Of a stretch of 36,610 nt of DNA, positions 1 through 36,610 are shown one piece after another. The DNA is from a virus: IMG/VR virus record IMGVR_UViG_3300017929_000014, positions 1-36,610 of that record. One strand, given 5' to 3'. Every line of letters starts with the position of its first letter. Within the stretch, counting starts at the first letter, position 1. The notes below the pieces were generated by a model. The model worked only from the letters and a program-made list of their open reading frames with translations, was not told where the DNA came from and ran no database searches. Position numbers and translations under genes: made by a program.

Positions 1-1
1 A

Positions 2-1000
2 GATTCCGCAGCAACCGAAACCGCAGAGCCGCAGATCCCGGAAGACGATTTCGAAGCCTTCCAGGCATTCCGCGACTCGCAGGACTCGGGCGAACCGCCC
101 GCGGCGGGCGATGCTGCGCAGCCGACATCCGAAGCGACTGAGGAAGCTCAGGCCGCTGAAACCGCCGCGGCTTTGGAAACCGCGGAAGTAACGGAGGAAA
201 CTCCGGAAGACAAGGAGAAGAAGGGTATCTCGCGCCGCTTCCACAAGCTCACAGCTAAAATTACGCAACTCGAAGAGGAGTTGAAGGAGCTCAAAGGCGA
301 CGCGATCGACGAGGAAACCACGGAGACGGCAGCACCACCCGCCGCGCCTCCGGCGGCGACCACCAAGCTGGTGGCGCCCAAGCTCGCCGACTTTGAAACC
401 TTCGAGGAGTACGAGGCGGCCAAGGACCAGTACCACGAACAGGTACTGGAACAGCGCCTCGCCGAACAGAAGGCCGAGCTGGCCCGCCAGCAGGCCCAGC
501 AGGAGCAGGAGCGCCAGAAAGCCGCCGCCCAGGACGAATGGAATCGCCAAGCCTCGCGGTATCCCGATTTCAATGAAGTCGTGACCGACGAGTGCAAGAT
601 CTCCACTGCCATGGAAGCGGTCATGCGCATGGACCCGGAAACGGGCACCGCGCTGGCTTACTACCTCGGGCAGCATCCCGAGGAGTCGGAGCAGATCGCC
701 AGATCGACCCTCGCCACTAACGAGGAGCAATGGCGGGCCGCTCTGGCGCGCGCCGGCGTGGCGCTGGGCGCCATCAAAGCCAAGCTGCCGCCTCCCGGCA
801 AAGCTCCCGCCAAAACTCCCGCCACATCTTCCGCTCAGCCTCCGAGACCCCAGGGGAAGCAAGTTTCGAGCGCCAGTAAGCCCCCGACCACGCTCCGCTC
901 CAGCGGAGCCACGCCCGCATTCGATGTGCATGACGAGGCGAGTGCCAGCGACTACAAGAAGTGGCAGAGGGCGCGCGAGGCGCAACTCAAAAGGAAATAA
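2..1000 (+). CDS. capsid scaffolding protein, 5' end truncated by window
   Basis: The frame is open from base 2 to the TAA at 998-1000, so the true start lies left of the window and about 332 residues are visible. The product is acidic and then coiled-coil-like. A Glu/Asp/Ala-rich N-part is followed by a long Glu/Gln/Arg helix (codons around 380-530) and a motif resembling PDFNEV, then a helical part with GTALAYYLGQHPEE, a pattern common in scaffolds encoded before P22-type coat genes. A Pro/Ala/Lys/Ser-rich tail ends in a basic stretch (KKWQRAREAQLKRK), where coat binding would be expected by analogy with P22 gp8. The coat gene starts 1 bp after the stop. The role rests on position and composition, not on a certain family match. 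A TTG at 173 is internal and is not the start. Confidence 0.72.
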   Translation, partial: DSAATETAEPQIPEDDFEAFQAFRDSQDSGEPPAAGDAAQPTSEATEEAQAAETAAALETAEVTEETPEDKEKKGISRRFHKLTAKITQLEEELKELKGDAIDEETTETAAPPAAPPAATTKLVAPKLADFETFEEYEAAKDQYHEQVLEQRLAEQKAELARQQAQQEQERQKAAAQDEWNRQASRYPDFNEVVTDECKISTAMEAVMRMDPETGTALAYYLGQHPEESEQIARSTLATNEEQWRAALARAGVALGAIKAKLPPPGKAPAKTPATSSAQPPRPQGKQVSSASKPPTTLRSSGATPAFDVHDEASASDYKKWQRAREAQLKRK

Positions 1001-1001
1001 C

Positions 1002-2237
1002 GTGGCTAACGTACTTCTGACGCCGCAGGTCATCACCAACGAACTCCTGCGGCGCTTCGAGAACAACCTCGGCTTTGCGAAGGTGGCTCACCACGAAGAC
1101 TACCGTGAGCACTTCGCCAACAAGGGCGCCAAAATCGGCGACACCCTCAACCTGCGCGTGCCGGTCAAGTTCCTGGCGACCGACGGCGCCGTCCTGGTCA
1201 TCCAGGATGTTACCGAAAACAAGGTCCCTCTGGTGGTGGACACCCAGAAGCATACGGGCTTCTCGTTCACCTCGCGGGAGGAAACGCTTACCATCGACCG
1301 CTTCGGCGACCGCTACGTCAACAGCGCGGCCGTCGCCCTGGCCAACGCCGCGGAAATCCACGGCTTGAACGTGTGCTACCGGGCGACCCCCAATTCCGTG
1401 GGCACCCCCGCCACGCCCCCTCAGAGCACGACGGCCTTCGCCGTCTACCTGAGCGCGCTGGAAGCCCTGGACAACAATGCGGCCCCCGTCGATGACGAAG
1501 TGTACATGGTTATCACGCCCAACATGAACACCTACATCATCGACGCCTTGAAGGGCCTATTCCAGTCCTCCGCCCAGATCTCCGAGCAGTACATCAAGGG
1601 ATACATGGGCAAGGGCGCCGGCTTCACCTGGCTGCGCGCGCAGAACCTCCGCACCCACACGCTCGGCGCTTTCCCCGCCGCCCCGCTGGTGAATGGCGCC
1701 GGCCAACTCGGCGCCAGCCTCAACCTCAAAGCTTGCGGCACCAGCGCGACCGGCATTTTCAAAGCGGGCGATATCATCGTCCTCGGTGCCAGCGGCACGT
1801 TGGTCCACGCCGTGAACCCGGTGTCCGGAGATGCGCTGGCAGGCGGCCGGCAGTTCGTTGTGACCGCCGATGTCAATTCGGACGGCAGCGCCCTGGCGGT
1901 CGTGCCGATCTATCCGTCCATCATCACTTCCGGCCCCTACAAGACGTGCGACGCCTCGCCGGGGGACGGGGTGCAAGTCTACCCGTTCGGCACCGCCAGC
2001 TATGTGAGCCCGCAGGGCATGAGTTTCCATCGGGAAGCGTATGCCTGGGCTTGCGTGCCGCTGGATCTCCCCAAGGCCGTCGAATGGAAGGCGCGGCAGA
2101 CCGATCCCGACACCGGGATCTCGATCCGCTGCGTCTCCCAGTACGACATTGTGAACGACGTCTTTGCGACCCGCTGCGACATCATGTTCGGCTGGGTGGC
2201 GCCGCGTCCCGAGTGGGGGTGCCGCGTCTGCTCGTAG
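1002..2237 (+). CDS. P22-family major capsid (coat) protein
   Basis: 411 residues starting at GTG 1002, preceded by AAGGAAA that overlaps the scaffold stop. I chose this start because the product then begins MANVLLTPQVITNELLRRFE, the usual start of P22-coat-like proteins (PF11651). An upstream in-frame ATG at 924 lies inside the scaffold gene. Further family features are the VPLVVDTQKH and FTSREETLTID segments, the EALDNNAAPVDDEVYMVITP segment near the middle, a QFVVTADVNSDGS stretch in the insertion-domain area, and a C-terminal part with LPKAVEWKARQTDPDTGISI. It forms the icosahedral shell with the HK97 fold, and the upstream protein is its scaffold. It ends with TAG, one of many normal amber terminations in the window. 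Confidence 0.9.
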   Translation: MANVLLTPQVITNELLRRFENNLGFAKVAHHEDYREHFANKGAKIGDTLNLRVPVKFLATDGAVLVIQDVTENKVPLVVDTQKHTGFSFTSREETLTIDRFGDRYVNSAAVALANAAEIHGLNVCYRATPNSVGTPATPPQSTTAFAVYLSALEALDNNAAPVDDEVYMVITPNMNTYIIDALKGLFQSSAQISEQYIKGYMGKGAGFTWLRAQNLRTHTLGAFPAAPLVNGAGQLGASLNLKACGTSATGIFKAGDIIVLGASGTLVHAVNPVSGDALAGGRQFVVTADVNSDGSALAVVPIYPSIITSGPYKTCDASPGDGVQVYPFGTASYVSPQGMSFHREAYAWACVPLDLPKAVEWKARQTDPDTGISIRCVSQYDIVNDVFATRCDIMFGWVAPRPEWGCRVCS

Positions 2238-2275
2238 AGCGACCATGCACATCCATTGAGAGGAAAACCATTACC

Positions 2276-3100
2276 ATGAAAACCTTTACCAGAATCTCTC
2301 TCACCTTCCTTCTGCTGGCTGCGCTTTGCTTCGGGCAGGCCACCACCACGCAGACCACCCTGGCCGCCGCGCAAGGCGTGACCGACCAGACCATCTCTCT
2401 CACCAGCTCGACGGGCGTCTACGCCTACGACGGGACCCAGGTCGCCACCGGGATCTTCGTTGACCGGGAGTACGAAGAGATCCTCACCCAGATCGGCTCG
2501 ACGAGTGTCTGGCGCGTTCGCCGCGGCGTGGGCCGCGGCAGCGCGCGTACCGGACACGTCTCCGGCGCCGTGGTTTGGATCGGACCTCCGAACTACTTCG
2601 ACCTGGGGCCGATCCTCGCCGGCGCCTGTACCGCCTCCTTACAGCCGAATCTGCCGCGGCCGAACATCGCCACGGGCCAGATTATGGACTGCGCGGGGAT
2701 GTGGAGCAACATCAATACCAGGCTGGAAGGCTCCTGCTCCGGCACGGCAACTGCTTCGGCATCCAACCTCGGCCTGTTTGGGCTAGGGCAGTTCGCCGCG
2801 CTGGCCTGCACCCAGGCCGCCGATACCCTGGGCCCGGTCATGAATCACACCGGGACCGTCCGCCTGATGTCTATCGCTGCCGGTACGGCTGGGAGCGACG
2901 CCACCACCTCGGGCGTATTCACCCTATATAAGAACGGCTCGTCCACGACCATGACGTGTACGGTGGGCACCGGGACAAGCTGCTCCGACAGCACCCACGT
3001 CCAAACCTTCGTCGCCGGCGACGTGCTAGGGATTGGTTTCGCCACGCACTCGAGCAGCGAAGCCCTAGCCAACATCACCGCGTACCTGGTGATCGACTAA
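2276..3100 (+). CDS. secreted phage protein of unknown function in the capsid operon
   Basis: 274 residues from ATG 2276, with GAGAGGAAAA about 10 bp upstream. Residues 1-20 form a clear Sec signal peptide: MKTFTR, then a Leu/Ala core ending CFG, with Q21 as the likely mature N-terminus. There is no proper lipobox before C18. The mature part is Thr/Ser/Gly-rich beta-type sequence. An early segment (about 22-105) with VDREYEEILTQI and GVGRGSARTGHVSGAVVWIG resembles short beta domains of phage fibre-type proteins, and is followed by GPPNYFDLGP. The C-terminal 150 residues look like a jelly-roll (TLYKNGSSTTMTCTVGTG). It lies 38 bp after the coat gene on the same strand and ends before a hairpin terminator. 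A signal peptide is unusual for a virion protein, so it may be displayed on or released from the infected cell. No specific function can be assigned. Confidence 0.75.
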   Translation: MKTFTRISLTFLLLAALCFGQATTTQTTLAAAQGVTDQTISLTSSTGVYAYDGTQVATGIFVDREYEEILTQIGSTSVWRVRRGVGRGSARTGHVSGAVVWIGPPNYFDLGPILAGACTASLQPNLPRPNIATGQIMDCAGMWSNINTRLEGSCSGTATASASNLGLFGLGQFAALACTQAADTLGPVMNHTGTVRLMSIAAGTAGSDATTSGVFTLYKNGSSTTMTCTVGTGTSCSDSTHVQTFVAGDVLGIGFATHSSSEALANITAYLVID

Positions 3101-3119
3101 TCGACCATCCTTGTGAATT

Positions 3120-3156
3120 GGGGGCGGTCTCTTTTTCTGATCGCCCCCGTCTTTCT
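3120..3156 (+). terminator. hairpin between two secreted-protein genes, possible intrinsic terminator
   Basis: A 10-bp stem is formed by GGGGGCGGTC (3120-3129) and GATCGCCCCC (3139-3148), with one G-T wobble and a 9-base pyrimidine loop, followed by GTCTTTCTCC. The T-run is interrupted, so termination would be partial. It lies in the 74-bp gap between two plus-strand genes and could set the ratio of capsid to downstream transcripts. Confidence 0.45.
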
Positions 3157-3174
3157 CCTCGAAAGGTTCAAACC

Positions 3175-5340
3175 ATGAAACGATTTCTCGTTGCAATCCT
3201 CCTCACCCTCCCCCTGCTTGTAGCCCAGAATGCCCAGAACGTGGGGACCATCCCCCTGGCGTCCCAGAGCACCATTCAGGGCCTCGCAGGCACAACGTCG
3301 GTTGTGTCCTATACGATCTTCGGTAATGCCCAAACCCAGGGCGTGCCGAGTTACGGCGTGCTGGCTCAAGGACTACTGACCACGGCCAACGCCATTCTTT
3401 ACACCGCGCCTCCCGACACCACGGCCTTCATCAGCCTAATTACCCTGGCGAACACTTCCGCCAGCGCGGTGTCGGGCGTGACGCTGGCGATCAACGGCTC
3501 GGCGGCCACGGCGACTTACCAGGTGATGCCCGGCGTGACCATCGGCGCCAACGGCTTCGCCACGTTGAACAGCCAAGCCTGGGAAGTCCACGATGTCACC
3601 GGCAACGCCATCAGCGGCGGCGGCAGCGTCACGGCCAGCGGCACACCGACCATTCACCAGCTCCCCGTCTGGACCACGGCCACCGATGTCAAGGGCGTCA
3701 CGATTCCCAACAACGACATCGTTGCTGGCAATACCTCGGCGGATCCGTCCGGCAAGAGCCTGGGCGATCTGGAACACACCCTCTACGTGGTGGGCGGCGG
3801 CATAGCGCAAGCTCAGACTGTCACGCTGGCTCCGGCCGCGACCGCGCTTACCGCGGGTCTAACGGTTCGCTGGCTGCCGGTCGCAGCGAACAGCGGCGCC
3901 GCTCCGACTTTGGCCGTCAACGGTCTTACCGCTACGGCCATCACGAAATGCGGCGCCACGGCCTTGGTTGCCAGTGATCTGACCACCACGGCGGTGGCGG
4001 TGGCAACTTACGACGGCACCCAGTTTCAGTTGCTCAATCCCCAGGCCGGCCCGTGTGTGAGCGGAATCATCGCGGCTGCGAACGGCGGTACTGGAGTGGC
4101 AAACTCCGTCACCCTCACTCTGGGCAGCGCGGCTCAGAACTGGGGCACTTTAGGAACCGGAATCGTCAAGAACACCACCAGCACCGGTGCGATCACCGAC
4201 GCCACGGCGCATGATCTGGTTGGCCCGCTCGCCTGCGCCGGTTCAGGCACCGGCACGGCGCAGACCTGCACGACTTCTCCGACGTTCGTCCCAGCCGCGG
4301 GTGACTCAATCCTGCTTACCGCAAGCACGCCGAATACCGGGGATGTCACGGTCAACGCCAATTCCAGCAGCCCCTATCACGTCCGCAAGTGGCAGGGCGC
4401 AAGCGTGCTTGCCGCCAATGATCTGCTTGCCATCCCGGTCGCGCTGACGTTCGATGGAACCTATTGGGAAATTCAAGCTGTAGGAAACGCCCCAGCGCTG
4501 TCTGGGGCGGCCACCACTCCGAATGGCCAGACCTGCGCGCTTGGCTCGACCTGCAACGTGAACAACGGTGCTACGCAGCATTCAGTAGCCATCAACGGCG
4601 CGGCGGCCGCGGCCATCGGAGGAGTCGGGCCGGGGACCACGAACCAACTTTTGGCCGCGGTCACCTCCAGTGATCCGACCCTCAAAAGTCTTAGCGACCT
4701 GAACTCCACGGAATACGCAGTGGGGAGCGGTTCGGTCACAGCGATGACGGTGACGCTGGCCCCGCCAGCTACCGCGTACACTGCCGGCTTGACGGTGCGG
4801 ATGCTCTCGGGATACGCCAATTCCGGCGCTGATCCCACACTCGCTGTAAACAGCATCGCTGGCGGCCCGAAGACCATCAAGAAGTGCGGGACGACGGCGC
4901 TGGTGCAGAACGACATCAACACCGCTGCTGTGGCCGTCCTGACTTATGACGGCACGAATTTCCAGTTGCTCAATCCGCAAGTTGGCGGGTGCGAGACGAG
5001 CCTGAATGGGACCAGTATCCCGTCCACCGCGACGCTCGCAAAGACCATCGACAGCGGGGCGCTGGCCTTGGCGGTCAGCCAGATTTCCGCGAATGCCTGC
5101 CAAGCGGTCACCCCTGGCTCAGTCAATTCAGTAGGGTCTGCCAACGTCGTGGCCACCGACGTGATTGAGTTCACGCCGAACGTGACGATCAAGGGTGTGA
5201 CCGGCTACAGGCCAGGCGACACTCTGACGATCGTGGCTTTCCCGACGACCGGCTACGTGAATTTCGACGTGTGCAATAAGGATCAGTCATCGGCCGTTAC
5301 GCCTGGCGCGGTGACCTTGAACTGGAGGGTCACGCGGTGA
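3175..5340 (+). CDS. secreted fibre-like repeat protein
   Basis: 721 residues from ATG 3175, preceded by CGAAAGG. The N-terminus MKRFLVAILLTLPLLVAQN is a Sec signal peptide with likely cleavage after A17. The rest is Ala/Thr/Gly/Val-rich beta sequence typical of fibres. One unit occurs twice, at about residues 179-295 and 487-610: each runs from an SDPS/TLKSL-like start through VTLAP.ATA.TAGLTVR, SGA.PTLAVN, I.KCG.TALV and ends LTYDGT.FQLLNPQ. Between them sits ANGGTG followed by LGSAAQNWGTLGTGIVKNTT, a common fibre-type linker. The C-terminus (VTIKGVTGYRPGDTLTIVAF) looks like another beta domain. It lies between two other signal-peptide genes and its stop overlaps the next start. I infer an adhesin or receptor-interacting role; no enzymatic motif is visible. 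Confidence 0.75.
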   Translation: MKRFLVAILLTLPLLVAQNAQNVGTIPLASQSTIQGLAGTTSVVSYTIFGNAQTQGVPSYGVLAQGLLTTANAILYTAPPDTTAFISLITLANTSASAVSGVTLAINGSAATATYQVMPGVTIGANGFATLNSQAWEVHDVTGNAISGGGSVTASGTPTIHQLPVWTTATDVKGVTIPNNDIVAGNTSADPSGKSLGDLEHTLYVVGGGIAQAQTVTLAPAATALTAGLTVRWLPVAANSGAAPTLAVNGLTATAITKCGATALVASDLTTTAVAVATYDGTQFQLLNPQAGPCVSGIIAAANGGTGVANSVTLTLGSAAQNWGTLGTGIVKNTTSTGAITDATAHDLVGPLACAGSGTGTAQTCTTSPTFVPAAGDSILLTASTPNTGDVTVNANSSSPYHVRKWQGASVLAANDLLAIPVALTFDGTYWEIQAVGNAPALSGAATTPNGQTCALGSTCNVNNGATQHSVAINGAAAAAIGGVGPGTTNQLLAAVTSSDPTLKSLSDLNSTEYAVGSGSVTAMTVTLAPPATAYTAGLTVRMLSGYANSGADPTLAVNSIAGGPKTIKKCGTTALVQNDINTAAVAVLTYDGTNFQLLNPQVGGCETSLNGTSIPSTATLAKTIDSGALALAVSQISANACQAVTPGSVNSVGSANVVATDVIEFTPNVTIKGVTGYRPGDTLTIVAFPTTGYVNFDVCNKDQSSAVTPGAVTLNWRVTR

Positions 5341-5678
5341 GACCGCTAATACTTCTGCTCGCCTCGGTCCTCTACCTGTTTGGGCAGAGCCTCAACGGCA
5401 CGGGGCCGGCCATGCTGCTGGGAACGGTGGCCACGCCGGTCGATTCCCCAGGCGCGGGGACCTACGCCAGTACGCAGAGCGTGACGCTATCCGCCACGCA
5501 TTCCAGTTCGATTCTCTACACCGTGGACGGCGGCACGCCAGCCTGCCCCTCCACCGGCACGGCCTACAGTGGCGCCTTCGACATCAGCGTCACTACAACG
5601 CTGAAGGTCGTCGGCTGCAATTCGCCGCTGTGGAAACCCAGCGCGGTGGACACGGCGGTCTACACCATCACCCCCTAA
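5337..5678 (+). CDS. small secreted protein with chitobiase C-terminal-like domain
   Basis: 113 residues from GTG 5337. The start overlaps the TGA of the preceding gene (GTGA), which points to translational coupling. Residues 1-16 (MRPLILLLASVLYLFG) are a signal peptide with mature Q17. Residues about 35-112 match the CHB_HEX_C_1/Fn3-associated pattern seen in chitobiase C-termini and many secreted proteins: P.DSPGAGTYASTQSVTLSA, then ILYTVDGGTPAC, then TTTLKVVGC and AVYTI at the end. Such domains are non-catalytic beta sandwiches, often in carbohydrate-binding or cell-surface proteins. It is the third consecutive signal-peptide gene in the block, so it probably acts with its two upstream neighbours outside the cytoplasm. 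The domain assignment is from pattern memory. Confidence 0.72.
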   Translation: MRPLILLLASVLYLFGQSLNGTGPAMLLGTVATPVDSPGAGTYASTQSVTLSATHSSSILYTVDGGTPACPSTGTAYSGAFDISVTTTLKVVGCNSPLWKPSAVDTAVYTITP

Positions 5679-5698
5679 CCCAGGAGACCAATCAACCC

Positions 5699-6091
5699 AT
5701 GTCCGAACAACAGTCCAACTATCCCCGCGCCAAAAGCGTACCCCCGGTGAAGCATATCACCAGCCTGCCCTACGTGTTCCGGCCATTCCCTGCGGCGCGC
5801 TACCACCCGGACGGGCGCAGTATGCTCGTCCACAGCCAGGAACAGGCGGACGGTCTCGGCGAGGAGTGGTCCCCGACACCGTTTCCGCCACAGCCGGCGG
5901 GCACGCAGCAGAAGACCGATGAGCAGAACGAGCGGCTCCTGACGGCACTCAACGAAGAGGTGGCGGCCCACGCGGAGACCACCCAGGAGCTCGCCAACAT
6001 GGAGCAACAGTCGCGCGAGGACCTGGCCGACCGCGACGAGCAGATCGCCGATCTACAGCCGCCCGCGGCCAAGCCCAAAAAGAGGAAGTAG
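5699..6091 (+). CDS. small phage structural-cluster protein with coiled coil
   Basis: 130 residues from ATG 5699, with CAGGAG upstream. The first half contains RYHPDGRSMLVHSQEQADGL followed by GEEWSPTPF, a motif found in many small phage proteins encoded near head-tail genes. The second half (about 72-120) is a charged heptad-like helix rich in Glu, Gln and Asp, and the end is basic (KPKKRK). The next gene starts 4 bp after the stop. It sits exactly between the secreted block and the gp4-like copies, so a virion-assembly role is likely, but the function is unknown. Confidence 0.7.
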   Translation: MSEQQSNYPRAKSVPPVKHITSLPYVFRPFPAARYHPDGRSMLVHSQEQADGLGEEWSPTPFPPQPAGTQQKTDEQNERLLTALNEEVAAHAETTQELANMEQQSREDLADRDEQIADLQPPAAKPKKRK

Positions 6092-6094
6092 CCC

Positions 6095-6808
6095 ATGTTG
6101 GCATCGGACATTATCAACACCGCCCTGACCATCCTGGGCGTGCTGGCGGCGGGTGAAACGCCGGCCACCGAGGACTACACCTACGCCCTCGCGGTCCTCA
6201 ATACCCTTCTCGAGAACTGGAACGTCCAGGGCCTGCAAATCTTCACCATCACCAACTTTCAGAACGTCCTCACCACGGCGAAGCAGGCGTACACGATGGG
6301 GCCGAACGGGGATTTCAACACCACCCGGCCCGTGCGCATCGAGCGCGCCAATACGCTGCGCGCGGGGGTCACCAGACCGCTCAGGATGGTGGATGCCGCC
6401 GGATGGGCGGCGATCCTCTCCCGCAGCGCCTCAGACGCTCTGCAAACCGTTCTGTATAACGACAACTCGTTCGACGCCAACGGCTGCACCACGCTCAGAT
6501 TTTGGCCAATTCCGAACGATGGTGCCTCTACCGCTGATCTGTTCGTCTGGGCGCAGTTGGGCGACGGCTTCGCCCTGGGCGACACAGTGAGTTTCCCGCC
6601 GGGGTATCTCAAAGCCATCCAATACAATCTGGCGGTGGATCTGGCGCCGGCATTCGGCCGGCCGCTCGATCCCACGGTGGCGCAAAGCGCCGCTCTCGCC
6701 CTGCAACAACTCCGCGCCATCAATATCGCCGTGGCCACGGAAACCGAAGCCCGGCCGCCCTTACAGCCTCCGCCGGCGCCGGTGGCGCCACCGAATCCGC
6801 AGCAGTAG
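6095..6808 (+). CDS. gp4-like tail accessory factor (head completion), copy A
   Basis: 237 residues from ATG 6095, with AGAGGAAG upstream. The pattern is that of P22 gp4-type packaged-DNA-stabilising proteins of environmental podoviruses: an N-terminal helical part with LASDIINTALTILGVLAAGE and LNTLLENWNVQGL, a YTMGPNGDFNTTRPVRIERA segment, a mid part with LYNDNSFDANG, and SFPPGYLKAIQYNLAVDLAP before a C-terminal helix. In P22 this protein binds the portal after packaging and receives gp10. It is the first of four homologous genes in the block. The C-terminus is a Pro-rich tail ending PQQ before TAG, shared in style with copies B and C. Confidence 0.82.
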   Translation: MLASDIINTALTILGVLAAGETPATEDYTYALAVLNTLLENWNVQGLQIFTITNFQNVLTTAKQAYTMGPNGDFNTTRPVRIERANTLRAGVTRPLRMVDAAGWAAILSRSASDALQTVLYNDNSFDANGCTTLRFWPIPNDGASTADLFVWAQLGDGFALGDTVSFPPGYLKAIQYNLAVDLAPAFGRPLDPTVAQSAALALQQLRAINIAVATETEARPPLQPPPAPVAPPNPQQ

Positions 6809-6823
6809 CAGGAAAACCACCCC

Positions 6824-7543
6824 ATGCTCGCCTCCGACATCATCAACGACGTGTTGACCATTCTAGGCGTGATGAGACCAGGGTCGACGCCCTCGGCTCC
6901 GGACCAGACCTACGCGCTCCACATGCTCAATACCCTTCTGGAGAACTGGAACGTCCAGGGGCTGCACGTCTTCACCTTGGCGAATTACCAGCACGCACTC
7001 ACGGCGTCGCAGCAGAAATACACGATGGGGACAGCGGGCGACTTCCCGACGGCGCGGCCCGTGCGCATCGAGAGCGCCAACATCATCCGCGGGGGTGTCT
7101 ACACGCCTCTGAAGCTGCTCAGCGCGCGGGAGTGGGCCTCCCTGCTTTCACGCAGCGCAGCGGACATCCTGCCCCAACTGCTCTACAACGACAACAGCTT
7201 TGACATCGGCGGCTGCACGTCGCTCAGTTTTTTGCCCATCCCCAACGACAACAATTGCACCGCGGACCTGTTCGTGTGGGCCCAGTTGGGCGATGGCTTT
7301 GCCATCGGCGATACCGTGAGCTTCCCGCCGGGCTATCTCAAGGCCATCGAGTACAACTTGGCGGTGGACCTGGCCGACGCCTTCGGGCGCCCCATAACCC
7401 CGACCGTGGCGCAGATCGCCGCGGCCTCGAAGCAAGAGTTGCGCGCCATCAATGCGGCCGTGGCCGCGGAACTGGAAGCCCGGCCGCCAATGCAACCCGG
7501 GCCTCCCGGTCCGGCGCCGGCGCCCCCTATTCCGCAGCAGTAG
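6824..7543 (+). CDS. gp4-like tail accessory factor, copy B
   Basis: 239 residues from ATG 6824, with CAGGAAAA upstream, starting 15 bp after copy A. It aligns along its whole length with copies A and C: MLASDIINDVLTILGVMRPG, LNTLLENWNVQGLHVFTL, YTMGTAGDFPTARPVRIESA, LLYNDNSFDIGGCTSLSF, WAQLGDGFAIGDTVSFPPGY and a Pro-rich end. The substitutions are conservative and spread over the protein, so this is an old duplication kept under selection rather than a fresh one. It may form alternative or mixed rings below the portal; that is inference. Confidence 0.82.
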   Translation: MLASDIINDVLTILGVMRPGSTPSAPDQTYALHMLNTLLENWNVQGLHVFTLANYQHALTASQQKYTMGTAGDFPTARPVRIESANIIRGGVYTPLKLLSAREWASLLSRSAADILPQLLYNDNSFDIGGCTSLSFLPIPNDNNCTADLFVWAQLGDGFAIGDTVSFPPGYLKAIEYNLAVDLADAFGRPITPTVAQIAAASKQELRAINAAVAAELEARPPMQPGPPGPAPAPPIPQQ

Positions 7544-7552
7544 GAAATCCCC

Positions 7553-8263
7553 ATGCTAGCCTCCGATCTCATCAACGAAGCCCTCACCCTCCTCGGCGTC
7601 CAGAGACCCGGCTATACGCCTTCGACAGCGGACTCCGCCTACGCGCTTGCGATACTCAACACCCTGCTGGAGAATTGGAACGTCCAGGGGCTGCACGTCT
7701 TCACGCTCACGGAGTTCACGAGCGCCCTGACCCCGGCCAAGCAGTCGTACAAAATGGGCAAGCTGGCGGAGTTCAATAGCCCGCGACCGGTGCGCATCGA
7801 GAGCGCCAGCATCCTGCGCGCGTCCCTAAGAACGGCGCTCACCGTGGTGGACGCCGCCACCTGGGGCAAGATCCTCTCCCCCAGCATGACCGACATTCTC
7901 CCTACCCTTCTCTACAACGACAATTCCTACGACGCCAGCGGGTGGACCTCGCTGAGTTTCTGGCCAATTCCCACCGACGCCAACTCCACCGTCTACTTGC
8001 TCGTCTGGGCGCAATTGATCGATACGCTCGCGCTGGGGGACACGCTGAGTTTTCCGCCGGGCTATGCCAAGGCGCTCATCTTCAACCTGGCGGTAGACCT
8101 GGCGCCAGCATTCAACCGGCCACTCGATCCCACGGTGGCGCAAATCGCCGCCGGGGCCAAGCAGGAGCTTCGGGCCATCAACTTGGCGGTGGCCACAGAA
8201 ACGCCGGCCCGGCCTCCACTTCCACCGGCGCCCCAGGGGCCGCCACCTCAGCAGCAGCAGTAG
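7553..8263 (+). CDS. gp4-like tail accessory factor, copy C
   Basis: 236 residues from ATG 7553, with TAGGAAA upstream, starting 9 bp after copy B. It keeps all the family landmarks: LASDLINEALTLLGVQRPGY, LNTLLENWNVQGLHVFTL, a YKMGKLAEFNSPRPVRIESA segment, LLYNDNSYDASGWTSLSFWP, LSFPPGYAKALIFNLAVDLA and a Pro-rich tail. The G of the usual YTIGP-like loop is kept but the following residues differ (KLAEF), so this loop may have diverged in function. A 59-residue ORF and a zinc-ribbon gene follow before copy D. Confidence 0.82.
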   Translation: MLASDLINEALTLLGVQRPGYTPSTADSAYALAILNTLLENWNVQGLHVFTLTEFTSALTPAKQSYKMGKLAEFNSPRPVRIESASILRASLRTALTVVDAATWGKILSPSMTDILPTLLYNDNSYDASGWTSLSFWPIPTDANSTVYLLVWAQLIDTLALGDTLSFPPGYAKALIFNLAVDLAPAFNRPLDPTVAQIAAGAKQELRAINLAVATETPARPPLPPAPQGPPPQQQQ

Positions 8264-8272
8264 AGGTGCTCC

Positions 8273-8452
8273 ATGACCGCCGACCTGGCACACCGGATGG
8301 ATCGCTACCAGACCGCCCTGGCGGCCTTCTCGGCACCCCGGCTACTGCGAGGACCCCTACGGCCGCCCCTAGCTGCGGCCCCGCTGGAGAAGGCTCTCAC
8401 CCTGCGCGAGCTGGCCGCACTCGCGCGTATTCGCAAGAACGCCGCCGCATGA
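8273..8452 (+). CDS. small ORF coupled to zinc-ribbon gene
   Basis: 59 residues from ATG 8273, with AGAGGTG upstream. It starts 9 bp after copy C, and its TGA overlaps the ATG of the zinc-ribbon gene as ATGA. The product is Ala/Leu/Arg-rich: a helix with HRMDRYQTALAAFS, a Pro-rich middle, then LEKALTLRELAALARIRKN, which has the look of a DNA-binding or protein-binding helix. Most codons (roughly three quarters) end in G or C, as in neighbouring genes. No family is recognised. The overlap with the downstream gene is the best evidence that it is translated. Confidence 0.5.
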   Translation: MTADLAHRMDRYQTALAAFSAPRLLRGPLRPPLAAAPLEKALTLRELAALARIRKNAAA

Positions 8453-8955
8453 TCTCCAACCCGCTCGTCGAGCTAAGAGATGGGCCAAAGGCTCCGCGCG
8501 TTTTGATGCGCGATGGCGAATGGATCGTCCCCGTAGCGCAGCGGCCCAGCCAATATCAGTACGCGCCGCTCTGCCCATCCTGCGGGAACGGCGGCCTGGT
8601 GAAGGCGGGCAAGGACCGGCGCGGGCACCAGCGACTGCTGTGCAATATCTGTCTGAGGACAGTCAATGAAAAACGGAGGTATCTCCTCCCCGGCATGTAT
8701 CTCGCCGATGAAAAGTTGGTGGCAGCGAAGACTGTTCTGCTGGCCGGGCGGAGCATCAGGCAGGCGGCTCGAATTGCCGGAATAGCTCAGATGACGGCAA
8801 GGAAAATCGCGCGCACGCTCGGGCCGCGGCGCTGCGAGTGCGGTCAAGACGCCCGGCACCGAGGCTGGTGTCCGGTCCGATTCCAGGAGAGCCCGGTCCG
8901 TCAGGCTGTCGTGGCTCGATTCAACCGCCAGCGAGACATTCGACCATGCAGATAA
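8449..8955 (+). CDS. zinc-ribbon plus helix-turn-helix DNA-binding protein
   Basis: 168 residues from ATG 8449 in an ATGA overlap with the preceding ORF; the stop overlaps the start of gp4 copy D by 10 bp. Residues about 42-65 form a zinc ribbon, CPSC then GHQRLLCNIC, very like the N-terminus of IS1 InsA and related transposase-associated ribbons. Residues about 85-123 read as an HTH (KTVLLAGRSIRQAARIAGIA then TARKIARTL). A third segment has CECG..ARHRGWCPVRF, a Cys/His-containing motif seen with such HTH proteins in phages. There is no transposase catalytic domain, so it is not an active IS. It is probably a transcription regulator or a DNA-binding protein made with the virion genes. Confidence 0.75.
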   Translation: MISNPLVELRDGPKAPRVLMRDGEWIVPVAQRPSQYQYAPLCPSCGNGGLVKAGKDRRGHQRLLCNICLRTVNEKRRYLLPGMYLADEKLVAAKTVLLAGRSIRQAARIAGIAQMTARKIARTLGPRRCECGQDARHRGWCPVRFQESPVRQAVVARFNRQRDIRPCR

Positions 8956-9686
8956 CCATCAACGACCTCCTGCGCCGCTCCTTCCGCATGATCGGCGTGC
9001 TGCGCCGCGGCTTCCAGCCTTCCACTTCCGACATAATCGACGCGCTGGTGGTGCTCAACGCCATGCTCGAGGGCTGGGCCACCGACGAGTTGAACCTGTT
9101 CACCGTCTTCATCGCGCAGTACGATCTGACGCCCAGCAAGCAGAGCTACACGATTGGCCCTTCCTCGGGCGACTTCACGGCGGCTCGGCCGGTGAGGATC
9201 GATCGGGCGAACCTCATCATCCTGTCCAATCCACAGCAGCCGCTGCGCAAGCCGCTTCAGATTCTCAACTCCCAGGGATGGGCGGCCATCAAGCTGCAAA
9301 CGGTTCAATCCGTCATTCCCATTCAGCTTTTCTACGATCCAACGTACCCATTGGGCACGCTGTACCTCTGGCCCATGCCGACGCTGGCCTACCAGCTCGA
9401 GCTATTCACCTTCCAAGCGCTGGCGGGGAGTTTCAGCTCCGGCTCCCAGACCTTCGACATGCCGCCGGGGTATCTCGACGCGGTGGCCTACAACCTGGCC
9501 GTGCGGCTCTCCTCGGAATGGCAGAAGCCCCTGCGCCAGGACGTGGTGGCCCTGGCCTCGGAATCCCTGGCGATGATTCAACGGCTGAATGACCAGACTC
9601 CGTTGATGGAGTGCGACGCCGGTGTGATGCCGTTCGGCTCCTCGCGCGCTGGAGCGTTCAATCGGTTGACGGGAGACATGCTCTAG
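8946..9686 (+). CDS. gp4-like tail accessory factor, divergent copy D
   Basis: 246 residues from ATG 8946. I chose this start because it begins MQITINDLLRRSFRMIGVL, aligned with copies A-C; an upstream in-frame ATG at 8838 lies within the zinc-ribbon gene. The landmarks are LNAMLEGWATDELNLFTVF, YTIGPSSGDFTAARPVRIDR, FDMPPGYLDAVAYNLAVRLS and a C-terminal helix. It lacks the LYNDNSFD motif (it has LFYDPTYPLGTLYLWPMP) and the Pro-rich tail, ending instead in a GAFNRLTGDML segment. It lies next to the gp10-like gene as gp4 does in P22, so it may be the canonical copy, with A-C the derived ones. Confidence 0.82.
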   Translation: MQITINDLLRRSFRMIGVLRRGFQPSTSDIIDALVVLNAMLEGWATDELNLFTVFIAQYDLTPSKQSYTIGPSSGDFTAARPVRIDRANLIILSNPQQPLRKPLQILNSQGWAAIKLQTVQSVIPIQLFYDPTYPLGTLYLWPMPTLAYQLELFTFQALAGSFSSGSQTFDMPPGYLDAVAYNLAVRLSSEWQKPLRQDVVALASESLAMIQRLNDQTPLMECDAGVMPFGSSRAGAFNRLTGDML

Positions 9687-9689
9687 CCT

Positions 9690-11183
9690 ATGATTCTCCC
9701 CGGCTTCATTGGCCCCTCATATACCTCGCTCTCGGTCAATGCCGACGCGCAGCGCTGCCTGAATATGTACCTGGAGGTCCTGGAGAGCGGCCAGGCGAAG
9801 AATAAGTTCGCGCTCTACGGGACACCCGGGCTGAAGCGTTGGGGCACGCTGCCGGTCGCTCCGGTTCGCGGGCTATGGGCGGGCGATGGCCGGCTGTTCG
9901 CGGCGGGTGGCAATGGACCGACCACGACGCTATACGAGATGAACTCGAACGGCCAGGTGAAGTCCGTTCGCGGAACCCTCGATGCGGACAATGGCGGATA
10001 CCTGCCCGTGCGCATGTTCGCCAACGGCACGGTGTTGTGGATCGTCTCGGGCGATGCGACCTACTACGATATTGGCGGCAGTGGGCCGGTCTACCTGAAA
10101 CGGCCGACGTACTCCTCTGATGGGAGTTACGTGCTGGCGCGCATGGGCGCCTACGTCGATGGCTACTTTGTGGCCATGGTGCCGGACACCAACACGCTGC
10201 AAATTTCCAATCCGCTGGACGGCTCGACGGCCTTGTGGGATGTACTGCAATCCTTCGCCAAGTCGGGTGCACCGGATCGGCTGCTGGCAATCGTCGCGGA
10301 TCACGAGGAGCTATACCTCTTCGGCGAACTGACCGGCGAGGTGTGGCGCAACACCGGCAACGGCTTCAACGGATTCGCCTTCGAGAAAGACCCCTCGGGC
10401 ACTATGGAGATTGGCATCTCCGCGCCCTGGTCCGCCTGCCCCATCCACCACGGGGTAGCTTGGATTGTGCAGGACGTGAGAGGTCGCGGCTCGGCCATCT
10501 TCGCCTCCGGTTATCAGCCGAGCCGGATCTCGACCCATGCGGTCGAGGAAGCCTGGGCGCAGTATCCTACCATCACCGATGCGGAAGCCTACGCCTACAG
10601 CGAGGACGGGCACGACTTTTGGGTGATTAATTTCCTCCTTGGCAATGCCACCTGGGTGTGGGATGCCACCGCCTCGGACCAGTGCGGCCAGCCGATCTGG
10701 CACGAGCGCGCTTATAACGGCTCTTCAGGGCGGCAGAGACAGATCTGCCACGCCTTCGCCTTCGAGACGCACCTGGTGGGCGACTTTGAGACCGGGGAGA
10801 TCTGGCAGCAGGACCTGGGGACGTACACCGACGGGGATACACCGATCACCAGGATTCGGACATGTCCGCACCTGTGCACGGAGAATCTGCGGACCTTCGG
10901 CCACCAGATCGAGTTTGAAATGGAAGTGGGCAACGCCGCGCTCGCTCCCACACTGGCCTGGTCGAACGACCGGGGCCACACCTACGGCAGCGAGCACCAC
11001 GGCCGGTTATCGACGGTCGCCGGCGCGTATCCTACGGGACCGACGACCAGCCCGTACGCGCAGAGAATGATTGTGGATCGGCTTGGGTGTTGGCGCGATC
11101 GCATCTTTCGGCTCACCATCACGGATACCGAGAAGGTGGCGCTCATCAATGCGTATCTAAGGAGCACGCAGGGGACGAGTTAA
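9690..11183 (+). CDS. gp10-like packaged-DNA stabilisation/tail hub protein
   Basis: 497 residues from ATG 9690, starting 3 bp after copy D. The N-terminus MILPGFIGPSYTSLSVNADA followed by QRCLNMYLEV is characteristic of the P22 gp10 family (P22 gp10 is about 470 residues). The middle has propeller-like repeats of beta strands (RLFAAGGNG, LWIVSGDATYYDI, FVAMVPDTNTLQISNP, LYLFGELTGEVWRNTG). The C-terminal part has GDFETGEIWQQDLGTYTDGD followed by a beta domain with WSNDRGHTYG. In P22 it plugs the portal channel together with gp4 and carries the tailspikes and needle. Its stop overlaps by four bases the stop of the minus-strand twin-arginine gene, over a shared TTAA. Confidence 0.83.
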   Translation: MILPGFIGPSYTSLSVNADAQRCLNMYLEVLESGQAKNKFALYGTPGLKRWGTLPVAPVRGLWAGDGRLFAAGGNGPTTTLYEMNSNGQVKSVRGTLDADNGGYLPVRMFANGTVLWIVSGDATYYDIGGSGPVYLKRPTYSSDGSYVLARMGAYVDGYFVAMVPDTNTLQISNPLDGSTALWDVLQSFAKSGAPDRLLAIVADHEELYLFGELTGEVWRNTGNGFNGFAFEKDPSGTMEIGISAPWSACPIHHGVAWIVQDVRGRGSAIFASGYQPSRISTHAVEEAWAQYPTITDAEAYAYSEDGHDFWVINFLLGNATWVWDATASDQCGQPIWHERAYNGSSGRQRQICHAFAFETHLVGDFETGEIWQQDLGTYTDGDTPITRIRTCPHLCTENLRTFGHQIEFEMEVGNAALAPTLAWSNDRGHTYGSEHHGRLSTVAGAYPTGPTTSPYAQRMIVDRLGCWRDRIFRLTITDTEKVALINAYLRSTQGTS

Positions 11184-11392
11184 AAGAGGATGCGCGAAGA
11201 CAGGGAGATGGTCTCGGCGAGCATTGAATTGCGGCGATTGAAAGAGCGCTGAAGATCCACCACCAACCGCCAGCCTTCGCGCGTGTCCCAACGGCGGAGG
11301 AAACGGATAGGAGCCCCCCTCGGCGGCATGATCTTCGGCCCGAGAAGAGCCGCAGCGACCAGTCCAAAGAAGCCGCGCCGGTTGAGTCTCAT
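11180..11392 (-). CDS. small twin-arginine-signal protein, copy 1 (minus strand)
   Basis: 70 residues from ATG 11392. The N-terminus MRLNRRGFFGLVAAALLGPK is a twin-arginine-type signal (RRGFFG followed by a hydrophobic core). The remainder is basic (FLRRWDTREGWRLVVDLQRS) with no known domain. It is convergent with the gp10-like gene and head-to-head with the next plus gene: the two start codons are 17 bp apart. A TAAACT -10-like hexamer lies 7 bp before the start, but I see no -35 and only a weak GGGAAG Shine-Dalgarno sequence. The same N-terminal signal and arrangement recur at 20621-20998, which argues against chance. The function is unknown. Confidence 0.6.
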   Translation of the reverse strand: MRLNRRGFFGLVAAALLGPKIMPPRGAPIRFLRRWDTREGWRLVVDLQRSFNRRNSMLAETISLSSRILF

Positions 11393-11409
11393 GCTTCCCA
11401 GTTTACGCC

Positions 11410-12024
11410 ATGGCCACGCCAAAACCGACCACCATCCCACGGGTTCCCACCGACACCGCCATGTGGGAAGGTACGGCGGCCTTCGACCCGTCCGTATTGG
11501 GCAAGCTCAGCCGGACCTGGATCATCTTCTGGGAGCGCATATTCTCCGGAGCGGTCAAGGCTGCCGTCTCGCAGGTCTCGCTACAGCAGCAGGCGATCAG
11601 GAAAGCCGGCGGCCAGATCGGTCCATTCCAACGGACGATCCTGCTGAAGGACACCACCGTAGGGGACGACATCGCCGATCACGTGACGGTCTACGGCACC
11701 CTGAACGGCAGAAGCAACACGGTCTATCTGGTGACCGGGGTGCTTCGGAAGTCGATCACCGCAGATCTGACGCTGCGGGTCAAGGTGAACGGCGCCACGG
11801 TTGGCACCTTCAGCATCCCGCTGGCCACGTCGCCCGATTCGGTGGTCTCCTTCAACATCTTCACCACGCCGACGCTGCCCGACAAAGCCGTGCTTACCTG
11901 GGACGTCACAGCATCCGACGGCCAGATGGACGCCTACGGCGTGGCGTCGTTCACGGTGTTGTGGACGCCAAGTGTCGAGTTCGAGGCGGAGGGCGTGGCC
12001 TCGGTTCTGTGGCAGGTGGCGTAA
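11410..12024 (+). CDS. putative tail or virion protein, beta-rich
   Basis: 204 residues from ATG 11410. The N-terminal 60 residues contain MWEGTAAFDPSVLGKLSRTW and a helical FSGAVKAAVSQVSLQQQAIR, like a short virion-anchoring segment. From about residue 70 it is beta sandwich: TILLKDTTVGDDIADHV, LTLRVKVNGATVGTF, VVSFNIFTTPTLPDKAVLTW and VLWQVA at the end, a pattern seen in fibre or base-plate proteins. It sits directly between the gp10-like hub and the lysozyme-like gene, the place where P22 encodes its needle (gp26), but it lacks gp26's long coiled coil, so equivalence is not supported. Confidence 0.6.
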   Translation: MATPKPTTIPRVPTDTAMWEGTAAFDPSVLGKLSRTWIIFWERIFSGAVKAAVSQVSLQQQAIRKAGGQIGPFQRTILLKDTTVGDDIADHVTVYGTLNGRSNTVYLVTGVLRKSITADLTLRVKVNGATVGTFSIPLATSPDSVVSFNIFTTPTLPDKAVLTWDVTASDGQMDAYGVASFTVLWTPSVEFEAEGVASVLWQVA

Positions 12025-12390
12025 ATGGATAACGTAATTTCCAGATTAGCGTCGGCGATCGCCACCGGGGAAGGTTTCTTCGTCGCTGGGTCTCTTCCCA
12101 GCCGGAACAATAACCCGGGGGATCTGCGCGCGGCTCCCTGGCGCGCCCAGCCGGTGATTAGGCGAGGCTTCTGGGTGGCGGGGTCCCTCCCCGAGGGGAT
12201 CGCTGGCCTGTATCACGAGATCGCTCTCGACATCGCGCGGGGCTGGACCCTGCGCCAGCTTATCACAGCCTGGGCGCCAGCGTCGGATGGAAACGACACC
12301 GAGAACTACATCCGGGAAACCGCCCGGCGGACGGGGCTGGACGCGGATACTCCGTTGTGGAGCTACCTCAGCATCGACCCCATAAGTTAG
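12025..12390 (+). CDS. lysozyme-like virion/peptidoglycan-binding domain protein
   Basis: 121 residues from ATG 12025, starting immediately after the TAA of the upstream gene. The sequence shows the pattern GEGFF..GSLPSRNNNPGDLR, then GIAGLYHEIALDIARGWTLR followed by QLITAWAPASDGNDTENYI, and RRTGLDADTPLW. This is the family often found in phage structural proteins with an NNPGNLR-type motif, related to lysozyme/transglycosylase folds. A glutamate (GEGFF) is in the place expected of a catalytic acid in lysozyme-like folds. It has no signal peptide, so it could be virion-borne for entry. It opens the lysis-like cassette. Confidence 0.7.
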   Translation: MDNVISRLASAIATGEGFFVAGSLPSRNNNPGDLRAAPWRAQPVIRRGFWVAGSLPEGIAGLYHEIALDIARGWTLRQLITAWAPASDGNDTENYIRETARRTGLDADTPLWSYLSIDPIS

Positions 12391-12397
12391 CCGCTTC

Positions 12398-12414
12398 GCC
12401 CGGCGGAAACGGGC
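12398..12414 (+). repeat. short hairpin repeat, copy 1
   Basis: GCCCG (12398-12402) pairs with CGGGC (12410-12414) around a GCGGAAA loop, 29 bp before the next start codon. A near-identical element occurs at 14203-14219 and a half copy at 14311-14318. It may affect mRNA stability or translation; the evidence is only recurrence in gaps. Confidence 0.4.
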
Positions 12415-12443
12415 ACAATCCCAAACTGACGAAAGGATCTCTC

Positions 12444-12785
12444 ATGCATTGGCTACACGACCTATTTCAGCGAATCGCGGGGTGGTTCACCTCGCCCAAA
12501 GCGAAGGCACTGGAGGCTCAGATCGCTACTCTGTTGCCTATCGCCCTCACCATCGTGCAGGAAATCAATACCCTGGCACCGAACCGGAGCATGGCCGAGA
12601 TCAACGCCATCGCTACAAAGTACGGCCTCCCCACAATCACGGCGCTCGAATCCGGGCAGAACGTTGGCAATGTACTGTTGAATCTGGCCACGGAGATTCT
12701 GCAAAAGAACCACGCGCCAGACGCCGCCATATCGGTGCTCAATACGGTGGTCCAACTCGCGGTCACCGCCGCCAAGCTCATGTGA
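12444..12785 (+). CDS. small helical protein in lysis/tail cassette
   Basis: 113 residues from ATG 12444, with CGAAAGGA upstream. An in-frame earlier ATG at 12357 falls inside the previous gene and is rejected. The N-terminus MHWLHDLFQRIAGWFTSPKA is aromatic and amphipathic, and is followed by helices (ALEAQIATLLPIALTIVQEI, LAPNRSMAEINAIATKYGLP) and a final hydrophobic helix (VLNTVVQLAVTAAKLM). No clear transmembrane span is present. Similar proteins are common in phages of soil bacteria but have no known function. Its TGA overlaps the next ATG (TGATG), so the two are probably co-translated. Confidence 0.65.
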   Translation: MHWLHDLFQRIAGWFTSPKAKALEAQIATLLPIALTIVQEINTLAPNRSMAEINAIATKYGLPTITALESGQNVGNVLLNLATEILQKNHAPDAAISVLNTVVQLAVTAAKLM

Positions 12786-12991
12786 TGCGGCGGGCCGTTG
12801 CCATCACGGTCCTACTGGCAACCGCTGCCGCTGCCAAGATCAACCTCGTGACAGTGGCGGCGGTCACGACGATAGCGATCAACGCCTTGGAGATCAAGAC
12901 TACCATCCAGCGGGCGCGGGCCGCCGCCAAGGCTACAAAAAAGGTGGCGGCGAAGATGGTCAAGAAAGTGACGGGAGGGCGGCGGCCATGA
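12785..12991 (+). CDS. small membrane protein with basic C-terminus
   Basis: 68 residues from ATG 12785, which overlaps the preceding stop as TGATG. Residues about 4-35 are hydrophobic (VAITVLLATAAAAKINLVTV, then AVTTIAINAL) and the last 30 are strongly basic (RARAAAKATKKVAAKMVKKV). One or two membrane spans with a cytoplasmic positive tail would fit a holin-like or pinholin-like protein, and the next genes include an exported muramidase. This is inference from size and composition. The stop overlaps the next start as ATGA. Confidence 0.6.
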   Translation: MRRAVAITVLLATAAAAKINLVTVAAVTTIAINALEIKTTIQRARAAAKATKKVAAKMVKKVTGGRRP

Positions 12992-13314
12992 ACGTTATTG
13001 ACGAGCAGAAACTGGCCGCCACGCTTGCGACCGCCCTGGCCGACGCCCAGGCGCGCGGGGTAGTGCTGGAGGACCAGGAGGCAGCCATTCTGACAGGGGC
13101 CATTCACGCGGCGCTCGCGGAAGCATCTACAGACGCCGCGGATCTCATGAAGACCCTGGCGCAAGCCCTGTTGCCTGCTGTGGAGGTCGTATCCAATCTC
13201 CAGATGACGCTCAATATGGCGCTGCGTGAAGCCTTCGCGTGGCGGCAGATGTTCGAGCGCATCGACCTCTCGCCATCGCATCTCTCGCCGCCGGAAACGC
13301 CGGGGAGCAACTGA
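12988..13314 (+). CDS. small helical protein of unknown function
   Basis: 108 residues from ATG 12988, overlapping the stop of the preceding gene (ATGA). It is almost entirely helical: LAATLATALADAQARGVVLE, then DQEAAILTGAIHAALAEAST and LMKTLAQALLPAVEVVSNLQ, with a charged C-terminus. It has no signal peptide and no transmembrane segment. Its position between two membrane-protein genes suggests it works with them, perhaps as a chaperone or inhibitor of lysis, but nothing in the sequence proves this. Confidence 0.6.
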   Translation: MNVIDEQKLAATLATALADAQARGVVLEDQEAAILTGAIHAALAEASTDAADLMKTLAQALLPAVEVVSNLQMTLNMALREAFAWRQMFERIDLSPSHLSPPETPGSN

Positions 13315-13328
13315 AAGAGCGGGCCCAC

Positions 13329-13547
13329 ATGCGAAACTTCATCCAGCTCATCGATACCCCCGGCGGCCACATCCTCATTTGCGTCCTGCTGATCTTCATC
13401 GGAGCGGGCATGTGGAAGATGGGTATGCCGAAGTCTGACGAGTTGATCGTCGGCGCCACGGCGGTAATCTTCGCAGCGATGAGGGGCGACGGAGGCAAAC
13501 CGAACACCGCCGCTTCGCCGCCGTCCGAAACAGGGGGTAAGACGTAA
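13329..13547 (+). CDS. small membrane protein, possible holin
   Basis: 72 residues from ATG 13329. An in-frame ATG at 13239 is inside the previous gene and is rejected. One clear transmembrane segment at about residues 14-33 (GHILICVLLIFIGAGMWKMG) is followed by a second weakly hydrophobic stretch (ELIVGATAVIFAAMRG) and a polar tail (GGKPNTAASPPSETGGKT). Its size and layout are like class II holins. The stop TAA shares an A with the ATG of the next small ORF. It is directly upstream of another two-span ORF and the transglycosylase. Confidence 0.62.
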   Translation: MRNFIQLIDTPGGHILICVLLIFIGAGMWKMGMPKSDELIVGATAVIFAAMRGDGGKPNTAASPPSETGGKT

Positions 13548-13726
13548 TGGAAATGGGTATAGCCATTCTCCGTAAGGTCATCTTCATCGTCCTGCTGCTG
13601 ATTTCCTACGAGGTGATAGACCGCGGTTTCCTGGGGCGTTTCGACACCGCGACGGTTCTCAAAAATGACCCGAAAGCTATCGCTCTTCTGCTTGGTCTGC
13701 TTGCTGTGGCCGTTGCCCTGGCTTAG
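13547..13726 (+). CDS. two-span small membrane protein overlapping the transglycosylase start
   Basis: 59 residues from ATG 13547 (TAATG overlap with the preceding stop) to TAG 13724-13726. The N-terminal span is AILRKVIFIVLLLISYEVID and the C-terminal span is AIALLLGLLAVAVALA, with a polar loop between. The last 62 bp overlap the start of the transglycosylase gene in another frame, so the same DNA encodes this second span and the enzyme's signal peptide. The arrangement resembles nested holin/antiholin or spanin genes, though neither identity is proven. A short chance ORF would rarely give two well-formed spans and perfect start coupling. Confidence 0.55.
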   Translation: MEMGIAILRKVIFIVLLLISYEVIDRGFLGRFDTATVLKNDPKAIALLLGLLAVAVALA

Positions 13727-14189
13727 CGGTGCCCAGGCGAACCCGCGCTACGATCTGGCGTTCAAGCACTGGGGAGAGTTCTATCTTCCCTGGCAGGACT
13801 GGCGCTGGTGGAAAGCGCAGGGAATCGCGGAGAGCGGGCTGAACCAGGCCGCTCTCGGCTCCGAGGGCGAGATCGGCGTCATGCAGCTACTGCCCCGGAC
13901 GGCCGAGCTCCTCAGGGTGGATCCGTTCGACGCAGAGAGCAACATCCAGGGGGGCATCAAGTACGACCGCCAACTGTGGGACCGTTGGGCGGGTGCCACC
14001 GATCACCGCGAGCTCATGTTCGCGAGTTACAATGCTGGGCCCGCCAATGTTCAGCGCGCCTCGAAGATCGAAGGCTCGACCGTGTGGTGGATCGTGGCGC
14101 GCGGCCTCACTGTCGTGACCGGTGCCCATGCCGAAGACACCATCGCCTACGTCGACGGGATCAACCAGAATTATTCAGAGTTGCGCTGA
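13665..14189 (+). CDS. exported lytic transglycosylase (SLT family)
   Basis: 174 residues from ATG 13665. Residues 1-25 are a Sec signal peptide ending GAQA, with mature N26. The SLT/goose-lysozyme pattern is clear: catalytic glutamate E56 in GIAESGLNQAALG, then GVMQLLPRTAELL (about 71-83), NIQGGIKYDRQLWDRW (about 93-108), and FASYNAGPANVQRA (about 119-132). It cleaves the glycan backbone of peptidoglycan to form 1,6-anhydro-muramyl ends. With a cleavable signal it would reach the periplasm and act as the phage endolysin, or help DNA entry if virion-borne. The upstream small membrane genes would serve as holin partners. Confidence 0.85.
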   Translation: MTRKLSLFCLVCLLWPLPWLSGAQANPRYDLAFKHWGEFYLPWQDWRWWKAQGIAESGLNQAALGSEGEIGVMQLLPRTAELLRVDPFDAESNIQGGIKYDRQLWDRWAGATDHRELMFASYNAGPANVQRASKIEGSTVWWIVARGLTVVTGAHAEDTIAYVDGINQNYSELR

Positions 14190-14202
14190 CGCCAACGCGC
14201 GC

Positions 14203-14219
14203 GCCCGGCGCAAACGGGC
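14203..14219 (+). repeat. short hairpin repeat, copy 2
   Basis: GCCCG (14203-14207) pairs with CGGGC (14215-14219) around a GCGCAAA loop, matching the copy at 12398-12414 except for one loop base. It lies in the gap after the transglycosylase stop, 15 bp before the 22-codon ORF. Confidence 0.4.
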
Positions 14220-14234
14220 GGAAAGAGGAGTTTT

Positions 14235-14303
14235 ATGTTTTCGATGCTTTTAGTCATGGCCGCGTTGCTGGCTCGGGCCACGCAAGCGAAAGTATTCAGT
14301 TAG
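14235..14303 (+). CDS. 22-residue hydrophobic peptide ORF with strong ribosome site
   Basis: ATG 14235 to TAG 14301-14303, preceded by GAAAGAGGAG with 4 bases between the GGAG and the ATG, one of the best ribosome sites in the window. The peptide MFSMLLVMAALLARATQAKV (then FS) is one hydrophobic helix, like a signal peptide or a small membrane toxin/regulator. It occupies most of the 139-bp gap between the transglycosylase and the next large gene. It could be a leader peptide or a lysis modulator; its small size keeps confidence modest. Confidence 0.4.
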   Translation: MFSMLLVMAALLARATQAKVFS

Positions 14304-14328
14304 CCCCCACGCCCGGCGGAAGCGATCC

Positions 14329-15291
14329 ATGCCGGCCAACTATCCCCTGACGCCGGTCCCGCAGTACGCGGTGAGCGGTGGCCCGAACGTGTACCGCGTG
14401 CTCTCGCCGGCCTCGCAGGCAGACTTGGCGAATCAACTCATCGCGGCGCTCAAAGCGGCCAACTGGACCTGGAAGGCCAACATCACCAATGGGCAGCGCC
14501 TGCGCGGGGCCAGCCCGCAGGGCTACCTCGTTTGGGTCGAGATCTCTTGGTTCGCTGGCATGTTCGGGCGCAATCCGGTCCAGGTGCAACTCCGGAGCGC
14601 CATCCTGGGATCCACCGCAGTGGGTTTTGCCCACACGCTCGACTATCAGGCGGGATGCACCTACCAGATTGCGGCCAACCCGGCCGGGTTCTTCATCTCG
14701 CGGCCAGGCGTGAACCACAATATCGCCGGCAGTTCCTGCTGCGTCGGAATCCCCTTCATGGATTCCGGCTGCGGCTTCGGCAACCCGCCGGTCACCGAGG
14801 TTTGGTGGTCGATGGGCGATATGGTGGGCGGGTTCACCAGCCTGTGGGATTACAGCGAGTGTCCGCGCGTGAACCTGAACGTCGGCTCGCAACTCGGCTG
14901 GGCGCAGTGCGGCTGCTACAACGGCACGGTGGTTTCGGGGAGCCGCGATCAGATCGGCATCCCGCAGATTCTGCGGATTTCCTCTGGGGCGGACGATGAC
15001 GACGGGCTCACCTTCGCCAACAGCGCCAAGCCGGTCTGGGTGGACGGAGTCCCGATCCTGTACCCGGCATTCGTGGCCTGGGGCGATACGGCCGATTCGG
15101 GGGTCAAGATCCGCGGCCAGGTGTATGACGCCATGTGCCGGAGCAAGAAGTACGACATGGACACAGCAGAGAGCTGGGACGGATACGACTGGATCAACTA
15201 CACCGATCAGGATTTCTTCGGCTCCCTGTGGATCTTAAAGGGAACATCGCCGGCCCCGCCCTCGGGAACCGCGATCAACGTGGCGTACTGA
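14329..15291 (+). CDS. virion-associated protein of unknown function
   Basis: 320 residues from ATG 14329; no strong ribosome site (AGCGATCC just upstream). The N-terminus has YRVLSPASQADLANQLIAAL followed by KAANWTWKANITNGQRLRGA and SPQGYLVWVEISWF, a pattern also hinted at in the next gene (helix then GW..). The middle is Gly/Ser/Cys-rich, with GFFISRPGVNHNIAGSSCCV and several Cys. The C-terminal part has YPAFVAWGDT and a final FFGSLWILKG. It is beta-rich with no enzymatic motif. Its place between the lysis cassette and fibre-like genes, in a continuous plus-strand run, suggests a tail or receptor-binding component. Confidence 0.62.
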   Translation: MPANYPLTPVPQYAVSGGPNVYRVLSPASQADLANQLIAALKAANWTWKANITNGQRLRGASPQGYLVWVEISWFAGMFGRNPVQVQLRSAILGSTAVGFAHTLDYQAGCTYQIAANPAGFFISRPGVNHNIAGSSCCVGIPFMDSGCGFGNPPVTEVWWSMGDMVGGFTSLWDYSECPRVNLNVGSQLGWAQCGCYNGTVVSGSRDQIGIPQILRISSGADDDDGLTFANSAKPVWVDGVPILYPAFVAWGDTADSGVKIRGQVYDAMCRSKKYDMDTAESWDGYDWINYTDQDFFGSLWILKGTSPAPPSGTAINVAY

Positions 15292-17160
15292 ATGGCCTTC
15301 ACGGATCTGCTCCATCAGGCAGTCAATCAGGCCCGCGGCACCTTCGAGACGGGCCCCGGCGATTGCAGCGTCGCGGTGGACCTAATCACGAGCACCCTGA
15401 CTGCGGGCGGCTGGACCCAGACCGGATGGGTGAACGCGATTGCCTGGGTGAATGCTCCCTTCGGGATGCCCTGTGGTAATCCCGTCGACGGCTACGATGT
15501 GGACGGGACCAACGTCGCCATCTGTTCTGTCCACGGAAAGGGAATCCGCTGGACGACGGACAAATTTCCCCCGGTAGCCGGTTGGATCAATCTGGCGCCT
15601 GGGACCACGCAGTACGAGAGCGCCCAGATCTTGGCGGCGGCGCTGGCGGCCTTCGGATTCACTGTTCAGATTGTTCCGACGCTCACCGGTTATCAGTTTC
15701 AGATGACCGCGAGCCTCCTGGGCACACTGGGCAACGGCATCGCGGTCGGGAGCGTCGGTTTGGCCTCCTGGTACAGTGGCTCGGGACTCTCTTACGGCGG
15801 CGGATCGATCCTCCAATCAAGCTCACAGCAGGACCTCGACACCACCAGCGCCAACGCCACACGTACCGTGCTGCAAATCGCAACCGGAGGTGGGACCGTA
15901 TATCCCCCGCCGATCTGGTACGGCACCGGTCTGATTCCCGGCAGCCTCTATATCAACGTCCAGGTGGACGGGATGACGCCCTTTCAGTTCAATGCCGGCT
16001 GGGGGGAATGGGGAGTTTTCGCCAATAACTACTCGGCGATGTTCGCCGGCAAGTCTCCGTACCATTGGGGCGATATTTACGTCTTCAACCTGTTCCTGTT
16101 TTGCGGCAGTCTCTACGTTCCTCAAGCTCTCACCGACATCAAGGGGGTGGGGTTCATCCTCACCGGGCTGCACTGCCCGGACACGCTGGGAATCGGGAAC
16201 GCCTTCGCCAACGCCAACACCCTCGTGAACGCCAAAGAGGTGATTGGGGCCGGGTGGGGGCAGCACGGCTTCTCGTTCGCTTACTATCACTACCAGAAGG
16301 GCAGCGGCGGCGCCAATAACCTTCAGACCCGCGAAGAGAAGAGCCTGCTGGTGCCGCCCCTGGTGATGATGCCCTGCACTCCGCTCGATGGCGATCATCC
16401 GGACGATTCCCGGATCGTGGGGTATCTCTGGGACGCCTTCATCGACACCAGCTATCAAGGCGTTGGCGCGGAAGTGGACCAGGGGGATCTGAAGTTCAAA
16501 TCCAGATTCGCGCAAGCCGACGGCGCCATCGCGACAGTCTTCATGGTTGAGGGCGCCGAGGTCGTCGTGGCGCCGGCGCCAGGGCCAGGCACGCCTGTGA
16601 GTACCCCTACGCCTCCGTGGGGAGGCGGGATTGATTGGAACGGGACGGGCTACTACGACGCGTCCACCGGCATCTTGAGTGTGGCCGACCTAGCCGTCGA
16701 TTCGTCCTGGGTCGGAAAGTACCTGTCTCTGGACTCCGTGGGGCTCCTGCTCGGCTTGGGCAGTTGTACAAACGACCTGGGCTTATTCTTGGTGCTTGGC
16801 GTGACGGGCGCTACTGTGTCCCTGGGCCCGGCGGACCCGGCAGGTTTTACGGCGAACTACTCCAGCGGATGGTACAGCGTCAGCGTGGGGCCGTTTTCCG
16901 TGTTTGCAGAAGTGACGCCGGCTCCCCCGCCTCAGCCCACCTGGTCGGGGGTGGTCAACGTCAGTTCCTTCGAGGTGGACTGGGTCAGCGGCGATCTGTT
17001 CGATATGGCTATGGCTGGGAGGATTATTGCACTGGGATCGCCCGCCGTCGGCTACCTTGTCTCTGCGGTATCTCCAGGTCGGATCACGCTCACCATCGCA
17101 ACCGCCTACGTGAATCCAGGCGGCGGCGATTCCGCAACGAACATCCCCTACTCGGTCTAA
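15292..17160 (+). CDS. large virion/tail-associated protein, beta-rich
   Basis: 622 residues from ATG 15292, starting directly after the upstream TGA. The N-terminal 120 residues have AVNQARGTFETGPGDCSVAV followed by LTAGGWTQTGWVNAIAWVNA, which resembles the helix-plus-GW start of the preceding gene and may be a shared attachment domain. The central region is Gly/Tyr/Trp-rich (MTPFQFNAGWGEWGVFANNY, YHWGDIYVFNLFLFCG). A Pro-rich linker (PAPGPGTPVSTPTPPWGGG, about 430-450) separates two similar C-terminal beta domains that begin GIDWNGTGYYDASTGIL and SGVVNVSSFEVDWVSGDL. This looks like a modular tail or adhesion protein. Its function is not known. Confidence 0.62.
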   Translation: MAFTDLLHQAVNQARGTFETGPGDCSVAVDLITSTLTAGGWTQTGWVNAIAWVNAPFGMPCGNPVDGYDVDGTNVAICSVHGKGIRWTTDKFPPVAGWINLAPGTTQYESAQILAAALAAFGFTVQIVPTLTGYQFQMTASLLGTLGNGIAVGSVGLASWYSGSGLSYGGGSILQSSSQQDLDTTSANATRTVLQIATGGGTVYPPPIWYGTGLIPGSLYINVQVDGMTPFQFNAGWGEWGVFANNYSAMFAGKSPYHWGDIYVFNLFLFCGSLYVPQALTDIKGVGFILTGLHCPDTLGIGNAFANANTLVNAKEVIGAGWGQHGFSFAYYHYQKGSGGANNLQTREEKSLLVPPLVMMPCTPLDGDHPDDSRIVGYLWDAFIDTSYQGVGAEVDQGDLKFKSRFAQADGAIATVFMVEGAEVVVAPAPGPGTPVSTPTPPWGGGIDWNGTGYYDASTGILSVADLAVDSSWVGKYLSLDSVGLLLGLGSCTNDLGLFLVLGVTGATVSLGPADPAGFTANYSSGWYSVSVGPFSVFAEVTPAPPPQPTWSGVVNVSSFEVDWVSGDLFDMAMAGRIIALGSPAVGYLVSAVSPGRITLTIATAYVNPGGGDSATNIPYSV

Positions 17161-17172
17161 GGAAATTCGCAA

Positions 17173-17604
17173 ATGGCACTCACAACCGGAAAAGGCAACA
17201 CCTTCGCCCTCCAAACCCTCGATATGTGGTTCGGAGCAACCGCTCCCTCAGTCCCCAGCACCTGGTACGCAGCCCTGTTTACCACCATGCCGAGCGACGA
17301 CGACGGCTCCGGCTTGGTCGAAGTCTCGGGCTACGGGTATGCGCGCATCCCCGTCGTCAACAACACCTCGAACTTCCCCGCGGCGGCGGTCTCAAACCAC
17401 GTGGCTACACAGCAGACCGGCGCGGCCATCGACTTCGGAACGGCCAGTGGCGGCGATTGGGGCACCGTCCAGGGCATCGGCTTCTTCGACGCGCTGACTA
17501 GCGGACATCTCGGGTATTGGGGTCCGCTCTCTTCGCCCAAGACGGTCAACAACGGCGACGGCTTCAAGGTGAACAGCGGAAATGGGACATTTACGGAAAG
17601 TTGA
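17173..17604 (+). CDS. phage tail-fibre-associated small protein
   Basis: 143 residues from ATG 17173, with AAGGAAA upstream. It follows a pattern recurrent in phage fibre modules: WYAALFTTMPSDDDGSGLVE followed by VSGYGYARIPVVNNTSNF, then AAIDFGTASGGDWGTVQGIG and FFDALTSGHLGYWGPLSSPK, ending with NNGDGFKVNSGNGTF. Such proteins are predicted all-beta virion components. It is one of a run of four short-spaced fibre-like genes with gaps of 3-12 bp. Confidence 0.68.
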   Translation: MALTTGKGNTFALQTLDMWFGATAPSVPSTWYAALFTTMPSDDDGSGLVEVSGYGYARIPVVNNTSNFPAAAVSNHVATQQTGAAIDFGTASGGDWGTVQGIGFFDALTSGHLGYWGPLSSPKTVNNGDGFKVNSGNGTFTES

Positions 17605-17609
17605 CGTAG

Positions 17610-18086
17610 ATGGCCTCCATTAAATCTCAATATGGTGCCTCGAACCAGGCGATCACCTGCACCTTCACCAGCCTGGCCAACAACGGCCAGCGGCAATCGG
17701 CCGCGGTGGACAACACCAGCGACCTGTTCCTGGATGCGCTGGTGCAGCTCAAGGTCAAGGCCGGCGGCTCCGGGGTGTCCTCGACCGGCTGCGTGAACAT
17801 CTACGCCTACGGCACCGCGGACTCGGGCAGCGATTACTCGGACGGCGCTTCGGGGTCCGACGCTTCCATCACACTGACGACTCCACCCAACATGCGGCTG
17901 ATCGGCGTCGTCAACGTGGTGGCCAATTCGACGACCTACGTTTCGCCGCCGTTCTCCGTGGCTGCGGCGTTCGGGGGGATTCTGCCAGACCACTGGGGGA
18001 TCGTGATCGAGAACCTGACCGGAGCGGCGCTGGACGGTTCGGTCGGTTCGGCGTGGTATCAGGGAGTCTACAACCAGGCGGTATAG
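17610..18086 (+). CDS. small conserved virion protein
   Basis: 158 residues from ATG 17610, 5 bp after the previous stop. It shows a pattern common in phage structural clusters: SLANNGQRQSAAVDNTSDLF followed by LDALVQLKVKAG, NIYAYGTADSGSDYSDGASG, PPNMRLIGVVNVVANSTTYV, and FGGILPDHWGIVIENLTGAA. It is predicted to be a beta sandwich. It probably decorates the virion or belongs to the fibre, judging by neighbours; no enzymatic residues are apparent. Confidence 0.68.
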   Translation: MASIKSQYGASNQAITCTFTSLANNGQRQSAAVDNTSDLFLDALVQLKVKAGGSGVSSTGCVNIYAYGTADSGSDYSDGASGSDASITLTTPPNMRLIGVVNVVANSTTYVSPPFSVAAAFGGILPDHWGIVIENLTGAALDGSVGSAWYQGVYNQAV

Positions 18087-18089
18087 ATC

Positions 18090-19079
18090 ATGGCATATCG
18101 GCAATTCGTCAACTCAGCCAACCCGGCGACCACGCTTTCCAGTTCGTACACGTCCGGGGCATCGAGCATGTCCGTGGGGTCTGTCGCCAACCTCCCGAGC
18201 GCTGGCGATTTCATCATCCTGGTGGATTCCGAGTTCTTCTTGGTCAGTGCCATCGCCGGATCGGGGCCTTGCACGCTCACGGTAGCCGGCGCCCAGGAGG
18301 GATCGAGCGCCGCCAACCATTCCTCGGGCGCGAATGTGTACTGCATCCTCACGGCAGGCACGCTGGCACAGGTCCTCGCCGATATGTCACAGAGCGGCGC
18401 CTATGCCAGTCTGCCCGCGGCGGGGCCGCGAGCTGGAGCGTGCTACAGGTCGAGTGACGCGCCCTATGAATTCCTCTGGAACGGCTCGGCTTGGAATGCT
18501 TTCTTTCAGGGATACCCGGTCACCATTCCCCCTTTGGTTTCGGCTTTCAGTTGGGTGAATCAAGGCGCCTCGACTGCCAACAATACCTCCGGGGGCCTGT
18601 ACGTCCAGGCCCCCATTGGGGCCGGTGACAACAAGAGGATGCTGCTGAAGGCGCTGCCCACCACGCCGTGGTCGATCGTAGTCGGGCTTCTGCCCCAATT
18701 CTTCGCCGTCAATTACTGTTCGGGCGGCCTGGTGGTGCGCGACAGCGGATCAGGCAAACTTATCACCATTGCGCTCCTCACGAACAGCTCCAACGGCGCC
18801 CTGGGCTTCAGCGTCGATTACTATAATTCACCCACCAACTACAGCTCAACCCCATTTGCAGAGAACGCTGTCACCTGTCCAGTCTTCTTCAAGCTCCGTG
18901 ACGACGGCGCAAACTTCACCTGGTCGCTCTCCCGGGACGGGGTGAATTGGTCGCAGATCTGGCAAGCGAGCCGTACGGCATTTTTGGCCAGTCCAGACCA
19001 GTTTGGACTCGAAGTGGACAGCAACAACGCGGCGATCGCGGGAACGCTTTACTGCTTCCACTGGCTGCAAGGCACGTAG
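18090..19079 (+). CDS. fibre-like protein with LamG/concanavalin-like C-terminus
   Basis: 329 residues from ATG 18090. Residues 1-100 form a beta domain with SSSYTSGASSMSVGSVANLP followed by SAGDFIILVDSEFFLV, the same type as the start of the secreted protein at 2276. A short linker (YRSSDAPYEFLWNGSAWNAF) precedes a C-terminal domain of about 190 residues. That domain ends LRDDGANFTWSLSRDGVNWS, then FGLEVDSNNAAIAGTLYCFH WLQG, resembling lectin-like jelly-rolls of the DUF1349/LamG type. I infer glycan or surface binding during adsorption. Confidence 0.65.
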   Translation: MAYRQFVNSANPATTLSSSYTSGASSMSVGSVANLPSAGDFIILVDSEFFLVSAIAGSGPCTLTVAGAQEGSSAANHSSGANVYCILTAGTLAQVLADMSQSGAYASLPAAGPRAGACYRSSDAPYEFLWNGSAWNAFFQGYPVTIPPLVSAFSWVNQGASTANNTSGGLYVQAPIGAGDNKRMLLKALPTTPWSIVVGLLPQFFAVNYCSGGLVVRDSGSGKLITIALLTNSSNGALGFSVDYYNSPTNYSSTPFAENAVTCPVFFKLRDDGANFTWSLSRDGVNWSQIWQASRTAFLASPDQFGLEVDSNNAAIAGTLYCFHWLQGT

Positions 19080-19085
19080 CATGTC

Positions 19086-20684
19086 ATGGCCTTCACTCCG
19101 ACCGGCATACTTGGGGACCTCGGCGCCAACCTGGGTGAATTGGTCCTCGGAACCTACGAGGCGATTGAGAATGTATTTATCGCCTCCGGTGTTGGGACCG
19201 CGGCCTTTCAGTTCGTCGAACCTCCTGCCGCCTTCACTCCGACCGGCATACTCGGAGACCTGAACGCCAACCTCGGCGAATTCATCCTCGGCACGTTCCA
19301 AGTGCCGGTGGTGCCCCCGATCTCGGGCAGTTCCTTCGCGGCGGCCGGTTCGGCAGCGGTTTCGCTCGCCGGCGCCCACGTGTGCAGCGGGAAGGTCGCC
19401 GCCGCGGGCGCCGCGGCGACGTCGGCCCTTGGCGCGAGGGTGCAGTTCGGCCAGTTCGCGGCCGCCGGCTCGAGCGCGATCACGGAACTGGACGGGAGCG
19501 GCCAGCGCAGCGGCGTCTTCAGCGCTGCGGGGAAGTCGAGCCTCAGCCTCGTCTCCGGGCAGTACGGTTACCGGCTGATCCCGCGCCGCCTAGGCCGTTG
19601 GGAAAAGCCGCCGGTTGGTACCCAGATTGAGGGGGGCGCGCCACTCGCCAAGGATCTGCGCATCGCGGCACTCATCAACGAGGGCGGCGGTCGGAATTTG
19701 TGGAACGCGGTAGGCTTGGTGGCCGCTTTTCTCCAAGGAGGATACTCTCCTGCTCGCGGCGCGGATGGCTTCGGGCCGTGGGCCTACTATCCTTCCAGTG
19801 ACAACGCCTGGTCCTTCGGTGCCGGGGCGGTGCTTGCTTGTCCCGGCTCGGTGAGTGCGGCGGTAGTATGTGACGTTCCGGGTGATCTCGAGTTCGGGCC
19901 GCTTCTGTTCGCAAGGGGCACAATCACCTCGTGCTATTACGGCAGCCCCGTGGCTTCGGGCGATTGGGGCATCTACGGCGCGCGCGGTCCCGCTCCCAAT
20001 TACACGCCTTACCTGGGCGTCTGGATCGACACAGCAGCAGGCCAGCAGTATCTCACGTTCAGTGTTCCTCCGTCTCCGGCGCTGATCGGGTTCACTTACG
20101 ACGGAGCGACGCTGATAGCCTACGTCAACGGCCAGAGGGTCGCCAGCAGCACGATCAATTGGCCGCTGGTAACGGGCTCCTATGCGCTTCTGTTGGGCGG
20201 AGAGGCTTCGGGAGTCAACCAGTGCTGGAACGTCCGGCTCTACGCGGCCTACTTGTGGGGCCGCGCTCTCTCGCCTTCAGAGATGCAGCAGCTCTGGGAG
20301 CGGCCGTACACCTCCCTCACCGTTCCGTTACGGCGATGGGTGGCGATCGCACCGCCTTCAGGGGCCCAGTGGCTCGGAAACTTCCGCGCGGCGGCGAAGG
20401 CAACGGCGACGTGGACCGCGGGCGCCAGTGTCGGATCGGAGGTCTTTCGGGCTCTCGGCGTGGGGACTGCGGAGTGGAATGCAGCCCGAGAAACCACTGG
20501 CGAATTCTCGGCCCACGGAAGGGCCACGGCTGCGTGGGACGCGGCGCCTTACCTCAGCGGCAGCTTCGAATGCGATGGCCAGGCAGCGGCGGAGTTTGTC
20601 GGATCGCTTGATGCGCAACCCTATACCTGCTTGACAGCGGGTGACGGCTTGGCCGAGGGCAGCGTCGAGAACTTCGTGTACTGA
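19086..20684 (+). CDS. LamG-domain fibre protein with repeated segments
   Basis: 532 residues from ATG 19086. A 24-residue segment (FTPTGILGDL.ANLGE..LGT) occurs twice, at residues 2-25 and 50-73. Short repeats of the type G.FAAAG.AA...L.GA follow (about 78-160) and return near the C-terminus as GNFRAAAKATATWTAGA and GEFSAHGRATAAWDAA. The central region (about 195-415) is a LamG domain with WSFGAG...., IGFTYDGATLIAYVNGQRVA and AAYLWGRALSPSEMQQLWER, the usual end of phage LamG modules. The domain probably binds host glycans. Its 3' end overlaps by 64 bp the convergent twin-arginine gene on the minus strand. Confidence 0.7.
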   Translation: MAFTPTGILGDLGANLGELVLGTYEAIENVFIASGVGTAAFQFVEPPAAFTPTGILGDLNANLGEFILGTFQVPVVPPISGSSFAAAGSAAVSLAGAHVCSGKVAAAGAAATSALGARVQFGQFAAAGSSAITELDGSGQRSGVFSAAGKSSLSLVSGQYGYRLIPRRLGRWEKPPVGTQIEGGAPLAKDLRIAALINEGGGRNLWNAVGLVAAFLQGGYSPARGADGFGPWAYYPSSDNAWSFGAGAVLACPGSVSAAVVCDVPGDLEFGPLLFARGTITSCYYGSPVASGDWGIYGARGPAPNYTPYLGVWIDTAAGQQYLTFSVPPSPALIGFTYDGATLIAYVNGQRVASSTINWPLVTGSYALLLGGEASGVNQCWNVRLYAAYLWGRALSPSEMQQLWERPYTSLTVPLRRWVAIAPPSGAQWLGNFRAAAKATATWTAGASVGSEVFRALGVGTAEWNAARETTGEFSAHGRATAAWDAAPYLSGSFECDGQAAAEFVGSLDAQPYTCLTAGDGLAEGSVENFVY

Positions 20685-20998
20685 CCCCGGGAGAAGAAGT
20701 GTAGAGGCGTAGGCTGCGGCATCGGCACGAAAGGCGGCGATTTCCCAATCCAGTAGGAGTCCCTGATTCGCCGGAGCACACCGTCCCCGTAGTCGAAGGA
20801 GTAACCAAGCACCCTCCCGTCGGGACCAATGGCCCATTCTTCGCGGGTGTTTTTCTGGAAACCCTCGAACGCAATCGTAAGCCGAGGTCTCGGAATCGAG
20901 ATCAGCTTCTTGCCTGGCACCCATAAAAGCCTTTCGGGATCAAGCACCGCAGTAGCAGCCACGCCGGCAAGCACGGCGAAGAATCCGCGGCGGTTCAT
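20621..20998 (-). CDS. twin-arginine-signal protein, copy 2 (minus strand)
   Basis: 125 residues from ATG 20998. An upstream in-frame ATG at 21079 is rejected because the twin-arginine signal then starts at the N-terminus. It begins MNRRGFFAVLAGVAATAVLD and continues PERLLWVPGKKLISIPRP, a motif I recall from other phage proteins annotated as twin-arginine-signal proteins. The rest contains WAIGPDGRVLGYSFDYGDGV and a Pro-rich end. The gene is convergent with the LamG gene (64-bp overlap) and head-to-head with the GNAT-like gene, with start codons 15 bp apart. A TATACT hexamer lies 6 bp before the ATG, so transcription may be leaderless. The function is unknown. Confidence 0.7.
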   Translation of the reverse strand: MNRRGFFAVLAGVAATAVLDPERLLWVPGKKLISIPRPRLTIAFEGFQKNTREEWAIGPDGRVLGYSFDYGDGVLRRIRDSYWIGKSPPFVPMPQPTPLHFFSRGQYTKFSTLPSAKPSPAVKQV

Positions 20999-21013
20999 TT
21001 CTTCAGTATAGCC

Positions 21014-21481
21014 ATGGGCACCATCCAACTCGAACGGACCACGGATTATCGTCTGCTCACTGCTCTGTTGCGGGGGCACGCGGAACTTTACTACTGGATC
21101 TCCGACGACTTCTCGCCATCACTCGAGGAGGCGTCGATCATCGAGCATCCGGATCTCTGGTATGTCCTGGCGCGCGACCCCGACGGCGACCTGATGGGAT
21201 TCTTCCGCCTGGCGCCGCAGACCGGAATCTGCTGGGAGTTGCACACGGTCATGCGCCTGAACGGAAAGGCGCTCGAAGCCATGAAAGCGCTCTTCGAGTG
21301 GCTGTGGCAGCGGACCAAAATCGTGCGCATCGTGACCAACATGCCGAGTTTCAACCGCGTGGCCCAACGCTTCGCCAGGAGAGCGGGGCTGAGGCAGTAC
21401 GGGCTGAACGAGAAGAGTTACAGGAAAGACGGGCAGAACCATGACCAGATCCTTTTCGGCATCACCCGCCCAGGAGTATAG
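21014..21481 (+). CDS. gp14-like/GNAT-fold phage protein
   Basis: 155 residues from ATG 21014. The sequence has an N-acetyltransferase-like layout (LAELYYWISDDFSPS, then LWYVLARDPDGDLMGFFRLA, CWELHTVMRLNGKALEAMKA, and IVRIVTNMPSFNRVAQRFAR with GL near the end). P22 encodes gp14, a protein of similar size in the DUF2824/GNAT-like group, just before gp7, and here it also directly precedes a gp7-like gene. I infer equivalence from order and size. Whether it has acetyltransferase activity is not shown, since the acetyl-CoA loop is weak. Confidence 0.65.
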   Translation: MGTIQLERTTDYRLLTALLRGHAELYYWISDDFSPSLEEASIIEHPDLWYVLARDPDGDLMGFFRLAPQTGICWELHTVMRLNGKALEAMKALFEWLWQRTKIVRIVTNMPSFNRVAQRFARRAGLRQYGLNEKSYRKDGQNHDQILFGITRPGV

Positions 21482-21484
21482 ACC

Positions 21485-22753
21485 ATGCCACTTTTAGCCG
21501 CAGGCATCATGGCCGGCGGGAGCATCATCAGCGGCCTGATCGGATCGAGTTCCGCCAAGAGCGCCGCCAAGACCCAGGCCGCTGCCGGCCAAGCCGTGGC
21601 CGGCTCGATCAACCAGGCGACGGGCGGCGCCATCAATGCCGGCTATGCCGGCATTACGCAGGCCAACCAGGCGCTCAATCAGGGACTCTACGGCGCAAAC
21701 CAGGCCATCGGCGCCGGAGTTCTGCAAGCCCAGGGAGCCATCTCCCCAGCCGTGCAGCAAGCGCAGCAAGCGGCGGCAGAGGGGATGCAAGGCGCGGGGC
21801 AGTATATCGCGGGCGGAGTACAGGGCGCAGGCCAGTACCTCACCGGAGCGCAACAGCAGCAGGCCGGAATCTACAACCAACTCACCGGCGGCATTCAGCC
21901 CTATCAGCAAGCCGGCACGCAGGGCGTCCAGCAGCTTCAGAATTTCATGGCCCCTGGCGGCCAGGGCTCTCAGCAATTCTCGTTCAATCCGCAGAATCTT
22001 CAGAACACCCCCGGCTACCAGTTTCAGTTGCAGCAAGGCAACCAGGCGCTCCAATCCCAGGCCGCGGCTGCAGGAATGCTGCAATCGGGCAGCAACCTCA
22101 AAGCCATCGAGAACTACTCGCAGGGTCTCGCCGGAACCACCTACAACAACGCCTACAACCAAGCGCTGCAAACCTACCAGACCAACTACGGCAACCAGCT
22201 TCAGGGTCTCTCCGCTCTGGCCAACTACGGCCAGAACGCCAACTCGCAAATGGTCAGCGCGGGCGGCAATTACGGCAACCAGGCCGGTCAAATTGCCGGA
22301 CTCGGCACCAGCGCGCAGATGCAGGGCGCGAGCCTCGGGGCCCAGACGGCTATGCAAGGCGCGGGTCTCATCGGCGGCCAGGCCATGCAGGGCGCGGGCC
22401 TGTTGTCGAATACCTCGATGCAAGGCGCGCAGATGCTCTCCAACGCTCAGCTTGGCGTCGGGAGCCAGCTTGCCAACACCGCCATGCAGGGCAACCAGTA
22501 CATCGGCAATGTCGGACTGACAGGCGCGGAAGCCGCCGGCAACGCTTATTTGGGCGCGGCCAATGCCACCTCAGCCGGACAGATTGGCTCGGGTAATGCC
22601 TGGCAGAATGCCATCGGCGGCGTGACCAACGCGGCGCAGATGTACGGGCTCAGTGCGATGCAGAACCCCTATGGTCTCTACGGTGGGGGAAGCTACAACC
22701 CTTACGCCGTTTCTGGTTACTCTCCGTACAGCGGTGAAGGGACCATGGGATAA
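21485..22753 (+). CDS. gp7-like DNA ejection protein
   Basis: 422 residues from ATG 21485, 3 bp after the preceding stop. It begins with a hydrophobic Gly/Ala/Ser segment (AGIMAGGSIISGLIGSSSAK), followed by a long Ala/Gln/Gly-rich helical part, and then a conserved core with QPYQQAGTQGVQQLQNFMAP and TPGYQFQLQQGNQALQSQAA followed by AAGMLQSGSNLKAIENYSQG, typical of phage DNA-transfer proteins of the P22 gp7 kind. A C-terminal region has repeats such as MQGAGLIGGQAMQGAGLLSN. In P22 gp7 is ejected with DNA and helps to span the envelope. The following genes are gp20-like and a giant protein in gp16 position. Confidence 0.78.
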   Translation: MPLLAAGIMAGGSIISGLIGSSSAKSAAKTQAAAGQAVAGSINQATGGAINAGYAGITQANQALNQGLYGANQAIGAGVLQAQGAISPAVQQAQQAAAEGMQGAGQYIAGGVQGAGQYLTGAQQQQAGIYNQLTGGIQPYQQAGTQGVQQLQNFMAPGGQGSQQFSFNPQNLQNTPGYQFQLQQGNQALQSQAAAAGMLQSGSNLKAIENYSQGLAGTTYNNAYNQALQTYQTNYGNQLQGLSALANYGQNANSQMVSAGGNYGNQAGQIAGLGTSAQMQGASLGAQTAMQGAGLIGGQAMQGAGLLSNTSMQGAQMLSNAQLGVGSQLANTAMQGNQYIGNVGLTGAEAAGNAYLGAANATSAGQIGSGNAWQNAIGGVTNAAQMYGLSAMQNPYGLYGGGSYNPYAVSGYSPYSGEGTMG

Positions 22754-22759
22754 ACCACC

Positions 22760-23569
22760 ATGCCACTCGATCCCAACATCATCCTCGCGGGACGCCCGGC
22801 TCCCATCGAAAATCCGATGCAGATGTACAGCCAGATGCTGTCCGCGCGCGCTCTTCAGCAGCAGAGCGCCATCCAACAGCAGCAGGCCCAGCAGCAGCAG
22901 ACTCTCTATCCCTACCAGCAGCAGCAGCAGCAAGCGGCTGCTCAAGAAGCGCAGATTCGCGTCCGCCAGGCTCAGCAGGCACAGCAGGACCAGCAAGCAA
23001 TCGGCGAAGCTCTCCGGCGCCAGGCGCAGGCCACGCCGGACGGGCAGTTCCAAGGAACAGGGGACGATGCCATTTACCGGCAGGCCCCTCCGGGTACGGG
23101 CGCGGATGCCATCGAACGCGACGCCCCGAAGGGCACGGGCACAGATCAGGGCATCTACCGGCAACTTCCTGCCACGGGTGGCGGCGCACCCGCTTACGGC
23201 TCGCACCCCATCGACCTGATGAAGGCCGGAGAGGATGCCTTCAACAGCGGAGGTCTGTCCTACGCTGGGTACGCCGAATACCAGAAGCAAGTGCTCGCTC
23301 ACCGGCAGGAGCTCGCCAAGACGTCGACGGAAGAGCTGAAGGCCACCAACGCGCGGCACGATGAATACCTTGGCAGGCTGGCGGCATTTCGTAGCGAGTC
23401 CCCCGAATACCAGCAGAACAACTGGAAGAACTTCAACCAGCAAGCCTACACCGACGGACTTTTGAACTCCTCGGAGTACTCTGCCACCATCAGCCAGCAT
23501 CCGGAGTTACCTGATTCTCAGACGTTGGACGCCTACCAACTCGGGATGCAGACCCTGAGCGGCCAGTAG
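22760..23569 (+). CDS. gp20-like DNA ejection protein, N-terminal part ending at in-frame amber
   Basis: 269 residues from ATG 22760 to TAG 23567-23569. The N-terminus MPLDPNIILAGRPAPIENPM is followed by Gln-rich helices (QQQSAIQQQQAQQQQTLYPY, then QQQQQQAAAQEAQIRVRQAQ) and repeated G.GDDAIYRQAPPGTGADAIE-type segments. A last part with YAEYQKQVLAHRQELAKTST and PEYQQNNWKNFNQQAYTDGL follows. The order after the gp7-like gene, Gln-richness and size fit P22 gp20-type ejection proteins. The reading frame continues open for 768 bp after the TAG, with the same codon style and helix character, so the complete protein is probably about 525 residues. Confidence 0.7.
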   Translation: MPLDPNIILAGRPAPIENPMQMYSQMLSARALQQQSAIQQQQAQQQQTLYPYQQQQQQAAAQEAQIRVRQAQQAQQDQQAIGEALRRQAQATPDGQFQGTGDDAIYRQAPPGTGADAIERDAPKGTGTDQGIYRQLPATGGGAPAYGSHPIDLMKAGEDAFNSGGLSYAGYAEYQKQVLAHRQELAKTSTEELKATNARHDEYLGRLAAFRSESPEYQQNNWKNFNQQAYTDGLLNSSEYSATISQHPELPDSQTLDAYQLGMQTLSGQ

Positions 23570-23689
23570 GCGGCGGCACTCAAGCTACAACAGGCGAACA
23601 CGGCCAAAGCGCGCCAAACGGCTGCGGAATCGGCAGCGAAAATCAGTGCGGCGAAACTGCCCGAGGTCCAGGCCCAGGCCGATCAGGCG

Positions 23690-24337
23690 GTGCGCGCCAA
23701 CCAGACGGCCATCCTGGCCACAGCGACCGACGCCGACGATTACGAAGCCAAGCTGGCACAGTTGCCGCCCGGCGATGCGGCCAAGTACGGCTATCCCGAC
23801 CCTGAGGATTGGGACCCGAAGCAGACGCCGGCTCAACTGAGGCAGATGGGGCAAACGTCCGAACAGCAGGTGACCAGCGGGGCCACCGCCGCCACCAGGG
23901 CGCAAACCGCAGCCCATGAGCAGACCATGGAAGCGCAGGGCTGGCAGCGCATAGCCATCCAGAAGGCGCGCGCCGGCGCCGGCGGACTCACGCCGGTACA
24001 GACCTTGCGGGAGACGGACGCTATCAGCAAACAAGAGTTCGGGCTGCACCAGGAGCGGATCGACATCGGAACCAAGCTCACCGGCGGCTTTGCCGTCGAT
24101 AAAAACGGCAATCCAACGAAGACTCCACTGAGCCCACAGTTGCGGGGACAAATACAGGGGCGGCTTCAACTTATCAATGGGCAACTCCAGCAGGTCCAGG
24201 CGCGCAAGGCGAGCCTCATGGGCGTGACGGCGCCCCCGCAATCCGTGATCGACAACATGCCGGAGGGTCAGCCGGTGAACAGCCCCGATGGCCACACCTG
24301 GAAAAAGCAGGACGGTATCGCCTACTTCGTGCAATAA
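23690..24337 (+). CDS. C-terminal part of gp20-like ejection protein, behind the amber codon
   Basis: 215 residues from the first usable start, GTG 23690, to TAA 24337, but the frame is open from 23570, right after the amber. The sequence before the GTG (AAALKLQQANTAKARQTAAE) is coding-like, and no ribosome site precedes the GTG. The part contains ATATDADDYEAKLAQLPPGD, ATRAQTAAHEQTMEAQGWQR, QLRGQIQGRLQLINGQLQQV and a C-terminal TWKKQDGIAYFV. It is best read as the continuation of the gene at 22760. Without readthrough, suppression or sequence error it would be untranslated or made from an unusual start. Confidence 0.6.
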   Translation: MRANQTAILATATDADDYEAKLAQLPPGDAAKYGYPDPEDWDPKQTPAQLRQMGQTSEQQVTSGATAATRAQTAAHEQTMEAQGWQRIAIQKARAGAGGLTPVQTLRETDAISKQEFGLHQERIDIGTKLTGGFAVDKNGNPTKTPLSPQLRGQIQGRLQLINGQLQQVQARKASLMGVTAPPQSVIDNMPEGQPVNSPDGHTWKKQDGIAYFVQ

Positions 24338-24375
24338 GCCGTTAATCACTCCGACAATCGCCGGATATTCTCCCC

Positions 24376-27300
24376 ATGGCAGACCAAGACCTCGGTGGCG
24401 GCTGGACCGTTGCCGGCGCAACACAATCCACACCACCCTCGCCCCCGCCCGCTCAAACTCAGCCACAGGACCTGGGCGGTGGCTGGACTGTGGCAGCCGC
24501 TCCGGCGCCTCCCGTCCGCGCTCCGGCCCCCTCGGTTCCTCCCCCTCCACCCTCCGCGGTATCACCTGATACCGGGGATCAAGACCAAGACATTCAGGCC
24601 CCAGCTTCGGCCTACGCCCCTCCCACCCGTTATGGCCGCAATCAGCAGGGAAGTCTCGTCTCGAAGTGGAATGGATCGAACTGGGTAGATTTGTACAACG
24701 GCAAAAAGGTAGGAGCGCCGGCCAAAGAAGAATCGGGACCGCAGTACGGGCCAGGACAGGACTTTGCCGCGCAACCCCCCGCGGCTGGACAGCTAGGCCC
24801 CAGCCCAACGGGCGCCCCATCGCCGCAGATCCAGGAACGGGAGATCCCCCCTGCGCCACAGGCGCCCCCCATCCTCGGCATCTACGCTCGCAAGCCAGGG
24901 ACCCCGACATATGTTGGACCAGGGGGGCGAACCTACACGCCACCCCCGGAGGAAACCACCGCTCAAACCCTTCAGAAATTTCTACTTTCGCCGCCGCCCT
25001 TCGTTCAGGACGCCGTGAAAGAGTTGAACCAGATTATGGTCGGCCCCTTCCAGATCATCCAGAAGGGCATCATCGAGCCTGCCGCCGGCATGATATCGCC
25101 CGCGGGGGCAGCGATGGCAGTCACCGGCGCCGGCTTGGGCGCGGCAGCGGCATCCTCAAGCGCGCAGATGGCGGCGGCAGGCAAAGCTGCGGATGCAGCC
25201 CTCTCGACGTTCTTCACGGGCTTACAGGCGCGCCAGATCACCAAAGAAGTTCCCGAGGCTTACGACGCCTACCAGAAAGGTGACTACTGGGGCGCCCTGG
25301 GCGAGTTGGGCGCCGCCGGCACATCGGCATTTCTTGGAACGCTGGCGGGAATGCACGCCGCCGGGCAACTCAGTGATGTCGGCGCGCTGTCGGCAACGCG
25401 GCGCGCGCTCCAGGAACGGCTAAACGCCGAGGAAGCCTATCGCGCGGCAGGCGAGCGGGCCGACGCAGCCAGGGCCGCCGCAAACAGACCAAGGCTGGCA
25501 GCCCCGGCACCGGAAGTCCCCGAAACGCCACCGGTCCCTGGCGAGCCACCGGCGCCAGCCCCCCTCCCGCCAGAAGCCGCCCCCACCGCTGTACCGACGC
25601 CCCCCGAAGCCCCGCCACCGCCCGCAGCCGCCGTGGACCTCGGCGAAGGCTGGCGCACCGCCGCTCCGCCGCGGGTGCCCCAAGAACCGGCTGCCGCCGC
25701 GCCGCCCGCTGTGTCTGTACCGCCGCCGACTATGGCCGCAGCACCACCTACCGCCGCCCCCGCCGCCGGCGCAGCCCAGAAGCCGGAAGGTCGCTCTGGC
25801 GAGGATTTGATTCGCGGCTCGACCAATATCCCCCTCTCCCCGCAAGGAGTCGAGCAAGCCAACCAAATCGGGCAGCGCTTCGCCCAGAAGGGCGGTTTGG
25901 ACCTGGTGGTGAGTTCCGACATGGACCGAGCGGTTCAGACTGCGGCTCCGATTGCCCAAGCCAGCGGGGCCTATTTCAGCCACGCCACTGAAGGTTTGCA
26001 TCCCTGGTATCTGGGAGAGGTTGAGGGCCAGCCGACCGAAAAGGTCCTGGATCGCCTGAACGGCTTCATCGACGACTCGCCGGATAAACCCGTGCCCGGC
26101 CGCAGCGAGGGATCCACACAGAACGGCGAAGCGTTCAACACCTTCAAAGAGCGGGCCATCGGAACGGTTCAGGATTTGATGGACCAGTACGCTGAGGCTC
26201 AGGCAAACGACCAGCCCATCAAAATCGGAGCGGTCACGCACTACCGGGACGTGAAACTGCTCCACGCGTGGGCCGATGCGGGATTTCCGGAGAACCTGGA
26301 CAAGTTCCAACCTTCGAGCGATGAGATGACCGGCAAGGACGATCCGCCGGGCAGCGTCCAGCAAATTTCACAGGATGCCAAGGGCAAGTGGCAGATGCAG
26401 CCGGTCGATATGGCGAGCAACGCGGCGCTTCAGCCAGGAATCTACATCATCCGGCACAGCCCCACGGTCTATAACGCCGAAAACCGCAACATCCCGGCGC
26501 CGCCGGTGGGTCAAATGCCCCAGGCTCAGACCCCGGTTCGAACCCCTCCTCCGGCTCCGGCTGTGGTTCAAACGCCACAGCCTGTCACCCCAATTGGCCG
26601 CACCTTACCTCCTCCTCAGCCCCCTGGAATCGTTCCTGCGCCTCCGCAGGGCCAAGGGGCCGAAATAGCGCCCGTGCGAACGCCCTCCGGTGCCACGGTC
26701 ACACCAAATACGGTGTCAATGGAGCGCGCCGACTTCGAGCAGGAGCACACGGATCTGCCGAGGATTCTGCGCGAGGGCACACCAGCGGAGCGTGAGAAAG
26801 AAGCGGCGGAGCAGGCGCAGGAGTTGAAGGAAGTTCAGGCGGTGAACGCTCGGGAGCCTGGCTGGGTCGGCAACGTTCCAACCTCCGAAATCAAGGTAGA
26901 TGCTCCGCGCTTCCAGTTCAAGGCCAACGTGGGCCAAGGGGGTGTCGGGGAAGAGTCGCGCGACATCACCCGGTGGGACCCGGAGAAGTCGGGTGTCCTG
27001 GCCGTATGGAAAGACCCCGCGGACGGCCAGACCTACGTGGTCAATGGCCATAATCGGCTGGACCTCGCCAGGCGTCTCAATGTCCCCGAGGCCACCGCCC
27101 GCTATTTGGTTGCCAACAACGCGCAGGAAGCGCGTCTCAAGGGCGCACTCATCAACATCGCCGAAGGTAGAGGCGAGGCCACCGACGCGGCCAAGATATT
27201 CCGCGATTCTCGCATGACTCCGGAGCAGTTGCGCGCCAACGGGGTCTCGCTCACGGGCAAGGTGGCCAGCGAAGGGCTGGCGCTTTCGAATCTCTCGCAG

Positions 27301-30300
27301 CCCATCTTCGACGACGTGATTAACGGAACCCTCCCAGTCGCCAGAGGGGCGGTGATCGGCGCCGGCGTCCCCAACCATGCGGACCAGCAGGCGCTCTACG
27401 ACCTGATGCGCCAGCGCGAGCAGGGTGGCAAGCGGCTCACCAACGACCAACTCGGTGAATTGATCCGCCTCAACCAGCGGACGTCGACCGTTACGGAGCG
27501 CCCCGAGGACGAGGTCCAGACCTCCATGTTCGGCGAGGAGGAGATGACGCGCTCGCTCCTTCCGGAGAAGGCCGAGATTTCCGACTACGTTCGGAAGCAG
27601 TTGGCGGCCGAGAAGAAGCTGTTCGGAACCGTGGCTGCGGCCCCGGCTGCGGAGCGCCTCACGGAAGCCGGAAACATAGTACTGACCACCCAAAATGCCC
27701 AGATCGCGGAGCGCGCCAACCAGGGCATTCTGTTGTATGATCGACTCAGCACCTCGGTCGGTCCGATCGATTCGATTCTCGATCAGTCGGCCAAGTCGCT
27801 GGCCGGTGGAGAAAGCGCCCATGAAGTCAAACAATCCGCCTACCGCCAAGTCCGCAACCTCCTCGCGGCCCAGGTCCGTAAACTCACCGGAGTTCCGCAA
27901 GGACATGATCGAGGAGTTAAGGGACTGGGTGAACAAGGGCCACGCCAAGCTGGCCCCGGGGAATACGGTCAGCCGCTACAGTCCCGTGCAGTAGGTCCAC
28001 TTCCAGGCCAGCAATCCTTCCTGGTTCCAGAAACCGAAGCCGAGTCTCGGGCCATCGCGCAGTTGAACGAGGCACGGCTGCTGCATGACCAACTCACCGC
28101 GCAGATCCGGTCGGGGATGGCGGCGAAACCAGGGAAGCTGAAGCCCGCGAAAACCCGCGATCTGTTCGCGGAGGAAGGACCGGAGCAAGGCGGTCTCTTC
28201 GCCCGCCGCCTCAAGACCACGCCCGACATGTTCCGCCGCGTGCCCGAGGTGACGCCTGGCGGCCGCGGCTTCTGGGTCTACCAGGGGAAAGTGATCGACG
28301 CCGGCACGGACTTACATGCCACGGTGGCGCAGCGGGCGCTCCCGGGGTCGCTCTTCCAGGAAGCCGTCGGCAAATTGATGGGCGAGGGCGCCATCCGCGT
28401 GCGTGGCGAAAACCTGGAAATGCACCAGCACGCGCTCGACTCCAGCAATCTGCAGCCGGCTGTCGAGCAGGCGGTCAAAGAAGCCCAGCGCAAGCGCGCG
28501 CGAGAAATCGGAGTAGAGGTGCGGACCAGCCCGGACCACGCGGATTACATGACCGTGCCGCTCCCAGAGGTGGGAGAGTTCCTGGCAAGTCCCCGGCGGT
28601 ACATGGGGAATCGGGCAATCGCAGCCTTACAGGCGCGGCGTCGCGTCTCACCCGATCAACTCAACCTACTGCCAGGAATCACGCGATTGAAAGACGCCGG
28701 TCGCGAGGACGTGGAGCAGTACTGGGAGGCCGCGGATTCGAAGCCTACCAGTGTGGAACGTGTCCCGTGCCTCCTGGTGAACAACGCCGCTATGGACGCA
28801 GTGTTGCGGAACATGGGGCCTACCGGCCGGAACGCCACTTCGGAAGCTACCCATGCGGTGGCTCTCAACCCGGCCGAACAGCGGTATATTCTGGCCGCAG
28901 CCAAGAGCCTCCGCGGTACGCAGCCGAATGCGTTCGAGAGAGCGCTACTCAAAATCGCTCGCCAGATTCGCACTATTAACCCCGGTGGCAGACCTCTGCC
29001 TGTGATCCAGACAGGGGCATCGATCACGGGTGAGAATCTGGCGCTGAACGTCCAGGAGGAGATCGACCACAGCAGGCAACTCGCTCTACACAGGGGCTTG
29101 TATGGTTTGCCGGTCGAGGTGGTCGAGACCCCATTAGGGGCTCGGTGCGCGATGGTGTTGGCGGAACGCGCCGGCTATGTCACACTAGACCCGCAATCGG
29201 CCTTCTACGAGCATAACCGGGCTGTCATTGCTGCGGAGATTGGTGTCCGCCTGATGCGCCCCGGGAGATATCATGAGATGGGCGTGACTGCCGATGAAGC
29301 CGAAGCCCTCGGCCAACAGTACATCCGCCATCTGAAGAAGCACCCCGGCGCGGCAGCCCGCGTCATACTGGAGCAAATCGATGCCACGATCAGGCAGAAT
29401 CAACTTCTTTCTCTCTCCGAACGCAATCTCGCTCTGGAAGGGGGAGAGCCACTTCACCCTGAAAAGGCCATCGGACCCCCAGGAGTTGGAGGCGCTGTTT
29501 CGCCGACTTATCCAGGAGGACGGCCTGGAGGGCGAGGAGTTGGAGAGCGCGGTCCAGGAGATGATGAAGAAGGCGGCGGCGCTCCCTCAGCAGCAAGATC
29601 CGGGTACCAGCCGCAGCCCCTTGCCGCCCGAGCCCCCAAAGTAGGCGGAGGCGAATCCCGCCCGGTCCGTGAGTTTCTGGGTGAAGAGGCCGGGACCTCG
29701 CGCGTCGGGGAAATTCTGAAGGCCGACATCAAGGAGGCGCTGGCTCTCAAATCCAAGCGGGACGCCGCTATCCAAGTCCTCGAAGAGGCCAAAGCGGACC
29801 CGGCGGTCAAGGACCTGGCCGACCGGCTGGCATCGGCCTACCTGGCCGAACGGAACCTCTGGGCCACGCGGGTCAACCAAGTTATAGGCCGTCTGCGCAA
29901 ACTGGTGCCGAGTCCTGTGGACCAGGAAGGCATCGCCATCATGCGGGATATGTACGGCTGTCCAGGTGAACTGGAGCAGTGGGCTGCGGGCACGCATCCG
30001 AACCTCGCCACTCTTGATCCCGAGAAGCGCGCCGCGTTCACGCGGAACATCGACCGTCTGGGGCCGGCCATCGAACGAGCGCAGAATCCGACTCCGGAGA
30101 TGATCCAGGCCGACCAGGTGCTGACCAAGATGGCGCGGGCCACCATGATGGAAGGTCAGATGCGCGGGATTATCGAGCGCGGCCTGACTCCCGAGCGGTA
30201 CTTCACTCACCTTCTCTGGCCCAAAGGCGAAGGGGAAGCTCCCAAGCCCGCGTCACAGCGCATAGGCCAGATGCTGGGTGGCAAGATCAGCCGCTACTTC

Positions 30301-32070
30301 GCCTTCGCGGAGCACCGCTCCTACCCGACGATCTTCGACGCCATCGCCGACGGCGTGCGGCCGAAGACCCTGAACGCTTTCGACGCCGCCACGATTCACG
30401 GGGACAAGTTCGCCACCGCGCGCGCGACGCGCATCCTCCAGGATGAGCTGGAGGAAAACCACATGGGAGTGTGGGGCGCGCCGCGAGCGCCTGGCATCCC
30501 GGAGAACTGGGTCGAGTTGGCGCCGCACGCCCGGCTCTTCCGTAACGAGATCCCGGTCACGGACCAGGAGGGAAAGCAGACCTTTGCGCTGCAAACCTTC
30601 TGGACGCCCCAAGTCGTGTCGGACGCTTTGCGACCGATCACCGACCCGGACTACATGCGCGTGATAAAAGGCTTCGGAAACCTGCGTGCCCGCCAGGCGC
30701 TTCTCAAGCAGGCGACGCTGAGCCTTTCACTGTTTCACGCGCGCGCCCTCAATTTGATGGCGTTCTACAATCTGGGACCGGTGGGAATCACGAAGGGGCT
30801 GCTCTGGTTTAAGCGCCTGGGAACCAGCATGGACAATCCCGACTTCGAGCGCGCCGAGCGCCAGTTCGTAATGGACGGCGGAACCACGACGATGATGGGC
30901 AAGAGCGTCGAGGCATACAAGTCGCTGGAGCCGGGCTCCATTCCCACGTGGACCGACATCTGGAGGAGGGTGCCGGTGATCCGTGAAATGGATGCGGCGG
31001 CCAATACGGTCACCCGCGGCACCTTTGACATTCTGCAACGCTTTTGGAAGGTAACCGACTACCAGATCAAGCGGACGGCCTGGATGGCGAAGCATCCCGG
31101 CGCCAGCCAGAGCGAATTATCGAAAGCCGGCGAGAGCATCGCCAAGGAAATCAACGCGGTCTACGGCGGCCTGAACTGGGAAAAACTCGGAGCGAATCAC
31201 GCCACCGTGGAGGCGCTGCGCGCGATCATGTTGGCTCCCGACTGGACCATCTCCAACATCTTCAATGTGAAGTACGCTCTCGAAGGGACGGTGCCGGCCG
31301 GCCAGACCACCGTGGGCATGAAGGCACTCGGCGCTGGCGGACCGATGGGCACCGGCGCCCCTGAGTTCACCTCGGCCGGCAAACGCGAGTGGACCCCGGC
31401 CGGGAAGGCGGCTCGCCTTTTCTGGATGCGCGCCGCGGCCTACATCGTCATCGGCTCGGAGTTGGCAAGCTTTGCCCTGACCCGCCGCTGGTCGAAACGG
31501 CCTACGCGGGTGCTCGTCGGAACGGACAAGGACGGCCGGGACGTTTACGAGAACTGGTTCGCCGCCGGAGCGCCCCAGGACGTCCAGTCCTTCATCGACA
31601 ATTCCGCTCGTTACGGCGCTCTGGGCGGGGCGGTGCGAACCATGACGAACAAGGCGGCACCGCTTTTCCGCACCGGCCTCGAAGCCGCCAAGAACGAAGA
31701 CTTCCTGGGGCGCCCGATCGTGCCCAGGGGCATGAACTTCTGGGCCGCCACGGCGCGCGGCGGAATCCACGCCGCCAAGGGCCTGGCGCCGATTCCCTAC
31801 AGCTTCCAGAACGCCTGGAACATGCTGGCTGGGCCGGACAGGGATCGCTACAAGCCTGGAGAGGTTGCGGCTACGATACTGACCGGGACCCCGCCGATCC
31901 ACGTTCGGCCGCAACCGCCGGAGCGGCCGAAGCTCTCGACATGGGAGCAGATCAAACAGAATCGGGTCTACCAGAAGAAACCCGCCGCACTCCCGCCCCA
32001 ACTCCGCCAGGCATTCCCCGCCCCTCCCCGTCTTCCTAAACTTCCCGGACAGCAGCAGCGCACGCGGTAA
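24376..32070 (+). CDS. giant polyvalent protein (2564 residues) in gp16 position
   Basis: One open frame from ATG 24376. Visible parts in order: Pro-rich start with DLGGGWTV at residues 5-12 and 32-39; Ala/Gly-rich membrane-type region about 232-335; third DLGEGW at 420-425; histidine-phosphatase-like domain about 476-705; ParB-like domain about 830-1130 with VNGHNRLDLARR (889-900); a segment with VTPGGRGFWVYQGK; a domain of unknown type with QEEIDHSRQ at 1560-1568; and a C-terminal region about 1755-2564 with RYFTHLLWP and APDWTISNIFNVKYA, as seen in large polyvalent proteins. Such proteins are injected with DNA and protect or establish it. It follows gp7- and gp20-like genes, like P22 gp16, but is about four times longer. 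Codon use breaks twice inside (see nested ORFs). Confidence 0.8.
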   Translation: MADQDLGGGWTVAGATQSTPPSPPPAQTQPQDLGGGWTVAAAPAPPVRAPAPSVPPPPPSAVSPDTGDQDQDIQAPASAYAPPTRYGRNQQGSLVSKWNGSNWVDLYNGKKVGAPAKEESGPQYGPGQDFAAQPPAAGQLGPSPTGAPSPQIQEREIPPAPQAPPILGIYARKPGTPTYVGPGGRTYTPPPEETTAQTLQKFLLSPPPFVQDAVKELNQIMVGPFQIIQKGIIEPAAGMISPAGAAMAVTGAGLGAAAASSSAQMAAAGKAADAALSTFFTGLQARQITKEVPEAYDAYQKGDYWGALGELGAAGTSAFLGTLAGMHAAGQLSDVGALSATRRALQERLNAEEAYRAAGERADAARAAANRPRLAAPAPEVPETPPVPGEPPAPAPLPPEAAPTAVPTPPEAPPPPAAAVDLGEGWRTAAPPRVPQEPAAAAPPAVSVPPPTMAAAPPTAAPAAGAAQKPEGRSGEDLIRGSTNIPLSPQGVEQANQIGQRFAQKGGLDLVVSSDMDRAVQTAAPIAQASGAYFSHATEGLHPWYLGEVEGQPTEKVLDRLNGFIDDSPDKPVPGRSEGSTQNGEAFNTFKERAIGTVQDLMDQYAEAQANDQPIKIGAVTHYRDVKLLHAWADAGFPENLDKFQPSSDEMTGKDDPPGSVQQISQDAKGKWQMQPVDMASNAALQPGIYIIRHSPTVYNAENRNIPAPPVGQMPQAQTPVRTPPPAPAVVQTPQPVTPIGRTLPPPQPPGIVPAPPQGQGAEIAPVRTPSGATVTPNTVSMERADFEQEHTDLPRILREGTPAEREKEAAEQAQELKEVQAVNAREPGWVGNVPTSEIKVDAPRFQFKANVGQGGVGEESRDITRWDPEKSGVLAVWKDPADGQTYVVNGHNRLDLARRLNVPEATARYLVANNAQEARLKGALINIAEGRGEATDAAKIFRDSRMTPEQLRANGVSLTGKVASEGLALSNLSQPIFDDVINGTLPVARGAVIGAGVPNHADQQALYDLMRQREQGGKRLTNDQLGELIRLNQRTSTVTERPEDEVQTSMFGEEEMTRSLLPEKAEISDYVRKQLAAEKKLFGTVAAAPAAERLTEAGNIVLTTQNAQIAERANQGILLYDRLSTSVGPIDSILDQSAKSLAGGESAHEVKQSAYRQVRNLLAAQVRKLTGVPQGHDRGVKGLGEQGPRQAGPGEYGQPLQSRAVGPLPGQQSFLVPETEAESRAIAQLNEARLLHDQLTAQIRSGMAAKPGKLKPAKTRDLFAEEGPEQGGLFARRLKTTPDMFRRVPEVTPGGRGFWVYQGKVIDAGTDLHATVAQRALPGSLFQEAVGKLMGEGAIRVRGENLEMHQHALDSSNLQPAVEQAVKEAQRKRAREIGVEVRTSPDHADYMTVPLPEVGEFLASPRRYMGNRAIAALQARRRVSPDQLNLLPGITRLKDAGREDVEQYWEAADSKPTSVERVPCLLVNNAAMDAVLRNMGPTGRNATSEATHAVALNPAEQRYILAAAKSLRGTQPNAFERALLKIARQIRTINPGGRPLPVIQTGASITGENLALNVQEEIDHSRQLALHRGLYGLPVEVVETPLGARCAMVLAERAGYVTLDPQSAFYEHNRAVIAAEIGVRLMRPGRYHEMGVTADEAEALGQQYIRHLKKHPGAAARVILEQIDATIRQNQLLSLSERNLALEGGEPLHPEKAIGPPGVGGAVSPTYPGGRPGGRGVGERGPGDDEEGGGAPSAARSGYQPQPLAARAPKVGGGESRPVREFLGEEAGTSRVGEILKADIKEALALKSKRDAAIQVLEEAKADPAVKDLADRLASAYLAERNLWATRVNQVIGRLRKLVPSPVDQEGIAIMRDMYGCPGELEQWAAGTHPNLATLDPEKRAAFTRNIDRLGPAIERAQNPTPEMIQADQVLTKMARATMMEGQMRGIIERGLTPERYFTHLLWPKGEGEAPKPASQRIGQMLGGKISRYFAFAEHRSYPTIFDAIADGVRPKTLNAFDAATIHGDKFATARATRILQDELEENHMGVWGAPRAPGIPENWVELAPHARLFRNEIPVTDQEGKQTFALQTFWTPQVVSDALRPITDPDYMRVIKGFGNLRARQALLKQATLSLSLFHARALNLMAFYNLGPVGITKGLLWFKRLGTSMDNPDFERAERQFVMDGGTTTMMGKSVEAYKSLEPGSIPTWTDIWRRVPVIREMDAAANTVTRGTFDILQRFWKVTDYQIKRTAWMAKHPGASQSELSKAGESIAKEINAVYGGLNWEKLGANHATVEALRAIMLAPDWTISNIFNVKYALEGTVPAGQTTVGMKALGAGGPMGTGAPEFTSAGKREWTPAGKAARLFWMRAAAYIVIGSELASFALTRRWSKRPTRVLVGTDKDGRDVYENWFAAGAPQDVQSFIDNSARYGALGGAVRTMTNKAAPLFRTGLEAAKNEDFLGRPIVPRGMNFWAATARGGIHAAKGLAPIPYSFQNAWNMLAGPDRDRYKPGEVAATILTGTPPIHVRPQPPERPKLSTWEQIKQNRVYQKKPAALPPQLRQAFPAPPRLPKLPGQQQRTR
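27821..27994 (+). CDS. nested 57-residue ORF within giant gene (+1 frame)
   Basis: ATG 27821 to TAG 27992-27994, with GGTGGAG upstream. The product ends SPEFRKDMIEELRDWVNKGH, then AKLAPGNTVSRYSPVQ, a convincing helical protein segment. In this frame 48 of 57 codons end in G or C. From about 27880 on, the giant frame has only about 15 of 39 codons ending in G or C, against roughly 80 percent or more elsewhere, and encodes a Gly/Pro/Gln-rich linker. So the +1 frame is the constrained one here. It may be a real nested gene, a remnant of a separate gene, or the product of a frameshift. Confidence 0.45.
   Translation: MKSNNPPTAKSATSSRPRSVNSPEFRKDMIEELRDWVNKGHAKLAPGNTVSRYSPVQ
29381..29644 (+). CDS. 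nested 87-residue ORF within giant gene (+1 frame)
   Basis: ATG 29381 to TAG 29642-29644, with GGAG 7 bases upstream. The product is soluble and acidic-helical: SLWKGESHFTLKRPSDPQEL followed by EALFRRLIQEDGLEGEELES and AVQEMMKKAAALPQQ. In this frame 70 of 87 codons end in G or C. The overlapping giant frame has about 26 of 60 over 29462-29641 and encodes a Gly/Pro-rich linker. As with the ORF at 27821, the codon signature favours this frame. It lies between the EEIDH-containing region and the C-terminal domain of the giant protein. The function is unknown. Confidence 0.5.
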   Translation: MPRSGRINFFLSPNAISLWKGESHFTLKRPSDPQELEALFRRLIQEDGLEGEELESAVQEMMKKAAALPQQQDPGTSRSPLPPEPPK

Positions 32071-32082
32071 GCCTTGGTGGTG

Positions 32083-32253
32083 TCACGCCATCATCTTTCG
32101 CCAGCAGTCGTCACACACGATGGCCGGCTCTCCTCTGTCCTGTAAGCGCATCCACTCTGGAAAGGTCTCGCGGTACTCCTCCAGAGCTTCGTCGTCGTCC
32201 CTCACTTTGGAGAATGTACCGCCGCACTGCGCGCAGATGTAAGTGTCGCTCAT
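32083..32253 (-). CDS. small zinc-binding phage protein
   Basis: 56 residues from ATG 32253, coupled by ATGA overlap to the upstream gene of the leftward operon. It has two Cys pairs, CAQCGGTF near the N-terminus and CDDCWRKMM at the C-terminus, separated by an acidic helix (DDDEALEEYRETFPEWMRLQ). The layout is that of a common small phage zinc-ribbon protein of unknown function. It is the last gene of the minus-strand operon and is convergent with the giant gene, whose stop is 12 bp away. Confidence 0.65.
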   Translation of the reverse strand: MSDTYICAQCGGTFSKVRDDDEALEEYRETFPEWMRLQDRGEPAIVCDDCWRKMMA

Positions 32254-32462
32254 GGGTCGTAGCCGCATTGTTCCCACGGTTGCAGCGCCCCGTTGGCGAT
32301 GCAATTAAGGATGCACCCGGCTGGCACCGGCTGTTCCGGCTTGCAGCCGTCACACAACGCGAACGGCTCTCCGTCGCGGGATACCTGCCAATTGTAGAGG
32401 CGGTAGAGGCGCACCTGCCTCGTGCCTTTCTTCGCTCCGGGCTTTACACTGGAATCAGCCAT
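32250..32462 (-). CDS. small cysteine-containing phage protein
   Basis: 70 residues from ATG 32462, starting inside the end of the upstream gene by 8 bp. The basic N-terminus (SSVKPGAKKGTRQVRLYRLY) is followed by NWQVSRDGEPFALCDGCKPE and QPVPAGCILNCIANGAL, with five or more Cys that could bind a metal (CDGC and the later Cys). No family is assigned. The stop overlaps the next start (ATGA). Its role is probably linked to the neighbouring zinc protein. Confidence 0.6.
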   Translation of the reverse strand: MADSSVKPGAKKGTRQVRLYRLYNWQVSRDGEPFALCDGCKPEQPVPAGCILNCIANGALQPWEQCGYDP

Positions 32463-32718
32463 GGACGACGCCTCCGAGATTCTTACCGAGCAGGTGGTGG
32501 CTCTGATGGACCGCGTTGCTGCGTTGGAGGAGCGCGTCGAGTTGCGCGAGAAAGTCCTGCTCCGCCATGCTGATGATTTCCGGTAGTAGGTTCGCAATCG
32601 GCTCCTCGGGATGCAGTAGACGAGCGTTCGTAATTAGATCGCGGGAGAGCAAGCCGAGGTCGCTAAACGAGAGGACTGTCAAGACTTCCGTCGGTACACT
32701 TTCCGCCACTGGTAGCAT
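32455..32718 (-). CDS. small helical protein of unknown function
   Basis: 87 residues from ATG 32718, with AGGATAATTCAC before the start (AGGA about 8 bases away). I rejected an ATG at 32769 because its extra 17 residues (GRKTGCGGKATRRIIH) are unlike the rest. The product is mainly helical: VPTEVLTVLSFSDLGLLSRD, then LLPEIISMAEQDFLAQLDAL. It overlaps the next gene by 8 bp. A gap of 81 bp (32719-32799) separates it from the DUF3761 gene, with a GATAAT-like hexamer but no convincing promoter. Confidence 0.5.
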   Translation of the reverse strand: MLPVAESVPTEVLTVLSFSDLGLLSRDLITNARLLHPEEPIANLLPEIISMAEQDFLAQLDALLQRSNAVHQSHHLLGKNLGGVVHG

Positions 32719-32799
32719 GTGAATTATCCTACGTGTAGCTTTTCCGCCACACCCTGTTTTTCGTCCCATTTCCGAAGAGTCGGCTCACTCCTTGGAACC

Positions 32800-32976
32800 T
32801 CACCTGTACCATTCAGCCACTCCGTGGTGTCCTGAGCACGTGCCGGAATGATGCCGGCTCCAGCTGTACGTTCCGTCTCGGCACTTGGCCGTTGCTCCGA
32901 CACCGGTGAGGCGCATCGCGATTGCGGCGACGAGGATGAGCAGCACGAGGATGAGTGGCCACTGTTTCCGGAGCAT
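32800..32976 (-). CDS. DUF3761-like small membrane-anchored/secreted protein
   Basis: 58 residues from ATG 32976, overlapping the preceding stop as TAATG. Residues 1-24 form a hydrophobic signal/anchor (KQWPLILVLLILVAAIAMRL). The mature part matches the DUF3761 signature: CRDGTYSWSRHHSGTCSGHH followed by GVAEW, with two Cys and conserved His. DUF3761 domains occur in small secreted or anchored bacterial proteins of unknown function, and here in a phage accessory operon. The domain assignment is from memory of the pattern. Confidence 0.68.
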   Translation of the reverse strand: MLRKQWPLILVLLILVAAIAMRLTGVGATAKCRDGTYSWSRHHSGTCSGHHGVAEWYR

Positions 32977-33428
32977 TACCCGCTCCTCCGCTGCGGCCGT
33001 AGGGTGCTTGGAGCGCCAATTGGCTGGCCGGCGATCCTCCGCTTCCAAGCCTGTGCCGCGAGGAAGACGAGCACGTACAGCAGGACGAATATCCCAACAC
33101 GCTCCCTATGGCGAGATGCGACCTTCGAAAGCGCCTCTACAACGTCGATGTCGAAGCCCGTCATCATCCAAAACAGAAGAAGCGTTCCGCCTAGCCACTC
33201 GAACGCTAGACCGACCTGCTTAAGCGGCGCCGGCGCTCGTACCCAAGCCACCGAGCAGATCAGCACGTAGACTCCCGCAGCGAACGCGCTGGCACCCGGG
33301 TGACGTGCCCCGAGTACGAGAATTGAGGCGACAGGTAGGAGGATCAGAGCGGCCAGCCTCAATGCCGTCTGGCAGGCCATCACTCCGACGACCACCCACT
33401 GCACCGGACGCCGCTCCCAGAAGTTCAC
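32976..33428 (-). CDS. four-span membrane protein
   Basis: 150 residues from GTG 33428. I chose this start because it overlaps the stop of the upstream gene as GTGA, with GAAGG 7 bases before it. Longer ATG starts (33557, 33497) would run antisense to nothing recognised and add a polar stretch. There are about four transmembrane segments: VQWVVVGVMACQTALRLAAL, LLPVASILVLGA with AFAAGVYVLICSVAWV, EWLGGTLLLFWMMTGF, and VGIFVLLYVLVFLAAQAWKR, ending in a basic tail. No transporter or enzyme motif is seen. In a phage accessory operon it could be an exclusion or lysis-timing factor; that is speculation. Confidence 0.6.
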   Translation of the reverse strand: MNFWERRPVQWVVVGVMACQTALRLAALILLPVASILVLGARHPGASAFAAGVYVLICSVAWVRAPAPLKQVGLAFEWLGGTLLLFWMMTGFDIDVVEALSKVASRHRERVGIFVLLYVLVFLAAQAWKRRIAGQPIGAPSTLRPQRRSG

Positions 33429-33610
33429 TTCGCGGCCTTCTTTGGCTTTGTTTTCCCACGGCTCGACGCCGGCCGTTTCGCTATGTGTCCGGCCCATCTC
33501 GCGTTCACCATGTTTCGACCCCACTCTGACTTCTGCTCCTGCGAAGCCTTGCTCCATCGCAGGTGAACCAGCGCCTGAGCGGCCTTATTCTTTCCTTTTT
33601 TCCTGGCCAT
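33425..33610 (-). CDS. small basic protein, first gene of leftward operon
   Basis: 61 residues from ATG 33610. It is Lys/Arg-rich at both ends (MARKKGKNKAAQ.., GKTKPKKAAK), with a central ALVHLRWSKASQEQKSEWGR then NMVNARWAGH, a repeat-like W-containing helix pair found in small basic bacterial proteins that may bind nucleic acid. Its -10 box ends 7 bp before the ATG, so the transcript should start at or next to the start codon (leaderless). It is likely to bind nucleic acid and may act as an early regulator; neither is proven. Confidence 0.6.
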   Translation of the reverse strand: MARKKGKNKAAQALVHLRWSKASQEQKSEWGRNMVNARWAGHIAKRPASSRGKTKPKKAAK

Positions 33611-33617
33611 TGCAAGA

Positions 33618-33647
33618 ATTATACGCGCGGCGGCTCGCGGGTGTCAA
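33618..33647 (-). promoter_or_regulatory. consensus promoter for leftward operon
   Basis: On the minus strand TTGACA (33647-33642) and TATAAT (33623-33618) are both perfect consensus boxes with an 18-bp spacer. The ATG of the first gene is at 33610, so the message is probably leaderless. Site 1 of the operator repeat abuts the -35 box. Confidence 0.85.
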
Positions 33648-33707
33648 TACGTAAGTACTCCCCCTACCCGCCCTGGGTATTTCCCGGTTGACATACTTAC
33701 GTAAATA
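33648..33707. promoter_or_regulatory. inverted operator pair in divergent control region
   Basis: TACGTAAGTA at 33648-33657 and its exact reverse complement TACTTACGTA at 33694-33703 flank the space between the two divergent promoters. The right copy extends to TACTTACGTAAATA, one base from a perfect 14-bp palindrome. Site 1 touches the leftward -35 box; site 2 sits in the spacer of the rightward promoter. A dimeric repressor could control both. Confidence 0.65.
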
Positions 33708-33716
33708 CCTTAAAGT
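33688..33716 (+). promoter_or_regulatory. promoter for rightward operon
   Basis: TTGACA at 33688-33693, a 17-bp spacer, then TAAAGT at 33711-33716 (four of six matches to TATAAT). It points toward the genes starting at 33753. The operator site TACTTACGTA lies in its spacer. Confidence 0.7.
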
Positions 33717-33752
33717 TGAAATGTGAGCGGCTTCCTCCAGCCCGCACACCTG

Positions 33753-33887
33753 ATGGCCATTCTCCGCGGATGGTATCCGCACTGGCAGATGCAGTTGAGA
33801 AGCTTCAGCGTTGCGGACTGGACGATGCTCGCTCTGCTCCTGGTCGTGTACCTGAACACGGCTTGGAGCCTCAATCGAAAGAGGTGA
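33753..33887 (+). CDS. small membrane protein, first gene of rightward operon
   Basis: 44 residues from ATG 33753 to TGA 33885-33887. The N-terminal half is amphipathic with Trp residues (MAILRGWYPHWQMQLRSFSV) and the second half is a transmembrane helix (DWTMLALLLVVYLNTAWSL) with a basic end (NRKR). Around 80 percent of its codons end in G or C, as expected of coding DNA here. No clear ribosome site precedes it. The next gene starts 3 bp after its stop. Confidence 0.55.
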   Translation: MAILRGWYPHWQMQLRSFSVADWTMLALLLVVYLNTAWSLNRKR

Positions 33888-33890
33888 GTC

Positions 33891-34172
33891 ATGAACAGGT
33901 TCGAAGGACACGTTGAAGCCCCGCCGTCCGAAGAAGACTGGATCCGGCGGGAAGAGGAAATCGAGCGGACCCAGGAGCGCCGCCTCCTGGCTCTGGATCT
34001 CGCCTACGAATATGGCCATGAGAACTCGGTGGAGATCCACGAGTTCATCGGCAACCACGCCGCCAGCACATTGGGCGAGACTGGCTGCACACCCCAAGAG
34101 ATCGCGGCCTTCGTGCCGCGCGAGCGCCTTCAGCACCTGCTGCGCGGCCTGAACTTCGGGGAGGCCTCATAA
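33891..34172 (+). CDS. acidic small protein of unknown function
   Basis: 93 residues from ATG 33891, with AGAGGTGA upstream. It is charged and helical: SEEDWIRREEEIERTQERRL, then LALDLAYEYGHENSVEIHEF and TPQEIAAFVPRERLQHLLRG. It has no membrane segment or known motif. The stop TAA overlaps the next ATG (TAATG). Confidence 0.6.
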   Translation: MNRFEGHVEAPPSEEDWIRREEEIERTQERRLLALDLAYEYGHENSVEIHEFIGNHAASTLGETGCTPQEIAAFVPRERLQHLLRGLNFGEAS

Positions 34173-34798
34173 TGCGTGAAATTCTGGAGTTCTCCCCCAA
34201 CGTCCCGGCTCAGGTAGCGCTGGCTTACGGGGTGGGCAAGACCATCGAGACCAAGTTTGGCGAGCGCGTCATGTTCACCCTGGCGGATGGGCGCATCATG
34301 TTCCTGGAGCCTGAAGTAGCCGAGAAAGTCAACGAGTTGAAGCTGCGCGCCAACCAGCCGTTCTTCATCTGCAAGCACCGCGATGGGAAAAGGGGGAGCC
34401 CGGTCGAGTGGCGCGCCTGGCTGTCTCCGGATCTCCTGGCTGGCGAGCAGCCGGACGGAACCTTCGTGGTGCCGGCGAATGGCAACGGTAAGGCCGCGGC
34501 GAGTGTCCTACCACCCGCCGCGGTCACGGCAGCCTCGAAGCTGCCAAGGACACCCAGTAACGGCAATGGTAGCAAACCCATGGGCCCCCACGGCACGGCG
34601 CCGGCGCCCTCGATCGACGTACAGAACGGATGGGCCCGATTGCTGGCTCAGACCAATGCGCTGGTCGACGTTTATGCAGCCGCATTGAACTACGCGAGCG
34701 AGAAGCATGGCAACCAGGTCAAGGCCGACGACGTGCGCTGTCTCTTGACCACGGCCTACATCAACCAGGCGAGGAACGGAGGGTCGCATGGTGCGTAG
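34172..34798 (+). CDS. phage protein of unknown function with possible OB-like N-domain
   Basis: 208 residues from ATG 34172. The N-terminal domain (about 1-100) is beta-rich, with VPAQVALAYGVGKTIETKFG followed by ERVMFTLADGRIMFLEPEVA and QPFFICKHRD, a pattern seen in other phage accessory proteins and reminiscent of a small beta-barrel. A flexible Gly/Asn/Pro/Ser linker (about 105-150) connects it to a helical C-terminus (WARLLAQTNALVDVYAAALN, VKADDVRCLLTTAYINQA). A DNA- or protein-binding role in early replication or recombination is possible. It overlaps the next gene by 11 bp. Confidence 0.6.
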   Translation: MREILEFSPNVPAQVALAYGVGKTIETKFGERVMFTLADGRIMFLEPEVAEKVNELKLRANQPFFICKHRDGKRGSPVEWRAWLSPDLLAGEQPDGTFVVPANGNGKAAASVLPPAAVTAASKLPRTPSNGNGSKPMGPHGTAPAPSIDVQNGWARLLAQTNALVDVYAAALNYASEKHGNQVKADDVRCLLTTAYINQARNGGSHGA

Positions 34799-35153
34799 CG
34801 CCCTGGCGCGCTGGCTCATGTACGCGGTCCACGGAGAGCGCAGCTCCAGGCGCGCTCCCCGCCGGCGAGCTCGGCGCGGGCCGGCGCGCAATTGGAAGTA
34901 TCGGCGGTGGATTCGCTCACTGCCTCCGGCGGTCTCGGGCGCACTCGGCTGCGAGGCGGCGCATACAGGAGATGATGGCGGCATGGCTCAGAAGCCCTCG
35001 GATTACACCTGTCTCCCACTGACGCCGGCGGAGCACATCGAGTATCACCGGTTCGGCCGCACGGCTTTCGAAACTCGCCATGGTCTCGACTGCCGCGCCC
35101 TGGTGAAGCGCCTCAACCATGACTGGTTCGCTTACGCGGGGAGGGTCAAATGA
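34788..35153 (+). CDS. HNH-like phage protein with missing Cys pair
   Basis: 121 residues from ATG 34788. The first 34 residues are Arg-rich. Then NWKYRRWIRSLP is followed by CEAAHTGDDGGMAQKPSDYT and LPLTPAEHIEYHRFGRTAFE, the pattern of HNH/DUF968-like phage nucleases. In relatives I recall, RSLPC..C carries two Cys of a zinc knuckle; here the equivalents are P47 and S50, while H59, H83 and H87 remain. It may keep the fold but lose zinc binding. The stop overlaps the next start (ATGA). Confidence 0.6.
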   Translation: MVRSALARWLMYAVHGERSSRRAPRRRARRGPARNWKYRRWIRSLPPAVSGALGCEAAHTGDDGGMAQKPSDYTCLPLTPAEHIEYHRFGRTAFETRHGLDCRALVKRLNHDWFAYAGRVK

Positions 35154-35362
35154 GAACACTGGGGGGCGACAAGGAGTTGGTGCGCGAGACGACGCCCTGG
35201 CAGGACGACGACGCTGTTTTTATCCGCCGCCTTCGGCGCGACGGGTTCACGCCCTACCTTGAGGAGCGTCGCTGGCGCCGGCGATTCTATTGGCTACTGG
35301 GCCTGGCCAGCGTCTTGATCTTCGGATTTTCCCTGATCGAGATTAACTTACTGCATCGGTGA
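35150..35362 (+). CDS. small C-terminally anchored membrane protein
   Basis: 70 residues from ATG 35150, overlapping the previous stop as ATGA. The N-terminal 45 residues are charged (DDDAVFIRRLRRDGFTPYLE) and end in a basic patch (ERRWRRRFYW). A single hydrophobic helix, LLGLASVLIFGFSLIEINLL, closes the protein: a tail anchor. The function is unknown. A 203-bp gap to the next main gene follows. Confidence 0.6.
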   Translation: MRTLGGDKELVRETTPWQDDDAVFIRRLRRDGFTPYLEERRWRRRFYWLLGLASVLIFGFSLIEINLLHR

Positions 35363-35384
35363 AACTCTGTAGCCGAAGGTGAGC

Positions 35385-35468
35385 ATGGATTCTGAACGGG
35401 GATCGAACCAGAATGAACACCTACCCGTTCATGTCCGATGCAAGCGCCCGCCGGGCCGCCCCGCCTGA
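35385..35468 (+). CDS. possible 27-residue ORF
   Basis: ATG 35385 with AAGG upstream at 5-6 bases, ending TGA 35466-35468. The peptide is polar and its end CKRPPGRPA is basic. It overlaps the inverted repeat at 35421-35476. It might be a leader peptide or chance; support is only the ribosome site. Confidence 0.25.
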   Translation: MDSERGSNQNEHLPVHVRCKRPPGRPA

Positions 35469-35476
35469 ACGGGTAG
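35421..35476 (+). repeat. 11-bp inverted repeat in gap before next gene
   Basis: CTACCCGTTCA (35421-35431) is the exact reverse complement of TGAACGGGTAG (35466-35476), with 34 bases between. In RNA it would form a long-looped stem; as DNA it could be a binding site. It lies in the 35363-35565 gap, which otherwise shows nothing convincing. Confidence 0.5.
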
Positions 35477-35565
35477 CGTTGCCCAGAAGCTCATCAGCGC
35501 GGGGCCGCAGTTCGTGTCTCTTCTTTCGGCTTCTCTCGGCCGTGAAAGGAACCCCCTATAACACG

Positions 35566-35964
35566 ATGTTTGAAGGACCGGTCTTTCGGCCAGGCGCTTG
35601 GATCTCCGCTGAAGAGTTTCCGGAGCCAGCGGTGCTGCTGGAGTGCGCGGGACCGGTCGGCTCGGGCCGCCGCCGCCCGACGCTCTGGGTTCTCTGGCGG
35701 TACATTCTCGCCTCTTGTGAATGGGTCGAGATCGCCCGGGCCCAGTCCTTGAACTGGGAATGGAAGCTGGTGCTGAGGGAACCGGCGTGGATGGCGCTAC
35801 ATCCAGGCGTCGGGCCGGTGGATCCCGACTGGCGCGGGGCGCAACTCGAGCAGGAGCTGGTACAGATCATCGATGCCAAGCTATTGGACGAGGTCAAGGC
35901 GGTGAGGCTTAGCGTTTTGAGTTCCCTCTACGACGACCTGGCGGGAAGAATCGCCAACTTCTGA
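35566..35964 (+). CDS. hypothetical protein of rightward accessory region
   Basis: 132 residues from ATG 35566. An in-frame ATG at 35413 is rejected because the added 51 residues (Ser/Arg/Pro-rich) do not look coding and would cover the inverted repeat. The protein has PVFRPGAWISAEEFPEPAVL followed by RRRPTLWVLWRYILASCEWV, EWKLVLREPAWMALHPG, and a C-terminal helix (QLEQELVQIIDAKLLDEVKA). No function is recognised. A TATAAC hexamer lies just before the start. Confidence 0.55.
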   Translation: MFEGPVFRPGAWISAEEFPEPAVLLECAGPVGSGRRRPTLWVLWRYILASCEWVEIARAQSLNWEWKLVLREPAWMALHPGVGPVDPDWRGAQLEQELVQIIDAKLLDEVKAVRLSVLSSLYDDLAGRIANF

Positions 35965-35999
35965 GGTTTTGCCTTTGCGTTGAGAGCTTAAATTTTACG

Positions 36000-36042
36000 G
36001 CTGCTGCTGCTTCCTTCGTGCGGAGAGAACAGCAGCAGCAGC
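36000..36042. repeat. GCTGCTGCTGC hairpin
   Basis: GCTGCTGCTGC (36000-36010) pairs with GCAGCAGCAGC (36032-36042) around a 21-base loop, 36 bp after the stop of the upstream gene. It could be a terminator-like or origin-associated hairpin; there is no clear T-run. Confidence 0.55.
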
Positions 36043-36087
36043 TTAACTACTTCAATTAACTTCAAGCAATAATGATAGGGGCCAAAT

Positions 36088-36165
36088 TCGGGAAGGACCT
36101 GATTCCCCACTCGGGAAGGAGTTGATTCCCGAATCTCGGGAAGGACTTGATTCCCGAGTTTCGGG
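36088..36165. repeat. tandem palindromic repeats (three copies plus a partial)
   Basis: Units starting TCGGGAAGGA occur at 36088, 36111 and 36136, with a fourth TCGGG at 36161 (spacing 23, 25 and 25 bp). Each carries a TGATTCCC segment, and in copy 3 CTCGGGAA and TTCCCGAG (36135-36158) form an 8-bp perfect inverted repeat. The 287-bp gap 35965-36251 is AT-richer than its surroundings. The array has the look of iterons or multiple operators. Confidence 0.7.
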
Positions 36166-36214
36166 CGAAAACTCCACTCAGCGAGCTTCCCGAAAAGAAA
36201 AATAAAATTGGCCC

Positions 36215-36243
36215 TTGCAATCCCGTGAGAGGTGGAGTATAGT
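36215..36243 (+). promoter_or_regulatory. promoter for the HTH-like gene
   Basis: TTGCAA (36215-36220), a 17-bp spacer, and TATAGT (36238-36243), 8 bp before ATG 36252. The first transcribed base would be close to the start codon, suggesting a leaderless message. The repeat array lies 50-130 bp upstream. Confidence 0.6.
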
Positions 36244-36251
36244 CGCTTCTG

Positions 36252-36566
36252 ATGCCGGGCGCCAGATCTGAGGTCGCAACCACCTCTCGAGGTTTGCCGG
36301 GCATCGGCACAACGCCGCGAACCGAAACCCCCGCACGAAGACGCCAAAACTCGCTCGGCCATCCCGGGCCAGAGGCGGATCGCCTACTCGTCCGACGGTC
36401 CGGTCGTATACCGAAGATGCTCGACCAGGCACTCTCTCGCCGGGCCGTTGAGATGGCGCGCACCGGGATATCCTTGACGGCCCTCGCCAGGTTTCTACAA
36501 ACCAGCAAATGGTACGTGGTTCGGATGCTGAATGAGCAACTTAGTGGAAAGGCGTCAGTCGAGTGA
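36252..36566 (+). CDS. small HTH-like DNA-binding protein
   Basis: 104 residues from ATG 36252. The first 55 residues are Arg/Pro/Thr-rich and disordered, then LDQALSRRAVEMARTGISLT followed by ALARFLQTSKWYVVRMLNEQ resembles a helix-turn-helix with a recognition helix around TSKWYVVRMLNEQ. An alternative start is ATG 36417, leaving only the helical core (49 residues). The tandem repeats directly upstream could be its binding sites. 44 bp remain after the stop to the window end with nothing recognisable. Confidence 0.5.
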   Translation: MPGARSEVATTSRGLPGIGTTPRTETPARRRQNSLGHPGPEADRLLVRRSGRIPKMLDQALSRRAVEMARTGISLTALARFLQTSKWYVVRMLNEQLSGKASVE

Positions 36567-36610
36567 CCAGACTCTCAAGTGCTCAGGTTGGTGACAATAA
36601 TATCCGTTAT

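Follow-up and report, generated by a model that had tools for sequence, protein, structure and literature searches.

Small genes probably nested in the domain linkers of a giant polyvalent phage protein

Can the linkers of a giant viral protein harbour small genes in a second reading frame, and were such genes born within the large frame or engulfed by it? The question is raised by a 36,610-nt (36.6-kb) virus record (IMGVR_UViG_3300017929_000014, positions 1-36,610), referred to here as the window, in which an uninterrupted plus-strand open reading frame (ORF) of 2564 amino acids (24376..32070) appears to carry small ORFs in the +1 frame of its Gly/Pro-rich linkers. According to the original prediction, the giant protein may have arisen by loss of stop codons in an operon in which domain genes alternated with small genes, two of which may still be expressed.

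The giant protein and its domains

Several unrelated domains are joined in the one chain, all encoded on the plus strand. A histidine phosphatase domain (His_Phos_1, Pfam PF00300, E 5e-21; 25804..26310, residues 477-645) is followed by a ParB domain (26857..27864, residues 824-1142) recognised by phrog_21 (E 5e-64, the match covering the C-terminal part of phrog_21) as well as by profile A3 and relatives, across which the domain has invariant columns; its DdrB-like subfamily label is taken from a published description (PMC5512222) and not from a dedicated profile. Further downstream, a conserved domain with an EExDH motif (28690..29401; alignment A4 with L022/L025, relatives L107-L114) may be peptidase-like, although a PDB profile search with it gave no match. 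Identification as the zincin-like metallopeptidase (MPTase) of polyvalent proteins was rejected, the motif being EExDH with HExxH absent and a PDB match lacking. The C-terminal conserved region (29704..31929) is matched by profile in seven distinct relatives, each time in a ParB-containing ORF, while its LPD38 match is weak and lies under the Pfam cut-off.

Genes for a DNA-ejection protein (phrog_598, 21485-22753), head closure and the major head protein lie upstream, placing the giant gene among virion and ejection genes. Polyvalent proteins with DdrB-like ParB domains have been described (Iyer et al., 2017, PMC5512222), and the present protein resembles them in its multi-domain build, its DdrB-like ParB domain and its position beside virion genes; by analogy, it is probably packaged and ejected. 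Unlike that description, the giant protein here has nested +1 genes between its domains. A near-identical contig (L001) differs by four SNPs in 17.8 kb, with no indels, and many distant relatives have the same arrangement, which therefore does not reflect a sequencing or indel artefact.

Codon usage and conservation of the nested frames

The first small frame, ORF1 (27821..27994, plus strand, 57 residues), runs from an ATG at 27821 to a TAG at 27994, starting within the final helix of the ParB domain and continuing into the linker. A GGAG Shine-Dalgarno (SD)-like site (27808..27811) lies 9 nt ahead of the ATG with a duplex energy of -7.1; the ORF1-family median is -7.3 against a background of -3.2 (P 2.6e-6). 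The encoded protein has an S/P/K-rich N-terminus and one C-terminal helix, structure prediction giving a disordered start and then a single helix at residues 23-38. The second frame, ORF2 (29381..29644, plus strand, 87 residues; ATG at 29381, TAG at 29644), starts at the end of the EExDH domain, with a GGAG site (29370..29373) 7 nt ahead whose duplex energy (-5.6) is weaker than most; two helices are predicted at low confidence (pLDDT 59). The ATGs, GGAG sites, TAG ends and placement between recognisable domains noted in the original prediction are confirmed.

The composition counts that had first drawn attention to these frames are likewise exact: 15 of 39 and 26 of 60-61 giant-frame codons end in G or C in the two stretches, compared with 48 of 57 in ORF1 and 70 of 87 in ORF2. 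By itself, a high +1 GC3 is weak evidence, because it equals the GC1 of the giant frame, which is high in any Gly/Pro/Ala linker; other Pro-rich linkers (~24440, 25400-25750 and 26540) have it too. GC3 alone was set aside in favour of codon-phase likelihood and conservation. The low GC3 of the giant frame itself is specific, with sub-windows that low only at 27.8-27.9 kb and 29.3-29.5 kb. In a three-phase codon model trained on 21 other genes of the window and scored in 50-codon windows, +1 is the best frame by 21 nats over ORF1 and by 23 nats over ORF2, and elsewhere in the giant ORF its lead is at most about 3 nats. A +1 lead of more than 5 nats was seen in 2 of 227 windows of the training genes, a calibration that is optimistic, the same genes having served for both training and scoring.

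About 20 distinct relatives have a +1 ORF of ~50-75 residues in the same position after the DdrB-like ParB domain. A close group shares the motif NSPEFR..M..EL....G..KLA.GN, and more distant members share an S/P/K-rich start, 'LSPE' and a helix. Past the ParB domain, differences within the close group fall on ORF1 codon positions 1/2/3 at.33/.30/.46, while in the upstream ParB region of the same group the giant third position is the most variable (.53). In the ungapped core, amino-acid identity is.61 for ORF1 versus.42 for the giant frame, and simulated evolution constrained only by the giant frame seldom attains the observed +1 similarity (P.0002-.003 per pair, BLOSUM score). A leave-clade-out HMM recognises the family across clades and finds the ORF1 of the window at E 2.5e-9, a value to which the homologous ParB end, overlapped by part of ORF1, may add signal through the other frame. 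A refuting finding named in the original prediction, homologues with the linker protein but without the +1 frame, is the reverse of what was seen for ORF1. In several neighbouring lineages (L032, L035, L095) the family is missing or cannot be recognised; a few relatives (L057, L049, L076) have no good SD site at the chosen start, which was selected by eye in some relatives, and several have a +1 stop a few codons 5' of the small-ORF start.

For ORF2, relatives were found by using the preceding domain as a separate query, which gave eight loci plus the near-identical contig (L109, L111 and L114 lie on the same contigs as L022, L025 and L032, respectively). A small ORF occurs at the domain end in 8/8 loci, nested in the +1 frame in seven and overlapping the large-frame stop in L114. 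The counterparts in L022, L025, L112 and L113 form a clear family (AEDNL..CLDALD.KGE.GL..EL.RIHP), and those of L022 and L025 differ at 5/6/15 sites in +1 positions 1/2/3. Apart from the near-identical contig, no sequence significantly matches the ORF2 of the window, whose best counterpart alignment reaches 29% identity; this ORF2 is rated as a real gene on codon usage and position, its own sequence being too divergent to pair.

Maintenance of the large frame was assessed by synonymous resampling of the small genes, in which the giant frame stayed open with a probability of.04-.58 at 17 ORF1 junctions and.02-.33 at eight ORF2 junctions. In the natural sequences every one of these junctions is open, and 21 of 22 ORF1 loci have an open giant frame across the whole small gene; products of the resampling probabilities are not P values, because the loci share ancestry and fusion was itself the basis for choosing the 17 ORF1 loci. 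Both frames are thus open throughout the overlap in relatives, with purifying selection on the +1 frame among the relatives of ORF1 and ORF2. Comparison of the relatives shows both frames to be under selection: the +1 amino acids are kept (in ORF1 and in the relatives of ORF2) with normal codon usage, and stops are kept out of the giant frame more than expected.

Three other readings can be weighed against these data. Gly/Pro/Ala linkers of a GC-rich giant might simply yield a GC3-rich, open +1 frame in which no small gene exists; long +1 ORFs are common and other Pro-rich linkers share the high +1 GC3, but the codon model gives no strong +1 lead in those linkers, the +1 amino acids are better conserved than those of the giant frame, and substitutions fall on +1 third positions, so that such a composition artefact is largely refuted, for ORF1 and for the ORF2 family by +1 conservation exceeding that of the giant frame, and the least credible of the three. 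A programmed frameshift, whereby giant-frame ribosomes would shift to +1 and end at the TAG, yielding ParB with an alternative C-terminus in place of a free small protein, would fit small frames that start exactly at domain ends and are +1 in every case. Conserved ATG/GTG starts with SD sites, together with the +1 stops just 5' of the start in several relatives, make this very improbable. Hardly better placed is the notion that the giant frame over the linkers is accidental and that each domain is really a separate protein: small genes with high GC3 do leave the frame behind them stop-poor, but the giant frame is open far oftener than synonymous resampling predicts, and every relative found has the distal domain in the same ORF. 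On sequence comparison, it is therefore highly probable that ORF1 and ORF2 are nested, selected, dual-coding genes within the +1 frame of the giant gene. That the small ORFs behave as real, selected genes is borne out by +1 conservation, third-position substitution bias, SD sites and codon usage.

Recurrence among relatives and comparison with known systems

Profile scans with the ParB domain matched 80 loci in viruses and five in bacterial genomes, four of the five being from Acidobacteriota assemblies, with some contigs recurring. The presence of ParB relatives (L101, L102, L103) in Acidobacteriota assemblies suggests acidobacterial hosts for the phage group, and a draw of 396 genomes from the phylum of an acidobacterial host genome added two weak matches beyond the known one. 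Among alternative-frame ORFs (n=650 in 42 loci), similarity in the alternative frame exceeded that in the giant frame in 28 +1 pairs versus one +2 pair, almost all belonging to ORF1, ORF2 or a third family in L057/L103. Similarly, when 39 related giant ORFs were scanned for codon phase, 33 +1 segments and no +2 segments emerged, with no +1 segments in the marine/cyanophage-type giants scanned. Part of this +1/+2 asymmetry is expected, because the frame behind a +1 gene is stop-poor (open in 56% of 60-codon windows of this genome, against 25% for the other frame). Many of the extra +1 segments start with strong SD sites, the start there having been chosen for its SD.

Other linkers hold further nested +1 ORFs (L023:5177-5377, L033:5129-5320, L036:5729-5926, L103:8024-8215, L112:4349-4648, L108:4241-4468 and L024:7787-8077), several with a strong GGAGG and all unrelated in sequence to ORF1 and ORF2. 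The third conserved nested +1 family, with the start MP[FY]KSEAQ, is found at L057:4790-4999 and L103:5798-5980. Neither Pfam nor PHROGs gave a match to the small proteins that passed the cut-offs, none of their PDB profile matches was convincing, and for ORF1, ORF2 and other nested ORFs no convincing homologues were found in named phages. A PDB match to a p66-alpha helix (E 0.0014) was read as generic helix similarity. The FlgM anti-sigma factor (PF04316) was rejected at E 0.11-0.17 and 12.6-13.1 bits against a cut-off of 25, the weak helix similarity being seen in two members and absent in the others. Searches did not confirm that the nested ORFs of L033 and of L057/L103 are members of stand-alone families widespread in phages.

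Nested genes of tailed phages, such as Rz/Rz1, lie on the same strand as their host gene, in a different frame and with their own start; most are known as one-off curiosities, and they are often dropped by annotation pipelines. ORF1 and ORF2 resemble Rz/Rz1 in being nested same-strand genes in another frame with their own predicted starts. The small proteins described here, for which no relation to Rz/Rz1 in sequence or function was found, differ in their soluble, helical appearance and in being encoded within virion-type genes. The nearest conceptual precedent is the polymerase/surface overlap of hepatitis B virus, for which a published codon-usage analysis put forward a modular origin, gene S having at one time stood between two genes for parts of the polymerase (PMC8227390). 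In both cases, the spacer separating two domains of a large protein contains a shorter nested gene. The phage case works like this precedent without being a member of it, since the viruses are unrelated and the phage arrangement recurs at several junctions, in many phages and with different small genes. Overprinting, nested genes and polyvalent proteins are already well known, and it is their repeated combination that appears to be new: a limited search of the open-licence literature found no description of nested small genes in polyvalent-protein linkers, and the words 'overlap', 'linker' and 'small ORF' are absent from the main text of PMC5512222.

A class of giant phage proteins in which nested genes recur, always in one relative frame and in many cases where a domain ends, supplies numerous natural replicates for studying how dual-coding DNA originates (read-through fusion versus de novo birth) and likewise how multi-domain proteins get built. 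It also adds a set of conserved small phage proteins absent from databases.

Origin, expression and possible role

A read-through fusion would begin with an operon in which a domain gene, a small overlapping gene and another domain gene followed one another; the stop of the upstream frame would then be lost, so that this frame continued across the small gene and on into the following domain. Each of the two positions has an unfused counterpart in a relative, which makes such a fusion plausible: in L045 the ParB gene terminates inside the small gene, and in L114 the upstream gene terminates 8 nt into it. Furthermore, the small frame is the one with genome-like codon usage and is therefore the older by a published criterion (PMC8227390), and the restriction of all cases to +1 fits as well, the frame one step back from a real GC-rich gene being naturally stop-poor. 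The ParB and small ORF pair also occurs in different large proteins, including a portal protein (L045/L053). The ORF1 label is clustered on the ParB tree (6 changes versus 15.3 when shuffled), a tree that is unrooted.

The loss-of-stop origin put forward in the original prediction is upheld only in part. The junctions of L045 and L114 and the codon usage of the small frames favour it, but the tree cannot be rooted to order the fused and separate states, and of the separate pieces sought among relatives the C-terminal region was not found as a gene of its own, lying in the same ORF as ParB in seven distinct relatives. De novo overprinting, in which the fused giant is ancestral and the small genes were born in permissive linkers, competes with this origin only and leaves the reality of the small genes untouched. 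In its favour, nested viral genes usually originate by overprinting, most frames born de novo within internal overlaps are +1 (PMC8227390), and the small families have no recognisable outside homologues. Against it stand the unfused junctions and a codon usage that is genome-like in the small frame and atypical in the giant frame, the reverse of what a young nested gene would be expected to display, an argument of limited reach as old de novo genes may adapt their codon usage. Overprinting is thus a real contender, with a little over a third of our confidence, and we lean towards read-through fusion over de novo birth; that the arrangement arose by such fusion is the somewhat likelier account. 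The broader proposition, that the giant ejected proteins of a large uncultured, probably acidobacterial, phage group are whole-operon read-through fusions whose small partner genes are still expressed, is doubtful at present; if true, it would constitute a repeated route, modular as in hepatitis B virus, to giant proteins and dual-coding DNA.

The small proteins would be translated from the mRNA of the giant by internal initiation, for which the GGAG-ATG sites are the putative entry points. As a best guess, they may act as helpers or inhibitors of the preceding domain: each small helical protein would pair, as inhibitor, chaperone or packaging adaptor, with the domain preceding its gene and be made in the producer cell along with an enzyme destined to act after ejection in the next cell. 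This partner role is speculative and somewhat improbable as it stands, and linkage to a domain is no proof of partnership because the overlap forces the two to travel together. If the small proteins do inhibit or chaperone ejected enzymes, they would give a clue to the way in which phages manage these enzymes until release.

Apart from the giant ORFs, L045:6962-7162 and L053:6793-6963 place ParB and a small overlapping ORF at the C-terminus of a portal protein and not in a giant ejection-type protein. In Dunaliella viridis virus SI2 (L008:7260-7409), an unannotated ORF of 49 residues and different sequence fills the space that divides a separate ParB gene from its neighbour. At L102:1083-1261, the ParB frame is shifted near an ambiguous base, probably by an assembly error. 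Long ORFs are also present on the minus strand opposite the giant gene (window 23585-24943 and 26716-27948), such antisense ORFs being common in GC-rich DNA.
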